The notes under the pieces are model-generated. The model was not told the origin of the DNA and made no database searches. It worked only from the letters and a program-made list of their open reading frames with translations. Positions 1-64,000 of a stretch of 64,000 nucleotides of DNA are shown one piece after another. The DNA is from Curvibacter sp. AEP1-3 (GTDB taxonomy: Bacteria > Pseudomonadota > Gammaproteobacteria > Burkholderiales > Burkholderiaceae_C), in the NCBI RefSeq assembly GCF_002163715.1, contig NZ_CP015698.1:2768201-2832200 (forward strand), given 5' to 3'. Both the position numbers and the translations under genes were made by a program. Each line of letters begins with the position of its first letter. The first letter of the stretch is position 1.

Positions 1-538
1 AATCAATCAGGGTCTTGACCCAGTCAGTCACCTTCCGGCATTCGGCCGTACGCCTCCCATCGACAAAGTGTTGAAACTCGTCAATCATCAATAGCTCGAC
101 GCCACATGATTTGAACAAGTGCACTATGCGATTGGTCTTAACGGTTGTATTGCCTGATGCGGCAGCGGGGTCTCCCATTGCAAGCAAGATGGTCTCCGCC
201 AGCATCTTTACAGAAGGGGCCGCGGGTGTAGTGACACGCACTACCGGGATCTTCATTCCTGCAGCTGTTCTTACTGCGGGAAACTTAGACGCGTAGTATT
301 CCAATACCGTGGTTTTGCCGCTGCCAGTTTGGGCGACCAGCAACATGCCTTCAGCGACATTGGCTTCCACACCTCGCCGATGACGTCGTGCGATCTCCCG
401 GATAGCCTCAGTGAACTGAGGTGTTTCAATGATTTCATGGCGAAGACTGAACGTCGAAGCAACGGTTGAGTAATTCGCTTGATCTTTTTTGGAGAGTCCA
501 AGACCGGAAAGCAGCTGTAGATTGTTGATTGTTTGCAT
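1..538 (-). CDS. tnsC: TnsC/TniB-like AAA+ transposition ATPase (3' end beyond window)
   Basis: The minus-strand frame reads a 179-residue N-terminal part of an AAA+ ATPase that in Tn7-like elements links target selection to the TnsAB transposase. A Walker A motif (AQTGSGKTT, about residues 61-69) and a Walker B motif (LLMIDEFQHF, about 150-159) are present, followed by the start of the sensor region. The start is uncertain. ATG at 538 is used here; an in-frame ATG at 625 would add 29 residues, and neither has a clear ribosome-binding site. Overlapping frames at 435-656 and 271-588 look partly protein-like, so a frameshift in the N-terminal region cannot be excluded. The gene continues past position 1. 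Confidence 0.8.
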   Translation of the reverse strand, partial: MQTINNLQLLSGLGLSKKDQANYSTVASTFSLRHEIIETPQFTEAIREIARRHRRGVEANVAEGMLLVAQTGSGKTTVLEYYASKFPAVRTAAGMKIPVVRVTTPAAPSVKMLAETILLAMGDPAAASGNTTVKTNRIVHLFKSCGVELLMIDEFQHFVDGRRTAECRKVTDWVKTLID

Positions 539-693
539 ATGATGGAAGCAGAGAAATCTGCGCAAGCCATGAACTGCGGATCGTCCAAGATTGGAAAATC
601 GCTGTAGCGCGTTGACTGATCTCATTGAAAATGAAGGTCAGGTTCGAACGAGCCAAGTTCTATGGCTTGGCGAGTTAATAGAAAAGTTGGGGC

Positions 694-2694
694 TTAGATG
701 GGCGCGAGTTCACGCTCGCTTTTTGTGAAGATCGGCATGACTTCGTCCGAATCCGCGTCCAGATCTGCATCTGGTTCGAGCTCTGTATCAACAGGTACCC
801 GTGCGGCGTCCAGAGGGTCGTTTGCGCGTGGTGACAGAACAGCCTCACTGTCTAGAAGCTCAAGCGAAGCAACGGTCTTGCGCGTCTTGGTTTTTTTAGC
901 CACGACAGCTGCTTCAACGATGGCTTGAATCTCCGACTTCACCAAAAGCAACTGTTGCTGTGTCCATTTGTCTGTGAAGCGCTTGCGTGTCTGCGCACAA
1001 ATCATGCGGTGAACATACCGATTCAAGCCTTTCGCATAGGCCAAATCGACAGCAGGAACGTCCACAAACTCTTCCAAATCTGGATGAAACACCGAGATGA
1101 AACTCACGTCATGTTCGAAGGCACGAAGCACCAGTTGAGGCCGTTTCCCTTGATGCTTTTCCCGAAGCGCCTGCAAAACAGGTGAGTTGTAGTTCAAATT
1201 GTCATACTGGAGGCCGTAGTGAAACAAAGTGCGGCAGCCTTCAAATCCCACCATGGCATTCAACTGATGTGGAAATGCTGGTAGTTCTATGACCGTCCTG
1301 CTTGCCTCCATTTGCCATACATGAAGTGGAGTGAAGCCCTTGAGACCGCGGTGCGGTGTCTTGTGATAAACGTCCACAATCCATTTCAGAATGAGATGCG
1401 TCAGCACTTCAATATCGATAGCCGCATGCTTCTCACTGTCGTAATCGCCTTTTTCTTCAACATTCGAGAACGTAGTACCGGGTAGCTGGTGAATGAGACT
1501 GCGATTCAGTGTCCCAAGGAGCCGCTCAATGGCCCCCTTCATATAGGGCATGGCGATTCCGCAATAGTGAATCGTCATGCCCATCTCAAGAGCAACAGCA
1601 TCAATTGTGTGGCCGTGAAATTCCATTCCGTTGTCCGATACGAGCGTGTCGATGAGGCCGTGTGCCGGCCAAGGTCCCTCGATGTCCGGAAATTGCGCTA
1701 GCAACTCGTCCTTGGGTAAGATGGCTTGGCGCAAACAATAGAGAATTGAAATCTGTGACGGCGCGTGGAAACTCACGTAGAAGCCCACAATCATTCGGGA
1801 CTTACGATCCACGGCCAACGTCAACCATGGCCTTCCCAAGATAAGCCGAGTTTTTTCACAAATTACGGTGATGTCCAGCGGCGTGTGGTCAATTTCGACG
1901 CGTTGAAGTATTCGGTCAACTTGAACGCCTTCATTGGCCACTCGCATTTTCTTTTCAGTCGCAGCGGAGCCGTCTCTGGCGTTAGACACAATCCTGTTGT
2001 GCAAGTCCTTAAGCCATCGGTACACCGTGGCATCACTAGGCGGTCGTGAAACTTTCTCAGCCTGAACGCCCTCGTTGATGCGCTCAAACTTGCGTTTGAC
2101 CGCTTCTACTACAGCTTTGCCAGGCATCTTCTGAGGCGTCAAAAACACCTCAGAAGCCGCTTCATCGAACACACTCTTCTGCATAGGGTCAGCAGAGCGC
2201 CCGCGTTTTCCACGGGATTCAACGAGCTTCAGAATGCACTTTGTCGGACTGAACTTCTTCCACCAAGTCCACAAGGTATCGGCCTTTGGAGGGCTGGCGT
2301 CGTGAATCTCCGATGCAATTTTTTGAATAATTGGTTCTAAGGTTTCACGCGTTGAGACAAATTTTTTGCCGTCAACTGAAAACGCTTTAAGCGCACCCTT
2401 GATGTAACTGATTTTCCGCTTTACATTGACCTGATCCCCGGGCGCCAGGGATCGTAGATCTTTTGGTGCGGTGTAGTAAAAGACATTCTTTGATGGTCCA
2501 AGACTGTTTTCATCGATTTCCCAAACTTTTTCGATCCAGCGTTTGTGGACTTCCATTTCCGTCAATACATGGATCTCCCCGGCATCGTCTTCAAAACGAA
2601 AGCTACCATTGGCCAATACCCTCTCCAGGGTGAAGCCGTTGCTGTTCGACTTGGTCTTGAAGCGCAGTCCTTTTTTAAATGCAAAACGGATCAA
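694..2694 (-). CDS. tnsB: TnsB-like DDE transposase (Mu/rve family)
   Basis: This 666-residue transposase binds the transposon ends and performs strand transfer. The N-terminal part carries DNA-binding helical segments. The integrase-like core has a catalytic triad at about D269 (VEIDHTP), D354 (VSDNGMEF) and E390 (KGAIERLL), followed by a C-terminal region expected to contact TnsC. The TTG at 2694 was chosen because a strong ribosome-binding site (GGGAGG, 5 nt spacer) precedes it and it overlaps the tnsA stop by only 20 bp. An in-frame ATG at 2751 would add 19 residues deep inside tnsA. tnsA and tnsB are translationally coupled. Confidence 0.9.
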   Translation of the reverse strand: MIRFAFKKGLRFKTKSNSNGFTLERVLANGSFRFEDDAGEIHVLTEMEVHKRWIEKVWEIDENSLGPSKNVFYYTAPKDLRSLAPGDQVNVKRKISYIKGALKAFSVDGKKFVSTRETLEPIIQKIASEIHDASPPKADTLWTWWKKFSPTKCILKLVESRGKRGRSADPMQKSVFDEAASEVFLTPQKMPGKAVVEAVKRKFERINEGVQAEKVSRPPSDATVYRWLKDLHNRIVSNARDGSAATEKKMRVANEGVQVDRILQRVEIDHTPLDITVICEKTRLILGRPWLTLAVDRKSRMIVGFYVSFHAPSQISILYCLRQAILPKDELLAQFPDIEGPWPAHGLIDTLVSDNGMEFHGHTIDAVALEMGMTIHYCGIAMPYMKGAIERLLGTLNRSLIHQLPGTTFSNVEEKGDYDSEKHAAIDIEVLTHLILKWIVDVYHKTPHRGLKGFTPLHVWQMEASRTVIELPAFPHQLNAMVGFEGCRTLFHYGLQYDNLNYNSPVLQALREKHQGKRPQLVLRAFEHDVSFISVFHPDLEEFVDVPAVDLAYAKGLNRYVHRMICAQTRKRFTDKWTQQQLLLVKSEIQAIVEAAVVAKKTKTRKTVASLELLDSEAVLSPRANDPLDAARVPVDTELEPDADLDADSDEVMPIFTKSERELAPI

Positions 2695-3322
2695 ATTGAC
2701 CTCCCATTTGAGTTTGAGTGTGGACCACGCTGCAATCGGTGATTGGCGCATCGAGATTCATCCGCAGTCCATCCAAATAAATATGTTGATAAACGTGCTG
2801 GTTTCCGCCTAGTAGGTGGCTCAGCTCATCAAAACGCCAAGTTGCCTGCGCAGATATCGCCTCCTGCACCTGTTGGTCGACTACGCAATGAGCCACTTTT
2901 TTTGAGTGATTCCTGAGGGTGCGCAAGTTCGTGCGCAGTGGCTCCTTGCGAATTTCATCTTCTGTCAGAACACGGAAGGGACGGTCTTGATCAGCGAATC
3001 GTTTGGCAATAGCGCGGTACTTGTTTTGAAGAGTTGGGTTATCCAGCAGCGCCTTTGGTTTGACTTCAACAAGGAGCCTTTTGCCGCTCCTGAAGACCAG
3101 CAAAAAATCAGGAAAGTAGGTTCGGTGCCTTCCTTCGTGGTCGTAATAGAACTCCTCAGACGGTTGCTCGTAATAGCTGACGATAGACGGGTGAAACTCA
3201 AATAGATGAATAGCATCAAGTTCGAGCAATGATTCCCAATGAATCATCGTTTTCATTTTTCTGGAAGGAAACTTGCCACGAAATCGTTTGCCGCTTCGCG
3301 TTACTATTTTTCTGACTCTCAT
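2675..3322 (-). CDS. tnsA: TnsA-like heteromeric transposase endonuclease subunit
   Basis: TnsA cleaves the 5' ends of the element and makes Tn7-type transposition cut-and-paste. This 215-residue protein has the restriction-endonuclease-like fold signature: an acidic helix (ESLLELD, residues 30-36), D72 in YFPDF, and E86-V-K88 in LVEVKPK. A helical C-terminal domain follows. The ATG at 3322 is preceded by AAGGA at 7 nt. An upstream ATG at 3373 would add 17 residues without that support. It is the first gene of the tnsABC unit. Confidence 0.9.
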   Translation of the reverse strand: MRVRKIVTRSGKRFRGKFPSRKMKTMIHWESLLELDAIHLFEFHPSIVSYYEQPSEEFYYDHEGRHRTYFPDFLLVFRSGKRLLVEVKPKALLDNPTLQNKYRAIAKRFADQDRPFRVLTEDEIRKEPLRTNLRTLRNHSKKVAHCVVDQQVQEAISAQATWRFDELSHLLGGNQHVYQHIYLDGLRMNLDAPITDCSVVHTQTQMGGQFDPFCI

Positions 3323-3433
3323 AGAGGATTCCTTGTTTCTGAAGGCGTGTTTGATCCTGGCAAGACACGCCATGTTTTGAAGAAATTGTGGTGATTCGGT
3401 GGCCGCTAGGCCATTGCAACTCTCTGGCTTTGA

Positions 3434-3694
3434 TCAGTGGTTTGCTGTGACAAGTTGCCTTGGAGTGTCTTGCTGAGGCGCACTCGTTTGCCTACTAGAG
3501 GCATCAGAAAAGGCTTCTAGCGCGTTCCCAAGCTTCAATAGAAGAGCTTCGCCTTCCAAGTGACGGGACAAATACTTAGCTAGATTCTTATGCGCGCAAG
3601 GGTGCTCAGTAAAAACTCGCTTGTCCGCAGCTTCTGTACTTGTATCCACAGGCATCGCGGGCGCACCGGTGCCTTGAAAGAGGTTCAATTGCAT
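3434..3694 (-). CDS. Small hypothetical protein upstream of tnsA
   Basis: An 86-residue ORF lies 111 bp upstream of tnsA on the same strand. The ATG at 3694 has a good ribosome-binding site (GGAG, 5 nt spacer), which favours a real gene. The protein is hydrophilic, with a His/Lys/Leu-rich middle (EHPCAHKNLAKYLSRHLEG) and a Ser/Gln-rich tail. It has no signal peptide and no membrane segment. I recognise no family. Its position between the XRE regulator and tnsA suggests it belongs to the transposon. Confidence 0.5.
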   Translation of the reverse strand: MQLNLFQGTGAPAMPVDTSTEAADKRVFTEHPCAHKNLAKYLSRHLEGEALLLKLGNALEAFSDASSRQTSAPQQDTPRQLVTANH

Positions 3695-3852
3695 TTTGAC
3701 TCCATGGGCGTAGACAGGGCATGGCTTTCCCTGGCGCATACGCCATGATTAAATTTTGAAAAAATTGGTTTTTTGGGCGTATGAACACCCATCGCTGGTT
3801 GTTAAACCAGGATCAGAAGCGGAGATGTGCGGGGAGTGACTTGACCGTGATG

Positions 3853-3942
3853 TCGCGTGACGCGATACTTGGAGTGCAAATCGTAAGTCGGGCGCTCAGC
3901 GCCCCCAAAACGGGACACGCCGCAGGGTGATGTTCCGTTTTG
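3853..3942. repeat. Cluster of inverted repeats downstream of the XRE gene
   Basis: Three dyads lie within 90 bp: TCGCG-TGA-CGCGA at 3853-3865, GGGCGC-TCA-GCGCCC at 3890-3904, and CAAAACGG with CCGTTTTG at 3906-3913 and 3935-3942. They follow the stop of the minus-strand XRE gene. They could form a terminator structure, but no clean T-run follows. They might instead be protein-binding sites, possibly near a transposon end. Confidence 0.4.
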
Positions 3943-3945
3943 CGT

Positions 3946-4374
3946 TTACATTGCTGTTTCCCTTCTGCCTTTGTCTTTGCGCGCAATGCGATCCGGTGTA
4001 AATCGTTTGCTTATCGCAAGCTGGCCATCCAACTCCAAGACTTGATGTAGTGCGTCCAGGTGGGCGGGGTGGAGTTTGTCGATCTTCTTCCACAGCGCAT
4101 TGCAGAAAACATAGGTCTCGGTAGTCACGTCTACCGGCAGTAAGAATCTTCTGTTCGACTCAAGCAGCGCTTGCTTCAATCGATCTTTCTCAACTTCACC
4201 GAGTTGAAGTGCCTTTATCAATTTTTCGAAAAAATCTGTACTGGGTTTCCTAGTTCCCAACTCGATGGCGGAAAAATACGCTTGCTCGAAGCCCATGGCG
4301 TGCGCAAGGCTTGCTTGGGTTATGCCAGCCTGGAGCCTAACGGACCGCAACTTGATGGAAAAAGGGCTGCTCAT
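3946..4374 (-). CDS. XRE-family helix-turn-helix transcriptional regulator
   Basis: This 142-residue DNA-binding protein has an N-terminal Cro/CI-type HTH at about residues 7-62 (LRSVRLQAGITQASLAHAMG, then an AYFSAIELGTRKP recognition region). A helical C-terminal half of unknown role follows. The ATG at 4374 directly follows a TTG at 4377, and no strong ribosome-binding site is visible. It lies upstream of the small gene and tnsA on the same strand, so it may control transposon expression or itself. The downstream inverted repeats could be its terminator. Confidence 0.8.
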   Translation of the reverse strand: MSSPFSIKLRSVRLQAGITQASLAHAMGFEQAYFSAIELGTRKPSTDFFEKLIKALQLGEVEKDRLKQALLESNRRFLLPVDVTTETYVFCNALWKKIDKLHPAHLDALHQVLELDGQLAISKRFTPDRIARKDKGRRETAM

Positions 4375-4377
4375 CAA

Positions 4378-5042
4378 AGACCAAAAATTGGATGTACGAA
4401 CTACAAAGTAGCCGCACTATATATCGCAGCCTTAAAGTTTGCAAGTCATTGATTTATAAGGAGAATATTTCGTTTTCTGCACAATTTTCAACACAAAAGT
4501 GAACGGAAAGGCAAGCATCCAATGACTAGAACAATCGGTGTGGTCGATGGTCTCTAGATCGTATTCAGCAAGCGAATAAAGCGGGTTTGCAGCCCGATCA
4601 GGGCGGGCGCGTTATGGGCAGTCCGAAGCTTCCATCTGTGTCGTCACGCCGGAGCACTCCACAGGCAATATGGTCTGGCGTGGTCCAGGCATCTTTCGGC
4701 GGACGCGAGCCAAATCCATGACCGCGAGGCAAAGCCAAGGCGTAGACGCTGAAGAGGCTTTCAGACATCTGTTTCAAGTCTTCCTCCGACAGCGATACGC
4801 TGCGTCACTGAATATACGTTTTGCGAAAAGGCCAAGGAAGGCGCATCTTCCCTCTTTCTGGGTGTGACCGCTACGCAAACACCATTCAAGAATCAGATCG
4901 AAAAGGAGCAAGCAGCTACAGACATATGCGTCCTGCATCTTGCGATGTAGGATGTCCGCACTAGGTCAAAGTTCAGACGGCGCGGACACTGGAGCCTTTC
5001 TATAGAAGACTTTGGCTTGCGGCGACCGACGGGAGACAAATA
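4378..5042. other. Long intergenic region between XRE gene and Gabija genes
   Basis: This stretch of about 665 bp contains no convincing gene. A 65-codon plus-strand ORF at 4670-4867 is Arg-rich and lacks a ribosome-binding site. AT-rich DNA at 4410-4500 could hold the XRE promoter. A widely spaced 7-bp inverted repeat (TGTCCGC at 4953-4959, GCGGACA at 4982-4988) lies shortly upstream of gajA and might be an operator. The right end of the Tn7-like element could be here, but I cannot place it. Confidence 0.4.
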
Positions 5043-6800
5043 ATGACGACAACTGGTTCCAGCGTTCCAACCATCTACAAACTAGCTATCGAGCGGTACC
5101 GTGGCATCAAGCATTTGTCGTGGCGGCCGGCGCGTGGCGTGAACCTTGTCCTCGGAGGAGGTGATGTCGGCAAGACGACGATACTAGATGCGATTAGTCT
5201 GCTGTTGAGTCCGACGAACAGTGCCACGGTGTTCGACAGCGACTACAACCTGCGCGACAACGAAGCAGAGTTCAACATCGAAGCGGTGATGGCCTTTCCA
5301 TCGGGCGGCGGCATCAATCAACTGACCAAGCCTTCCTGGCCCTGGATCTGGAATGGGCTCGACGCAATCGTGCCTGCTCACGACGAGAACAGCGCGCCAG
5401 GTGAAGAGGTCTATGTCTTACGTGTACGCGGCACGGCCGACTTGGAACTTAGCTATGAGATTGTCCAGCCCAGCGGTATGACCGAAGCACTGCCGGTCTC
5501 TTTTCGCCGCGCGATCGGTCTGGTCCGCCTAAGTGGCGATGACCGCAACGACCGCGATCTGCGGCTCGTGCAAGGCTCAGCCCTCGATCGACTGCTAACC
5601 GACAAGGGACTGCGCTCGCGCATGGCAAGCAATCTTGCTGAAAACAATGTGCGAGACGAGCTATCCGACGATGCACGTAAAGCCTTGGTCGATTTGGACG
5701 ATGCATTCCGCCGGCGGAGGTTGCCCGATGACCTTGATATCGCCGTCACCGGCGGGCCGGGTCCGTCGATTGCGTCGCTCGTCGGACTGACGGCGAAGCG
5801 GGGGACAGTGCAGCTGCCTCTGTCGAGCTGGGGCTCTGGGACCCGGCGATTATCTGCGCTGGCAATCGCCGAGCAAATTCAAGACGGCAACCCAATCACT
5901 GTCGTCGATGAAGTCGAACGTGGTCTGGAGCCGTACCGGCAGCGCATCCTGATGGATAGTCTACAGGGCGCCAGTTCCCAAGCATTCATCACGACTCATA
6001 GCCCCGCCGTGATCGCGGCCGCGGCGAAGGCTGCACTTTGGTATGTGGACCAGACTGGCAACTTGGGTCAACTCACAGGAGCGAAAGTCGCAAGACTCCG
6101 CGCGACTGATCCAGATTCCTTCCTAGCTCGGCTGACGGTTGTCGCCGAAGGTGTTACAGAAGTCGGATTCGTCCGGTCGCTGCTTACTAGGGCGCTAGCA
6201 TCAGAACTCCAGCCTCTTGGCTTCCATGTGGCCGATGGCGGTGGCCACGATACGACGATCGAACTCCTTGAATCCTTGTCCGCGGGCTGCATGCAGTTTG
6301 GCGGCTTCGCTGACGACGAGAACAGGCACCCGACGCGCTGGGCCAAAGTACAGAAGCAACTCGGTCCACTCCTTTTTCGTTGGAACTCGGGCGACATTGA
6401 GTCCAACCTCGTGGATGCGCTCGATGATGAACAAGTCGAAGCCTTCATCACCGATCCAGACGATGAAAAGACCGGACGCCGGCTGCGATCCCTGGCGATG
6501 CGCCTCAGAATTGAACCGAAGGACTTCTCCAGCATCAAGGCCGCAGCGGGGGGCGAACTCAAGCGATTTATCAAAGAGGCCGCTGGCGGCAAGGTGCCGA
6601 TAGGCACGCCCGAGGCCGACAAGAAGACGTATAGCAAGCAGGCGCAGGACTGGTTCAAGACAGAGCGCGGTGGTCGCGAGCTTGCCGAAAAGCTGTTCGG
6701 CCTAGGCATCTGGCCAACGCTAAAGGTGCACCTTCTACCCTTCTGCAATGCCGTTCGCGCGGTAGCAGGTCTGCAGGCACTGGAAGACCTGTCATCTTGA
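5043..6800 (+). CDS. gajA: Gabija GajA-like OLD-family ATPase/TOPRIM endonuclease
   Basis: This 585-residue protein matches the size and layout of GajA, the DNA-cleaving subunit of the Gabija anti-phage system. The ATPase domain has Walker A GGGDVGKTT (38-46), an ABC-like signature WGSGTRR (263-269), Walker B VVDEVE (287-292) and an H-loop THSP (318-321). A TOPRIM domain follows with EGVTE (369-373) and an acidic DDE stretch near 423-425 for metal binding. It overlaps gajB by 4 bp. Known GajA nicks DNA when nucleotides are depleted, and GajA and GajB form a large complex. The pairing makes Gabija more likely than a lone class 1 OLD nuclease. Confidence 0.85.
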   Translation: MTTTGSSVPTIYKLAIERYRGIKHLSWRPARGVNLVLGGGDVGKTTILDAISLLLSPTNSATVFDSDYNLRDNEAEFNIEAVMAFPSGGGINQLTKPSWPWIWNGLDAIVPAHDENSAPGEEVYVLRVRGTADLELSYEIVQPSGMTEALPVSFRRAIGLVRLSGDDRNDRDLRLVQGSALDRLLTDKGLRSRMASNLAENNVRDELSDDARKALVDLDDAFRRRRLPDDLDIAVTGGPGPSIASLVGLTAKRGTVQLPLSSWGSGTRRLSALAIAEQIQDGNPITVVDEVERGLEPYRQRILMDSLQGASSQAFITTHSPAVIAAAAKAALWYVDQTGNLGQLTGAKVARLRATDPDSFLARLTVVAEGVTEVGFVRSLLTRALASELQPLGFHVADGGGHDTTIELLESLSAGCMQFGGFADDENRHPTRWAKVQKQLGPLLFRWNSGDIESNLVDALDDEQVEAFITDPDDEKTGRRLRSLAMRLRIEPKDFSSIKAAAGGELKRFIKEAAGGKVPIGTPEADKKTYSKQAQDWFKTERGGRELAEKLFGLGIWPTLKVHLLPFCNAVRAVAGLQALEDLSS

Positions 6801-8320
6801 GCGACTCGAGTGTCCGCGCTGCCATTCGCTCCGACGCGCAGCTTGTCGTCGTAGAAGCTCCTGCAGGATGTGGCAAGACCCATCAAGGCGCAGACTACGC
6901 CAATGCTCTGTCTGAAGGACGCAACGCCCAGCGCACGCTCATCCTGACGCATACCCATGCGGCATGCTCTGTCTTCGCGGACCGTGCCAAAGAAGCCGGC
7001 TCTCGCGTGGAAATCGCAACGATTGACAGCCTGATTGCCAACATAGCCGGCGCGTATCACGCTGGACTTGGCCTGCCGGCGGATATCGCAGCATGGGTTC
7101 GTCAGCGCAAAGATGGCTACGGTGAACTGGCGCTCAGGGTCGCGGCACTGCTTGGGCGCCATCCCATGATCGCGAATGCGATCGCCCGTCGCTACCCTGT
7201 CGTGCTCTGTGACGAACACCAAGACTCAAGCGGTGATCAGCATGCCATAGTGATGGCACTGGCCGGACAAGGTTCGCGTGTGCGGATATTTGCCGATCCG
7301 ATGCAGCGCATCTTTCCTGACAAGCCGGTCAAGGGAGCTTTGCCGCGATACGACTGGAACGGCCTGACTGGCGCAGCACAGGCTTTTGAGCAGCTGGATT
7401 TTCCCCACCGCTGGAATCGGGGCGGCTGCCCTGATCTCGGAGCTTGGACCCTTAGAGCGCGTGATACGCTGCAGAACAATGGACGCATCGATCTCAGGTC
7501 TGGGCTACCGGACAGGGTCCAGGTAGTATTCGCCGAGAACCAGTCGCAGGTCCGTATGGGCATCCAACTGACCTCTGGGCAGCGAAAGCCGATCGACGAC
7601 TTTGAGAAGAGCCAGTCTTCGTTGCTCGTTCTCACGCGATACAACGAAACAGCACGGGCAATCCGGGCCATGTTCATGCGCCGCCTGCCGATCTGGGAAG
7701 GACACACAAGGGTTGGACTCGATCGGCTGGTTGCGGCCATCCAAGCTGGTACGGGCGATGCCACGACAATCGCCAAGGCAGTTGTCGCTTTCATGGATGA
7801 TGTCGGCAAAGGCTTTAGTCCATCGGCCTTTGGTGATCGACTCATCCGCGAGGTCGCGGAGGGCTGCACGAAGTCTACTTCCGGCAAACCGGCGCTGATC
7901 CAGGAGCTGGCTCGATCGCTGACAGCCGAGCCAAATCATATTGGTGTGTCGAAGTTGCTCCGGCGTCTGCGCGAGATGAAGGAGCAGCAGGCGACTTTCT
8001 CTGCGATAGAAATTGATTACAGCAAGGAATTCTGGGAGGCTGTTCGTCTGGGTGACTACGAAAGCCCTGAGGTTGGACTCATCGAAATCACTCACCGTCG
8101 TACCTACACGCGCCCTAAGCCTCCCACATGTGCCATTAGTACGATTCACAAAGCCAAGGGCCTCGAATGCGAGAGCGTCATTCTTCTCCCAGTCAATGCC
8201 AACACATTCCCGGATCAAGAAGATGCACGGTGCCTGCTGTATGTTGCGTTGAGCCGCGCATCGCATCGTCTGCAGCTAGTGTTGTCACGAGAGAATCCAA
8301 GCCCTCTGTTCGTGATCTAG
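6797..8320 (+). CDS. gajB: Gabija GajB-like UvrD/Rep-family helicase
   Basis: This 507-residue superfamily 1 helicase-like protein is the size expected of GajB (about 490-510). Motifs visible are Walker A APAGCGKTH (21-29), Walker B DEHQD (139-143), motif III-like ADPMQRIF (about 166-173), and C-terminal motifs STIHKAKGLE and LLYVALSRA shared with UvrD. The start is a TTG within TTGA, overlapping the gajA stop, so the two are co-translated. In Gabija, GajB is thought to sense DNA ends or damage and to activate GajA. The reading frame stays open as coding-like sequence for 34 codons after the stop. Confidence 0.85.
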   Translation: MSDSSVRAAIRSDAQLVVVEAPAGCGKTHQGADYANALSEGRNAQRTLILTHTHAACSVFADRAKEAGSRVEIATIDSLIANIAGAYHAGLGLPADIAAWVRQRKDGYGELALRVAALLGRHPMIANAIARRYPVVLCDEHQDSSGDQHAIVMALAGQGSRVRIFADPMQRIFPDKPVKGALPRYDWNGLTGAAQAFEQLDFPHRWNRGGCPDLGAWTLRARDTLQNNGRIDLRSGLPDRVQVVFAENQSQVRMGIQLTSGQRKPIDDFEKSQSSLLVLTRYNETARAIRAMFMRRLPIWEGHTRVGLDRLVAAIQAGTGDATTIAKAVVAFMDDVGKGFSPSAFGDRLIREVAEGCTKSTSGKPALIQELARSLTAEPNHIGVSKLLRRLREMKEQQATFSAIEIDYSKEFWEAVRLGDYESPEVGLIEITHRRTYTRPKPPTCAISTIHKAKGLECESVILLPVNANTFPDQEDARCLLYVALSRASHRLQLVLSRENPSPLFVI

Positions 8321-8578
8321 GCGTTGCCTGCAGGGAGGCGCGCCGCCAGGAAACTGATAGCCGATTACCGTGCCAGAGCTTATTACGGCGCTGATGAGAT
8401 CGACAAGATGTTCCTACAAACTACGTAGCCCATTGATATCGACTCGCAAATCAAACCTCTCCAAATTCCTGCTGAAAAAGTTGAGTTGCGATCTGCCATC
8501 GGAGTCTGGTTTCAACCAAGATCCGTCCCTGATCTACTCAACGCTCTGATAGGATGATCAAAAAATGGAGGAGGGAAG
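8321..8578 (+). other. Intergenic region after gajB with possible coding remnant
   Basis: This 258-bp gap separates gajB from the next operon. The gajB frame continues past its TAG for 34 codons (to 8425) with coding-like composition (for example LIADYRARAYYGADEID) before the next stop. That could be a decayed C-terminal extension or a gene remnant. The last 60 bp turn AT-rich and lead into a strong ribosome-binding site (GGAGG) for the gene starting at 8579. Confidence 0.35.
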
Positions 8579-9649
8579 GTGGCACTATCAACTGAACTTG
8601 CCAAGATTATTGCTTCACTAAGAGACCAAAAGCACCCGTTTGGAGCTGTGCGTGAGGCAATGGCAGCGATTGATAAGGAAGCTGGAAATGGATGGGATAA
8701 GCTGCTGGAAAAACTTGGCAATTACTCTGCCGAGGAGCAAGCGACGATAAGCCGCCAGCTTTCTCAGATTATTCAAAGCAAGGCCATAGCTGGGCAAAAA
8801 GACTTGCATGTATTCCTTCTTGAGGATGACGAAGTAATACGAATATCGGCTGCGCTCGCTGGCCTCACAGCAACTGGTCCATACAGCCAAGACTTTCCAC
8901 TCCCCTTGTCGCCAACTCTTTTGGCTGGAAACACCACTGATCTGTTCCTCTCAAAGGTGATTTACAGGGAAAATGCCGATGTATCGCTGATATTTTGTTC
9001 GTCAAGAACTGAATATGACAAAATCAGCTATGACATGAATCAGGTGAATGTACATGTTCAGAATACGTTCGCTGGTTATGAACGAATCGTCGCAATAAAA
9101 AAATTACCTTATCAAATATTCGATGTGATCAATTTTCGGCCCAGCCTCAAGAGAGTTGAAGTGCTTGTCGATCAACCTCATCGAATGGGTGCCAACGAGA
9201 GCTCTGAGGATAGATGTTCAGCTGTATTGGCTATGGTTGCAAGTCGCAATCCAGACCTTCAGACAATGTATGAAAATAACAGTCCGCTCAACCTGTACGG
9301 CTGTATCAACTCCATGTATCAGCAGGCTGGCGAAGGGAAAGTAAAACGGTTGGCTTTTCGTGCCCCTTCGCAGTCACAGAAGAAAGAACAATTGAGTTCG
9401 GACGACGATTTAAGAACCGAAGAGTTTCACGCTGCTGGAGTGTTGAAAGTTGGCGTAATCACTGTCCACGATATAACGCTCCATTGGGCCAATCTAATCG
9501 GCGCCGCGGGAGGAGCGACTGCACGTATTAAAATTAACGTTGGTGGGCTATCAAATGAAGGTGCCTATGTTCGCTCGGCGGAGATAAATTGCGTATCTGA
9601 CACGGCCTTAGCAGTAGTAGTAAATAAACTTGTTGCGCACAGCAGCTAG
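8579..9649 (+). CDS. Unknown protein, first gene of a three-gene putative defence operon
   Basis: This 356-residue soluble protein has a GTG start preceded by GGAGGAGGGAAG. I recognise no family. An N-terminal helical part (about 1-75) contains a segment resembling an oligomerisation region. A beta-rich middle (about 80-220) follows, then a polar linker (SQSQKKEQLSSDDD, about 264-278) and a C-terminal beta-rich domain with INVGGLSNEGAYV. There is no signal peptide, P-loop or nuclease motif. Base composition is clearly more AT-rich than gajB upstream and the STAND gene downstream. The next gene starts 17 bp later, which marks an operon. It may be a sensor or scaffold for the nuclease of the third gene; this is inference only. 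Confidence 0.75.
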   Translation: MALSTELAKIIASLRDQKHPFGAVREAMAAIDKEAGNGWDKLLEKLGNYSAEEQATISRQLSQIIQSKAIAGQKDLHVFLLEDDEVIRISAALAGLTATGPYSQDFPLPLSPTLLAGNTTDLFLSKVIYRENADVSLIFCSSRTEYDKISYDMNQVNVHVQNTFAGYERIVAIKKLPYQIFDVINFRPSLKRVEVLVDQPHRMGANESSEDRCSAVLAMVASRNPDLQTMYENNSPLNLYGCINSMYQQAGEGKVKRLAFRAPSQSQKKEQLSSDDDLRTEEFHAAGVLKVGVITVHDITLHWANLIGAAGGATARIKINVGGLSNEGAYVRSAEINCVSDTALAVVVNKLVAHSS

Positions 9650-9666
9650 CAGATGTTTTCCACGCT

Positions 9667-10086
9667 ATGAGCTACTCTGCAATGGTCATAGAAAAGCTAG
9701 AGGCGATTTTTGGTAGAGAAAAACCAGAAGTGCGCATTGCTTCGACCATAGTTGCGTACGTCACTGAGCATGGGGATAGCGTCCACCACATCAATCTCGC
9801 GTTTGTAAAGAATCTCTGTAAGCTACCAAATACTGCGCATGTGGATGTATCGGTATTAAAAGCATTGCAGGCCTTGGCAGGCGATGCTATTGGCTATTTA
9901 AGTGTGGGTTTCGAGTACGTCGATAACAACGAGGAAATTCACAACATCTCTCGCGCTGAATTTTCCGGAGCAATTTACGACAGCATTGATCCAATCAGTG
10001 GCGAACGCGCGGACGACCTTGCTGAGAGGGTGCTAATTTTCTATTTTCCGGATAAGACGTTTCCAATGCGTCTACTTCATACATGA
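9667..10086 (+). CDS. Unknown small protein, middle gene of putative defence operon
   Basis: This 139-residue acidic protein follows the preceding gene by 17 bp and overlaps the next by 4 bp (ATGA). The N-terminal 100 residues look like alternating helices with a strand pair, compatible with a winged-helix fold (about residues 20-75, then GYLSVGFEYVD). That is a judgement from pattern, not from a recognised family. It has no signal peptide or membrane segment. The size and middle position resemble adaptor components of three-gene defence modules. Confidence 0.7.
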   Translation: MSYSAMVIEKLEAIFGREKPEVRIASTIVAYVTEHGDSVHHINLAFVKNLCKLPNTAHVDVSVLKALQALAGDAIGYLSVGFEYVDNNEEIHNISRAEFSGAIYDSIDPISGERADDLAERVLIFYFPDKTFPMRLLHT

Positions 10087-10751
10087 CATCAGCTGCAGAC
10101 GTACGCCGACTTCAAGCTATGGATGACATGCTGGCAGGGTACTTGGCCAGGCTAGCAGTTAATTCATATGAAGATTTTGTGCGCAATCTGTATGACCAGA
10201 TACACAGATCAATTAACAGTTTAGAGAATTACAAACACTACATTGAACATGAAGGCGAAGATGCCACTACCGCAAGAATAATCATGTTCTTGGAGGGAGC
10301 TGGTCTCAAGGCGCGGCAGCAAGCTGCGGGGGGGAATGTCGACATTTATGTAGACGATTTGACGAATAATTTCAAATGGATTGGTGAAGCAAAAAAATAT
10401 GAGTCCGTCACTAATATCGCGGAAGGGTTCAAACAATTAGTGACGAGATACGCATCCGGCAAAGATAAAAAAGGAAAAGGATACGGTGCTCTGATCGCAT
10501 ATTTGCGGAGGCCAAATACAATTCATCACGTTGATGCATGGAAAGATACCATCGCAAAATTGCCTGAGGCAACCAACGTTCGGTTCTCAGAGTGCCAGCG
10601 AATGGCGCCCTTTGCCTTTCTCTCCGAACACGACCACCAAGAGACAAATTGCAGCTATGAGACGTGGCATGTCTGCGTTCAACTTTTGGTTGACCCAAAG
10701 GACAAGAGCGGAATTGAATCAAAGGCAGGTAAGAAACGTAGAGCTGCTTAA
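10083..10751 (+). CDS. Predicted PD-(D/E)XK nuclease, third gene of putative defence operon
   Basis: This 222-residue protein carries a restriction-endonuclease-like core. It has a helix with acidic residues (EHEGEDATTARIIMFLEGAG, about 55-74), then GGNVDIYVDD with D87, then WIGEAKKY with E102-x-K104. This is the D...ExK arrangement of PD-(D/E)XK enzymes. The C-terminal part contains conserved-looking Cys, His and Trp residues (CSYETWHVC), and the tail is basic (KAGKKRRAA). Translation is coupled to the preceding gene by ATGA. It is probably the DNA-cleaving effector of the operon; the substrate is unknown. Confidence 0.7.
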   Translation: MTSAADVRRLQAMDDMLAGYLARLAVNSYEDFVRNLYDQIHRSINSLENYKHYIEHEGEDATTARIIMFLEGAGLKARQQAAGGNVDIYVDDLTNNFKWIGEAKKYESVTNIAEGFKQLVTRYASGKDKKGKGYGALIAYLRRPNTIHHVDAWKDTIAKLPEATNVRFSECQRMAPFAFLSEHDHQETNCSYETWHVCVQLLVDPKDKSGIESKAGKKRRAA

Positions 10752-10860
10752 GCTCTAACTAACATTGCAAACTTCGCTCACGATAACTTGTTGTATCGAT
10801 CGGCTGAATCAGCCCCGCAAAGGCGACCTCGGCGGGCGCCTCAGATACATCGGAGCAGAT

Positions 10861-10874
10861 GTCCGCTTTCGGAC
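10861..10874. repeat. Short hairpin upstream of the STAND gene
   Basis: The dyad GTCCG-CTTT-CGGAC lies in the 160-bp gap before the STAND gene. It may terminate the upstream operon or act as an operator. It is not followed by a T-run, so the role is open. A related sequence (aatgtccgcttctgg) occurs near 13925. Confidence 0.35.
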
Positions 10875-10911
10875 GGGTGCCCTAGGAGTGCGAAGGGGAT
10901 AAACTGGTCCA

Positions 10912-13584
10912 ATGGAGCTCGAATCTCAGGCCGATACCGTCGTTGACTCGGTGCAGCTTCGTCGTATCGAAGCGACGCATAAGGGCTTTCTTTATCAGCA
11001 TCTGTACGGTGTCGCGTGCGTGCTGATGTCAGGACGGTCGGGGTGGTCTCGCCTGATGATTGAGTTCAACGAGGACGTTGAACTTCGATATCCAGATCGC
11101 CACGTGTATGTGCAGGTCAAGACCCGCAGCCGCCTCGTCAAACCTGGCGATGTGGCGAGTGCTCTGCAGCGGTTTGAGCGATACCGCGAAATTCATGACG
11201 CGCAGAGACGCAAGGGGCGCGCGGAGTTCGTACTGGCGCTGAACTCCGATCCTTCCCCTGTACTTTCCGCATGTATTGCCGCTGGTGACATGCCGTCAGA
11301 CGTCCGCACTGTGTGGCCAGGATATGCGGTAGAAGGCCTGCCACCACCTTGGGCCACCGTCGATGAGGCATTCACTTGGTGCGTCGATCAGGCTGCGACG
11401 TTGCCGTTCTTAATGGTGGCGCCCGACGTCCTTGTCCTGAAGCTCGCGGGTCTAATGGTGCGCATTGCGTCAGGGACTGGCGAGTATTCCTCGCACGCAA
11501 TCACTGCGGAACAGGCCGCGGGAATGCTCGAACAGTTCGTGCATCAGCTGCATGAGTTTCCAGCGCCGCCGCTGAACTACAAACCGCAGGATCAGGAGCC
11601 CGCGCTCACAACTAACGAGTCGATCCGCCTCATCGTTGGGTTCTCTGGTGCCGGCAAGACGTCATGGGCGGCGCATGCCGCCATGGGCGACGGGCTATTC
11701 AGCACGTACATCGACGTGGCAGACCTTCCAAGCGCGTCGGTGCCAGCCGCTCTCGCGAGGGAACTTGCGGCTCGCTGGCTGCACGGCGATATAGACGCGC
11801 TGCGGGCAGTCGAAAGGGTCGCCCTTTCTGGCGTTGAATCGCTGCTCGCTTCGAGCCAGGCGCTAGCCACGCATCACAACACCTACACCGTGGTAATCGA
11901 CAACGCGCATCGTCTTGCGATTGATGACGCTCGTGCGATTTCAAGCGCTCTTAAGGGGCTGCGGTCGGTGTTTCTCGCCCAGCCTACCAATGAGCTGAAC
12001 CAACTATGTACAGCACTTGCTGTCGAGCCCGAAACATTGCGGGGCTGGGGCGACGACACAATCGCCGCGGAAGCGAACGCCGCAGGATGCGAATCGTCGC
12101 TACCGACGGTGGTGTGGCTCAAGCGTCTGACGGCGGGACTTCCTCTGTACGTACGCAGCGCTATTCAGGTAGCCGCGAACGACTACAGCGGCGACCTGAG
12201 CGCCTTCTGCGAAGCGCTCGAGTCCCAGACTCTGGTGTCAGATACGAAGCAGCACACTATCTTGGCGCGGGTCTTCGACGGGCTGGACGCCAAGCTGAAG
12301 AGCGTGCTCGAGTGCGCCAGCTTGGCCGACGTCCCACTTGCGGCAGAGGAGTTGGTAACCATCACGCATGCCGCTTTCGGTTTCGATCGCCGAGCAGTGA
12401 TAGGCAGCCTGCGTGCGCTGCGTTCCAGCGGCCTGTTGCAGGCATATGGCAGTCAACGAAGTAAGACTCATGACGCATTGCGGCCCGTCGCTCTAGAGCA
12501 CCTAGCCACCGATGTCGGCGCAGAGCGCCGCGCCAAGGAAGCTCTGCTGAAGTTGTTGGAAGTGTCGTTGGAGCATGGTCAGGAGCAGGGGCAGGAGCGA
12601 CTTCCACTGTTCGTGAGGATGCTTGTAGAACTGCGCCGTATTGGCGAACTTGCTGACTTGGCTACCGAGGAGATCTTCCACGAGCTCGGACCGTTCCCAG
12701 CAGTATGGTCACTGCTTGAGGAGGCCGCCGACGACGAGAGCGTTTCGGCCGAAACCCGCTGCGAGTCGATCGATGCGTTGCTTTACTACCGGCAAAGGAA
12801 CGGGCCTGAGGATGCAGTTGCGCCGTTGTTGGCCAAGATGGAAGCACTGCTTCCTGCTCGATTGGACGATCCTCGCGCTCTGATCGTGTTTCTGCAGAAG
12901 AAGGTCCATCACTTGGCTGAGCAGGGTGACGAGCAAGGCGTCCACGACCTGTTGTGCCGGGTTGAAGGCCTTTTGCCTAACAGCGATTCTCATCGACGGA
13001 TATTCGAGTACAACGCGGCTTTGGCCCTCTGGAAGATTTCACGCTTCGATTTAGCAGATAGAAGGCTCCAGGCCGTAATGAAGGACTACCTCAGAGCCCT
13101 ACGGCTTGATGTAGAGGCTCTTATGTCGGACCCCAGCCAATATGTGGATCGCGTGCGGAAGGACGATTCCTACGCGGACGGTTGCAAAAAGCTTGCTGAT
13201 TGTTACGACCTGCTGGCCAGGGTTGTCGAGGCACGTCGTCGACCCGCAGGCGCTATCCGCGCCATCGCCATCCGTTTGTTCGAAATCACAGGTCATTGGG
13301 ACTCGGCGGCACGCGTGTGCATTGATTTGGTGTGGCAGCACATCGACAAGGGCGAGCCGCAACGCGCTCGCAAACTGTTGGAGCCCTACCTTCTGACGCT
13401 GGTCACGAAGTACAGGTTGAATGATCGAGTCATACCAGTGCGCTACCTCTATGCGCACGCGCTCGGAAAGACTGGCGACGTCGAGGCTGCTCGGAAAGAG
13501 CTGCGTGCCATTGACCCTTATCTGACCTCACTTCCGCCCATGGAGCAAGCCGACGCACGCAACCTGACGGCATTTCTTCGATGA
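10912..13584 (+). CDS. Avs-like STAND NTPase with N-terminal Cap4/DUF4297-type nuclease domain
   Basis: This 890-residue protein shows three parts. Residues about 20-110 contain the Cap4/DUF4297-like nuclease pattern: KGFLYQHLYG, then EFNEDVEL (51-58) and VQVKT (67-71), giving the D...QxK core. Residues about 235-500 form a STAND/AAA-type NTPase with P-loop GFSGAGKT (243-250) and Walker B VVIDNAH (327-333). The remaining roughly 390 residues are helical repeats resembling TPRs, where Avs proteins recognise phage proteins. The architecture fits antiviral STAND systems that degrade DNA on sensing a phage protein. It stands alone, 160 bp after the three-gene operon, with no partner. The exact Avs class is not assignable by eye. 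Confidence 0.75.
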   Translation: MELESQADTVVDSVQLRRIEATHKGFLYQHLYGVACVLMSGRSGWSRLMIEFNEDVELRYPDRHVYVQVKTRSRLVKPGDVASALQRFERYREIHDAQRRKGRAEFVLALNSDPSPVLSACIAAGDMPSDVRTVWPGYAVEGLPPPWATVDEAFTWCVDQAATLPFLMVAPDVLVLKLAGLMVRIASGTGEYSSHAITAEQAAGMLEQFVHQLHEFPAPPLNYKPQDQEPALTTNESIRLIVGFSGAGKTSWAAHAAMGDGLFSTYIDVADLPSASVPAALARELAARWLHGDIDALRAVERVALSGVESLLASSQALATHHNTYTVVIDNAHRLAIDDARAISSALKGLRSVFLAQPTNELNQLCTALAVEPETLRGWGDDTIAAEANAAGCESSLPTVVWLKRLTAGLPLYVRSAIQVAANDYSGDLSAFCEALESQTLVSDTKQHTILARVFDGLDAKLKSVLECASLADVPLAAEELVTITHAAFGFDRRAVIGSLRALRSSGLLQAYGSQRSKTHDALRPVALEHLATDVGAERRAKEALLKLLEVSLEHGQEQGQERLPLFVRMLVELRRIGELADLATEEIFHELGPFPAVWSLLEEAADDESVSAETRCESIDALLYYRQRNGPEDAVAPLLAKMEALLPARLDDPRALIVFLQKKVHHLAEQGDEQGVHDLLCRVEGLLPNSDSHRRIFEYNAALALWKISRFDLADRRLQAVMKDYLRALRLDVEALMSDPSQYVDRVRKDDSYADGCKKLADCYDLLARVVEARRRPAGAIRAIAIRLFEITGHWDSAARVCIDLVWQHIDKGEPQRARKLLEPYLLTLVTKYRLNDRVIPVRYLYAHALGKTGDVEAARKELRAIDPYLTSLPPMEQADARNLTAFLR

Positions 13585-13610
13585 GTGGCTTCAGACTAAG
13601 GGTTGCAGCT

Positions 13611-13832
13611 TTAGTGGTCGAACTTGTATTCAGCAAGCTTGCCAGTTCTCGCCTCTTCAAGACCCAACATCGTGTCTTGAATCAACCGTATCGGCAATTC
13701 AGGGTTGTCCAATACAGCCTTGCCAATTCGAGCCCAGTATTCAATCTGTTTGGGTACAGATCGATGCTCGGCCAATGCAACTATTTTTGCATCGTCAACA
13801 AGGCCTTTGGAGAGCTTAATCGGTACGGGCAT
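13611..13832 (-). CDS. ParD-like type II antitoxin (orphan)
   Basis: This 73-residue protein resembles the ParD-like antitoxin family: PVPIKLSKGLVDDAKIVA followed by RSVPKQIEYWARIGKAVLDNPELP. Such proteins form ribbon-helix-helix dimers. ATG 13832 is used here; a TTG at 13859 would add 9 residues. The gene converges on the STAND gene 26 bp away. No ParE-like toxin is visible on either side, so it looks orphaned. Confidence 0.75.
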   Translation of the reverse strand: MPVPIKLSKGLVDDAKIVALAEHRSVPKQIEYWARIGKAVLDNPELPIRLIQDTMLGLEEARTGKLAEYKFDH

Positions 13833-13859
13833 AGTCGGAATTCTTTGAGCAAGGGCCAA

Positions 13860-14271
13860 CGAATCGTACTAGCAATTTGTGGTTGCTCGTCGTGCTGCTT
13901 CGGGCCAGGAGCGGGCGTTGGTCAATGTCCGCTTCTGGGCAGCCGATTTTGAAGTTCGCGTTGTAGCGATTGCCGACAGTCGCCACTGACCGGTTCTGGG
14001 TAACCCATGTACACAGTTTTCGAGACTGGCCAGCGGTCGTTCTCGGTGGTCGCGAAAGTGCCAGATGCAGAAACAGGGGGTCGTTATATTTTTTGCGTTG
14101 AAAGGCGCAAACTAACTCAGTCGTTGACGGAACTTTCGCTAAACGTGGTTCGCTAATTGGTAACCCCAACAGCTATTTTGGACATTTCGGAGAGAGGAAC
14201 TACAAGATCAAAGTGAAATCCCTGCAAAGCAGTGACCACACTCGGTTTCCCCCGAAAGTGTCCAAAAATAA
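13860..14271. other. Non-coding stretch with an isolated pair of terminal-type inverted repeats
   Basis: About 410 bp hold no convincing gene; a 117-codon minus-strand frame (13816-14169) overlaps the ParD-like gene and has no family resemblance. The region from 13925 to 14000 resembles filler common between Burkholderiales genes. An inverted repeat pair at its right edge is listed separately. Confidence 0.4.
14176..14267. repeat. 92-bp unit bounded by 15-16-bp inverted repeats
   Basis: TTTTGGACATTTCGG (14176-14190) is repeated in inverted orientation as CCGAAAGTGTCCAAAA (14252-14267), differing by one inserted base. The GGACA/TGTCC ends and the AT-rich flank resemble transposon terminal repeats. 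It could be a MITE-like remnant, a solo transposon end, or an unusually long-looped terminator for the small ORF at 14272-14400. Confidence 0.45.
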
Positions 14272-14400
14272 TTAGTTCGTTATCAACGAGACGTACTGCT
14301 TCAACGCTGCCCCTGCGGCTTCGGCCTGACTAGCAGGGTTGGCATTGTCTTGCGCGGCGCGGGTCAACGTCTGAATGCTGCTTTGGGACACAGTTTCCAT
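14272..14400 (-). CDS. Tiny hypothetical protein (42 residues)
   Basis: A 42-codon ORF has a near-ideal ribosome-binding site (AAGGAG, 6 nt before ATG). The Ala/Gln/Ser-rich product (starting METVSQSSIQ) has one amphipathic helix and no hydrophobic segment. A GGCCC-AC-GGGCC hairpin (14413-14424) sits just upstream of the ribosome-binding site. A longer in-frame start at 14439 is possible. The family is not recognised. Confidence 0.4.
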   Translation of the reverse strand: METVSQSSIQTLTRAAQDNANPASQAEAAGAALKQYVSLITN

Positions 14401-14565
14401 TTCAAACTCCTTGGCCCACGGGCCTTTCTTAGAAGCGACCATCTTGGCGTCACGCCCCTCTGAACGGGTGTCACGAATCTTTAATATAATATTTCTAGAA
14501 TTATTGAAGTGATTGCCCGGAGCACCTGGCGACACCCCTCAGATCAATCAATTCAAGGAATACCT

Positions 14566-15048
14566 ATGAAACACCGTGTACTGTTGAATCTCACTGTTTC
14601 CACCCTAGTGATCGTCGCTGGTTGGGCGAACAGCGCCCAGGCGGAAACCGTGATGGAGACGATCTCCCATAACCCCAACCTGACCACCGCCGCCAAGCTC
14701 ATTCAGGACGCCGGCCTGGCTGACTCTCTGGGTGGCGCCGGTCCCGTGACCGTGTTCGCGCCCAGTAACGCAGCGTTCAGCGCCATTCCCGCAGGCAAGC
14801 TGGCCGAGCTGGCTGGCAACAAGGAGATGCTCAAGTCTGTCCTGAACTACCACGTGGTCGCCGCCAACCTGACTTCCGACGCCATCAACAACGGACCGCA
14901 GAAGACCGCCACCGGTGACAGCATTTCTCTGTACAAAGCCGGCACCTTCCTGACCGTCGAAAGCGCCGTGGTGACCCAGGCTGACCTCAAGGCCTCCAAT
15001 GGCGTGGTGCAGGTGATCGACACCGTGTTGATGCCTCCCAAGAAGTAA
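14566..15048 (+). CDS. Secreted fasciclin-domain protein
   Basis: This 160-residue exported protein has a signal peptide (about 1-26, ending SAQA) and one fasciclin (FAS1) domain with the typical GPVTVFAPSNAAF box and the closing GVVQVIDTVLMPP motif. The ATG at 14566 follows AAGGA at 7 nt. FAS1 domains mediate adhesion or protein-protein contact. It lies 58 bp before arsR with no obvious promoter between, so it may share the ars operon promoter. A possible -10 (TATAAT, 14485-14490) lies upstream, without a convincing -35. Confidence 0.85.
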   Translation: MKHRVLLNLTVSTLVIVAGWANSAQAETVMETISHNPNLTTAAKLIQDAGLADSLGGAGPVTVFAPSNAAFSAIPAGKLAELAGNKEMLKSVLNYHVVAANLTSDAINNGPQKTATGDSISLYKAGTFLTVESAVVTQADLKASNGVVQVIDTVLMPPKK

Positions 15049-15106
15049 ATCCAGGCAACAGACGCCTCGGGCCGACACCACTACCAAGATCAAAGAGGAG
15101 ACCGAT

Positions 15107-15430
15107 ATGGACGCAATACAAACGGTGAAGGCCCTGGGCGCTTTGGCCCATGAAACCCGCCTCTCGGTGTTCAGGATGCTGGTCCAGGCCGGTCCCGAAG
15201 GCCTGACACCCGGCGTCATCGCCGAGACGCTGGAAATGCCGGCGCCTCCTCTGTCTTTCCACCTGAAAGAACTGACCCAGGCGGGGCTCATCGTGGCCCG
15301 CCCCGAGGGCAGAAAAATCCATTACAGCGCCAACTTCACCGCCATGAATGAACTGGTCGGCTACCTCACCGAGAACTGCTGCGGTGGCCAGGCCTGTGAA
15401 GTTGACGCGGCGGGCGCCGCCTGCTGCTAA
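15107..15430 (+). CDS. arsR: ArsR/SmtB-family arsenic-responsive repressor
   Basis: This 107-residue winged-helix repressor has the ArsR core: LAHETRLSVFRMLVQ, a recognition segment APPLSFHLKELTQAG, and the wing ARPEGRKIHYSA. The usual CVCDL box in the recognition helix is absent. Cysteines cluster at the C-terminus instead (CCGG, C98 region, CC end), suggesting an As(III) site like those of ArsR variants with C-terminal cysteines. It is the first regulatory gene of the operon, 45 bp before arsC, and probably represses it until As(III) binds. Confidence 0.9.
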   Translation: MDAIQTVKALGALAHETRLSVFRMLVQAGPEGLTPGVIAETLEMPAPPLSFHLKELTQAGLIVARPEGRKIHYSANFTAMNELVGYLTENCCGGQACEVDAAGAACC

Positions 15431-15475
15431 GGCTGGTTGTTCAGCCTTCAAGAAACCCTTTTCCGAGAGATCACC

Positions 15476-15973
15476 ATGTCCGAAAAAGTCTACAACGTGC
15501 TCTTCCTGTGCACAGGCAACTCCGCCCGCAGCATCCTGGCCGAAGTCCAGCTCAACGTCTTTGGCCGCGGCAAGTTCAAAGCCTTCTCTGCAGGTAGCTA
15601 CCCCAACGGGATCGTGAACCCGTTCGCCATAGAGTTCCTGGAGAGCAATGGTTTTCCCACAGAAGGCTTGCGCAGCAAGTCCTGGAACGAGTTTGCCGTG
15701 GAGAGTGCTCCGGTCATGGACTATGTGATCACGGTGTGCGACCAGGCGGCCGGTGAGCAGTGCCCGTACTGGCCCGGTCAGCCCATGTCGGCCCACTGGG
15801 GTGTTCCTGACCCTGCGGCCGTCGAGGGGACGGATGACCAGAAACGCCGTGCCTTCCGCGATACCGCAGCTGTCATGCGTCGACGCATCGAGATGTTCAC
15901 GGCCTTGCCCGCAGCTTCGCTGGATCGCCTCAGCCTCAAATCCAAACTGGACGAAATCGGCAAAACGGCATGA
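15476..15973 (+). CDS. arsC: Arsenate reductase, thioredoxin-coupled (low-molecular-weight PTPase family)
   Basis: This 165-residue enzyme reduces As(V) to As(III) using a P-loop cysteine, FLCTGNSARS (about 10-19), then the resolving cysteine pair in VITVCDQAAGEQCPYW. The ATG at 15476 (MSEKVYN) is chosen over 15437 because family members start at this point. It overlaps the aquaporin gene by 4 bp. A second, unrelated arsenate reductase lies two genes downstream. Confidence 0.92.
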   Translation: MSEKVYNVLFLCTGNSARSILAEVQLNVFGRGKFKAFSAGSYPNGIVNPFAIEFLESNGFPTEGLRSKSWNEFAVESAPVMDYVITVCDQAAGEQCPYWPGQPMSAHWGVPDPAAVEGTDDQKRRAFRDTAAVMRRRIEMFTALPAASLDRLSLKSKLDEIGKTA

Positions 15974-16659
15974 ACTGGCGCAAGGAATTTGTGGCCGAGT
16001 TCATCGGCACGGCCATGTTGTTGGCCACGGTGGTGGGCTCCGGCATCATGGGAGAGCGGCTGGCTGGCGGCAACGTCGCGGTCGCCTTGCTGGCCAACAC
16101 CCTGGCCACCGGTGCGGCCCTGATTGCCTTGATCGCCACCTTTGGGCCAACCTCCGGCGCGCACTTCAATCCCTTGGTGACCATCACCGAGGTGGTCATG
16201 AAGCGCGCGAGTTGGGGCAAGGCCTCGGTCTACCTGATCGCCCAGGTCCTGGGGGCCATTGCCGGCGTGATGGCCGCCCACTACATGTTCGAGCTGCCGC
16301 TGCTGATGGAATCCACCCACATGCGTACCGGCTCGCACCAATGGTGGAGCGAGATTGTCGCGTCGTTCGGTCTGCTGACCATCATCCTCAATGTCGCAAA
16401 GACACGGCCTGACTTCGTGCCCGTTGCTGTCGGGGCGTACATCACTGCCGCTTACTGGTTCACCGCGTCCACCTCCTTCGCCAACCCGGCCGTCACCATC
16501 GCCCGGTCGCTGACCGACACCTTCTCCGGCATCCGCCCCACCGACGTGGCGGGCTTCATCCTGAGCCAGGTGGTAGGCGCCGCTCTGGCCCTTGCCCTCT
16601 TCAAATGGTCGGAAGGGGCTCCCGCTTCGACCACCTCAACCCCCCACCAGTCCGACTGA
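15970..16659 (+). CDS. MIP-family aquaporin of the ars operon (AqpS-like)
   Basis: This 229-residue membrane channel has six predicted membrane spans and the two half-helix motifs HFNPLVT (NPL, about 59-65) and FANPAVT (NPA, about 174-180). In ars operons lacking ArsB or Acr3, such channels let As(III) formed by ArsC leave the cell down its gradient, as established for AqpS of Sinorhizobium. Translation is coupled to arsC by ATGA and the next arsC follows within 4 bp. The NPL variant in the first motif is typical of this subgroup. Confidence 0.88.
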   Translation: MNWRKEFVAEFIGTAMLLATVVGSGIMGERLAGGNVAVALLANTLATGAALIALIATFGPTSGAHFNPLVTITEVVMKRASWGKASVYLIAQVLGAIAGVMAAHYMFELPLLMESTHMRTGSHQWWSEIVASFGLLTIILNVAKTRPDFVPVAVGAYITAAYWFTASTSFANPAVTIARSLTDTFSGIRPTDVAGFILSQVVGAALALALFKWSEGAPASTTSTPHQSD

Positions 16660-16662
16660 ACC

Positions 16663-17082
16663 ATGTCCATCACGATTTATCACAATCCCGCCTGCGGAAC
16701 CTCCCGCAACACCCTGGCCCTGATTCGCAACTCCGGCGAGGAGCCTGAAGTCATTGAGTACCTGCAAACACCGCCCAGCAAGGCCACGCTGCAGTCCCTT
16801 ATTGCCGCCATGGACATCGGCACCCGCGCACTCCTCCGAGAAAAAGGCACACCCTACGAGGAACTGGGCCTGGCCGATCCCAAGTGGACCGATGACCAAC
16901 TGGTGGACTTCATGCTGGCCCATCCCATTCTGATCAACCGCCCAGTGGTGGTCACTTCCTTGGGTACCCGGCTGTGCCGCCCCAGCGAGGCAGTGCTGGA
17001 CCTACTGCCCAAGCCGCAGCAAGGCGCGTTCACCAAGGAAGACGGCGAGAAGGTGATCGACCAGAAGGGCCAACGTGTCTGA
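16663..17082 (+). CDS. arsC: Arsenate reductase, glutaredoxin-coupled (ArsC family)
   Basis: This 139-residue enzyme has the R773-type ArsC signature [12 protein letters not shown] with the catalytic Cys at residue 11, and the arginine-containing INRPVVVT segment that binds oxyanion. It uses glutathione and glutaredoxin to reduce arsenate, a route distinct from the first arsC. The stop overlaps the arsH start by 8 bp. Two mechanistically different reductases in one operon suggests redundancy or use under different redox states. Confidence 0.93.
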
Positions 17083-17797
17083 AACCTCTTTGCCCTCCAG
17101 CAACCTGGACGCTGCGTGCTTCCAGATTCCCAGCCAAGCCACTCTGCAGCCCGCCAAGGTATCTACCCACCCGCCACGCATCCTGATGCTCTATGGCTCG
17201 CTGCGGGAACGCTCCTACAGCAAGCTCCTGACACTGGAGGCGGCCCGTCTGCTGGAGACCATGGGCGCGCAGGTCAAAATCTTTGATCCCGAAGGCCTGC
17301 CGCAACCCGACGGCGCCCCGGAAAGCCACCCCAAGGTGCTGGAACTGCGGGAGCTGGCCACCTGGTCCGAAGGCATGGTCTGGAGTTCCCCTGAGCGCCA
17401 CGGCGCCATGTCCGGCATCATGAAAAGCCAGATCGACTGGATTCCCTTGTCGCAGGGCGCGGTGCGCCCAACCCAAGGCAAGACACTGGCCCTGATGCAG
17501 GTCAACGGCGGTTCGCAGTCCTTCAATGCCGTCAACCAGATGCGCATCCTGGGCCGCTGGATGCGCATGATCACAATCCCTAACCAAAGCTCGGTGGCCA
17601 AGGCCTTCGCCGAGTTTGATGAAGCCGGGCGCATGAAACCGTCTGCCTTCTATGACCGCGTGGTGGATGTGATGGAAGAGCTGGTCAAGTTCACGCTGCT
17701 GACGCGCGATGTGTCGCCCTACCTGGTGGACCGGTACAGCGAGCGCAAGGAAACGGCTGCAGAGCTGTCCAAGCGGGTGAACCAGCGGGCCATTTAG
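17075..17797 (+). CDS. arsH: ArsH NADPH-dependent FMN reductase (organoarsenical oxidase)
   Basis: This 240-residue flavoprotein has the flavodoxin-like motif [12 protein letters not shown] (about 41-52) and [20 protein letters not shown], both diagnostic of ArsH. Family members oxidise trivalent methylated arsenicals and reduce quinones or metal ions. The N-terminal 30 residues are a variable extension. The MFS gene follows 8 bp later. Confidence 0.92.
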
Positions 17798-17805
17798 AAA
17801 ACCTG

Positions 17806-19008
17806 ATGGCACACGCCGGCCGGACTCGCATTGTTCTGACCCTGGGCACGGCCCAGACCTTGGCGTGGGCGTCGACCTACTACCTGCCTGCCATCCTGGC
17901 TGCGCCCATTGCCGCCGAGCTGGGCCTCAGCGTGGCCACGGTGTTTGCGGCCTTCTCGGTTGGGTTGGTCATTTCTGCGTTTTTGGGTACGCATGCCGGT
18001 CGTGCCATTGACCGGTTTGGCGGCCGCCCCGTGCTGGCATCGACCAACTTGGTCTTTGCTGCGGGCCTGATCGGCCTGGGTTTGGCCAGTGGCCCCATCG
18101 GGCTGTTTGCTGCCTGGATCGTGCTGGGTGCCGGCATGGCGGCGGGACTGTATGAGGCTGCGTTTGCGACGCTGGTGCGGCTCTATGGCCACAACGCCCG
18201 CAACATGATCACCGGGATCACCCTGCTTGCGGGGTTCGCCAGCACGGTGGGCTGGCCGTTCTCTGCTGCCATGGAAGCATGGATAGGCTGGAGGGGGACG
18301 TGCTTTGCTTGGGCAGGACTACATCTGTTGTTGGCACTGCCCTTGAATCTGTCATTGCCCAGGCTGGTTGACGAACAGGCGATTGAGTCGGTGACAACGC
18401 CTCAAACAGGCAACTGGACCGCACCCTCTGCACCTGTGCCTCTCAGCAGCGCCATCTTGCTCTCGGTCGTTATTGCCATCACCTGGTTCATCAGCACGGC
18501 CATGGCGGCCCATTTGCCGGCACTGCTTAAAGCCTGTGGTGCCACGGTGGCGGTGGCATTGACTGCTGGGGCGCTGATTGGCCCGGCACAGGTCGCTGGT
18601 CGTCTGCTGGAGTTTGGAGTGCTGCGCCGGGTCCATCCTCTGATCAGCGCCCGGATCGCCGCCTGCCTCCACCCAGTGGGGGCTATCAGCTTGGCCCTGT
18701 TTGGCGCGCCAGCGGCGATCTTCTTTGCGCTGGTGCATGGCGCCGGCAACGGCATCCTAACGATTGCCAAAGGCACACTGCCGCTGGTCCTGTTCGGCCC
18801 CAAGGGCTATGGCGAGCGCCAGGGACTACTTATGGTCCCGGCCAGGCTGGCCCAGGCATTGGCACCTTGGTTGTTTGGTGTCTTCATGGCGCAGTACGGG
18901 ATCAATGCACTCTGGATCTCCGCTGGTATTGGCCTGGTCGCAGCTGTAGCCCTGTTGCGCCTGGCTCCGGTGAAACCCAGTAGTCACGATATGAAGTGGC
19001 CATCATGA
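17806..19008 (+). CDS. MFS transporter of the arsenic operon
   Basis: This 400-residue protein has about 12 membrane helices. The MFS motif A appears between helices 2 and 3 as GRAIDRFGGRPVL (about 65-77). It is the only active transporter in the operon. It overlaps the phytochelatin synthase gene by 4 bp (ATGA). Candidate substrates are As(III), methylated arsenicals, or thiol conjugates made by the next gene. Relation to ArsK or ArsJ cannot be decided here; the GAPDH partner typical of ArsJ is absent. Confidence 0.8.
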   Translation: MAHAGRTRIVLTLGTAQTLAWASTYYLPAILAAPIAAELGLSVATVFAAFSVGLVISAFLGTHAGRAIDRFGGRPVLASTNLVFAAGLIGLGLASGPIGLFAAWIVLGAGMAAGLYEAAFATLVRLYGHNARNMITGITLLAGFASTVGWPFSAAMEAWIGWRGTCFAWAGLHLLLALPLNLSLPRLVDEQAIESVTTPQTGNWTAPSAPVPLSSAILLSVVIAITWFISTAMAAHLPALLKACGATVAVALTAGALIGPAQVAGRLLEFGVLRRVHPLISARIAACLHPVGAISLALFGAPAAIFFALVHGAGNGILTIAKGTLPLVLFGPKGYGERQGLLMVPARLAQALAPWLFGVFMAQYGINALWISAGIGLVAAVALLRLAPVKPSSHDMKWPS

Positions 19009-19709
19009 ACAACTGCGCTGTCGCCACCTGCCGTGCCATAGCGGCGACGGATGGCATCCAACCAGGGCTCTATCGGCGTCCATTGCCCGAAGGACTCATC
19101 GCCTTCTCCTCTCCGGCCGGCCGTTCGCTGTTCCGTGAGGCGTTGTTGGCTGGCGGCATGGAGGGCTACTTTCCCCTGGCCGAGCAGTTCCAGACGCAGG
19201 TCGAGCCGACCTACTGCGGGATCAGTAGCCTGGTCATGGTGCTCAATGCGCTGGAGGTCGATCCCAAGCGGCTCTGGAAAGGCGTGTGGCGCTGGTTCAG
19301 CGAGGACATTGCTGACTGTTGCGACCAGTTGAGCAGCATCCAGGCCGAAGGGATCTCGCTGGAAGGCTTGGCCAGGCTGGCCCATTGCAACGGAGTCACC
19401 GTGCAGGTGACGCATGCGGAGCAAACCTCATTGGTGCAATTCAGGGTACTGGTGCAGGCGGTGTGCAGCGATGAAAACAAGCAGGCCTTGATCGCGTCCT
19501 ACTCTCGGCAGGCACTGGGCCAGACGGGAGAGGGGCATTTTTCACCGATCGGTGGCTATCACGCTGCGAAGGATCTGGTCTTGCTCATGGACGTGGCCAG
19601 GTTCAAATATCCGCCGCACTGGGTCCCGCTGTCGCTGCTGTGGTCCGCAATGGAGAGCCTGGACAACGTGACCGGTAAGACCCGTGGTTACCTGAGAGTT
19701 GTTCGATAG
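19005..19709 (+). CDS. Phytochelatin synthase (peptidase C83 family)
   Basis: This 234-residue enzyme has the full catalytic triad of plant phytochelatin synthase: C71 in VEPTYCGISS, H178 in GEGHFSPIGGYH and D196 in LLMDVARFKYPPHW. The spacing is nearly that of Arabidopsis PCS1 (C56, H162, D180). The block WKGVWRWFSEDIADCC is also plant-like. It matches only the catalytic domain; the Cys-rich C-terminal sensor domain is lacking. It should make (gamma-Glu-Cys)n-Gly or hydrolyse glutathione, providing thiols that bind As(III). ATG 19005 overlaps the MFS stop; ATG 18996 is an alternative. It is the last gene of the ars operon. Confidence 0.9.
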   Translation: MNNCAVATCRAIAATDGIQPGLYRRPLPEGLIAFSSPAGRSLFREALLAGGMEGYFPLAEQFQTQVEPTYCGISSLVMVLNALEVDPKRLWKGVWRWFSEDIADCCDQLSSIQAEGISLEGLARLAHCNGVTVQVTHAEQTSLVQFRVLVQAVCSDENKQALIASYSRQALGQTGEGHFSPIGGYHAAKDLVLLMDVARFKYPPHWVPLSLLWSAMESLDNVTGKTRGYLRVVR

Positions 19710-19854
19710 CAACCTCGCCAATGCATTGCCCGATGAACCATCAACGAGACTGGTAGCCAGTGCTTAACAAGTACTCGATGCGCAACTGCTACCCGCAAGC
19801 CATCTAAAATATTGCTTGCCGAACTGTTGACAGCAGTCTTTTGGCAAAGTGTTC

Positions 19855-19879
19855 AGAGCCCTTCGGGGCTCTTTTTTTT
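19855..19879 (+). terminator. Rho-independent terminator downstream of the ars operon
   Basis: A 7-bp stem AGAGCCC/GGGCTCT with a TTCG tetraloop is followed by a run of Ts (19872-19879). It lies about 145 bp after the phytochelatin synthase stop and closes the ars operon. Confidence 0.9.
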
Positions 19880-20034
19880 GCCCGAGCCGGCCTTTCGCCA
19901 AGCGCAGCGCCTCACCCCCCGGATTGGTTGTCGCATCGCCTTTCTGGGGAACTTTGCATATCGAGTGCTATCCTAGGTCGTAGCCAACCGTTCTGCCTGT
20001 GTCACCTATCCTCACGCCCACCGTCAAATCTTCT

Positions 20035-20048
20035 TGTGTCACGACACA
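20035..20048. promoter_or_regulatory. Candidate operator upstream of the cusCBA operon
   Basis: A perfect 6-bp inverted repeat with a 2-bp centre lies 45 bp before the first gene of the cus operon. It differs from the dyad next to cusR, so the regulator is uncertain. Confidence 0.35.
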
Positions 20049-20092
20049 GGTTGGTGGTTGCCATGGGGCGCTGACATTGCAGGTGACTATCC

Positions 20093-20521
20093 ATGCGTAA
20101 GGGTTTCCTGCGATCCGTGGCGCAACTGCTTATAGGCTGTTTGCTGTTTTCCCAGTTGGCTGTCGCTGCCTATGCCTGCCCCGGTACACCGGCGCAAATG
20201 TCCGTGGCGGGTTCAGGTGAAGCTGATGCAGGCAAGGCATCCATGGACGTTGCCAGCCAATCCATGTCCAACTGCGAGGACATGGCGATGGGTGCCCTCG
20301 ACCCGCAAAACGCCAATCTCTGCGCCGAACATTGCAAGTTTGGGCAGCAAAGCGACCAGGCCTCCACACTGACGGTACCTGCCGCAATCCTTCTGGCGCT
20401 GTACTTTGCTCCGCTGGAGCCTGCTCCCAAGGCCAGTCTGCGCCCCGCAGCGGCTACCCCCAGTGCTTTGGTTGCGACCTCTCCGCCGCACACCATACTG
20501 CACTGCTGTTTCCGAATTTGA
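20093..20521 (+). CDS. Small secreted Cys/Met-containing protein preceding cusCBA
   Basis: This 142-residue protein has a signal peptide (about 1-29, ending AYACP). The mature part has Cys, Met and His (NCEDMAMG, LCAEHCKF) and ends in a conserved-looking HTILHCCFRI. It has one hydrophobic stretch near residue 100. I do not recognise a named family; similar small proteins precede heavy-metal RND operons in Burkholderiales and may bind copper or modulate the pump. The gene is 136 bp before cusC on the same strand. Confidence 0.65.
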   Translation: MRKGFLRSVAQLLIGCLLFSQLAVAAYACPGTPAQMSVAGSGEADAGKASMDVASQSMSNCEDMAMGALDPQNANLCAEHCKFGQQSDQASTLTVPAAILLALYFAPLEPAPKASLRPAAATPSALVATSPPHTILHCCFRI

Positions 20522-20657
20522 TCTTCCTGACGACATTGCGCTGACCGCCTTTGGGTTGTGTCGGCGCATCGGTCGTGCTCACCTGCGCTTGCCAGCCTGA
20601 AGCTGGTCTGCCGCACCGAGCCGACATGAAACCACCGTTTCGTTGTCTGGAGATTCC

Positions 20658-22004
20658 ATGTTTTCTGATCCATTTGGGGGGGCACCATCCCGTGGCCGCC
20701 ATGGCCATTGGGCTTGCCTGTTGGCACTTGGCCTGGCCTTTGTTCATATAGGCAGCTTTGCCCAGCAGGCGTTGTCCATGGACAGGGCTTTGCAACTGGC
20801 CCAAAGCCGTTCGCGCCAGCTCACCGCCCAGGAAGCCGCAGCCACTGCCTCCCGTGACATGGCCCTGGCCGCTGGGCAACTGCCCGACCCCACGCTCAAA
20901 CTCGGCGTTAACAACCTGCCGATCAACGGCGAAGACCGTTTCAGCCTGACGCAGGACTTCATGACCATGCGCTCGGTGGGCGTGATGCAGGAAATCACCC
21001 GGAGCGACAAGCTCCATGCCCGCTCCGATCGTTTCAACCGTGAGGCGGAAGCCGCAGAAGCCAGCCGCGCCGTGGCGCTTGCGAACCTGCGGCGGGACAC
21101 CGCCATGGCATGGCTGGACCGCTATTACCAGGAACGCATGCTGGATCTACTGCGGACCCAACGGACGGAGGCCGGCTTGCAGATCGAGGCCGCCGACGCT
21201 GCTTACCGTGGCGGACGTGGAAGCCAAGCGGATGTGTTCGCCGCCCGTTCCATGGTGGCGCAGATGGACGACCGCATCCGCCAGGCAGAGAAACAGATTG
21301 GGACGGCCAAGATCAAACTGGCGCGCTGGGTAGGCGACGAAGCCAACCAGGTACTGGACACACCTCCCAGCCTGGAGGCCGTGCACCTTGATCTGGCCAG
21401 TCTGGAAGGCCAATTGGCCCACCACCCTCAAATCGCCTTGATGGCCAAGCAGGAAGAGGTAGCGCGCGCCGAAGCGGATATTGCGCAAAGCAACAAACGC
21501 CCCGACTGGACCGTAGAGCTGATGTACAGCCAGCGGGGCCCGGCCTACTCGAACATGGTGTCGATCAATGTCTCCGTTCCCCTTCAATGGGACCCAAAGA
21601 ACCGGCAGGATCGCGAACTCTCTTCCAAGCTGGCCGTTGCTGAGCAGATGCGTGCCCAGCGCGAGGAAGCCACGCGGGAACATGCCGCCGACATCCGTAT
21701 GTGGTGGCAAGAATGGCAAAGCAACCGTGAGCGTCTGGCGCAGTACGACAGTGCCTTGATACCGCTTGCCACTGAACGCACCCAAGCCGCGATAGCTGCT
21801 TACCGGGGCGGCAGCGGCCCGCTCATAGCGGTGCTCGAAGCACGGCGCATGGCCATCGACACCCACATGGATCGTCTGCGCCTGGCGATGGAGACCGCCG
21901 CCCTGTGGGCGCAGCTGGAGTACCTGATTCCTGCGGAGCACCCAACAGCCGTTGAGACGCGCGCGCCCGTATTGCCAACCCCAACGACAGCCACGGAGAA
22001 ATAA
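20658..22004 (+). CDS. cusC: CusC/CzcC-like outer-membrane efflux channel (TolC family)
   Basis: This 448-residue outer-membrane factor starts with a signal sequence (cleavage near SFAQQ) and has long helical repeats (ALQLAQSRSRQL; AEASRAVALANLRRDTAMAW), the TolC hallmark. ATG 20658 follows GGAG at 5 nt. It is the outer exit duct of the tripartite RND pump made with the next two genes and is separated from cusB by 1 bp. Confidence 0.88.
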   Translation: MFSDPFGGAPSRGRHGHWACLLALGLAFVHIGSFAQQALSMDRALQLAQSRSRQLTAQEAAATASRDMALAAGQLPDPTLKLGVNNLPINGEDRFSLTQDFMTMRSVGVMQEITRSDKLHARSDRFNREAEAAEASRAVALANLRRDTAMAWLDRYYQERMLDLLRTQRTEAGLQIEAADAAYRGGRGSQADVFAARSMVAQMDDRIRQAEKQIGTAKIKLARWVGDEANQVLDTPPSLEAVHLDLASLEGQLAHHPQIALMAKQEEVARAEADIAQSNKRPDWTVELMYSQRGPAYSNMVSINVSVPLQWDPKNRQDRELSSKLAVAEQMRAQREEATREHAADIRMWWQEWQSNRERLAQYDSALIPLATERTQAAIAAYRGGSGPLIAVLEARRMAIDTHMDRLRLAMETAALWAQLEYLIPAEHPTAVETRAPVLPTPTTATEK

Positions 22005-22005
22005 C

Positions 22006-23658
22006 ATGACACAACTCAAACCATTGCTGATGGGCCTGGTCGGTGCGGGCGTACTCGCCGCGAGCGGTTACGGTCTGTACGCCATAGGCATGCAGCGCGA
22101 CATGGGTATGGCCACCACCTCCGCCCCGTCGGCCGGGGCCGCCTCCACAGCGAACACCACGCCAGGTGACATCCCCCAAAGCATTGCCGAAGGCGAAGAC
22201 GCCACTCGCCGCCATATCGAACACGGCATCAAAGCCGGCGATGTGGACCCGGTCACCGGGCGCAAGGTGCTGTACTACCACGACCCCATGGTGCCGGGCA
22301 ACAAGTTCGACAAGCCCGCCAAGTCTCCCTTCATGGACATGATGCTGGTGCCGGTCTACGCTGACGGGGACGCTGGCAGCGATGGCAGCAAGGTCACGGT
22401 CAGCCCCCGCATCCAGCAAAACCTGGGGGTGCGGACCGCCGAAGTCACCGAAGGCATGCTGTCGCCGCAGGTCTCTGCGGTGGGCAACATCGCCTTCAAT
22501 GAACGCGACCAGGCCTTTGTGCAGGCCCGTGCCACCGGCTACATCGAGCGCCTGCACGTGCGTGCAACCCTGGATCGCGTCAGCAAAGGGCAGCCTCTAG
22601 CCGAACTCTATGTGCCCGACTGGATTGCTGCACAGGAGGAATTTCTGTCGGTTCGGCGCATGCAAGGCACAGACCTCGCGCCGCTGGTTGACGGTGCCCG
22701 CCAACGCATGCGCCAGGTCGGCATGAGCGATGAGCAGATTCGGCTGGTGGAAAGCAGTGGCAAGACCCAAGCGCGTATCACCCTGACCGCCCCGATCGGT
22801 GGCGTGGTGGTGGAGTTGATGGCCCGCGAAGGCATGACGGTGATGCCGGGAGCCACCCTGTTCCGTATCAATGGCCTGAGCAGCGTGTGGGCCAATGCCG
22901 AAGTGCCCGAAAGCCAGGCCGCTCTGATTCGCCCTGGCACCAAGGTGCAGGCAAGCAGTGCTGCAGCACCCGGCACCAACCTGCGTGGCACGGTGCAGGC
23001 GATAGTGCCCGAAGTGAATGCGGCCACCCGCACGCTCAAGGCCCGCGTGGAGCTGGCCAACCCCGGCAACCTGCTGGTGCCCGGCATGTTCGTCAACATG
23101 CAGTTCATGGACATGCGGGCAGAGAAGTCCCTGCTGATCCCCACGGAAGCCGTGATCCAGACCGGTAAGCGCGTGGTGGTCATGCTGGCCGAGGACAAGG
23201 GAAAGTTCCGCCCGGTCGAGGTGGAAACCGGCATCGAAAGCAACGGCCAGACCGAGATCAAGCGCGGCCTGCAAATGGGCCAGCGCGTGGTAGTGTCGTC
23301 CCAGTTCCTGATCGACTCGGAAGCCAGTCTCAAGGGTGTGGAAGCACGCTTGAACGATGCGCCCAAGCCTAACGCGGCCAACACCGCTCCCCGCCACGAG
23401 GGAGAAGCCAAGATTGAAGCCATAGCCAATGACAGCATCACCTTGTCGCATGGCCCAATCCCGTCCCTCAAATGGGGCGCGATGACCATGGATTTCAAGC
23501 TGCCTGCCAGCGGCCAGCCGCGCAATCTGGAGCCAGGCGACAAAGTGAACTTCGAGTTCTATATGGATGCCGAAGGCTTGCCACAGATCACCCGCATCAG
23601 CGCCATGGCCCTGGAACCCAAAGCAGCCACAGCCAAGCCGGCCGGGAGCAAACCATGA
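22006..23658 (+). CDS. cusB: CusB-like periplasmic adaptor with heavy-metal-binding and CusF-like domains
   Basis: This 550-residue membrane fusion protein has an N-terminal signal/anchor helix and a heavy-metal-binding YHDPMVPG...[11 protein letters not shown] module (about residues 88-122). The barrel-sandwich and hairpin core follows. At the C-terminus (about 465-535) is a fused CusF-like copper-binding domain, with H, W and two M ligands visible in [18 protein letters not shown]. In E. coli CusF is a separate chaperone, so here the metal-delivery domain is built into the adaptor. The ATG follows GGAG at 7 nt. The stop overlaps the cusA start by 3 bp. Confidence 0.9.
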
Positions 23659-26600
23659 TTGCCCGCCTGATCCGCTGGTCTATTGGCAACCGCTTTCTGG
23701 TGCTGCTGGCCACGCTGATGGTCAGTGCCTGGGGGGTGTACAGCGTGCTCAAGACCCCGTTGGATGCCTTACCCGACCTATCGGATGTGCAGGTCATCAT
23801 CCGCACCACGTACCCTGGGCAAGCGCCGCGCATTGTCGAGAACCAGATCACCTACCCGTTGACCACCACCATGCTGTCGGTGCCGGGAGCCAAGACGGTG
23901 CGCGGCTACTCGTTCTTTGGCGACTCCTTTGTATACGTGCTGTTTGAGGATGGCACGGACCTGTACTGGGCACGCTCCCGCGTGCTGGAGTACCTGAACC
24001 AGGTGCAATCGCGCCTGCCGCCTGGTGCCAAAGCCACACTGGGGCCGGATGCCACCGGCGTAGGCTGGATCTACCAGTATTCACTGGTGGACCGCAGCGG
24101 CACGCAGGATGCATCCCAATTACGGTCCCTGCAGGACTGGTTCCTCAAGTACGAACTCAAAACCGTGCCCAATGTGGCGGAGGTGGCCTCGGTGGGGGGC
24201 ATGGTGCGCCAGTACCAGATCGTGCTGCAGCCGGACAAGCTGGCTGCCTATGGCATCCCGCACAGCAAGGTGGTTGAGGCCATTCAGAAGGGCAACCAGG
24301 AGGCCGGGGGCTCGGTGCTGGAGCTGGGCGAAGCCGAATACATGGTGCGTGCCAGCGGCTACCTGCAAAGCCTGGACGATTTCCGCAAAGTGCCGCTGAT
24401 GACCACCCAAACTGGCGTCTCGGTACGGCTGGGTGACGTGGCCCGCATCCAGCTCGGGCCAGAGATGCGACGTGGCATTGGCGAACTGGACGGTGAAGGC
24501 GAAGCCGCGGGCGGTGTGATTGTGATGCGCTCCGGCAAGAACGCCTTGGAAACCATTGCAGCCGTCAAGGCCAAGCTCAAGAGCCTGGAATCCAGCCTGC
24601 CCAAGGGGGTGGAGATCGTGCCCGTCTACGACCGTTCCGGCCTGATCGAGCGGGCGGTGGAGAACCTGGGCCACAAGCTATTGGAAGAGTTCGCCGTGGT
24701 GGCAGTGGTGTGCTTCATCTTCCTGTTTCACCTGCGTTCGGCCCTGGTCGCCATTGTTTCGCTGCCGCTGGGCATCCTGGCGGCATTCATCGTCATGCAC
24801 TACCAGGGCGTGAACGCCAACATCATGTCGCTTGGCGGGATTGCCATCGCCATCGGGGCCATGGTGGATGCCGCTGTGGTGATGATCGAAAACGCCCACA
24901 AGCATCTGGAGCACTGGAGCCATGACCACCCGGACCAAAAGCTGGACGGTGAAGCCCGCTGGCGGGTCATTGGAGAGTCGGCAGCCGAGGTAGGCCCCGC
25001 GCTGTTCTTCTCGCTGCTCATCATCACGCTGTCCTTCATTCCGGTGTTTACGTTGGAAGCACAGGAGGGACGTTTGTTCTCGCCACTGGCATTCACCAAG
25101 ACCTACGCCATGGCAGCAGCAGCGGCGCTATCGGTCACGCTGATTCCGGTGTTGATGGGCTACCTGATACGAGGCCGCATCCCGGATGAGAAGGCCAACC
25201 CGCTGAATCGCTTCCTGATTGCGGTCTACCGTCCGCTGCTGAACGCGGTGTTGGACTGGCCCAAGGCCACGCTGGCGATTGCTGCGCTGCTGCTGGGTTT
25301 GAGTCTGTGGCCCTTGCAGCATATCGGGGGGGAGTTCATGCCGCGCCTGGACGAGGGCGATTTGCTCTACATGCCTTCCGCGCTGCCGGGCTTGTCTGCA
25401 GGCAAAGCCAGCGAGCTGCTGCAACAGACAGACCGCCTGATCAAAACCGTGCCCGAGGTGTTGAGCGTCTACGGCAAGGCTGGCCGCGCCGAAACCGCTA
25501 CTGACCCCGCTCCCATGGAGATGTTCGAGACCACCATCCAGTTCAAACCCAAAGACCAATGGCGCCCCGGCATGACACAGGACAAGCTGGTGGACGAGCT
25601 GGACCGCATCGTGAAGGTGCCAGGCCTGGCCAACATCTGGGTGCCACCGATCCGCAACCGCATCGACATGCTGGCCACTGGCATCAAAAGCCCGGTGGGG
25701 GTCAAGGTCGCCGGAACCGACTTGGCCACCATCGACCGCCTGACCGGTGAAATCGAAAAGGCCCTCAAGGACGTCCCCGGTGTCAGCAGCGCCCTGGCCG
25801 AGCGCCTGACCGGCGGGCGCTATGTGGACGTGAACATCAACCGCGATGCCGCCGCCCGCTTTGGCATGAACATCGCGGAAGTGCAGTCCGTCATTACCTC
25901 TGCCGTGGCAGGCGACAACATCGGCGAGACGGTGGAGGGACTGCAGCGCTTCCCCATCAATATGCGCTACCCCCGTGAAATCCGTGATTCGTTGGAGAAG
26001 CTGCGGGCCTTGCCCATCGTTGCGGAAAACGGTGCCAGACTGGTGCTATCGGATGTGGCCGACATCCGTATCACCGACGGTCCACCCATGCTGCGCAGCG
26101 AGAACGCGCGTTTGTCCGGCTGGGTGTATGTGGACATTCGCGGACGGGACTTGCGTTCGGCGGTGCAGGACATGCAAAAGGCAGTGGCCGAGAAGGTGGC
26201 TTTGCCTGCTGGGTACTCGGTGTCCTGGTCGGGGCAGTTTGAGTTCCTGGAACGGGCCACGGCCAAGCTCAAGGTGGTAGTGCCGTTCACGCTGCTCATC
26301 ATCTTTGTGCTGCTGTACCTGACCTTCAAGCGGTTCGATGAAGCTCTGCTCATCATGGGCACGTTGCCCTTCGCGCTGGTGGGCGGCATCTGGCTGCTGT
26401 ACCTGCTGGGCTACAACCTGTCGGTGGCCGGTGCCGTGGGCTTCATTGCGTTGGCTGGGGTATCGGCAGAGTTCGGAGTCATCATGCTGCTGTACCTCAA
26501 GGCGGCCTGGGACGAGCGCATCGAACAAGGCAAGACCAGTGCGGACGATCTGCTGGATGCTATCCGCGAAGGTGCGGTGCTGCGGGTGCGTCCCAAGGCC

Positions 26601-26801
26601 ATGACGGTAGCGGTCATCCTGGCCGGCCTGTTTCCGATCATGTGGGGGACGGGCACCGGCTCCGAGGTTATGCAACGCATTGCCGCGCCCATGGTGGGCG
26701 GGATGATCACGGCGCCGTTGCTGTCGATGTTTGTGGTGCCAGCGGTGTACCTGTTGATGCGCCGCCGCTCCCGAGGAATAGAGAGAGTTGGAAACAAGTA
26801 G
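23655..26801 (+). CDS. cusA: CusA-like heavy-metal RND efflux pump (HME family)
   Basis: This 1048-residue inner-membrane transporter matches CusA in length. Features are the first helix with [10 protein letters not shown], two large periplasmic loops, and the RND helix-4 segment [20 protein letters not shown]. Proton-driven export of Cu(I)/Ag(I) from periplasm or cytoplasm through CusC is the expected job. The ATG overlaps the cusB stop (ATGA). The gene converges with the copper ATPase gene 67 bp away. Confidence 0.92.
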
Positions 26802-26868
26802 CCTGTCTCGCTGAGCGCGGCAATCACAGCCACCTAGGTGGAAGTTCAACGCCAAATCAGCGTTTCAG

Positions 26869-29217
26869 CTACAGCGCCTTGCCGCGCAAACGCAGCGCAT
26901 TGCCAATGACCGATGCCGAACTGAAGCTCATGGCCAACGCGGCGACCATTGGGGACAGCAGCCAACCCGTGAACGGATACAACAGACCTGCCGCCACTGG
27001 AATGCCCAATGCGTTGTACAAAAAGGCAAACATCAGGTTTTGCTTCATGTTGCCCACGGTGGCGTTGGACAGCGCAAGCGCGATGGATATGCCTCGCAAA
27101 TCGCCCTTCACCAGCGTGACCTGGGCGCTGTTCATGGCCACGTCCGTGCCGGTTCCCATGGCAATGCCTACATGGGCTTTCGCCAGGGCTGGCGCGTCGT
27201 TGATACCGTCGCCGGCCATGGCCACAATGCGCCCCTCTTTCTGCAACCGTTCGACCAAGGTTAATTTGTCTTGCGGCTTGACCTCGCCATGCACCTCCTC
27301 GATACCGAGCTTGGCGCCCACGGCCTTGGCCGTGGTGATGCCGTCACCGGTTGCCATCACGATCCGTAGGCCGGATGCTTTGAGGGCTGTCAGCGCCTCC
27401 ATCGTGCTGGCTTTGATCGGGTCAGACACTGCCAGCAGTCCAGCCAGCTTGCCGTCAACGGCCAGGTGCATCACGCTGGCACCCTCGGCACGCAAGGCCT
27501 CAGCCTGGGTTGTCAGGGCGTCCACGGAAACGCTGATCTGTTGCATCAACGCCGTATTGCCCAGCACCAGGTGGTGTCCACCTACCTGGCCCTGGACGCC
27601 AATGCCGGATCCCGATTCGAAGTTCTCTGGCTTGTCCAGCACCAACTGGCGTTCACGCGCTGCCGCCACAATGGCCGCAGCCAAGGGATGCTCACTGCCT
27701 TGGTCCAGGCTGGCCGCCAGACGTAGAACTTCGTCGGCTTCAAATCCCCGGCTGGGAACCGCTTTCTCGAATGTGGGGTGACCCTCGGTCAAGGTCCCGG
27801 TTTTGTCGATGATGAGGGTATCGACCTTGCGCAGATTCTCAATGGCCGCCGCGTCGCGGAACAGCACGCCATTGGTCGCGCCTTTGCCGGTAGCCACCAT
27901 GATGGACATCGGGGTCGCCAAGCCCAGCGCACATGGGCAGGCAATGATCAGAACTGCGACCGCATTGATCAGGCCATACACCCAACTGGGTTGGGGACCG
28001 AACAGGCCCCAACCTAGGAATGTCAGCACAGCAATGCTCACTACAGCGACAACGAAGTAGCCGGCCACCACGTCAGCCATGCGTTGCATGGGCGCTCTGG
28101 ACCGTTGGGCCTGGGCCACCATTTGCACGATTTGGGACAGCACGGTGTCAGATCCGACTTTTTCGGACTTCATGATCAGGGCGCCACTAGTGTTGAGGGT
28201 TGCGCCTATGACCTTGTCTCCCACCCGCTTGGTGACGGGCAAAGGCTCACCGGTCAGCATGGATTCATCGACCGCGCTGCTGCCTTCGGTGACTACGCCA
28301 TCCACGGGCACTTTCTCGCCGGGGCGCACTCGCAGCAGGTCGCCCAGGTGGACGTGACCCAGCTCAATATCCTCCTCTGTTCCATCTGCCTTGATGAGCC
28401 GTGCCGTTTTGGGGGCCAGGCCCAGGAGGGATTTGATGGCGGCAGAGGTTTGGGAACGGGCCTTGAGTTCCAGCATCTGACCCAGCAGGGTCAGAGAAAT
28501 GATGACGGCTGCTGCCTCAAAGTACACCGCCACCCGTCCCATGGACACAAAAGACTCCGGAAACACGCCCGGTGCAACGGTGGCCACCACGCTGTAGACA
28601 AAGGCAGCACCTGTGCCAAGGCCGATCAGGGTCCACATATTGGGACTGCGATGAACGATGGATTGCGCACCGCGAACAAAAAACGGCCACCCGGCCCACG
28701 CCACAATGGGGGTGGCCAGCGCGAATTCCACCCAGCTCTGCACTGCCATGTCCATCCACTGCAGTCGATGCCCAAACATGGCCAGCACGAAAACAATACC
28801 GGTCAGCGGCAGCGTCCACCAAAAGCGACGCTGAAAATCCAGCAACTCTGGGTTCACTTCGTCCTCTAATGAGGGCATCACGGGCTCCAGCGTCATCCCG
28901 CACTTGGGGCAATTACCTGGGTGATCCTGCCGTATCTCGGAATGCATGGGACAGGTGTAGACCGTTCCGGCCACCACAGGCTGTTCAGCCGTCTTGTCGG
29001 TCGACTGCCCCATGTACTGCATGGGATTGGCATCAAACTTTGCTTTGCATTTGGGTCCGCAAAAGAAGAATGTTCGGCCCATGTGCTCTGCGTGGTGGGG
29101 CGACTGTGTCGTAACCGTCATTCCGCACACCGGGTCTTTCAACGCGGCGGCCTCACTGGACGGGTCAACCTGTGGACGATCTACTTCGCCATGTCCTGCG
29201 TGCATCGAGTGGTTCAT
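26869..29217 (-). CDS. copA: Copper-exporting P1B-type ATPase with YHS and heavy-metal-binding domains
   Basis: This 782-residue pump lacks the usual N-terminal HMA CxxC domains. It starts with a His/Met-rich tail and a YHS domain (KDPVCGMTV...[12 protein letters not shown]), then a YTCPMHSEI...[10 protein letters not shown] module. The transport core has the CPC motif ([13 protein letters not shown]), phosphorylation site DKTGTLTEG and hinge [10 protein letters not shown]. These features mark a Cu(I)/Ag(I) exporter of the CopA/CopB group. ATG 29217 ([10 protein letters not shown]) is preferred to 29262. It is the last gene of the six-gene minus-strand copper operon. Confidence 0.92.
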
Positions 29218-29343
29218 CTTGTTGCCCCCTGAAAACCCATGAAGAAAATCCCCGCGGCTCAACTAATGCCTTGAAACCCAACCGTAGACCAGTGCACTAG
29301 CTGCATCGCTTACCCATTAGGCGCTTGTCCGAATTACGGCGGT

Positions 29344-29817
29344 TCAGCGATAGCCCTGGAAAATGCGTGAACTGCCATCCTTCAGGACCAGTAAGACGTC
29401 GTAGGGATCTTTGCGACCGTTGTAAACGGGTCCATCCATACCTGGCGAGCCCACCGGCATGCCCGGCACGGACAAACCGATGGCTGCAGGTTTTTCTTTC
29501 AGCAGGCGTTGTATTTCCTTGGCCGGCACATGCCCCTCGATGGCATAGCCACCGACCAGAGCCGTGTGGCAGGAACCCAACTGCCTAGGCATGCCCAGCC
29601 GTTCACGCACCACATCGTTGCCGTTCTGATTGACCTTAACGGTGAAGCCAGACTTTTCCAGATGGGTAACCCAGTCCTTGCAACACCCGCAGTTGGGGTC
29701 TTTCCAGACCTCAATGGAGGTGCCGTGGCTGGCGGCATGTGCGCATGGCAAAGCCAGAACCAAAACGGATGCGAGCAGCATTCGACGCTGCAGTTGTGTC
29801 TTAAATGGAGTGCTCAT
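29344..29817 (-). CDS. DUF411 periplasmic metal-binding protein
   Basis: This 157-residue exported protein has a signal peptide (about 1-29, ending AHAAS). It has the DUF411 thioredoxin-like signature WKDPNCGCCKDWVTHL and a second Cys-His pair in LGSCHTALV. Members accompany copper resistance genes and probably bind Cu(I). It lies between cusF and the ATPase gene in the operon. Confidence 0.88.
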   Translation of the reverse strand: MSTPFKTQLQRRMLLASVLVLALPCAHAASHGTSIEVWKDPNCGCCKDWVTHLEKSGFTVKVNQNGNDVVRERLGMPRQLGSCHTALVGGYAIEGHVPAKEIQRLLKEKPAAIGLSVPGMPVGSPGMDGPVYNGRKDPYDVLLVLKDGSSRIFQGYR

Positions 29818-29940
29818 GGCTCAATCCTTTGTAGTGTGAAGGCAGAACATCGTTCCAGCTTTGCCATATGACAAAGCGCCTTATCGGCGCCTTGTCATTT
29901 CCGGGAATCGCGTGCAAGCCTCACTTGCGAACTGGCTGTC

Positions 29941-30270
29941 TTATTTGACGGTCTGGATGTCGGTGACGACCATTTTTCCGCCGTCGTTGATCACAGCGAA
30001 CTTGACCTTGTCACCGGCCTGCACTTTGTCCAGCAGCGATTTTTCTTTGGCAGTGAAGACCATGGTCATGCCAGGCATCTCCAGGTTCTTGATCTCGCCG
30101 TGCTTGATGGTGACCTTGCCGGCTTCCTTGTCTACCTTGCGGATTTCGCCGTCGGTCATCTGGCTCATGTCCATCTTTTTGTCCATCTGTGCATGCGCAA
30201 CAGTGGGGACCGCAGCCAAAGTCACCATGGCTGTAGCGATGGCGGCGAGTGTTTGAGTGAATCGGTTCAT
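29941..30270 (-). CDS. cusF: CusF-like periplasmic copper chaperone
   Basis: This 109-residue protein has a signal peptide (about 1-27) and a CusF beta-barrel: VTIKHGEIKNLEMPGMTMVF carries His and two Met ligands. The tryptophan that caps copper in E. coli CusF is replaced by Leu, so the site is partly altered. The adaptor CusB in this window carries the canonical Trp version. ATG 30270 (MNRFTQ) is used; 30309 lacks a signal-peptide logic. Confidence 0.87.
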   Translation of the reverse strand: MNRFTQTLAAIATAMVTLAAVPTVAHAQMDKKMDMSQMTDGEIRKVDKEAGKVTIKHGEIKNLEMPGMTMVFTAKEKSLLDKVQAGDKVKFAVINDGGKMVVTDIQTVK

Positions 30271-30323
30271 GCTGTGTTCTCCTGGTTCCGTGGGGGTTGA
30301 TAATTTCAAGGAAATGGACGGGT

Positions 30324-30806
30324 TTATTGGCCTGCGACTTTGACCTGACCCTTCATGCCGGCCTCAAAGTGGCCAGGCATCAGGCAGGCGAAGTTGACCG
30401 CGCCGGCTTTGGTGAACTGCCAGATGATCTCGCCTTGGGCGCCCGGTGCGACGGTCACTTTGCTGGGTTCATCGTGCTCCATATCGGGGAACTTCTTCAT
30501 CTGCTCCAGATGTTCCAAGAGTTCCTTCTGGGTACCCAGGCTCAGCTCATGTTTTACCTTGCCGGAATTCTTCACTACGAAGCGGATGGTTTCGCCCTTT
30601 TTGACCTGGATGTCGGAGGGGGTGTAACGCATGCTGTCGGCCATGTCTACGGTAATCGTGCGATTCACTTTGGAGGCGACGCCGGCTTTGCCGATGGCCG
30701 AGTCACCATGGCCGCCGGCGTGGTTGCCATTGGCCAGCGCGCCGGTGGAAAGAGCCACCATAGCGAAGGCAGACAGGATGGGAGCGAAGGATTTGGCAAA
30801 TTTCAT
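30324..30806 (-). CDS. Periplasmic cupredoxin
   Basis: This 160-residue blue-copper-type protein has a signal peptide (about 1-25) and type 1 copper ligands: His in GKVKHELSLG, then Cys, His and Met in NFACLMPGHFEAGMKG. The N-terminus of the mature form is His/Gly-rich. Proteins of this CopI/cupredoxin type accompany copper-tolerance multicopper oxidases and may accept electrons or buffer copper. It sits 35 bp after the oxidase gene. Confidence 0.88.
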   Translation of the reverse strand: MKFAKSFAPILSAFAMVALSTGALANGNHAGGHGDSAIGKAGVASKVNRTITVDMADSMRYTPSDIQVKKGETIRFVVKNSGKVKHELSLGTQKELLEHLEQMKKFPDMEHDEPSKVTVAPGAQGEIIWQFTKAGAVNFACLMPGHFEAGMKGQVKVAGQ

Positions 30807-30841
30807 GAAAGGTTCCTTGGTAAAAATGGAGACGGATGGAC

Positions 30842-32254
30842 TTAGTGACCAGAGTGGCTGGTTGGCTTGCGGGCATTGAATACCGTAGCCGGGGTACTCT
30901 TGGTAGCGGCTGGCATGCCCGAGCTGATTTCAGAGCGGAAGCGCGCAGGCTCAGACAGCGGGCCGGTGTACTCCTGGGCAACGGTCCCTGCCGGGTATTT
31001 GTAGGGCCCTGGATCGCTGTAGTCACCGGGTTTCTGGTCCTTGCGCACCTTGAGGACGCTGAACATGCCACCCATTTCAACGGGGCCATACTGGGCTTGG
31101 CCGGTCATCATGGGCGCGGTATTGTCCGGAATGGGCATTTCCATTTCTCCCATGTCGGCCATGCCGCGCTCACCCATGAGCATGTAGTCCGGTGCCACTT
31201 TCTGAATCTTCTTGATCAGACCGCGGTGGTCTACGCCCACCATGGTGGGGACGGTATGCCCCATGGCATTCATGGTGTGGTGGCTTTTGTGGCAATGGAA
31301 GGCCCAGTCGCCTTCTTCATCGGCGACAAACTCCACCTGGCGCATTTGCCCCACGGCCACATCGGTCGTAACCTCGTACCAACGCGAGGATGGTGGTGTC
31401 GGTCCGCCGTCCGTGCCTGTGACCTGGAATTCGTGGCCATGCAGGTGAATGGGGTGGTTGGTCATCGTCAGGTTGCCCACGCGGATGCGCACCCGGTCGT
31501 TCTGGCGCACGTTGAGCGTGTCGATGCCAGGAAACACCCGGCTGTTCCATGACCAGATGTTGAAGTCGGTCATGGTGTTGATCTTGGGGGTTTTGGTTCC
31601 CGGTTCCACGTCAAACGCATTGAGCAGGAAGCAGAAGTCCCGATCTACTTCACTGATGTGGGGATGCTTTTCCTTGGGGTGGGTGACCCAGAAACCCATC
31701 ATGCCCATGGCCATTTGCACCATTTCATCGGCATGCGGGTGGTACATGAAGGTTCCCGGACGGCGCGCCACAAACTCGTAGACGTAGGTCTTGCCAACCG
31801 GGATGGCCTTCTGGTTCAGGCCACCGACCCCATCCATGCCGTTGGGCAGGCGCTGACCATGCCAGTGCACTGTGGTGTGCTCGGGCAGCTTGTTGGTCAC
31901 GAAGACACGAACTCGGTCGCCTTCGACGACTTCGATGGTAGGGCCCGGGCTTTGGCCGTTGTAGCCCCACATATTGACCTTGAAGCCGGGAGAAACCTCT
32001 CGCTCGACCGGTTCGGCCACCAAGTGAAACTCCTTGACGCCGTTGTTCATGCGCCAAGGCAAGGTCCAGCCATTGAGGGTGACTACAGGGTTGTAGGGAC
32101 GTCCGGTAGTGGGTACCAGGGGCGGTGCAGTGTTGACCGAGGTTTGAATCACTGGTTCAGGCAAAGCGGCCATGGCAGAGCGTGCCACGGCCAAGCCTGC
32201 AACCGTCGTGGCGGCACCCGCAAAGAATCGGCGGCGTGAATTGATGGGTTCCAT
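30842..32254 (-). CDS. Tat-exported multicopper oxidase (CopA/CueO-like)
   Basis: This 470-residue oxidase begins with a twin-arginine signal (NSRRRFFAG). All copper-ligand motifs are present: HWHG (about 130), YHPHADE, HPIHLHGHEF and HCHKSHH (about 368). It should oxidise periplasmic Cu(I) to the less toxic Cu(II). A Met-rich stretch near the C-terminal part (MADMGEMEMPI) probably binds Cu(I) substrate. It is slightly shorter than three-domain CueO (about 500). It follows the outer-membrane factor gene by 12 bp. Confidence 0.92.
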   Translation of the reverse strand: MEPINSRRRFFAGAATTVAGLAVARSAMAALPEPVIQTSVNTAPPLVPTTGRPYNPVVTLNGWTLPWRMNNGVKEFHLVAEPVEREVSPGFKVNMWGYNGQSPGPTIEVVEGDRVRVFVTNKLPEHTTVHWHGQRLPNGMDGVGGLNQKAIPVGKTYVYEFVARRPGTFMYHPHADEMVQMAMGMMGFWVTHPKEKHPHISEVDRDFCFLLNAFDVEPGTKTPKINTMTDFNIWSWNSRVFPGIDTLNVRQNDRVRIRVGNLTMTNHPIHLHGHEFQVTGTDGGPTPPSSRWYEVTTDVAVGQMRQVEFVADEEGDWAFHCHKSHHTMNAMGHTVPTMVGVDHRGLIKKIQKVAPDYMLMGERGMADMGEMEMPIPDNTAPMMTGQAQYGPVEMGGMFSVLKVRKDQKPGDYSDPGPYKYPAGTVAQEYTGPLSEPARFRSEISSGMPAATKSTPATVFNARKPTSHSGH

Positions 32255-32266
32255 GGTGTTTCCTTG

Positions 32267-33382
32267 TTATTTGGCTGCGGCACTTTCGCCGCCGGCGCCG
32301 CCCAGGCTGACAAAGCTGGTGGGAGCACCACCCTGCAAGACGAGTTGCAGGTCCGTTTCGGCAATGAGGAAATCGCGCTGGGCGTTGATGGCGCCGATCT
32401 GGGCTTGCAGCAACTCATTGGTCTGGGTCAGCAGGTCCCAGACGCTGAGCAGCATGCCGTTGTAGCGAAGCACGACTTCATCGTTGATGAACTGCTGCAA
32501 GGTCAGCTCATCTTTGGAGACCTGGGTCGCCTGGTAGCTCGCGTTGTAGATATCGAATGCCAACTGGGCATTGGGGCCAGTTTTCAGGCTCTCGGCGCGT
32601 GGCTGTACGTTGCGCAATGCCGACAGACCCTGTTGGAGGGCCGCTGGAGACAGCGCCTGTTGAGGCATGTCGGGCATGGCATCCGCCAGTCCCACCGTTG
32701 AGAAGACACCCCACAGCTTGGTGGCCTTGAGCAGCGCGGTTTGGGCTTGTTTAGCCTCAATTTCTGCCTTGAGCGTCTGGAGCTTCGTTTTTCCGAGCTT
32801 GGCTTGCCACTGAGCCTGTTCCATCCGGCTCCAGTTGCCAACCCGGACCATGCGGCGTGCCAGTTCAGCAGCCGCTGCAGTGGCCTCTTGCATGTCACGC
32901 TGCTGTTTCAGTGTCAGGCTGGCCGCGACGGCGGTAACCCAGGCCTTGCGGGCGTCCGCCGCCACATCCATAACCGTGTCGAAGTCCTCGACCCGACGGC
33001 GTACAGCGGGGTCCACTTCCAGCCAGCGCCCCTGTGCAATGCGTTCCCGGTTTTCGACTCCCAACTGGGACAAGGGGCCAATAAGCTCTGGGCGCGTACG
33101 CCACGCTTGGCGAACCGCCTCATCGGCGGACTTGATCCAGGTGTCCGGTGGTGTGTAGGGTTGGCTGCTTTGCCCGTTGTCGTTGACCGACTCCCACTTC
33201 AAGACATCCGCGTGGCCGCGTTTGAACTGGGAGACTTCGTCGTTGGCCTTGCGCCAATCGATAGAGCCTTGCTCTACCGGCGCTTGGGGCGTTTGCTGGG
33301 CCGACACTGAGCCAGCCAGGGCACATAGTGCGAACGCGGCCAGCCACAATGGCTTTCTCCGCACAATCGGAACACGGTGCAT
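32267..33382 (-). CDS. TolC-family outer-membrane protein of the copper operon
   Basis: This 371-residue protein has a signal peptide (about 1-28, ending SVSAQ) and TolC-like coiled helices ([23 protein letters not shown]). It is shorter than typical TolC proteins (about 420-450) and shorter than the cusC product in this window. It is the first gene of the copper operon, so it may export with an unidentified pump, or have a metal-binding role. No dedicated RND pair lies in this operon. Confidence 0.82.
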
Positions 33383-33456
33383 GGGGTATCCCTTTGGGGT
33401 TGTTGAAATCTGCCTGCACTCTATCGAGCGCCCCCCAACACCAAGCTGTCTTTCAG

Positions 33457-33472
33457 ATTACAAATTTGTTAT
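33457..33472. promoter_or_regulatory. CusR/CopR-type operator between divergent copper operons
   Basis: The dyad ATTACAAA-TTTGTTAT (one mismatch from a perfect palindrome) lies between the copper operon (starting 33382, minus) and cusR (33525, plus). Its style matches CusR/CopR boxes with TTACAAA half-sites. A single operator of this type could switch both directions. Confidence 0.6.
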
Positions 33473-33524
33473 CTACGACGCCTTACCGCGCAATCGAGGC
33501 ACACTTGCGCAAAGGACGTTGACT

Positions 33525-34211
33525 GTGAAGATATTGATCGTCGAAGACGAGCCCAAAACGGGCGAATACCTACGGCAAGGCCTCAAGGAAGCCAGCTTTG
33601 TCGTGGACTTGGCGCACAACGGCAACGACGGGCTGCACGCTGCCCTGGAGGGCATGCACGACCTCATCATCCTGGACGTGATGCTGCCGGGCATGAATGG
33701 CTGGGAGGTCATGCGCAATTTGCGGCACCAGGGGAACATGGTGCCCGTGATCTTTCTCACGGCCAAGGATCAAGTGGAAGACCGCGTCAAGGGTCTGGAG
33801 CTGGGGGCGGATGACTACCTCGTCAAACCGTTTTCCTTCGCGGAACTACTGGCGCGCGTCAGAACCATTCTGCGGCGTGGCAAGTCCGGTGTGGAGGCAA
33901 CCTCCCTCAAAGTGGCGGATCTGGAGCTCGACCTGCTGCGCAGGCGCGTGAGCCGTGGTGGCAAGCGGATTGACCTCACGTCCAAGGAATTTGGTTTGCT
34001 GGAACTCTTGATGCGCCGGCAAGGTGAGGTATTGCCCCGATCCTTGATCGCCTCCCAGGTCTGGGACATGAACTTCGACAGCGATACCAATGTGATTGAG
34101 GTCGCCGTGCGCCGGTTGCGCAGCAAGATCGACGATCCGTTTGAACCCAAATTACTCCAGACGGTACGGGGTATGGGTTATGTCCTGGAAATACCAACCA
34201 CGGCCTCATGA
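33525..34211 (+). CDS. cusR: Copper-responsive response regulator (OmpR family)
   Basis: This 228-residue regulator has a receiver domain (KILIVEDEP, phosphoacceptor in [14 protein letters not shown], and VKPF) and a C-terminal winged helix ([11 protein letters not shown]...[15 protein letters not shown]). The GTG at 33525 follows AAAGGA at 8 nt. It is coupled to the kinase gene by a 4-bp overlap and faces the copper operon across a palindromic operator, so it probably activates that operon and itself when copper rises. Confidence 0.93.
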
Positions 34212-35614
34212 CACAGCGCTTTTCACTGACAACGCGGCTCACGCTTTTTTACACCTTGGCATCGGCCACGGTGTTGCTAGGTCTGGGGTGGCTGACCTCG
34301 GTGGCCATGAACCGGCACTTCGAGGATCTGGATCGCGCGACGCTGGAAGACAAAATCCACCTGATCCAGGAGGTCAGCGGCAAAGCCACATCCAGGCCAG
34401 ACCTACAGGCAAACCTCAACGACATTCTGCACAGCCATGAAGGGCTGTTTGTCAGCATCCATCGCAATGGTCAGACCATCTACGCCACCTCCGAACTCAA
34501 AATCCCCAACGAAACGGTGAACGTGGGTGAAGATCCGCAAACACAGCCGGTACTGCGTTGGCAAAACGGGGGGCATGAATACCGGGCCTTGGGTGCGCTG
34601 CTCCCATCTCCTACGGAAGACTCCGAGGCCATGACGGTGTGGGTCGCGCTGGACACCCAGCACCATGCCCATTTTCAGCGGCAATTCCAGACTACCTTGG
34701 TGGCTTACGTGATTTTTGCGACGCTGTTCAGCGGCCTGTTGGGCTGGATTGCAGCCCGTCGCGGCTTGGCACCATTGCGCATCATGAAGAGCCGCGCCCA
34801 GGCCGTGACCTCCAACAAAATGGGGGAACGCATGCCGGTGGCGGCGGTGCCGGTAGAGATGGCAGACCTTGCCGTCACCCTGAACGACATGCTGGACCGT
34901 CTACAGGAAGACTTTCGCCGGTTGTCGGAGTTTTCGTCAGACTTGGCCCATGAACTCCGCACCCCCATCAGCAACCTGCTGACAGAGACCCAGGTCACGC
35001 TGTCCATGGCCAGAACCAACGCGGACTACCAGGACGTGCTGGCCTCCAATTCGGAGGAGCTGCAGCGCCTGGCCCGGATGGTGTCGGACATGCTGTTCTT
35101 GGCCAAAACAGAGCATGGTTTGGCGCTACCCAGCCGCGAGCGCATCTCGGTAGCGACAGAGGTCCAGGCACTGTTTGACTTTTACGAGGCCTTGGCTTCA
35201 GAAAAAGGGCTGCGGCTGGAGCTGGTGGGAGACGGCAGCATCCATGGAGATCGGCTGATGCTACGTCGCGCACTGAGTAACCTGTTGTACAATGCGTTGC
35301 GCTATGCAACCCCGAACTCTGCCGTTGCGATTCACATCCAGACCCATGCTGACAACATCAGCGTGTGCGTGACGAATGAAGGTGTCGACATCAGCCCGGA
35401 AATGCAACCACGGCTATTCGACCGTTTCTTCCGCGTCGACAAATCTAGGGCCCACCCTGACAGCGACGGCGCAGGTTTGGGTTTGGCCATTACGCGGGCC
35501 ATCATGGAGGCTCACGGTGGCCGCATCTCCGTCACGTCCTTGGCTGGACAAACATGTTTTTCCCTAGTATTTCCAGACACTTTCAGTGGGCCAACCAACG
35601 TGCCTTCCTCTTAG
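34208..35614 (+). CDS. cusS: Heavy-metal sensor histidine kinase (CusS-like)
   Basis: This 468-residue sensor has two membrane helices flanking a periplasmic domain of about 140 residues. HAMP and HisKA regions follow, with [13 protein letters not shown] carrying the phospho-His, and an HATPase with N, G1 and G2 boxes ([21 protein letters not shown]). Partner of the CusR-like regulator, it should sense periplasmic Cu(I)/Ag(I). The overlap ATGA couples it to cusR. Confidence 0.93.
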
Positions 35615-35692
35615 GGAACTTCACTGCCAAGGTTCACTGGTCAACGCAACAGCCAACCTTCAATGCAAAGGCTTAAATATGAAGCTACTACA

Positions 35693-36055
35693 ATGTTGCC
35701 CATGCGCAAATGGCTTGCCGTTTTCTTGTTGTTGGTAATTCCGATGCAGTTCACATGGGCGGCAACGAGTGCCTATTGCCTGCATGAAACAGGTATTGCC
35801 ACAAAGCATCTCGGGCACCATGGCCATCAACACCAGGCGAAAGCGGGCGAGCTATCTCAATCTGAGAAGCCAAAGTCCAAGGGTTTCGATCTGGACTGTG
35901 GCAATTGCCATGCGGGTTGCTCCTTGGCAGTGGCTACCGCTGTAGGTAACTCAGTGCTCCTGGGCATTGGTGTTATTGAGCCAAGCGCTGACCGCGTCTT
36001 GGCTTCACTTCCGCTCAAAGCTCCAGATCGCCCTCAGTGGCTCTCCCGGTCTTAA
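35693..36055 (+). CDS. CzcI-like cation-efflux accessory protein
   Basis: This 120-residue exported protein has a signal sequence (WLAVFLLLVIPMQFTWAA) and a mature part with AYCLHETG, a His-rich HLGHHGHQHQ and DCGNCHAGCS. These match the small CzcI-type proteins found at the head of Co-Zn-Cd and copper efflux clusters. ATG 35693 is used, and 35702 is also possible. It heads a six-gene plus-strand set (lspA, dsbB-like, dsbA-like, SCO, L,D-transpeptidase). Confidence 0.75.
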   Translation: MLPMRKWLAVFLLLVIPMQFTWAATSAYCLHETGIATKHLGHHGHQHQAKAGELSQSEKPKSKGFDLDCGNCHAGCSLAVATAVGNSVLLGIGVIEPSADRVLASLPLKAPDRPQWLSRS

Positions 36056-36250
36056 CCGGGGGTTAGCTTTCGTTTGGGTGGTTGGCCAGTCGCCTGTTGG
36101 CACTGGCGCTAGCAATCCTCGCAAAGCGCATTCAATACCCCGCCGCAGTGCGTCCTCGCACTGCTGGTTGGCGTACTTCAATCTAGGCGCGCCGAATGCA
36201 TTGGCCCAGCTCACAAGGCTGGGAATACCAACATTCCTGGAACCGTTCCT

Positions 36251-36775
36251 ATGCCTTCAATCGGGCTATTCCGATACCCGCGCCTGGTCTGGCTCTTGTT
36301 TGTCGCGCTACTGATAGCGGCAGATCAACTTGCCAAGACTTACTTTGCCAACACCATTCCGCTGGGATCTGGGGTCGAAGTTACCAGTTGGTTCAACCTC
36401 GTCCACATTCTCAACACCGGCGCTGCCTTCTCGATCCTGGCGGATGCCGGTGGCTGGCAACGGTACTTCTTCATTGTCATCGCGGCCGTGGTGGTCATTG
36501 GGGGCACCTTTGCCTCGCTGATGCGCAGAACAGATCCGTTTGAACGCAAGGTGGGCGCGCTTGTTGTGGCCGGTGGAGGTGGAAATCTCATCGATCGCAT
36601 CCAGTCAGGTGCGGTGGTCGACTTTTTGGATGTGCACTGGCGAGGACTGCATTGGCCAGCATTCAATCTGGCGGACATCTTTGTCGTGGCGGCTGTAGGG
36701 GCCTGGCTACTCCTGAGCCTCAAGGTGCAGTTTCCAGCGAAGCCCAACAAGCAGGTACCGGAGATTGGGGCATGA
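36251..36775 (+). CDS. lspA: Lipoprotein signal peptidase (accessory copy)
   Basis: This 174-residue membrane protease has four predicted helices and the two catalytic Asp motifs: GGGGNLIDRI and AFNLADI. It cleaves prolipoproteins at the lipobox cysteine. As in the pbr lead-resistance cluster (pbrC), an extra lspA within a metal island is an accessory copy; the housekeeping one should lie elsewhere. A 195-bp gap separates it from the CzcI-like gene and holds no clear gene. It overlaps the next gene by 4 bp. Confidence 0.9.
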   Translation: MPSIGLFRYPRLVWLLFVALLIAADQLAKTYFANTIPLGSGVEVTSWFNLVHILNTGAAFSILADAGGWQRYFFIVIAAVVVIGGTFASLMRRTDPFERKVGALVVAGGGGNLIDRIQSGAVVDFLDVHWRGLHWPAFNLADIFVVAAVGAWLLLSLKVQFPAKPNKQVPEIGA

Positions 36776-37188
36776 AGACGCCATGGCGTGTACTGCTCCT
36801 GGCCTGGATCGTCTCCGTCATTGCGACCCTAGGTGCGCTCTTCATTGGCGAGGTCATGTTGATGATGCCGTGCACTCTGTGTTGGTACCAGCGGATTTGC
36901 ATGTTCCCCATGGCCATCATCCTCGGTATAGGTTGCTTCAACGATGACCGCCGCAGTGCGGTCTATGCAATGCCATTTGCCATCGTCGGCAGTGGCATTG
37001 CGGCATACCACTGCCTGCTCGTTGCGGACTTGATACCCAAGACCTGGATTCCTTGTAGTGCTGGCGTCTCGTGCGCCGACCAGGAACTGGCCATCCTCGG
37101 GGGGCTGCAGATCCCCTGGCTCTCACTCGCAGCTTTTCTGACCATCCTGGTCTTGCTTATTCACTATTTCAAGAAAACATCCAAATGA
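36772..37188 (+). CDS. DsbB-family disulfide-bond formation membrane protein
   Basis: This 138-residue membrane protein has four helices, a MPCTLCWYQR CxxC motif (about residues 33-42) and a second pair in IPCSAGVSCAD. It oxidises the thioredoxin-fold partner encoded next, passing electrons to quinone. The size and motif suit the DsbB/BdbC group. It overlaps both neighbours by 4 bp, forming a redox pair. Confidence 0.9.
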   Translation: MKTPWRVLLLAWIVSVIATLGALFIGEVMLMMPCTLCWYQRICMFPMAIILGIGCFNDDRRSAVYAMPFAIVGSGIAAYHCLLVADLIPKTWIPCSAGVSCADQELAILGGLQIPWLSLAAFLTILVLLIHYFKKTSK

Positions 37189-37841
37189 ACTCCAAAAAAA
37201 TCACTGTTTCCGTGTTGGTTGCAGTCGTACTGAGCTTTTTCGCCTTTGGCATGTACTCCTATCAACAGCGGGTTAATAACTCACAACAAGACAAGGCCAG
37301 CCAGGCAGCGCAGCGCTTGGTCCGCATGCATTCCCCAGTCTTGGGGCCGGTAAATGCGCCGGTCAAGATCGTCGAGTTCTTTGACCCGGCTTGCGAGACC
37401 TGCCGGGAGTTCTATCCCATCGTCAAAGGACTGCTGAAAAAGTACCCCAACGACGTACGGTTGGTGGTGCGCTACGCGCCGTTTCATAGGAATTCAGACC
37501 TCGTGGTCAAGATGCTGGAGGCATCTAAGCTTCAGGGGAAGTACTGGGAAGTCCTGGATGCTGTTTTGGCCGACCAACCTCAATGGGCATCCCATAGTGA
37601 GCCCAATTTGTACGTTGCATACCAGTCGGCTGTCCGGGTCGGCGTAGACCTCAATAAGGCCCTGTTTGATGCCCAGTCCCCTGCGGTGACCGCAGCGCTC
37701 AAACAGGATGTTGAAGACTTGACTGCGCTGGAGGTGACCAAGACGCCCACGTTTTTTGTGAACGGCAGAAGCTTGCCCAGCTTTGGTGCTGCTCAGTTGG
37801 AGTCTTTGGTGGCAGAAGAAGTCGCCAAGTTCAAGAAGTAA
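37185..37841 (+). CDS. DsbA-like thioredoxin-fold protein
   Basis: This 218-residue protein has an N-terminal membrane anchor (about 6-25) and a thioredoxin fold with DPACETCREF (active-site CETC) and a cis-Pro loop KTPTFFVNG. It should introduce disulfides in periplasmic proteins, here plausibly in copper proteins, and is regenerated by the adjacent DsbB-like protein. The ATG overlaps the dsbB stop (ATGA). Confidence 0.9.
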   Translation: MNSKKITVSVLVAVVLSFFAFGMYSYQQRVNNSQQDKASQAAQRLVRMHSPVLGPVNAPVKIVEFFDPACETCREFYPIVKGLLKKYPNDVRLVVRYAPFHRNSDLVVKMLEASKLQGKYWEVLDAVLADQPQWASHSEPNLYVAYQSAVRVGVDLNKALFDAQSPAVTAALKQDVEDLTALEVTKTPTFFVNGRSLPSFGAAQLESLVAEEVAKFKK

Positions 37842-37856
37842 GCGGAGCTCTGCGCC

Positions 37857-38483
37857 ATGGACACCCACATTCCACACTTCAGCCCCATTCGCCGTAGCTT
37901 TTGCGCTACTGCGGCCTTGGGTATCGCAACTGGATTCGCTTTGAACGGATGCTCACCCCAGCCACCCAAGTTCGAGAGCACCGACATCACCGGTGCGGAC
38001 TATGCCAAGGACTTTCGTCTCATGGACCACGGCGGAAACATAAGGAGCCTGGCTGACTTCCGCGACAAGATCGTAGTGATCTTCTTTGGTTTCACCCAAT
38101 GCCCGGACGTCTGTCCGACCTCCATGAGCACGATGTCTGGCGTCAATGAACTTCTGGGAGATCTTGGCAATCGGCTGCAGGTGCTGTTCATTACGGTGGA
38201 CCCCGAGCGGGACACGCCGCGCTTGCTCAGCGAATACATGCGGAACTTTGACCCGACCTTTCTGGCCCTGCGGCCTGAACCAGCTCAACTCCAAGGACTG
38301 GCTGACTCCTTCAAGGTGTACTACCGCAAGGTCCCTGGCAAAACGCCCACCTCGTACACCATGGACCATTCGGCCGGTAAGTACATCTTCGACACCACTG
38401 GCAAGGTGCGCCTCTTTTCCAGCTACGGCACAGAGGCCAAAGTCATTGCAAGTGACATCAAGAAGCTTCTTGCCTACAAGTAA
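37857..38483 (+). CDS. SCO1/SenC-family copper chaperone lipoprotein
   Basis: This 208-residue protein has a signal with lipobox (LNGCS), so it is probably a substrate of the upstream lspA. The SCO core has the copper-binding TQCPDVCPTS motif and the later His in TMDHSAGK. SCO proteins deliver copper to cytochrome oxidase CuA or act as thiol-disulfide reductases. It is separated from the dsbA gene by 15 bp. Confidence 0.9.
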   Translation: MDTHIPHFSPIRRSFCATAALGIATGFALNGCSPQPPKFESTDITGADYAKDFRLMDHGGNIRSLADFRDKIVVIFFGFTQCPDVCPTSMSTMSGVNELLGDLGNRLQVLFITVDPERDTPRLLSEYMRNFDPTFLALRPEPAQLQGLADSFKVYYRKVPGKTPTSYTMDHSAGKYIFDTTGKVRLFSSYGTEAKVIASDIKKLLAYK

Positions 38484-38497
38484 TGCCGGAGACGTGG

Positions 38498-39775
38498 ATG
38501 GATACGAAAGAACAGCCCTGGGCTAGGCCCCCGCGCCGAACCCGACTACTGCACATGTCTGCTGCCCTTTGCCTGGTGATGGGCATCAGCACAGAGGCAC
38601 TTGGTACAACTGACAAGAAAGTGAAACCCAAGCCGAAAGTTGCCGCGCGGGTTGTACAGCCTCGTGATGGCCTGGCAGAGGCTCGACTGATTGAGGTGTA
38701 TCGCGAGATTGGGAATGCCAATACCCAGGAAGCGTTGAAGCTGGCCACCTCATTGGTGGCCGACTATCCCCATTTCCAACTGGCGCAGTTGGTGCTGGGC
38801 GATCTGCTCTCAGCACGGTCACGTCCCATCCAAGGCATAGGGGATGTGCCTGCTGATCTTGCCCAAGCTGGCGCAAAGAATCTGCAGGCACTCCGAGCGG
38901 AGTCTCAACTGCGCATTGCGGCCATCAAGGAGCCGCCTCCCGCCGATCGGATTCCAGCTCAGTTCGTTGCATTGGCAAAGCGCAACAAGCACGCCATCGC
39001 GGTGGACACGGCCAAAGCGCGTCTCTACCTGTTCGAAAACACCGAAGCAGGCCCTCGGCTACTGGCCAACTACTACATATCCGTGGGTAAGGCGGGTGTC
39101 GGGAAGAACGTGGAAGGTGATCAACGCACACCCTTGGGAGCCTATTTCATCACCAGCAATCTGGACCCCACGAGCTTGAAGGACCTGTATGGGTCTGGAG
39201 CGCTTCCGGTGAACTACCCCAACGTACTGGACCTGCGCCGTGGGAAGACCGGGGGCGGTATTTGGCTGCATGGCACCCCGTCAACCCAGTTCACCCGCGC
39301 ACCCCAGGCGACGGATGGTTGTGTGGCCGTGGCCAATCCCGATCTTTTGCGGATCATCAACACCGTCGAGATCCGTACCACGCCCGTGTTGATCGGCAGC
39401 AACTTTCGCTGGGTCCAACCATCTCACCTGGGCGCAGAGAAGAAGTCCTTCACAGAAACGCTCCAGTCCTGGGCTCTGGCCAAAAGACCGGGGCGCGAGG
39501 CAGACCTGATGCGGTTTTACGCCAATGACTTCAATGCTGAGGGCAAGGACTTGGCTCGATTCAGTTCCTCACTGCGTTCGGAGATCGTGCAGCGGGGTGA
39601 TCGCCCCGTGGAACTCAAAGACGTTTCACTGATTCGCTGGACGGACGAGGCGGACACCATGATCGCAACCTTTGACGAACTGGCGGCCGGCGAAAAGACC
39701 GGCCGTACCGTGCGCCAGTATTGGCAGTGGCGAAGCAATGCCTGGAAGATCATCTACGAAGGCGTGATCGGATAG
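38498..39775 (+). CDS. L,D-transpeptidase (YkuD family) with C-terminal NTF2-like domain
   Basis: This 425-residue exported enzyme has a signal peptide (about 1-34). The YkuD core has HAIAVDTAKARLYLF and the active site IWLHGTPS...ATDGCVAV, with catalytic Cys in TDGC. Residues about 330-425 resemble an NTF2-like fold (WRSNAWKIIYEG). It cross-links peptidoglycan or attaches lipoproteins. ATG 38498 follows GGAG at 6 nt; ATG 38483 overlaps the SCO stop as an alternative. Placing a peptidoglycan cross-linking enzyme in a metal island is unusual. Confidence 0.87.
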   Translation: MDTKEQPWARPPRRTRLLHMSAALCLVMGISTEALGTTDKKVKPKPKVAARVVQPRDGLAEARLIEVYREIGNANTQEALKLATSLVADYPHFQLAQLVLGDLLSARSRPIQGIGDVPADLAQAGAKNLQALRAESQLRIAAIKEPPPADRIPAQFVALAKRNKHAIAVDTAKARLYLFENTEAGPRLLANYYISVGKAGVGKNVEGDQRTPLGAYFITSNLDPTSLKDLYGSGALPVNYPNVLDLRRGKTGGGIWLHGTPSTQFTRAPQATDGCVAVANPDLLRIINTVEIRTTPVLIGSNFRWVQPSHLGAEKKSFTETLQSWALAKRPGREADLMRFYANDFNAEGKDLARFSSSLRSEIVQRGDRPVELKDVSLIRWTDEADTMIATFDELAAGEKTGRTVRQYWQWRSNAWKIIYEGVIG

Positions 39776-39792
39776 CCCCAATTGAAAATCGA

Positions 39793-39823
39793 TTGACTCT
39801 GTAGTTGCTACAGGTTGAACAAT
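39793..39823 (+). promoter_or_regulatory. MerR/CadR-type promoter upstream of the DUF3703 gene
   Basis: TTGACT (-35), a 19-bp spacer containing the dyad CTGTAG-TTG-CTACAG, and AACAAT (-10). The long 19-bp spacer with central dyad is the hallmark of promoters twisted by MerR-family activators. It closely matches the zntA promoter at 45198-45228, so the same regulator probably drives both. Confidence 0.75.
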
Positions 39824-39856
39824 CTATGCCGATGATTTCATCGGAACTCTCCAGCC

Positions 39857-40237
39857 ATGCCAATACCAGCCAATAGCAACTTCTACAGTACAGACACCTA
39901 CCTTTGCCTGATCGAGCGCTTCCGGGGTGCCAACCATGAGCCAGATGGACAGCGCTGGCTGCTGCTGGAAGCCGCCCATATCGTGGGACAGACACGCTTC
40001 GTTGCGCACTTGCAAGTGCATTGTTTGATGCTCTCGCTGGCCTGGGAAAAACGCATGCCGAAGGAAGTCCTGGGGCAGCTTTTTAGAATTGCACTAGTTC
40101 CCTTGGGTCATCTGCTCCGGCGCCTGCCCATTGGCAACTCTGGCCGCGCGGATATCAGTGCATTCAGGGCAATGGATCCCTCAACCGAGGTACACCGAGT
40201 CATTGCCGCTGCACGGGCTACAAATTTTTCCCGTTGA
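39857..40237 (+). CDS. DUF3703 family protein
   Basis: This 126-residue soluble protein carries the DUF3703 pattern: WLLLEAAHIVGQTRFVAHLQVHCLMLSLAW, then the EVLGQLFRIALVPLGHLLRRLPIGNSGRADISAF block. Function is unknown; family members are frequent beside heavy-metal resistance genes. It is the first gene behind a MerR-type promoter and 39 bp before the PCuAC gene, so the two form an operon. Confidence 0.8.
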   Translation: MPIPANSNFYSTDTYLCLIERFRGANHEPDGQRWLLLEAAHIVGQTRFVAHLQVHCLMLSLAWEKRMPKEVLGQLFRIALVPLGHLLRRLPIGNSGRADISAFRAMDPSTEVHRVIAAARATNFSR

Positions 40238-40276
40238 TAGGCCTTGCATGATTTACTTCAGGTTAGAGGCTGATCA

Positions 40277-40717
40277 ATGAAATTGCTTCGAAAAATTGCG
40301 CTATTGATTCTTGTCGAAGCGTGCTTTGTGACGGCTCGGGCCCAAGTCGTCGCCACCGAAGCCTGGGCTCGCCCCAGCGAATCCAATGAAAAGTCCACGC
40401 CGGTCTATATGCAGCTCTTGTCTCCCAAAGACACCAAGCTCATTTCAGCTCGCTCGTCGTCCGCAGAAGCTGTAGAAGTGCATGGGGCGGCTCTGGACAA
40501 GGGCGGTAAGACGGTGCACCCAGTGGTCGATCTTCAATTGCACGCCGGAAAAACTCTGGAGTTCAAACCGGACGGCTACCACTTGATGCTCGTGGACGTT
40601 AAGAAACCGATTCGAGCCGGTTTTGAGGTGCAGATCACGCTGATTTTTCAGAGTGCGGATGGTGCACGTGAAGTCGTGTACGTCCATGCCCCTGTCTCAT
40701 CGAGCAAACCGAAGTAA
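40277..40717 (+). CDS. PCuAC-family periplasmic copper chaperone
   Basis: This 146-residue protein has a signal peptide (about 1-22) and the PCuAC/DUF461 fold: TEAWARPSES, VYMQLL, AVEVHGAAL and GYHLMLVDV. The H-x-M pair near the end is present, but the Met of the central VMRMR segment is replaced (TVHP), so copper ligation is altered. PCuAC delivers Cu(I) to cytochrome oxidase. Here it may serve Zn/Cd- or copper-linked stress through the shared MerR-type promoter. Confidence 0.82.
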   Translation: MKLLRKIALLILVEACFVTARAQVVATEAWARPSESNEKSTPVYMQLLSPKDTKLISARSSSAEAVEVHGAALDKGGKTVHPVVDLQLHAGKTLEFKPDGYHLMLVDVKKPIRAGFEVQITLIFQSADGAREVVYVHAPVSSSKPK

Positions 40718-40729
40718 CCGTGTCAGCCT

Positions 40730-40758
40730 GCGTGTCCAGACGCGATGATCGGACACGC
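40730..40758. terminator. Hairpin between convergent genes
   Basis: An 8-bp inverted repeat GCGTGTCC/GGACACGC with a 13-nt loop lies between the PCuAC stop and the stop of the minus-strand small membrane gene. It may end transcription from both sides, although no T-run follows. Confidence 0.4.
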
Positions 40759-40785
40759 GCCAGAACAGAGGCAATCCAACCCGAG

Positions 40786-41031
40786 TTAATTTCTTCCGCG
40801 CAGGTTCTGGGGGCTCTTCGACTTTCTTGACCCCAACACTATGAGAACCAGCAGGAAGCCAGCGTGAAGCCATGTGTCTGCAGGCGATTCAGATTGAACG
40901 ATGGCCACCAGTTGCAGCACACCGATCAACACCAGCAAAAGACGGCCACCCATTTGGATGGCAACCTCCCGCTTCGTGGGTTTTGCTCCCGGTGGCAGGC
41001 TGTCCAAAACCGTCTTACTTCCTCTTGACAT
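40786..41031 (-). CDS. Small membrane protein translationally coupled to motA
   Basis: This 81-residue protein has two hydrophobic segments (GRLLLVLIGVLQLVAIV, and TWLHAGFLLVLIVLG) joined by a short polar turn, with basic ends. ATG 41031 lies 17 bp inside the end of motA in another frame. No family is recognised. It occupies the place where motB would be expected, but it lacks the peptidoglycan-binding domain and is far too small. Confidence 0.55.
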   Translation of the reverse strand: MSRGSKTVLDSLPPGAKPTKREVAIQMGGRLLLVLIGVLQLVAIVQSESPADTWLHAGFLLVLIVLGSRKSKSPQNLRGRN

Positions 41032-41872
41032 GTGCTTCCAGCTCCGCAAACGTTGGGCGCTCGGTGGAGAACAGAATCTGGCGACCAAACTCTACCGCCG
41101 TCGATGGGTTGTAGCCTTGCATGCTGGCCAGCAGGATGGTCTTGATGCACTGCAGCTCTTTGCCGCCTTCCTCAACTTTCTGCTCCAACAGGCCTGCCAA
41201 AGGTTCGGCGAAGGCGTAGGCCAGCAAAATTCCGAGGAATGTTCCTACCAGGGCAGAGCCGATCATGCCTCCCAGCACCGCTGGCGGCTGGCCTACTGAG
41301 CCCATGGTGTTCACAACCCCCAACACCGCGGCCACAATCCCGAATGCGGGCAGCCCACCCGCAATGCGCTGGATAGCCGCGACGGCCGCATGCGCCTCCA
41401 CATGGTGGGCTTCAATGGCACCATCCATAATGTTTTCGATCTCGTGGGCGTTCAAGTTGCCCGACACCATCATGCGCAAGTAGTCGGTGACGAACTCCAC
41501 GACATGATGGTCGGACCCCACATTGGGGTATTTCTTGAAAATCTCTGACTGCTCGGGTTCTTCAACGTCTTTTTCGATGGCCATGAGGCCTTCTTTGCGG
41601 GCCTTTTGAAGGAGGTCAAACAGGAGAGCCATCAGCTCCATGTAACGGTCCTTGGTGTACTTGCTGCCTTTGAAGCAAGATGCCAGTCCTTTGATGGTGG
41701 CTTTGATGACCTTCATCTGGTTGTTGGCGACAAACGCGCCCACCGTTGCACCGCCGATCGTTATCAGCTCAAACGGCAACGCCTTGAGCACAACGCTGAT
41801 GTTGCCCCCGTGAATAATGAACACGCCAAACACGCAAGCGATGCAGATAAGCCATCCGACGATTACAAACAT
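41015..41872 (-). CDS. motA: MotA-family flagellar motor stator protein without motB partner
   Basis: This 285-residue protein has four predicted membrane helices and the MotA core: the cytoplasmic segment ARKEGLMAIEKDVEEPEQS with charged residues that contact the rotor, and the conserved prolines in GGLPAFGIVAAVLGVV and GQPPAVLGGMIGSALVG. Start ATG follows AGGA. No motB gene follows; motA normally forms a motAB operon. It sits between the CzcI-like gene and a small membrane gene in a metal island. It may be a duplicate using a MotB from elsewhere. Confidence 0.87.
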   Translation of the reverse strand: MFVIVGWLICIACVFGVFIIHGGNISVVLKALPFELITIGGATVGAFVANNQMKVIKATIKGLASCFKGSKYTKDRYMELMALLFDLLQKARKEGLMAIEKDVEEPEQSEIFKKYPNVGSDHHVVEFVTDYLRMMVSGNLNAHEIENIMDGAIEAHHVEAHAAVAAIQRIAGGLPAFGIVAAVLGVVNTMGSVGQPPAVLGGMIGSALVGTFLGILLAYAFAEPLAGLLEQKVEEGGKELQCIKTILLASMQGYNPSTAVEFGRQILFSTERPTFAELEAHVKRK

Positions 41873-42101
41873 TTCAAAATCCTAGTCTGGAGCAAGTGGT
41901 GGCAGCGGGGCCGGAGTGCGGACTCGGTCCGTGGAGAGAGGCGCGAAACGCGCCCCATGGGCAATGCAGAAATGCACAGTAGCCCTCGTTAGGGGGCAAT
42001 CCATCTGTGGCAGTAGAGAGACACGGGGACGGGCGACCTGCGCCGTGTCTAAGGGGACGGATCAAAATCCAAGGCCACTCAGGTGGCGATGGAGCTTGAT
42101 G

Positions 42102-42455
42102 TCAGGAGAGGGCTCGCGGAGGCCGAAGAAGTCCAGCCAAAACCGGCGTTTGTCTGGCGACCGCAAGCGCGCCTATGGCGTGCTGAGGGCGAAACACGGA
42201 CAGTTTTACGGGTTCATCGCCGATGACCGCAGCGATATCGGCGACAGCGCCGACATGGGCATGAGATGCGGTATCAGCCTCGCCCGTTTTGTGAGCCGTT
42301 TGATCAACGTGGTGCTGATAAAACGCATGTGGCTCGCCTAGTGTCTGATAGGAGTCTTCCCGCGCGTGCTGTACCAGACTCAAGGAGCTAAGGACTGCCA
42401 GTGACTGCCAAAAAATGACAGCCAATAGGAAAAGAGCGCGGTATTTCCCAGACAT
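42102..42455 (-). CDS. CzcI/DUF2946-like small metal-cluster protein
   Basis: This 117-residue protein has an N-terminal hydrophobic signal (RALFLLAVIFWQSLAVLS). The mature part is His-rich (HAFYQHHVDQTAHKTG, SHAHVGAVAD) and Cys-poor. ATG 42455 starts at the signal; upstream in-frame sequence to 42623 looks non-coding. It follows the zinc-ribbon gene by 40 bp in the zntA direction. It resembles CzcI-type accessory proteins by layout only, so this is a tentative call. Confidence 0.55.
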   Translation of the reverse strand: MSGKYRALFLLAVIFWQSLAVLSSLSLVQHAREDSYQTLGEPHAFYQHHVDQTAHKTGEADTASHAHVGAVADIAAVIGDEPVKLSVFRPQHAIGALAVARQTPVLAGLLRPPRALS

Positions 42456-42495
42456 CGAAGAAATTCTAGCTTCAATTCCCCAATCCCCCGAACTT

Positions 42496-42795
42496 TCAGC
42501 CGCCCGGTTTCCCGCACTGACCGCAGAACCGTGCTCCCACCATGAGAGTGGCCGCACACTGGGTGCAACGGGCGGGCTGCGTGGACTTTCCGCAGGATTG
42601 GCAGAACTTGGCATCTGCTGCATTCAGGGTGTTGCAGGCTGCACAGGCGACTCCACCAAGGATTGGAGGCCTATTTCCATAGCTGTCGCCATGGCCACCA
42701 TGACGTGGCGCGTGGTGCTCCTCCCGATGATGACCATGGTGGTTGCCACCGTGGCCTCCGCCATGGCCGCCAAATAGTCTGTCAAAAAAGCTCAT
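42496..42795 (-). CDS. His/Gly-rich zinc-ribbon protein downstream of zntA
   Basis: This 99-residue protein begins SFFDRLFGG and then has a Gly/His-rich stretch (residues 10-40). Two zinc ribbons follow: CAACNTLNAADAKFCQSCG and CTQCAATLMVGARFCGQCG. The His-rich part could buffer Zn(II), and the ribbons would bind it tightly. It lacks a signal peptide, so it is cytosolic. The gene follows zntA by 54 bp and is probably co-transcribed with it. It could serve as a cytosolic zinc store or chaperone for the pump. Confidence 0.75.
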   Translation of the reverse strand: MSFFDRLFGGHGGGHGGNHHGHHREEHHAPRHGGHGDSYGNRPPILGGVACAACNTLNAADAKFCQSCGKSTQPARCTQCAATLMVGARFCGQCGKPGG

Positions 42796-42849
42796 TGCAC
42801 TGGTTCCGTTCTTTTACCGAGGGATTGTCTGAATCAGGTCATGCAAACT

Positions 42850-45171
42850 TCACTTACGAAGCAAGCGCAGCCCGTTGCCAACCACCAACAAGCTCGCGCC
42901 CACGTCCGCAAAAACGGCCATCCACATCGTGCCCGCTCCCGTGAGGGTCAAGACCAGAAACACGGCCTTGATACCCAGCGCCAAAACAATGTTCTGTATC
43001 AGCAGTGCATGCGTGCTGCGCGACAGTCGGACAAAGCGGGGAAGTTTGCGCAAATCGTCGTCCATCAAGGCCACGTCAGCAGTCTCAATCGCGGTGCCGG
43101 TGCCGGCCGCGCCCATAGCAAAGCCAACATCTGCACGGGCCAGGGCGGGAGCATCGTTAATGCCATCTCCCACCATGCCGACTGCGCCACCTTGACCGAG
43201 CTTGCTTTCGATCACCTTGAGCTTGTCTTCGGGCAACAGATCGCCCCTGGCTTCGTCAATGCCGACCTGGGCGGCAATGGCCTTGGCGGTATGGGCGTTG
43301 TCGCCAGTCAGCATGACCGTCTTGATGCCCAAGTCATGCAGTTCAGCGATGGCCTGGCGGCTGCTTTCCTTGACGGTGTCGGCAACGGCGAACATGCCAT
43401 GCACTTCCTGGTCGTCGGCCAGCAGAATGACGGTCTTGCCTTGCTCTTCCAACACAGACAGGCGGGCTTCCAATGCGTCGGAGCAACGGCCTTGTTCGTG
43501 GATGAGGCGGTGATTGCCCAAATAGAAGAGCTTTCCGTCGATGACGCCCTTGGTGCCGCGTCCGGGCAGTGCTTCAAACCCATCCACATTGCGCAAGGCA
43601 ACGCCATCGCGCTTGGCTGCTTCTGTGATCGCTTTGGATACGGGATGGTCTGAGCGGCCGGCCAGACTCGCGGCAAGACTGCGCAGTTCGGCTTCGTTCA
43701 TCGCGCTGAGCGTTACAAAATCAGTCTGTGCAGGCTTGCCATGGGTAATGGTGCCCGTCTTGTCCAGTGCCAACCATTTCAGTTTGCGACCATCTTCCAG
43801 ATAGACGCCACCTTTGATCAGGATGCCTTGGCGTGCCGCGGCGGCCAGGCCACTCACGATAGTGACGGGGGTAGAGATCACCAAAGCACAAGGGCAGGCA
43901 ATCACCAGCAATACGAGTGCCTTGTAAATCCACGCGAACCAAATGCCGCCCAGCAGGAGCGGCGGCAGAATAGCAACCGCCAAGGCAATGGCAAACACCA
44001 CCGGGGTGTAGATACGGGCGAATTGGTCCACAAAGCGCTGGGTGGGTGCACGCGCGCCTTGTGCTTCTTCCACTGCGTGGATGATGCGCGCCAGGGTGCT
44101 GTCGTTGGCCGCAGCGGTCACCACGTACTCAAACGAACCAGACTCGTTGATCGTGCCGGCAAACACCTGGTCGCCCTCGGTTTTTTCTACGGGGAGGCTT
44201 TCCCCGGTGATGGGCGCCTGGTTGATGGTCGAACGGCCGCCGACGATTTTTCCGTCCAGGGCGATGCGTTCGCCCGGCTTGATACGGACGCGAGCATCTA
44301 CAGCAACCGATTTGGCGGCCAGGTCTTTCCATGAGCCATCGGCTTGCAGCACCGTTGCGGTTTCCGGCGTCAGTTGCATCAATCCACGAATGGCATTGCG
44401 GGCCCGGTCCAGCGACTTGGCCTCGATAAGCTCGGCAATGGTGAACAACACCATCACCATGGCGGCCTCCGGCCACTGCCCCAGGAACAACGCGCCAGTG
44501 ACAGCAATGCTCATCAGCGCATTGATGTTGAGGTTGCCATTGCGGATGGCAATCCAACCCTTCTTGTAGGTCGTGATACCGCATGCGAGGACTGCGACCA
44601 AGGCCAGCACAGCTGCCATCCAGGTGGGCAACCCAGACCATTCGACCGCCTCGGAGGCGATTGCAGCAACCCCAGCCAGTGCCAAGGGCCACCAAGGTTT
44701 GGAAGGTTCCGGTGCCGGCTCCTCCAGGTCAGTCGCTCCCGTGGCAACTTCCGGGGTAAAGCCCAGGGAGCGCACGGCAGCCAGGATTGACTCCAGCTCT
44801 TTAGGCGCATGGGTCACCGTCAAAACCCGCTGCATCAGGTTGAACTCCAGGCCGCTGACACCGGCCATGCCGCCCAACTTCTTGCGCAGGAGCCCCTCTT
44901 CAGTGGGGCAGTCCATCTGCATGATGCGGATCGGCGTCTGAACGCCCCCATCACTGGTGGCGGACTTGGTCAGCGGAACGATGGGCTGGACTGCAGGCGC
45001 TTCGCTGCCACAGCAGCTCGTCGCGCAAGAACTTGCTTTGACCGGTTCTTTTACCTGGACCAGCGTCGAGGGGCCGCAGCAAGCGTCTTCATCATGGGCG
45101 TGGGCATGCGAGCGACCATGATCATGCTTGTGATCGTGGCCATGTGAATCGTGCTTGTGGGAATCGGACAT
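42850..45171 (-). CDS. zntA: Zn/Cd/Pb-translocating P1B-type ATPase
   Basis: This 773-residue exporter starts with a His-rich tail, a Cys-rich segment (DACCG, CATSCCG) and one HMA-like domain (RIMQMDCPTEEGLLRKKLG), where DCPTEE replaces the usual CxxC. The pump core has the CPC motif in VIACPCALVISTP, DKTGTITHGKP and [10 protein letters not shown]. These traits fit the ZntA/CadA group. It is divergent from cadR across a MerR-type promoter and followed by the zinc-ribbon and CzcI-like genes. Confidence 0.93.
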   Translation of the reverse strand: MSDSHKHDSHGHDHKHDHGRSHAHAHDEDACCGPSTLVQVKEPVKASSCATSCCGSEAPAVQPIVPLTKSATSDGGVQTPIRIMQMDCPTEEGLLRKKLGGMAGVSGLEFNLMQRVLTVTHAPKELESILAAVRSLGFTPEVATGATDLEEPAPEPSKPWWPLALAGVAAIASEAVEWSGLPTWMAAVLALVAVLACGITTYKKGWIAIRNGNLNINALMSIAVTGALFLGQWPEAAMVMVLFTIAELIEAKSLDRARNAIRGLMQLTPETATVLQADGSWKDLAAKSVAVDARVRIKPGERIALDGKIVGGRSTINQAPITGESLPVEKTEGDQVFAGTINESGSFEYVVTAAANDSTLARIIHAVEEAQGARAPTQRFVDQFARIYTPVVFAIALAVAILPPLLLGGIWFAWIYKALVLLVIACPCALVISTPVTIVSGLAAAARQGILIKGGVYLEDGRKLKWLALDKTGTITHGKPAQTDFVTLSAMNEAELRSLAASLAGRSDHPVSKAITEAAKRDGVALRNVDGFEALPGRGTKGVIDGKLFYLGNHRLIHEQGRCSDALEARLSVLEEQGKTVILLADDQEVHGMFAVADTVKESSRQAIAELHDLGIKTVMLTGDNAHTAKAIAAQVGIDEARGDLLPEDKLKVIESKLGQGGAVGMVGDGINDAPALARADVGFAMGAAGTGTAIETADVALMDDDLRKLPRFVRLSRSTHALLIQNIVLALGIKAVFLVLTLTGAGTMWMAVFADVGASLLVVGNGLRLLRK

Positions 45172-45197
45172 AGGGGCTTTCCATTGAATATGTCCAA

Positions 45198-45228
45198 ATT
45201 ACACAACCTGTAGTTACTATAGGGTCAA
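45198..45228 (-). promoter_or_regulatory. CadR-type zntA promoter with 19-bp spacer and dyad
   Basis: On the minus strand TTGACC (-35, 45223-45228) and TGTAAT (-10, 45198-45203) are separated by 19 bp, which contain CTATAG-TAA-CTACAG. It lies between zntA and cadR. The arrangement is that of MerR-family activated promoters; CadR would repress without metal and activate with Cd, Pb or Zn. Confidence 0.85.
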
Positions 45229-45246
45229 GACATTTCTGGAGTTTTC

Positions 45247-45678
45247 ATGAAAATCGGTGAATTGGCCCAGGTGGCACAGTGCACGGTGGAGACGGTACGG
45301 TATTACGAGAAGGCGGGACTCCTGCCTGAGCCCGCCCGTACACCGGGAAACTTTCGGATGTACGGGCCTGAGCATGTCGAACGGCTGCGGTTCATACGCA
45401 ATTGCCGGGCCCTGGACATGAGCCAGGAAGAAATTCATACGCTGCTGGATCTGGCAGATCAGCTCGCAGACGGGTGTGGTGCCATCAATGCGGTTTTTGA
45501 CCAGCACATCGCCCACGTCAATGAACGCATTCGCGAGCTCACCCATCTCAAGCAGCAACTGGGAGCCCTTCGCGAGCGCTGTGTCTCGGAACAAGCCGTA
45601 GACGCCTGTGGAATCCTGCAAGGCCTTGCTTCGATGGAGACGGAGGCCAAGGTCGAACGCCATACCCATCTGGGCTGA
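45247..45678 (+). CDS. cadR: MerR-family Cd/Pb/Zn-responsive regulator (CadR/PbrR-like)
   Basis: This 143-residue regulator has the MerR HTH (MKIGELAQVAQCTVETVRYYEKAGLL, about 1-26) and dimer helix. Metal-ligand cysteines lie in DGCGAIN, RERCVSEQ and VDACGIL, matching CadR/PbrR; the C-terminal tail HTHLG adds His. The ATG follows GGAG at 5 nt. It is divergent from zntA, over the promoter at 45198-45228. Confidence 0.93.
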   Translation: MKIGELAQVAQCTVETVRYYEKAGLLPEPARTPGNFRMYGPEHVERLRFIRNCRALDMSQEEIHTLLDLADQLADGCGAINAVFDQHIAHVNERIRELTHLKQQLGALRERCVSEQAVDACGILQGLASMETEAKVERHTHLG

Positions 45679-45839
45679 ACTCGCCGTTTTGCCCATCCTG
45701 CACCATAGTCACAGCCATTTTCCAGATTGCCACCATCGACATGGACATTTCGGCTGTTGATCGTATCCGCCGGGCTGGCCAGTCGTGAACGTCCGCTATC
45801 CGGCGGTGAGCCTGAAGCCATCGAATTCCGCTTTGGGTC

Positions 45840-47512
45840 GAGGCTGTGTGGAAACGCGCTCCAGTTCTCAAGCGGCAGCAGCTTGGCGGCAACCCAGCAG
45901 ATCTTGCCGACGAGAATTCCCAGCTGATGCCGCCTGCGCGGTTTTATGGCGCTCCTGTGGCTTCGTATGAGGCTGCAAACGGCAACAAAGGGCTCATGCC
46001 CCTGCCAGTCTCATCGCCTTCATCATTCCATCGAACCCCAAGATACTCAGTATCCGCTTGAAGTTGTAGGCCAGTACGTTTAAGCCCATCTCTGCACTGA
46101 CGTTGGGTAGCCGCCGTGTGAGGAAGTGCGTGTAGCCCATCCAACTCTTGAGCGTACCGAACACATGCTCTACGGTTCTTCGCCTGATGGCCATGGACTT
46201 GGGTGAGCGATCCAGGCGGCGTTGCACTGCCTCCAATACCTCCTCATGCTCCCACCGCGAGATGCGCCGGTAGTCGCTGGGTGTGCACTGTGCCTTCAAT
46301 GGACATTTAGGGCAGGCGCTACTCCAGTAGCGGCGGGTCATCATCCCGTTCTCTTCTCTTGCCATACGGAAGATGGCTCTCTGTCCTGCTGGGCAAAGGT
46401 ATTCATCGTCTTCCTTGATGTAGATGAAGTCGGCCCTGTCGTAGCGTCCCTCTGCTTTGGCATTCGATGTCGTTGGCTTGGGAAGGACTGCATCAATGCC
46501 TGCATCGGCACAAGCTTTGATTTGTCGCCCGCTGAAGTAGCCACGGTCAGCGATGACACGTAGCTTTTTCCTTCCCATGGCTTCACGGGCAGCTTGCGCG
46601 ATGGGACTGAGCTGGGCCCTGTCACTGCCTGCATTGGTGACCTCGTGCGCAACGATCAGATGGTGTTTGGCGTCCACTGCTACCTGTACGTTGTAGGCCA
46701 CCATGCCCGATCCTTTGCCACTGGTGGCCATGGATCGTGCATCGGGATCGGTTCTGGATATTTGACCGTCGGGCTGAGTCTTGAGTTGTTCTTTGACGGC
46801 ATCGAGTTCACGCATTTGCTGGCGTAGCCGTGCGATCTTGTCCTGCAGTCGCTGTGTCTTGGCCTTCAACTCGCTGGGCTGCGTGCGGTCTGCCGTCTCC
46901 AGTGCCACCAGGTAGCGTTGGATGCTTTCCTCAATCTGCTGTTGGCGCTTGTCGATCTTCCCGCTGGTGAAGTTGCAGTCGCGCGAGTTGACCGCCTTGA
47001 ACTTGCTGCCGTCGATGGCCACCAGTGCCTGGCTGAAGAGTTTGAGATCGCGGCACAGCATAACGAAGCGGCTGCATACGTTGCGAATGCCTGCACTGTT
47101 GTCGCGGCGGAAGTCCGCAATGGTCTTGAAGTCTGGAGAGAGCCTGCCCGTCAGCCACATGAGTTCCACATTGCGCTGGCATTCACGCTCCAGGCGGCGG
47201 CTGGACTGGATGCGGTTGAGGTACCCATAGAGGTAGAGCTTCAACATGACCGCTGGATGGTACGAGGGGCGTCCTGTTGATGCCGGATTGGCGCCTTCAA
47301 AGCCCAGGGCCACCATGTCCAGCTCGCCGATGAATGCATCGACCACCCGGACCGTGTTGTCTTCAGCGATGAAGTCGTCCAGGCACTCTGGCAACAACGT
47401 CACTTGCTGCCTGTCTTCTCCCACAATGAATCTGGACATATTCAATCCTCCACACGGCTTGATATGTCATAGCAAACACGTGGGAAGATTCAAGGAGTTT
47501 TCACACAGCCTC
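45840..47512 (-). mobile_element. IS1182-family insertion sequence
   Basis: The 1673-bp element is bounded by near-perfect terminal inverted repeats (GAGGCTGTGTGGAAAC at 45840, and its reverse partner GTTTTCACACAGCCTC ending 47512). A 4-bp direct repeat GGTC flanks it at 45836-45839 and 47513-47516. It contains one transposase gene and about 150 bp of non-coding DNA at the left end. Intact ends and an intact reading frame point to a recent insertion. Confidence 0.85.
45994..47439 (-). CDS. IS1182-family transposase
   Basis: This 481-residue DDE transposase has an N-terminal DUF772-like domain (MLKLYLYGYLNRIQSSR) and the DDE core: ALVAIDGSKFKAVNS (first D), VIADRGYFSGRQI (second D) and EHVFGTLKSWMG (E). 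A CPKCPLKAQC zinc-like cluster precedes the last motif. ATG 47439 follows GGAGG at 7 nt. The coding frame has no interruption. Confidence 0.93.
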   Translation of the reverse strand: MSRFIVGEDRQQVTLLPECLDDFIAEDNTVRVVDAFIGELDMVALGFEGANPASTGRPSYHPAVMLKLYLYGYLNRIQSSRRLERECQRNVELMWLTGRLSPDFKTIADFRRDNSAGIRNVCSRFVMLCRDLKLFSQALVAIDGSKFKAVNSRDCNFTSGKIDKRQQQIEESIQRYLVALETADRTQPSELKAKTQRLQDKIARLRQQMRELDAVKEQLKTQPDGQISRTDPDARSMATSGKGSGMVAYNVQVAVDAKHHLIVAHEVTNAGSDRAQLSPIAQAAREAMGRKKLRVIADRGYFSGRQIKACADAGIDAVLPKPTTSNAKAEGRYDRADFIYIKEDDEYLCPAGQRAIFRMAREENGMMTRRYWSSACPKCPLKAQCTPSDYRRISRWEHEEVLEAVQRRLDRSPKSMAIRRRTVEHVFGTLKSWMGYTHFLTRRLPNVSAEMGLNVLAYNFKRILSILGFDGMMKAMRLAGA

Positions 47513-47585
47513 GGTCGAATGCTGACGTTGCACAAACGCCATCGCGGGCAGAGCGATGGCCATATGCTTTTGTACATAGACCGAG

Positions 47586-48524
47586 CTATGCAGCCTTTCG
47601 GTTCTCGTAGTAGGGCCGCTCCCTGTCATCCAGGATGTCGTACAGATCTTGGATGGTGTACCGGTCCGGGCTCAGCCAAGCATCCACATGCTCAGGTTTA
47701 ATGGGAATAACGCAGCGGTCATGCCCCGCCGCAGCCACCTCTGCAGGTGGCTCATCCGTAATGGCTGCGAATGACAGTAGGTCTTCCTCTCCAGGGGCCG
47801 ACCACCTGGACCACAAGCAAGCTACCAGCATCACCTGCTGAGGTCTGGGGTTGAATTCGAGAATGACCTTCTCGGGCTCTCCATCGGCCTTTTTCAGCTC
47901 CACATGCTCATAGAAGGCACTGATGGCCAGGATGCCGTGGCTGTATCCGAACTGCTCTCGCCAGAAGCCCTCTAGGTTGTCTCTGCGAGCGTTGTAGGTT
48001 CCTGGGAACTTGGCGTCAAAGGAGGCGGCCTTGCCCTCGGGGCGGCACTGGTAGCGCATGGGTTTGACTACCTTTCTGCCGCTCTCCATGACGATGACCG
48101 GGGCGTAGAAGCCTGGATAGATACGGGCATCCTGGGGCGTCAGCTCAGTGCGCCTGAGGTCTGCCAACTTGCTCTGCGCCCAGGCCATCTTGCTGGTGGC
48201 AATGCGCTGGCTCTCGGTGGCTGCCTTGGTGGTTTTGACCAACAGCGTGCGCTCAGCATCTACAAGTCGAGTCCGCTGCTTGAATAGCTCCTGCTCTAGC
48301 TTGGTAGCCTGCTGGGCCTGGTACTGCTCCAGCGCGGCCTGGATGTTGCTCTCCTGGGGACTGCCCTTGCCCTGGAAGGCGACCTCTACTACCTTGGGTA
48401 TCTTGATGCGGTCATCCAGACATCTGAAGCCGTACAGCCGCGCAAAGGCCTCAATGTCGATGTCCGCCCCATTGAGGTCCACATACTCCTCGTATTGCTG
48501 TATGAGCTGGGCTGAATAGCACAT
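47586..48524 (-). CDS. SRAP-domain protein (YedK/HMCES-like abasic-site binder)
   Basis: This 312-residue protein starts MCYSAQ, which gives after Met removal the catalytic Cys2 that cross-links to abasic sites in single-stranded DNA. Other SRAP motifs are NARRDN, SAFYE (Glu) and HDRCVIPI (His region). An insertion of about 90 residues with coiled-coil character (about 60-150, ending WAQSKLADLRR) is longer than in YedK (about 220 residues). ATG 48524 is required for Cys2. It is the third gene of an operon behind a LexA box. Confidence 0.88.
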   Translation of the reverse strand: MCYSAQLIQQYEEYVDLNGADIDIEAFARLYGFRCLDDRIKIPKVVEVAFQGKGSPQESNIQAALEQYQAQQATKLEQELFKQRTRLVDAERTLLVKTTKAATESQRIATSKMAWAQSKLADLRRTELTPQDARIYPGFYAPVIVMESGRKVVKPMRYQCRPEGKAASFDAKFPGTYNARRDNLEGFWREQFGYSHGILAISAFYEHVELKKADGEPEKVILEFNPRPQQVMLVACLWSRWSAPGEEDLLSFAAITDEPPAEVAAAGHDRCVIPIKPEHVDAWLSPDRYTIQDLYDILDDRERPYYENRKAA

Positions 48525-48547
48525 GCCACCCATGATAGGACAGCAGG

Positions 48548-48823
48548 CTACATATTGCGGCTCTGGACTTCGTGCGCTTTCTCCCAGGCCATCTTGTGGG
48601 GTTCACCTGGAGCGGGCGGAATACCGCCTGCTCCAGGGGTGTTGCGCTGGGCCTGTCTAAGTTCTTCAGGTGTCTCTGGCAAGAGTCTGAATTCTGAGGC
48701 TCGGTACACCTTGGTCGCCTCGGGATCGCGGCCCTGCATTTCTTCCTCGGTCCAAGCCTGCTTTGTGGTGCGCCATTTCCCGGCCCAGAAAGTGCGCCAG
48801 TAGAAAAGTGGGACCTTACGCAT
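48548..48823 (-). CDS. Hypothetical small protein in the SOS-linked SRAP operon
   Basis: This 91-residue hydrophilic protein begins MRKVPLFYWRTFWAGKWRTT and has a Pro/Gly-rich stretch (GAGGIPPAPGEPH). No family is recognised. The ATG at 48823 lies 8 bp inside the end of the preceding gene. It precedes the SRAP gene by 23 bp, so the three genes are co-transcribed. Confidence 0.65.
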   Translation of the reverse strand: MRKVPLFYWRTFWAGKWRTTKQAWTEEEMQGRDPEATKVYRASEFRLLPETPEELRQAQRNTPGAGGIPPAPGEPHKMAWEKAHEVQSRNM

Positions 48824-49028
48824 GTGAGTCTCTGGGCGGCCCTGAGAGGGGCGACAACCAAGCAACTGCGGCGTCTGCCGGTGGCATGTGGCGCAACCGA
48901 TCATCCAGGTAGATGTCCAGGGCGACATCCTCAAGCTGTGCCTGGTCGACGGTTTTCCATCGCTCATGGAGTCTGGCGGCGCACTGGTCAATCCATTCGG
49001 AGGGGGTGATTTGGGTTGTGTTTTGCAT
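48816..49028 (-). CDS. Hypothetical small protein, first gene of the SOS-linked SRAP operon
   Basis: This 70-residue acidic helical protein (EWIDQCAARLHERWKTVD, then DVALDIYLDDRL) is not a recognised family. The ATG at 49028 is only 6 nt after the probable -10 element, so the mRNA may be leaderless. Longer in-frame starts up to 49154 would cross the promoter and LexA box and are therefore rejected. Confidence 0.65.
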   Translation of the reverse strand: MQNTTQITPSEWIDQCAARLHERWKTVDQAQLEDVALDIYLDDRLRHMPPADAAVAWLSPLSGPPRDSHA

Positions 49029-49034
49029 GCCGTC

Positions 49035-49063
49035 AATATACTGTATGCATATACAGTTCTCAA
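49035..49063 (-). promoter_or_regulatory. SOS promoter with LexA box
   Basis: A perfect LexA box CTGTATGCATATACAG (CTGT-N8-ACAG, 49041-49056) lies in a 17-bp spacer between TTGAGA (-35, 49058-49063) and TATATT (-10, 49035-49040) on the minus strand. LexA bound there should block the promoter of the three-gene SRAP operon until DNA damage. Confidence 0.85.
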
Positions 49064-49183
49064 GGATTTTTCTTGCTCCCACTGTGCACGTTGGCATGAC
49101 CAACCGCCAGATCGCACTGCAGACCACGAAGTACATCGCAGGCAGCGGAAGCACTCGCGGGCTTCAATATTTCCTATACTGGC

Positions 49184-49207
49184 CATATTTACTACGTTGT
49201 AAATATG
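49184..49207. promoter_or_regulatory. Perfect 9-bp inverted repeat before the AbiEi-like gene
   Basis: CATATTTAC-TACGTT-GTAAATATG lies immediately upstream of the AbiEi-like start. AbiEi-type antitoxins bind inverted repeats in their own promoter, so this is a likely autoregulatory operator. Confidence 0.6.
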
Positions 49208-49222
49208 GATATATTGAGAAAT

Positions 49223-50332
49223 ATGAAATCAATACAGACTGAATCAAGGCTCCTTGAAGGTCTACTGAGCCAATTCACGCTCCAAGTTGGCGGTATTCCA
49301 GGTTCCAGAGCCGAGTTGCACCAGGTCGAATACACCGAGGTCGGCCATCCCTTCGACGCCATGCTGCAGGTCGTCGTTGCTGGCAGCCCTCTGAAGCTGT
49401 TCATTGAGGCGAGGACGCGTGTTTTTCCCAAGGATGCCCATGACCATGTCCGTCGTTGGCAGGGATATTCCAGCTCGGCACCAGAGGCTGGCCGGCCCGG
49501 CGGTCTTGTCCTAGCAGCCCAAACCATCTCCCCAGGTGCGCGCGAGATTCTGGTCAACAACGGAATTGGATACTTTGCTGAGGGTGGGAGCCTGTGCCTT
49601 CCTTTCCAGCCGATCTTCATCCATATCGACAAGCCCAGTAAGCCCCATGCCACTACAGGGGGCCGCGAGTTCAACCTCTTCACGGAGGCACGACTGACGG
49701 TCATGCAGGCGATGCTGCGAAAGAGAACGACGCCCTACACCGTCATGGACCTGGCCAGCATCACCGGGACCTCCACTGCAACGATATCCAAGCTCATGAC
49801 GCAGCTGGAATTGCTGGAGTGGGTGGAGACTGAGGGTAGCGGGCCGAACAAACGCCGCAAGCTGGCCAATCCAGGCGCCGTGCTGGACGCATGGGTGTCG
49901 GAAGAAACCGCGCGGCTGCCGCACCGAAAGGAACGCCGTTTTTTCCTAAAGGGCAGGAAGGCCGCGGACATACCTTTGATCGTTGCCGACGCGTTGGCCT
50001 CGGCGGAGGAGCCAGCCGCAACATCCTTCCAGTTCACTGGAGAGGCCGCGGCACAGATTCATGCACCATTTCTCACGAGCTGGGCCGTTGCCTCGATGCG
50101 TGTGGCCCCAGCCTTGGTGTCTCGACTGCTGACTGAATTACAAGCCGTCGAAGTCGATAGCGGCTACAACCTGCTGATCATTGAAGAGGGCCTGTCTGCA
50201 CTTCGGCTTTCGGAAGCGCATGGCAACGTGCCATACGCATCGCCAGAGCAGACCTATGTGGACCTGATGTGCGGTAACGGCCGTGCGCCGGATGCAGCCA
50301 GGTTTCTGCGTGAGCAGGAGTTAAAGTTCTGA
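49223..50332 (+). CDS. AbiEi-like type IV antitoxin / DNA-binding protein (no toxin partner visible)
   Basis: This 369-residue protein has an N-terminal domain of about 150 residues, a wHTH near residues 170-225 (TVMDLASITGTSTATISKLMTQLELLEW) and a long C-terminal region. The plan matches AbiEi-family antitoxins, whose HTH represses their promoter. ATG 49223 is used; the ATG at 49205 lies inside the inverted repeat. No AbiEii nucleotidyltransferase follows: the next gene is on the opposite strand, so it appears orphan. Confidence 0.65.
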   Translation: MKSIQTESRLLEGLLSQFTLQVGGIPGSRAELHQVEYTEVGHPFDAMLQVVVAGSPLKLFIEARTRVFPKDAHDHVRRWQGYSSSAPEAGRPGGLVLAAQTISPGAREILVNNGIGYFAEGGSLCLPFQPIFIHIDKPSKPHATTGGREFNLFTEARLTVMQAMLRKRTTPYTVMDLASITGTSTATISKLMTQLELLEWVETEGSGPNKRRKLANPGAVLDAWVSEETARLPHRKERRFFLKGRKAADIPLIVADALASAEEPAATSFQFTGEAAAQIHAPFLTSWAVASMRVAPALVSRLLTELQAVEVDSGYNLLIIEEGLSALRLSEAHGNVPYASPEQTYVDLMCGNGRAPDAARFLREQELKF

Positions 50333-50389
50333 CAGAGAAAGGCAACGAACCGTCGCCGGTATGTTGCTCTATGGCGCTCACAAAATGGT

Positions 50390-51193
50390 CTATTTGTAGA
50401 GCGGGTTCAGTTTCCCCTTTGCATTGACGATGCCGGCCTTGCGGGCGTATTCGATCGCCTTCTTTTTGCTCATCTTGTAGGGATTCTTCATCGGCCTCCC
50501 ATTGATGTCGACAAGCTGGCCGGCGGCGTTAACCGTCGTGTACTCTGAGAAGGCTATGCGTGGCTTCTTGCGAGCGGTGCGTATTGCCTTGTCCTCTGCT
50601 GCACGCAGCAGGCGCTTCACCTTCCTGAGTCCTGGCCCAGTTCTGCACACGAGCTCAGGTGTTTGGCCATCCAGATCCGGATGCGGTGCATTCAGCCAGC
50701 GCCTTGCCTTCCTGGGTGTTCCGAATGCCTTGAAGGCCAAGGTATCGATGTCCAGTAGCCGCTCATAGTCTGGGCTTCCAAACGCTCGCCCGACTGGCGC
50801 CATGCGATCCCAAAGTAGGTCTTCGTCGGCCCCACTCCGCATGACTTCCAGGGATACCGTGGCGCCTGCAGGTGGGGTCAGCATGCCTTTGAGGTCCTGG
50901 ACAGGTTGGTCCTTGAGGGCCGTCACGATGCGTGCAATTTTGGGGCGGCGGCGTTTGCTGGCTTGGTGCAGGTCGAACTTGGATTGCAGTCCGGCCCACA
51001 GGTCAGGGGCGGTTCCTAGTGCCAGGCCAAGGCGGATGGCCATCTCTGCCGAAACACCTGAGGTTCCCCGCAGGATGCGAGACAGGGTATCTCGGCTGAC
51101 CGCCAGTTTTGCGGCGGCCTCAGTCACGGTGACACTTCCCAAATACTCCCGCAGGACTTTGCCTGGGTGGGGTGGGTTTGCTTTGGGTTTCAT
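50390..51193 (-). CDS. HTH antitoxin-like protein with XRE/HigA N-terminus and ParS/MbcA-like C-terminus
   Basis: This 267-residue protein has a HigA-type HTH (HPGKVLREYLGSVTVTEAAAKLAVSRDTLSRILRG, about 8-42). The later part contains RAFGSPDYERLLDIDT...WLNAPHPDLDGQTPELVCRTGPGLRKVKRLL (about 145-205), typical of the Xre/MbcA/ParS toxin-binding domain. A basic C-terminal tail follows. No RES, HigB or other toxin gene is evident beside it. ATG 51193 is preferred to 51238. Confidence 0.7.
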   Translation of the reverse strand: MKPKANPPHPGKVLREYLGSVTVTEAAAKLAVSRDTLSRILRGTSGVSAEMAIRLGLALGTAPDLWAGLQSKFDLHQASKRRRPKIARIVTALKDQPVQDLKGMLTPPAGATVSLEVMRSGADEDLLWDRMAPVGRAFGSPDYERLLDIDTLAFKAFGTPRKARRWLNAPHPDLDGQTPELVCRTGPGLRKVKRLLRAAEDKAIRTARKKPRIAFSEYTTVNAAGQLVDINGRPMKNPYKMSKKKAIEYARKAGIVNAKGKLNPLYK

Positions 51194-51227
51194 AGTGAGC
51201 GTCGAGAAGAATTGAAAGCCATTGGCT

Positions 51228-51401
51228 TTACTCAGCACGATCTAGATCACTTAACTCTGGTTTGTGCTGCTTGCCCTCCGCAGCCTTGATCTTGTCTATG
51301 CGCAGCATTTCGTCCAACAGCTCTCCGTGCTTAACTTCTCTTCGGATGAGGAAGCCGACGATCACGATCCCTATCGTCATGACTACATTGACTGTGTTCA
51401 C
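51228..51401 (-). CDS. Small single-pass membrane protein
   Basis: This 57-residue protein has one membrane segment (VVMTIGIVIVGFLI) near the N-terminus and a charged helical tail. The GTG at 51401 follows AGGAGG at 5 nt, a strong ribosome-binding site. An in-frame start at 51443 lacks this. The family is unknown. Confidence 0.6.
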   Translation of the reverse strand: MNTVNVVMTIGIVIVGFLIRREVKHGELLDEMLRIDKIKAAEGKQHKPELSDLDRAE

Positions 51402-51453
51402 CTGGACCTCCTGACCTGATTCCGGGACTAGTCTGGTTATCAAAAATGGCAGT

Positions 51454-51798
51454 TCACCAACCCAAGAGTTGCCGTGTTCGCGCGACGATCCAGTGTGCCT
51501 GGGCAGGGCTCACCCAGTTCTTCTGATGGATGCCCCGCAGCAACTTTGCGAGTACCTCTTCGTGCGGCAAATTCAGTTCAGCCATCTTGCGCACACAGTA
51601 CGGCACCATTTGCTGTGCGAAGTCCTCGCAGGCCTCATGTGCTTTTGCCACCTCGCTGGGGGTAGCTTCCGGCGCGTAGTACTTGCCCGCCTCTTCCACC
51701 ACGCTTAGCTTGAACTGGACACCGGCGAGTGCTGACTCTGTCGGTTCAATCGGAAAGTCCGGCGGGATGTTGGGATAGTTACTGCGATCCATTGACAT
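51454..51798 (-). CDS. Hypothetical protein
   Basis: This 114-residue soluble acidic protein begins MSMDRSNYPNIPPDFPIEP and has a helical middle (EVAKAHEACEDFAQQM) and a C-terminal helix (AHWIVARTRQLLGW). No family is recognised. The ATG follows GGGGAA. It lies upstream of the small membrane gene on the same strand. Confidence 0.6.
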   Translation of the reverse strand: MSMDRSNYPNIPPDFPIEPTESALAGVQFKLSVVEEAGKYYAPEATPSEVAKAHEACEDFAQQMVPYCVRKMAELNLPHEEVLAKLLRGIHQKNWVSPAQAHWIVARTRQLLGW

Positions 51799-51967
51799 CT
51801 GAGTTCCCCAAATGCGTTAACCAGAGTCGAATTTCGAAGATGAAATCGATGGTGAGGCACAGATTCTCCGACTTTGACAGGTTGTTAGTTGGCAAAAATG
51901 CAGCCGTATACTGCTGATAGAAGCACAAAAATCATCCACTTGACCGTAGGAAGGGAGACGCATTGTC

Positions 51968-52480
51968 ATGAAAGACTTTGACTTCAAAGGCGTCATTCAA
52001 GTCATCACGGATGCCAAGCCATCGCATCTAGCACTTGTCTCGTTCCTGGTCTTGCCCCTTGTCGCCAACTACTGGCTCGAGGCGTTGATTAAACTGTTCC
52101 CAACGCCGACGCAGGAGCTCAAGTACACATGGCTTGGTCTTCTCGGTCTAACTTATGTGTTTTGTCTTGGCTGGCTTCTCTTTGACAACCACAAGGCGAA
52201 CATTCTAAGGACCAGACGCGATCAAATTGCTGGACGAATGATCGCGAATGGTTGGACCAGGATCAATTTTGATAGTGCACGAAAGGCACTGACAAAGAAT
52301 GCTTCTGACGCAGAAATTATCGCGGTCATTGATGCGTTTCCCAAAACTCTCCGCTTTCTCAGAGTCAAGAAGAAAGATGACAACAAGAATTATGTCCTCG
52401 ATTCAGAGGGGAAGCACGTCTATGTGCATGGAATCGGTCTCTTAGCGAGCAGCGATGCCGAAGCGGCAGATGATGCCTAA
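51968..52480 (+). CDS. Hypothetical membrane protein
   Basis: This 170-residue protein has two membrane helices (HLALVSFLVLPLVANYW and YTWLGLLGLTYVFCLGWLLF, about 18-70) and a cytosolic helical domain of about 95 residues (QIAGRMIANGWTRINFD, EIIAVIDAFPKTLRFLRV). The C-terminus is acidic. No named family is recognised. The preceding AT-rich 170 bp (51799-51967) contains no other gene. Confidence 0.65.
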   Translation: MKDFDFKGVIQVITDAKPSHLALVSFLVLPLVANYWLEALIKLFPTPTQELKYTWLGLLGLTYVFCLGWLLFDNHKANILRTRRDQIAGRMIANGWTRINFDSARKALTKNASDAEIIAVIDAFPKTLRFLRVKKKDDNKNYVLDSEGKHVYVHGIGLLASSDAEAADDA

Positions 52481-52670
52481 CCCCTATCGAAAGAGACATC
52501 CAACGGCTACCTCTGATAGCCGCTGTACTTCTACGTTTGGATGAGTCCAGTAGTTCAACTTTAGGAGTACATCGACAACAAGAGCGCTGTCGATCATTGA
52601 ATCCGATCTGAATCAACAATCAATTCGGTTTTAATGAGAAAGTTCGGTTCTCCAATGAGAACCTACACCA

Positions 52671-55352
<2,682 letters not shown>

Positions 55353-55369
55353 CTACTATTTTTGTAGCA

Positions 55370-56476
55370 TCAGATTCTCATGGGCATCACGACGTACTTG
55401 AAGGTCGTGTTATCGGGGATGGTGATCAGGGCAGAACTGTTGCCGTCGGACAGCTCCACTTTCACCATGTCCTGGCTCATATTGCTCAGGGCATCGATCA
55501 GGTAGGTTACGTTGAAGCCGATCTCGATGCTGTCGCCGCCGTAGTCGATGTCCAACTCGTCCACCGCTTCTTCCTGCTCGGCGTTGTTGGACGCTACGCG
55601 AAGGCTGCCGGGATCAATGTTCAGGCGCACGCCCTTGAACTTGTCACTGGTCAGGATGGCGGTGCGTTGCAGCGTTTTGAGCAACGCTTCGCGGCCCAGG
55701 GTGATGCTGTTCTTGTGGTTCTTGGGGATGACGCGGTTGTAGTCGGGGAATTTGCCTTCCACCAACTTGGTCACGAACTCCATGCCGTCGAAAGTGAATT
55801 TGGCCTGGTTGTTGGCGAATTGCATCTCAATGGCGCCTTCGGCGTCAGACAACAAGCGTTGCAATTCGATGACCGTTTTGCGGGGCAGGATGACTTCCTG
55901 CTTGGGCACTTCCACATCGAGCGTGGCCGAGGCGAATGCCAGGCGGTGGCCATCGGTGGCAACCAGGCTGAGTTGCTTGCCTTCAGCTACAAACAGAATG
56001 CCGTTGAGGTAGTAGCGGATGTCGTGGACTGCCATGGCGAAGGACACCTGGCTCAGAAGGTCCTTCAGGGTTTTTTGCGGCACGCTGAACACGGGGCCGA
56101 AGCTGGCGCTTTCCTGCACCAGCGGGAAGTCCTCTGCTTGCATGGTCTGGAGCGTGAACTTGCTCTTGCCGCCTTTGAGGATGATTTTGCTTTGGCTGGA
56201 TTCCAACGACACCGTCTGGTCGCCGGGCATGGTGCGCAGGATGTCGATCAGCTTGCGCGCTCCGATGGTGGTGGTGAAGTTGCCGGTGTCACCACCCAGT
56301 TCCGCAGTGGTACGGATTTGAATTTCGAGGTCGCTGGTGGTGAGTTGAAGGGAGGTTCCGGTCTTGCGCAACAGCACGTTGGCAAGAATGGGCAAGGTGT
56401 GGCGGCGTTCGACAATACCGGCCACCGATTGCAGAACCGATAAGACCTTGTCTTGCGTTGCCTTCAATACGATCAT
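55370..56476 (-). CDS. dnaN: DNA polymerase III beta sliding clamp
   Basis: This 368-residue clamp subunit begins MIVLKATQDKVLSVLQSVAGIVERRHTLPILANVLL, the family N-terminus. It ends in the conserved YVVMPMRI tail. It forms a ring on DNA to hold Pol III. ATG 56476 is preferred to 56503. It lies 93 bp after dnaA on the same strand, as is usual near oriC. Confidence 0.98.
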   Translation of the reverse strand: MIVLKATQDKVLSVLQSVAGIVERRHTLPILANVLLRKTGTSLQLTTSDLEIQIRTTAELGGDTGNFTTTIGARKLIDILRTMPGDQTVSLESSQSKIILKGGKSKFTLQTMQAEDFPLVQESASFGPVFSVPQKTLKDLLSQVSFAMAVHDIRYYLNGILFVAEGKQLSLVATDGHRLAFASATLDVEVPKQEVILPRKTVIELQRLLSDAEGAIEMQFANNQAKFTFDGMEFVTKLVEGKFPDYNRVIPKNHKNSITLGREALLKTLQRTAILTSDKFKGVRLNIDPGSLRVASNNAEQEEAVDELDIDYGGDSIEIGFNVTYLIDALSNMSQDMVKVELSDGNSSALITIPDNTTFKYVVMPMRI

Positions 56477-56569
56477 GTCAACCTCTTTATGAAACTCTGC
56501 CAAACATTCAATCCTGCCATTTTCCCTGTTTTTTCAGTGAGTTACGGGGGTAGGCGCTTGTTTTTGCTG

Positions 56570-57982
56570 TTAACCCTTCAGGGTTTGCTCCAGAACGTGT
56601 AACTGTTGGTTCAGTTCAGTGAGCTGCTGGCGTTCACCGCCGATTTTGCGCACTGCATGCAGCACGGTGGTGTGGTCGCGCCCCCCGAACAACTCGCCGA
56701 TTTCGGGCAGGCTCTTCTGGGTCAGCTCCTTGGCCAGATACATGGCGATCTGGCGCGGCCGGGCAATGCTGGCGGGACGTTTTTTGGAATACATGTCCGC
56801 GACCTTGATCTTGTAGTAGTCGGCCACCGTTTTTTGGATGTTTTCCACCGAAATCTGCCGGTTCTGGATGGACAGCAGGTCGCGCAAAGCTTCCCGGGCC
56901 AGCTGGATGGAGATTTCCTTTTGGTTGAAGCGCGAATACGCCAGTATTTTGCGCAGTGCGCCTTCCAATTCGCGGACGTTGGAGCGCACGTTCTTGGCCA
57001 CGAAAAAGGCCACTTCTTCGGGCATTTCAGAGCCCTCGGCATGCGCCTTGTTGATCAGAATCGCCACCCGCATTTCCAGTTCCGGTGGCTCGATGGCCAC
57101 GGTCAGGCCGGAGTCGAAACGCGACACCAGGCGCTCGTGAATGTCGGCCAGGCCCTTGGGATAGGTGTCGCTGGTCATCACGATGTGGGACTTTTTGGCC
57201 AGCAAGGCCTCGAATGCATTGAAGAACTCTTCCTGGGTGCGGTCTTTGTTGGCAAAGAACTGCACATCGTCAATCAAGAGGAGGTCCAGGGAGTGGTAAC
57301 GCTCCTTGAATTCGTCAAAAGTTTTGCGTTGGTAGGCCTTCACTACGTCCGACACAAATTGTTCTGCATGGATGTAAAGCACCTTGGATCCAGGCTTATC
57401 CACAAGCAGTCTGTTTCCTACCGCATGCATCAAGTGGGTCTTGCCCAAGCCCACGCCGCCGTAGATAAACAAGGGGTTGTACAGGTGGCCGGGCATGGTG
57501 GCCACGTGCATGGCGGCGGCGCGTGCCATCCGGTTCGCGGTTCCTTCGACCAGACTCTCAAAAGTCAACATGCTGTTGAGCCTGCTCTTGGGCCCGCCGG
57601 CTACGCGGTCCTCGCCAACTTCCACTTCCTCAATGGCTGTGGGCACTTCTGCGGCACGGGGAGCCATGGCCGGACGCACGGGCGCTTCACGCGGAGTGAT
57701 CACTAACTCTACGGAAACAGCTTGTCCGTAAAGCTTCTCCAACATTCCCGCAATGCGCTGGCTGTATTGTGCGCGTACCCAATCAAGTTTGAAGCGGTTA
57801 GCCACAAACACGGTAATTTTGGACATGTCCTCGTGAACGAGGGCTGTCAGCGGCTTGATCCACGTGTTGAATTGCTGCTCGGGAAGTTCTTGTGCGAGTT
57901 GGTCTACGCAGCTTTGCCAAAGGCTTTGCCCGAGTTCAAAATTGGAGCCGTCGTGGGAGTTGGGATGGGAGCCCTGGGTCAT
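56570..57982 (-). CDS. dnaA: Chromosomal replication initiator DnaA
   Basis: This 470-residue AAA+ initiator has domain I ([22 protein letters not shown]), a variable linker, Walker [11 protein letters not shown], Walker [13 protein letters not shown] and the DNA-binding domain with the signature [24 protein letters not shown]. It binds DnaA boxes in the adjacent intergenic region and opens oriC. Confidence 0.98.
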
Positions 57983-58257
57983 TGTGCGGGTCAGCTTCTG
58001 TGGATAGTTGTTGTTTGCTGCGAAGCGGATTCTAATTTATCAATACTTTATCCACATTCCGCTGGCCGCGTTGCACAGTTCGTGCAAAAGAATCTGATTC
58101 GTCCCTAAGGTGTTGCCCTGATTGATAAAGTTTGCGATAATCCGCGGTTCCCCTGATTGTGTTCGGGGCGATAAGACCGAAATCTGCGCTGTTAGGCCGT
58201 TGGTGGAATGCATCGATGGGTCGCGCAGATACCCACAGAGCCTGTTAGGAAAATTTC
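57983..58257. other. Probable oriC region with DnaA boxes
   Basis: The dnaA-rpmH gap contains a perfect DnaA box TTATCCACA (58048-58056), a one-mismatch box in reverse orientation (57999-58007) and AT-rich stretches (58030-58050, 58119-58141) able to unwind. The gene order around it fits a betaproteobacterial origin. A TTATCCACA also occurs inside dnaA near 57394-57405 and may be incidental. Confidence 0.65.
58113..58141 (+). promoter_or_regulatory. Candidate rpmH promoter
   Basis: TTGCCC (58113-58118), a 17-bp spacer and GATAAT (58136-58141) precede rpmH by about 115 bp. The boxes fit the sigma-70 consensus only moderately, and this lies within the origin region. Confidence 0.5.
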
Positions 58258-58392
58258 ATGAAACGCACATACCAACCCTCCAAAATCCGTCGCGCACGTA
58301 CCCACGGTTTCCTGGTCCGCATGAAGACACGCGGCGGCCGCGCTGTGATCAACGCACGCCGCGCCAAGGGCCGCAAGCGTCTGGCTGTCTAA
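58258..58392 (+). CDS. rpmH: 50S ribosomal protein L34
   Basis: This 44-residue basic protein starts [17 protein letters not shown] and continues [18 protein letters not shown], the invariant L34 sequence. It binds 23S rRNA. The ATG at 58258 opens the rpmH-rnpA-yidD-yidC-mnmE row. Confidence 0.98.
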
Positions 58393-58425
58393 GACGGCTT
58401 CGCTAACCAAAGCTTCCGGCTTTTG

Positions 58426-58890
58426 GTGAACGCGGAACCACAAACCGGCAGACCGCCTGCCGTCAAGCGCCTTCAAACGCGCGCCCAGTTCCAAGCGGCT
58501 CTGGGTGGCACTACGGTTTCAAAAACAGCGCACTTTGCTTTGCATTGCTGCGCTGTTGGTGTTTCTGTGCCTGAAGAAGCTGTGCCGGTGTTTCCCGCTT
58601 CCGGGATCTGGCTGGGTGCCATGGTGCCCAAGCGTTGGGCCAAACGTGCTGTAACGCGCAACACCATCAAGCGGCAGGTGTACCACTTGGGCGTTGAGTT
58701 TGCTCCGGTGCTCAAGGAAAAAGCGCACCTCATCCGCTTGCGCCGGGACTTTGACCGCAAGCAATTCGTGAGTGCCACCTCTGATGCGCTCAAGGCTGCG
58801 GTCCGGCAGGAATTGCTGGATCTGTTCGGTCAAGTTGTTGGCGCCCCTCCCTCACGCAGGCCAGCTCCTCTCCCGGAGTCCCAGGCATGA
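58426..58890 (+). CDS. rnpA: Ribonuclease P protein component
   Basis: This 154-residue basic protein binds the RNase P RNA that trims tRNA precursors. The characteristic RNP motif is present (KRAVTRNTIKRQVYH). The start is uncertain: GTG 58426 is used, and TTG 58423 is next to it. It has an N-terminal extension of about 14 residues before the usual VKRLQTRAQFQ start. It overlaps yidD by 4 bp. Confidence 0.93.
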   Translation: MNAEPQTGRPPAVKRLQTRAQFQAALGGTTVSKTAHFALHCCAVGVSVPEEAVPVFPASGIWLGAMVPKRWAKRAVTRNTIKRQVYHLGVEFAPVLKEKAHLIRLRRDFDRKQFVSATSDALKAAVRQELLDLFGQVVGAPPSRRPAPLPESQA

Positions 58891-59159
58891 TTCGGGGGTT
58901 GCTGATAGGTCTGATCAAAGGCTATCGTTTGTTGTTGAGCCCCTGGTTGGGCTCTGCGTGCCGTTTTAACCCCACATGTTCTGTGTACGCCTTGCAAGCT
59001 CTTGAGCGGCACGGTGCGACAATAGGCAGCTATTTGATGGTTGCGCGTCTCGCGCGCTGTCACCCGTGGTGCGCGGGTGGGCACGATCCCGTGCCTGAGA
59101 ATGCGCCGCGACTGTTCAGTCGCTTGATTCAATCCCCCTCTGAGAAGAAGTCTTCATGA
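58887..59159 (+). CDS. yidD: Membrane protein insertion efficiency factor YidD
   Basis: This 90-residue protein has the YidD signature: GYRLLLSPWLGSACRFNPTCSVYALQALERHG and RLARCHPWCAGGHDPVP. It is thought to aid YidC-dependent insertion. The ATG overlaps the rnpA stop, and the gene overlaps yidC by 4 bp. Confidence 0.96.
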   Translation: MIRGLLIGLIKGYRLLLSPWLGSACRFNPTCSVYALQALERHGATIGSYLMVARLARCHPWCAGGHDPVPENAPRLFSRLIQSPSEKKSS

Positions 59160-60853
59160 ACGATATTCGCCGCACCATTTTGTGGGTGATCTTTGGGTTC
59201 TCCATGGTTCTCTTGTGGGACCAGTGGCAGATCCACAATGGAAAGCAAGCCACTTTCTTCCCTAACCCTGCACAAAAAGCGGCCTCAGCTCCGGCTCCCG
59301 CGGTGAGTGCTTCGGCCGGCGTACCTGTTGCACCAGTGGCGGCAGGGCAGGCACCGGTCTCCACATCGGCTCCAGCCCTGGCGTCTGAGCGCTTTGAGGT
59401 CAGCACCGATGTGCTCAAACTGACGTTTGACACTTTGGGTGGCTCGCTGGTTCGTTCTGAATTCCTGCAGTACCTTGATTCCAACGACAAAACCCGCAAT
59501 TTCGTGTTGCTGGACGACACCAAAGACCGTTACTACCAAGCCCAGACTGGACTGATCGGTGGCGCTGCGCCTGACAGCTTTCCGACCCATAAGTCGGTCA
59601 TGGCAGTAACTGGTGACAAGTCGCTCAAAGATGGGCAGGACGAGCTCAAGATTGTTTTCACCTCACAAGACACTGGTGGCATCAAGCTGGTGAAGACTTA
59701 CACCTTGCGCCGTGGTGCATATGACATTGCGGTCAAGCACGAAGTCGTCAATACCGGTGCAACTGCACTGAACCCCCAGTTGTATTTGCAGCTGGTACGT
59801 GACGGCAACAAGCCTGCCGGCGAGTCCTCGTTCTATTCCACCTTCACAGGCCCTGCGGTCTATACCGACCTCAAAAAGTACCAGAAGGTGGAGTTCAGCG
59901 CTATCAAAAAAGGGAACGCTGACTTTGAGAAAGAGAGCTCCAATGGCTATATCGCCATGGTGCAGCACTACTTTGCCAGCGCCTGGATCTTGCCAGCGGA
60001 CGTGAAGCGGACCTTCTCTCTGGATGCCAAAGATGTGGGTGCGACCGTCGCTGATTGCTGCTACCGCGCCACCATGATTACGCCGCTGGAAGCCGTGGCC
60101 CCCGGTCAAACCAAGGCCATAGAGGCCAAACTGTTTGTCGGTCCCCAAGAGGAGAAAAAACTCGAGGCTTTGGCACCCGGCATGGAGCTGGTAAAGGACT
60201 ACGGCTGGTTGACCATTCTGGCTAAGCCCTTGTACTGGTTGCTCGACAAGCTGCACAGCTTCATCCAGAACTGGGGATGGTCCATCGTGGCCTTGGTGCT
60301 GCTTTTGAAAATCGCGTTCTACTGGCTCAATGCCAAGGCGTACGCCAGCATGGCCAAGATGAAGGCGGTGAACCCGCGCATCATGGAAATGCGTGAGCGC
60401 CTCAAAGACAACCCGCAGCAGATGCAGCAGGAAATGATGAAGATCTACCGCGAGGAAAAGGTCAACCCCATGGGTGGCTGCTTCCCCATCATGATCCAGA
60501 TTCCTGTGTTCATCGCCTTGTACTGGGTGCTCCTGTCCAGTGTGGAAATGCGCAATGCACCGTGGGTGATGTGGATTCATGACTTGTCATCGCCTGATCC
60601 TTATTTCATCCTGCCGGTTGTCATGACCTTGACGACCTTGCTGCAGACGGCGCTCAACCCTGCGCCACCGGACCCTCTGCAAGCCAAGATGATGTGGATC
60701 ATGCCGTTGGCCTTCAGCGTCATGTTCTTCTTCTTCCCGTCCGGTTTGGTGCTGTACTGGATTACCAACAACATTCTGTCGATTGCGCAGCAGTGGATCA
60801 TCAACACCCGCATGGGTGTGCCACCCCAGTTCAACCTGCCCAAGTTCAAGTAA
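59156..60853 (+). CDS. yidC: Membrane protein insertase YidC
   Basis: This 565-residue inner-membrane insertase has an N-terminal helix (ILWVIFGFSMVLLWDQW) and an Ala/Pro-rich linker. A large periplasmic beta domain (about 80-350) and a five-helix core follow (LHSFIQNWGWSIVALVLLLKIAFYWL onward, with MGGCFPIMIQIPVFIALYWVL). It works with Sec or alone. ATG overlaps the yidD stop. Confidence 0.98.
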   Translation: MNDIRRTILWVIFGFSMVLLWDQWQIHNGKQATFFPNPAQKAASAPAPAVSASAGVPVAPVAAGQAPVSTSAPALASERFEVSTDVLKLTFDTLGGSLVRSEFLQYLDSNDKTRNFVLLDDTKDRYYQAQTGLIGGAAPDSFPTHKSVMAVTGDKSLKDGQDELKIVFTSQDTGGIKLVKTYTLRRGAYDIAVKHEVVNTGATALNPQLYLQLVRDGNKPAGESSFYSTFTGPAVYTDLKKYQKVEFSAIKKGNADFEKESSNGYIAMVQHYFASAWILPADVKRTFSLDAKDVGATVADCCYRATMITPLEAVAPGQTKAIEAKLFVGPQEEKKLEALAPGMELVKDYGWLTILAKPLYWLLDKLHSFIQNWGWSIVALVLLLKIAFYWLNAKAYASMAKMKAVNPRIMEMRERLKDNPQQMQQEMMKIYREEKVNPMGGCFPIMIQIPVFIALYWVLLSSVEMRNAPWVMWIHDLSSPDPYFILPVVMTLTTLLQTALNPAPPDPLQAKMMWIMPLAFSVMFFFFPSGLVLYWITNNILSIAQQWIINTRMGVPPQFNLPKFK

Positions 60854-60868
60854 AAGGGTCGGTCGCGC

Positions 60869-62278
60869 GTGCTGTCACGTCACTCTGACCCCATTGCCGC
60901 CATCGCCACGGCCTCCGGCCGCGGTGCTGTCGGTATCGTGAGGTTGAGTGGAAAGAGTCTTGGAGCTTTCACGCAGGCGCTGCTGGGCAAAGCCTTGCGG
61001 CCGCGAGAAGCGACCTATCTCCCTTTCCCTGACGAAAAAGGCCAGCCTATTGACCATGGGCTGGCCTTGTTTTTTCCGGGCCCCCATTCCTTCACAGGTG
61101 AAGACGTACTGGAACTCCAGGCTCATGGCGGGCCTGTGGTGTTGCAGTTGCTGGTCGCCCGCTGTATTGCACTGGCAAACAGTGTGCAAACAGAGGGAGT
61201 CTCCGGCGTTCTGTTGCCTGGTTTGCGCATCGCCGAGGCGGGCGAGTTCACCCAACGTGCCTTCCTGAACAACAAGCTCGATCTGGCCCAGGCAGAGGCC
61301 ATCGCCGATCTCATCGACGCCAGCACGGAAGCGGCAGCACGCAGTGCCAGCCAGTCTTTGTCCGGCGCCTTCTCCAAGGAAATCGGCATCTTGCGGGATG
61401 CGCTCATTCACTTGCGCATGCTGGTAGAGGCGACGCTCGATTTCCCCGAAGAGGAAATTGACTTTCTGCAGAAAGCGGACGCGGTGGGGCAGTTGCAACG
61501 CTTGCAGCAAGCTCTCCAACAGGTACTGGCCAAAGCGACCCAAGGAGCTTTGCTCCGCGAAGGATTGAAGGTGGTCATTGCCGGACAACCGAATGCCGGC
61601 AAGTCGTCTCTCCTGAATGCTTTGGCAGGTGCGGAATTGGCCATCGTGACCCCCATCGCAGGTACTACGCGCGACAAGGTGCAGGAGACTATCCAAATCG
61701 AAGGCGTGCCTCTTCACATCATCGACACGGCCGGTTTGCGTGCCAGTGATGACGCCGTGGAAAAAATCGGAATCGAACGTGCCTGGCAGGCTATTGAAGC
61801 CGCAGACGCCGTCCTGTTCCTGCATGATTTGACACGTAGTTCTGCTATCGAATACAAAGCTGCTGACGCAGATATAGCGGGCGCTATCGCCGAAAAACTG
61901 CCTGCATCTATACCGGTGATCCATATCTGGAACAAGTCTGACGCAGCGACCCCGGAAACTGGTTTGGAGGGCATCGTTCTCTCTGCCAAGACCGGCGTTG
62001 GCCTCGATGCATTGAGGCAAAACCTGCTCACAGCGGCAGGGTGGCAACCCGCACAGAGTGGCGCTTTCATGGCCCGCCAACGCCATGTACAGGCCTTGCA
62101 TCTGGTGGGTCAGCATTTGGACATGGCGTCGGAATTGCTGGCCTCCGGTAGTGCTGCCTTGGACCTGTTGGCAGAGGAACTCCGGCTTGGTCAGAATGCC
62201 CTGAACAGCATTACCGGGGAATTCGGCGCGGATGACCTGCTGGGTGTCATCTTTTCAAAATTTTGTATCGGCAAATAG
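60869..62278 (+). CDS. mnmE: tRNA uridine-5-carboxymethylaminomethyl GTPase MnmE
   Basis: This 469-residue GTPase modifies U34 of tRNA with MnmG. The N-terminal domain has [16 protein letters not shown]; the G domain has [14 protein letters not shown] and DTAGLR; the C-terminus is FCIGK with the catalytic Cys. The start is GTG at 60869, 15 bp after yidC. Confidence 0.97.
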
Positions 62279-62318
62279 CCTGCACTACACTCTGGCGTCG
62301 CACAGGAGTCACTCACCT

Positions 62319-63002
62319 ATGTCACTATTTAGCTGGTTTACTCGGACGAGTTCCAACAACACGCTCGGCACCCGTCACTCAGGTCTCGACCAGATGGATG
62401 GAGATCGAGTCTCTGCGCGCCATGGCCGGAGCAAATCAGCTTCAGGCGCGTCATCGGGAATGACGTCTGCCCGCCGCAGTGAGCGGCTTGAGCGGCGAGA
62501 GTTGTTGTACGCCGTGGTGCGCGAATCGATGACGGGCGCCGGCATGCTGTCGAGCAGTTACAAGTTCAAGGTGCTGTCATTGGACTCTCGCGGGCGCCAG
62601 TATCTGATCATGATGGATATGGCGGCCCGCAATGTGAGCGACCCCGCCCGCTTGGCTGGCATCGAGACTCACATCGCCAAAATTGCCAAAACCCGCCATG
62701 ACCTTTTGGTGACGGCTGTCTACTGGCGCGTGAATGAGCATGTGAGCTCCAGCCTCTCGCATACGCAGGACGATCATGTCCGTACGCTACCGACACCCCG
62801 TCGATTTGAACCTTTACAACCCTCGGAGGTTGCCGCGTTCAAGCAGGCGCTGGCGTCTGTGCCGGCCCCGGCCAAGTTGTCGGCGCCTGGCGAGATCATG
62901 AAGTCATCCCGCCGCAATCCGCAGCCATCCCGATTTGCAGATACAGAGATTGACGAACGCCAATCTCCCCTAAGTGGCACCCAGTACGGCGAGTTGAACT
63001 GA
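62319..63002 (+). CDS. Conserved hypothetical protein
   Basis: This 227-residue cytosolic protein has a basic Ser-rich N-terminus, a central domain with ELLYAVVRESMTGAGMLSSSYKFKVLSLDSRGRQYLIMMDMA (about 67-105) and a disordered C-terminus rich in Pro and Ser. It has no signal peptide. ATG 62319 is chosen for AGGAG at 9 nt; the earlier in-frame start overlaps mnmE. It belongs to a family of unknown function in Comamonadaceae by general appearance only. Confidence 0.8.
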   Translation: MSLFSWFTRTSSNNTLGTRHSGLDQMDGDRVSARHGRSKSASGASSGMTSARRSERLERRELLYAVVRESMTGAGMLSSSYKFKVLSLDSRGRQYLIMMDMAARNVSDPARLAGIETHIAKIAKTRHDLLVTAVYWRVNEHVSSSLSHTQDDHVRTLPTPRRFEPLQPSEVAAFKQALASVPAPAKLSAPGEIMKSSRRNPQPSRFADTEIDERQSPLSGTQYGELN

Positions 63003-63023
63003 GGGCGACGCCGATTTCGCAGC

Positions 63024-63578
63024 TCAGTGACCTGCGAAATCCACCAAGGTGAACAAAGGCAGACCGGCTTCTCGCAGCTTGTCGGATCCGCCTAATTCCG
63101 GCAAGTCCACAATGGCGGCACCTTCCATGACGTGCGCACCCAAGCGCTCCAGCAACTTCTTGCCTGCCATCATGGTCCCGCCGGTGGCGATCAGGTCGTC
63201 AATCAGCAGCACCCGGTCGCCCTTTTTCACTGCGTCGGTATGGAGCTCCACAGTGGCACTGCCGTATTCCAGCTCATAGGTTTCTTCGACCGTGGTGAAA
63301 GGCAACTTGCCTTTCTTGCGGATGGGTACGAAACCGATATTCAATTCGTAGGCCACCACGGCCCCGAGGATGAAACCGCGCGCGTCAAGTCCGGCCACTA
63401 CGTCCGGTCGCATGGTGGGGTCCATGTAGCGGTGCACAAAGGCGTCAATCAACACCCGGAAAACCTTGGCATCCTGCAGAAGCGGCGTGATGTCACGGAA
63501 CTGCACGCCTGGCGTAGGCCAGTCGGGGACAGTGCGGATATGGTCACGGAGGTACTGATTGATGCTGAGGTGTTGCAT
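63024..63578 (-). CDS. apt: Adenine phosphoribosyltransferase
   Basis: This 184-residue purine-salvage enzyme converts adenine and PRPP to AMP. The PRPP motif [13 protein letters not shown] and the segment [11 protein letters not shown] are intact. It is transcribed leftward, converging with the hypothetical gene at 62319-63002, and is preceded by a terminator after the antiporter gene. Confidence 0.97.
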
Positions 63579-63588
63579 AGGAATTCAA

Positions 63589-63611
63589 AGAAAAGGCGCC
63601 AGAGTGGCGCC
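63589..63611 (-). terminator. Rho-independent terminator after the Kef-type antiporter gene
   Basis: On the minus strand GGCGCC-ACTCT-GGCGCC is followed by TTTTCTTT. It lies between the antiporter stop and the apt start, ending the antiporter transcript. Confidence 0.8.
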
Positions 63612-63641
63612 GCGCTATTGTGCGCCTAAGCGTCGATAAGA

Positions 63642-64000
63642 TTAAGCACCTTTGAGCAGTTTTTGCTCAGCACTTGCCAACTCGACGGCCTTGCCGCTCA
63701 GGACCAGGGTATCACCCGCCATAAGGCGAGTCTGCGCATCGGGTGAGACAGTTTTGCCATCCGCACGCCGCAAACTGACCAAACGTACACCCAAGCGTTC
63801 CAGGCCGAAATCACCTATCAACTTCCCGGCAGATTTCGTCCCCATGGGCAGACTCACGGTGGCCAGCCGTTCGTTCTGTAGCTCGTCGACAGAGTTATCA
63901 TCCGCACCGTGGAAGAAACCGCGCAAGAGGTTGTACCGTGCATCACGCTGATCCTGCACGATGCGGATCACCCGTCGCATAGGCACACCCACCAGTGCAA
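63642..64000 (-). CDS. C-terminal part of a Kef-type cation/proton antiporter (partial)
   Basis: This 119-residue visible end of a minus-strand gene runs off the window. It reads ALVGVPMRRVIRIVQDQRDARYNLLRGFFHGAD, typical of the linker after the TrkA-N (RCK) domain of monovalent cation:H+ antiporter-2 proteins. It then forms a TrkA-C-like domain (LERLGVRLVSLRRADGKTV...MAGDTLVLSGKAVEL). The Na+/H+-exchanger and NAD-binding parts lie upstream outside the window. Confidence 0.8.
   Translation of the reverse strand, partial: ALVGVPMRRVIRIVQDQRDARYNLLRGFFHGADDNSVDELQNERLATVSLPMGTKSAGKLIGDFGLERLGVRLVSLRRADGKTVSPDAQTRLMAGDTLVLSGKAVELASAEQKLLKGA

What the first reader, a model, noticed from the sequence alone, without database searches (positions are those of the whole stretch)
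8579..10751. Three-gene AT-rich module with a PD-(D/E)XK nuclease: possible undescribed defence system
Three tightly packed genes (17-bp gap, then 4-bp overlap) have lower GC than Gabija on one side and the STAND gene on the other. The third gene has a D87...E102-x-K104 nuclease core; the first (356 aa) and second (139 aa) match no family I recognise. The combination of sensor-like protein, small winged-helix-like adaptor and nuclease, between two known defence systems, suggests a third anti-phage module.
Basis: partly seen in the sequence, partly recalled or inferred. Interest (0 to 1): 0.78.

Follow-up and report, generated by a model that had tools for sequence, protein, structure and literature searches.

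The report
Three-gene phage-defence module with swappable sensor
Three neighbouring genes form a conserved, mobile module that looks like a DNA-cutting bacterial defence against viruses, and in some relatives its sensor is replaced by look-alikes of the cell's own essential proteins, as if they were bait for viral attack.

Summary
In detail: 356-, 139- and 222-aa genes, 17-bp gap, 4-bp overlap, GC 0.46 against 0.58-0.59 in both neighbours. None matches Pfam, NCBIfam or PADLOC credibly; each matches a PHROG of unknown function. The trio is a real unit: of 137 gene-3 clusters (90% identity), 115 carry genes 1-2-3 in order, on prophages, plasmids and chromosomes, including the gpA-gpQ defence hotspot of an E. 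coli P2-like prophage. Gene 3 keeps E59, D87, E102, K104 and Q118 in 97 of 97 relatives; gene 1 models nearest RdgC, gene 2 as a winged helix. The surprise: in 11 clusters, all alphaproteobacterial, gene 1 is absent and gene 2 is the tail of a larger protein: restriction enzymes, a helicase, an acyltransferase, or EF-Tu, FtsZ or ribosomal protein S3. Best reading: a nuclease and adaptor with an exchangeable phage sensor, some sensors being integrated decoys of host proteins. No phage assay was possible. Whether the E. coli copies are the published Rst_3HP system is unresolved.

The parts
8579..9649 (+). gene 1 (g1), 356 aa: N-terminal helices plus an RdgC-like fold (about residues 66-356); proposed sensor
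9667..10086 (+). gene 2 (g2), 139 aa: winged-helix protein; proposed adaptor between sensor and nuclease
10083..10751 (+). gene 3 (g3), 222 aa: predicted PD-(D/E)XK nuclease effector
   Evidence: ORF; phrog_9664 E 1.1e-43; invariant nuclease residues in 97 of 97 relatives; fold not modelled
10257..10436 (+). catalytic core of gene 3: E59 (10257), D87 (10341), E102-x-K104 (10386-10394), Q118 (10434)
   Evidence: 97 of 97 rows identical at each of these columns

Best explanation
A mobile three-component anti-phage module. Gene 3 is the effector, a PD-(D/E)XK nuclease held inactive until infection. Gene 2 is a winged-helix adaptor that couples the nuclease to a sensor. Gene 1, in the common form found here, is the sensor: a protein with the RdgC/RexA kind of fold, expected to grip DNA and to respond to phage DNA or a replication/recombination intermediate, as lambda RexA is thought to do (recalled). 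When the sensor is disturbed the adaptor releases the nuclease, which cuts phage and probably host DNA. The sensor is exchangeable: in alphaproteobacteria gene 1 is gone and gene 2 is fused to a restriction enzyme (so that anti-restriction proteins could trip the nuclease) or to a copy of EF-Tu, FtsZ or ribosomal protein S3, which would be baits for phage proteins that attack those targets. Shown here: the conserved operon, the conserved catalytic residues, the modelled folds of genes 1 and 2, and the fusions. Inferred: defence as the function, nuclease activity, DNA binding by gene 1, the adaptor role of gene 2, the decoy role of the fused host proteins, and the trigger.
For: 115 of 137 gene-3 clusters have, in at least one member, the full trio in order, median gaps 1 bp and -4 bp. 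All but three of the counted loci outside the window (L006 and L007, found by gene 1; L138, found by trio DNA) were found by gene 3, so genes 1 and 2 are not a selection artefact. Trios occur in an E. coli P2-like prophage between the replication endonuclease and the portal gene, beside a DarT/macro-domain pair, at the same site in the Klebsiella phage KP12 record, in a Moraxella prophage, a corticovirus-like Vibrio element, and 6-kb and 19-kb plasmids. The window copy lies between Gabija and a STAND-like gene. Nuclease residues are invariant in 97 of 97. Gene 1 is RdgC-like; RexA is a phage-exclusion DNA binder of RdgC-like fold (PMC11077077, passages read). Gene 2 is fused to type ISP, HsdR, MmeI, EF-Tu, FtsZ, S3 and others; gene 3 to NACHT-HEAT. 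The FtsZ part is 94% identical to the host's own FtsZ, falls with it and one other genome's FtsZ in a three-row clade (97/97), keeps 173 of 174 otherwise invariant columns, and the fusion ends in the FtsZ C-terminal peptide.
Confidence: 0.62

Rival explanations
1. An addiction (toxin-antitoxin-like) module that stabilises prophages, plasmids and transposons: gene 3 is a nuclease toxin neutralised by genes 1 and 2, and phage defence is at most a by-product.
For: Mobile-element locations including a 6-kb plasmid and an ordered short operon with overlaps are typical of addiction modules.
Against: Toxins usually pair with one labile antitoxin (recalled); here a conserved 356-aa folded protein and a winged helix are both kept. 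Fusions to restriction enzymes, NACHT-HEAT, EF-Tu and FtsZ are hard to explain by maintenance alone. Such modules can also defend, so the two readings overlap.
Confidence: 0.15
2. Direct restriction: gene 1 clamps foreign DNA as an RdgC-like ring and gene 3 cuts that DNA in place, without host suicide; the restriction-enzyme fusions add a second nuclease to a restriction enzyme.
For: Six of 11 gene-2 fusions are to restriction-modification enzymes: four type ISP-like, one HsdR, one MmeI-like (three of the four ISP cases judged by eye from the sequences, not scanned). Such enzymes already bind DNA.
Against: EF-Tu, FtsZ and S3 are not DNA-recognition modules, so this reading leaves those fusions unexplained; no methylase or self-marking gene goes with the usual trio.
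Confidence: 0.15
3. Phage housekeeping: an RdgC-like recombination protein and a nuclease that serve phage DNA metabolism.
For: RdgC resemblance and many copies on viral contigs (61 of 63 loci of the first scan carry the whole trio, the other two being cut by contig ends).
Against: In P2-like prophages the trio sits in the accessory gpA-gpQ hotspot, not among core genes. That locus occurs 18,150 times in the survey of PMC9122126 with 1,650 arrangements (section 10), whereas one trio variant finds only 28 of 5426 E. coli genomes. The trio also lives on plasmids and in cyanobacterial and proteobacterial genomes.
Confidence: 0.05

Closest known systems
Three-gene system of the P2 hotspot, Rst_3HP (Rousset et al. 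2022, PMC9122126; section 10, outline and passages read)
   Same: Three genes without clear domains, in E. coli P2-like prophages between gpA and gpQ; the published one protects against P1. The DefenseFinder paper lists Rst_3HP among systems mostly encoded on prophages (PMC9090908, one passage read).
   Different: It may be the same family.
RexAB of phage lambda (RexA structure paper PMC11077077, passages read)
   Different: RexA goes with RexB (a membrane protein, recalled); here the partners are a winged helix and a predicted nuclease. No sequence match.
RdgC (recombination-associated protein)
   Different: No Pfam match even at E 1, extra N-terminal helices, operon with a nuclease.
PARIS, PrrC-EcoprrI and Ronin (effector-triggered systems, review PMC12409349, passages read)
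   Same: An effector is tripped when a phage protein attacks a host defence component; fits the restriction-enzyme fusions.
   Different: Different effectors (tRNA nucleases or a short toxin), and no EF-Tu, FtsZ or S3 mimics in the passages read.
Plant NLRs with integrated decoys
   Same: A copy of a pathogen target is fused to the immune protein as bait (recalled concept; papers seen only in search listings).
   Different: Plant NLRs; here a winged helix and a PD-(D/E)XK nuclease in bacteria.

Membership tests
PD-(D/E)XK nucleases (gene 3) | Catalytic D...(D/E)-x-K with supporting Glu and Gln | tested here: met
   E59, D87, E102, K104, Q118 in 97 of 97 rows
PD-(D/E)XK nucleases (gene 3) | Fold | not tested
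RdgC/RexA fold (gene 1) | Overall fold | tested here: met
RdgC family (gene 1) | Sequence membership in a curated family | tested here: not met
   0 Pfam families at E 1, 0 NCBIfam
RexAB | Partner RexB-like membrane protein | tested here: not met
   Partners are a modelled winged helix and a predicted nuclease
Winged-helix domain (gene 2) | Fold | tested here: met
Systems in PADLOC 2.0.0 | Match to any model | tested here: not met
   No hit for the window trio at E 1, nor for 10 relatives at E 0.1, six of them the trios of L059 (identical in DNA to E. coli S40) and L044
Rst_3HP | Sequence identity to the validated three genes | not testable with these tools
   Accession table in an unheld supplement; no DefenseFinder profiles here; whether PADLOC holds a model of it is not known to me
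Rst_3HP | Three genes in the gpA-gpQ hotspot of P2-like prophages | tested here: met
   E. coli S40; the window copy itself is not in such a prophage
Effector-triggered (guard/decoy) immunity | Effector activated by attack on a guarded or decoy protein | not testable with these tools
   Fusions only
Gabija | GajA/GajB homology of the trio | tested here: not met
   Trio has no GajA/GajB match; the Gabija pair lies at 5043-8320

The most novel reading that the evidence does not exclude
Probability: 0.4. Interest if true: 0.92.

Novelty: new variant of a known kind. Interest (0 to 1): 0.8.

Why it matters
If right, it gives bacteria an analogue of plant integrated decoys, and the fused host proteins would read out which host targets phages attack in alphaproteobacteria (translation, division, restriction). 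It also adds an RdgC-fold sensor coupled to a nuclease, which bears on the old question of what RexA senses. The modular fusions make the sensing logic directly testable in laboratory strains.

Tried and rejected
Gene 1 against phages by tblastn found nothing, although its PHROG exists. Of these 11, G720, G911 and G1140 are weak matches in long frames, and G768 and G874 carry a distant gene-3 relative behind a type III Res-like helicase without gene 2 (L178, L179). I do not regard those five as this system, but L178 and L179 are among the 137 clusters, as 'no gene 2'. The other six gave four trios (G777, G1272, G1319, G1372), the S3 fusion (G676) and two odd or degenerate copies in one genome (G592). 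G1319's contig has the length of L112's, so it is probably the same genome found again.

Considered and dropped: mis-joined assembly for the EF-Tu and FtsZ fusions. Their DNA is only 76% and 82% identical to the host's own genes, so they are not mis-joins with those. The S3 fusion lies on a 3,289-bp contig with a weak adaptor match and is the least secure. dN/dS is no proof of selection after capture: pairwise values mix both lineages, and EF-Tu synonymous sites are saturated (pS 0.75). In the trees, short or partial rows were left out: one of 27 EF-Tu rows by the script, and L264 (EF-Tu), L288-L290 (FtsZ) and L315 (S3) by my choice.

Neighbours: for 47 of the 63 genome loci (those of 14 kb or more), the largest ORF on each side gave 94 proteins; 93 were scanned with PADLOC, one left out for the length limit. 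82 families matched at E 1e-20 or better and only 25 are shown; among these are MkoA (2 members), type I R and M, Drt2, NERD+UvrD, PDC-S02, PD-T4-6 and a type IV enzyme. There was no background control, and one hit (RTasSbcB) is an SbcB-like exonuclease near the FtsZ fusion, so I give this little weight.

Literature: searches for decoy with EF-Tu, FtsZ or anti-phage terms and for RdgC with exclusion or anti-phage terms listed no paper that, by title and start of abstract, describes such fusions or this trio. Folds not seen in the fold lists are not excluded by that.

Full report
WHAT IS THERE. The three ORFs are as described: 8579-9649 (356 aa, GTG start), 9667-10086 (139 aa) and 10083-10751 (222 aa), all on the + strand. 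Their GC is 0.45-0.46 against 0.58-0.59 in gajA, gajB and the STAND-like gene. Pfam, PADLOC and NCBIfam give no credible match for any of the three (only weak, sub-threshold rows for gene 3); PHROGs gives phrog_12777 (3.6e-34), phrog_11490 (2.6e-9) and phrog_9664 (1.1e-43), all of unknown function. To the left lie Gabija, an HTH gene and Tn7-like TnsA and TnsB genes; to the right a gene with AAA_22 and Cap4-nuclease matches just under the Pfam cut-offs.

THE TRIO IS A UNIT. Relatives were sought with gene 3 in phages (5 records, all fetched), IMG/VR contigs (63 loci; 55 with a second profile, partly the same contigs), GTDB contigs (63 loci), plasmids (16 records, and 16 with a second query; 10 fetched, two more already held) and the genus (2 of 100 genomes including this one). 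Two plasmid records came from gene 1 and one E. coli locus from trio DNA. Profiles for the three genes were then run on all ORFs. In the viral scans, 61 of 63 loci and 53 of 54 carry all three genes; the three exceptions lie at contig ends. In the final count 209 loci were used: L001-L148 without L134, L135 and L137, then L174-L182, L186-L239 and the window. Left out were L149-L173, L183-L185 and L240-L316 (shorter copies of the same places, weak matches, or loci of host EF-Tu, FtsZ and S3). Gene 3 falls into 137 clusters at 90% identity. 115 have, in at least one member, genes 1-2-3 in order on one strand (median gaps 1 bp and -4 bp); 11 have gene 2 fused to a larger protein; 3 have gene 3 fused to a larger protein; 4 have genes 2 and 3 without a detectable gene 1; 3 lack a gene-2 match next to gene 3 (L147, L178, L179); 1 is cut by a contig end. 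The profiles were trained on part of the same loci, but from seeds of 6-13 rows, and the loci were chosen by gene 3 apart from the three named.

WHERE IT LIVES. In E. coli S40 the trio lies in a P2-like prophage between the replication endonuclease and the portal gene, next to a DarT-like and a macro-domain gene; the KP12 record shows the same site. This is the hotspot described by Rousset et al. (PMC9122126, section 10 read). With one E. coli variant as query, 28 of 5426 E. coli genomes have a match, all chromosomal; the 15 rows listed are annotated hypothetical. Other homes: a Moraxella prophage, a corticovirus-like Vibrio element, a cyanobacterial plasmid and plasmids of 6 and 19 kb.

THE FUSIONS. 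In 11 clusters gene 1 is missing and gene 2 is the C-terminal part of another protein, directly before gene 3. By Pfam the partners are: a type ISP restriction-modification enzyme (L100), HsdR (L122), an MmeI-like enzyme (L139), a ResIII-type helicase (L103, slightly under the cut-off; P0026-P0028 are separate relatives), a FeeM-like acyltransferase (L118), EF-Tu with all three domains (L129), FtsZ (L131), and ribosomal protein S3 (L176). L097, L102 and L105 look like further type ISP enzymes from their sequence (not scanned), and P0029 is another by its listed domains. In three cyanobacteria gene 3 is fused to a large protein; the two scanned (L083, L093) have NACHT and HEAT domains.

ARE THE HOST-LIKE PARTS DECOYS? 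Asticcacaulis machinosus has its own FtsZ, 94% identical to the fused one. The fused copy falls with it and one other genome's FtsZ in a three-row clade (97/97; order within not resolved), and differs at 1 of 174 columns invariant in 23 other FtsZ, as does the own copy. Its last residues are the FtsZ C-terminal peptide, with gene 2 inserted before it. dN/dS between the two is 0.07; codons 200-300 have 27 synonymous and no amino-acid differences. Litoreibacter roseus has two identical ordinary EF-Tu genes, 87% identical to the fused copy. The fused copy changes 3 of 258 invariant columns (own: 1), with 15 fusion-specific against 3 own-specific changes. The S3 copy is 65% identical to its genome's own S3 and changes 30 of 117 invariant columns (own: 0), with 51 fusion-specific against 1 own-specific change. 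So two of three are close mimics that look constrained, and one is strongly altered. Part of the constraint may predate capture. That these are baits for phage proteins is inference.

LITERATURE. Searches for decoy with EF-Tu, FtsZ or anti-phage terms and for RdgC with exclusion or anti-phage terms listed no paper that, by title and start of abstract, describes such fusions or this trio; the library lacks most subscription papers and bioRxiv preprints. A review of effector-triggered immunity (PMC12409349, passages read) describes PARIS, PrrC, Ronin and Panoptes, which share the logic but not these parts. Rousset et al. validated, from the same hotspot, a system of three genes without clear domains that protects against P1; it may be this family, and I could not compare sequences.

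VERDICT. The unexpected part is the exchange of the sensor for restriction enzymes or copies of host proteins.

Noticed in passing
window 694-3373 (-): Tn7-like TnsB and TnsA genes beside the defence cluster; the cluster may be cargo of a Tn7-like transposon.
   Followed up: no
window 13611-13859 (-): ParD-like antitoxin gene (Pfam E 1e-15) after the STAND-like gene; no partner toxin was looked for.
   Followed up: partly
window about 15107-19008: Arsenic-type operon right of the defence cluster: ArsC-family match and an MFS transporter, ArsR-like regulator by eye.
   Followed up: partly
window 8579-9649: The gene 1 family keeps near-invariant D198, R279 and G287 and a DLR-x-E-x-YH-xx-G segment that the RdgC resemblance does not explain.
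   Followed up: no
L184 7916-9802: FtsZ-gene 2 fusion: codons 200-300 encode the same residues as the host's own FtsZ despite 27 synonymous differences.
   Followed up: yes
L176 743-1804: S3-gene 2 fusion: many of the changes at otherwise invariant columns lie at alignment columns 63-82 and 149-159, perhaps nucleic-acid contacts.
   Followed up: no
L183 7510-9462: A GHKL-ATPase gene (HATPase_c_3) with an HD-domain gene before it lies directly upstream of the EF-Tu fusion; possibly another defence pair.
   Followed up: partly
L178 4405-8570, L179: Type III Res-like helicase followed by a distant gene-3 relative without gene 2, perhaps a sister system.
   Followed up: no
L147, L177: Interrupted or degenerate copies: about 1.3 kb separates genes 2 and 3 in L147; by eye, gene 3 of L177 has lost conserved nuclease residues.
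   Followed up: no
L001, L002, L147: Record labels look doubtful: 'Acinetobacter phage MD-2021a' contigs carry bacterial metabolic genes, and a 3.97-Mb A. baumannii 'plasmid' is chromosome-sized.
   Followed up: no
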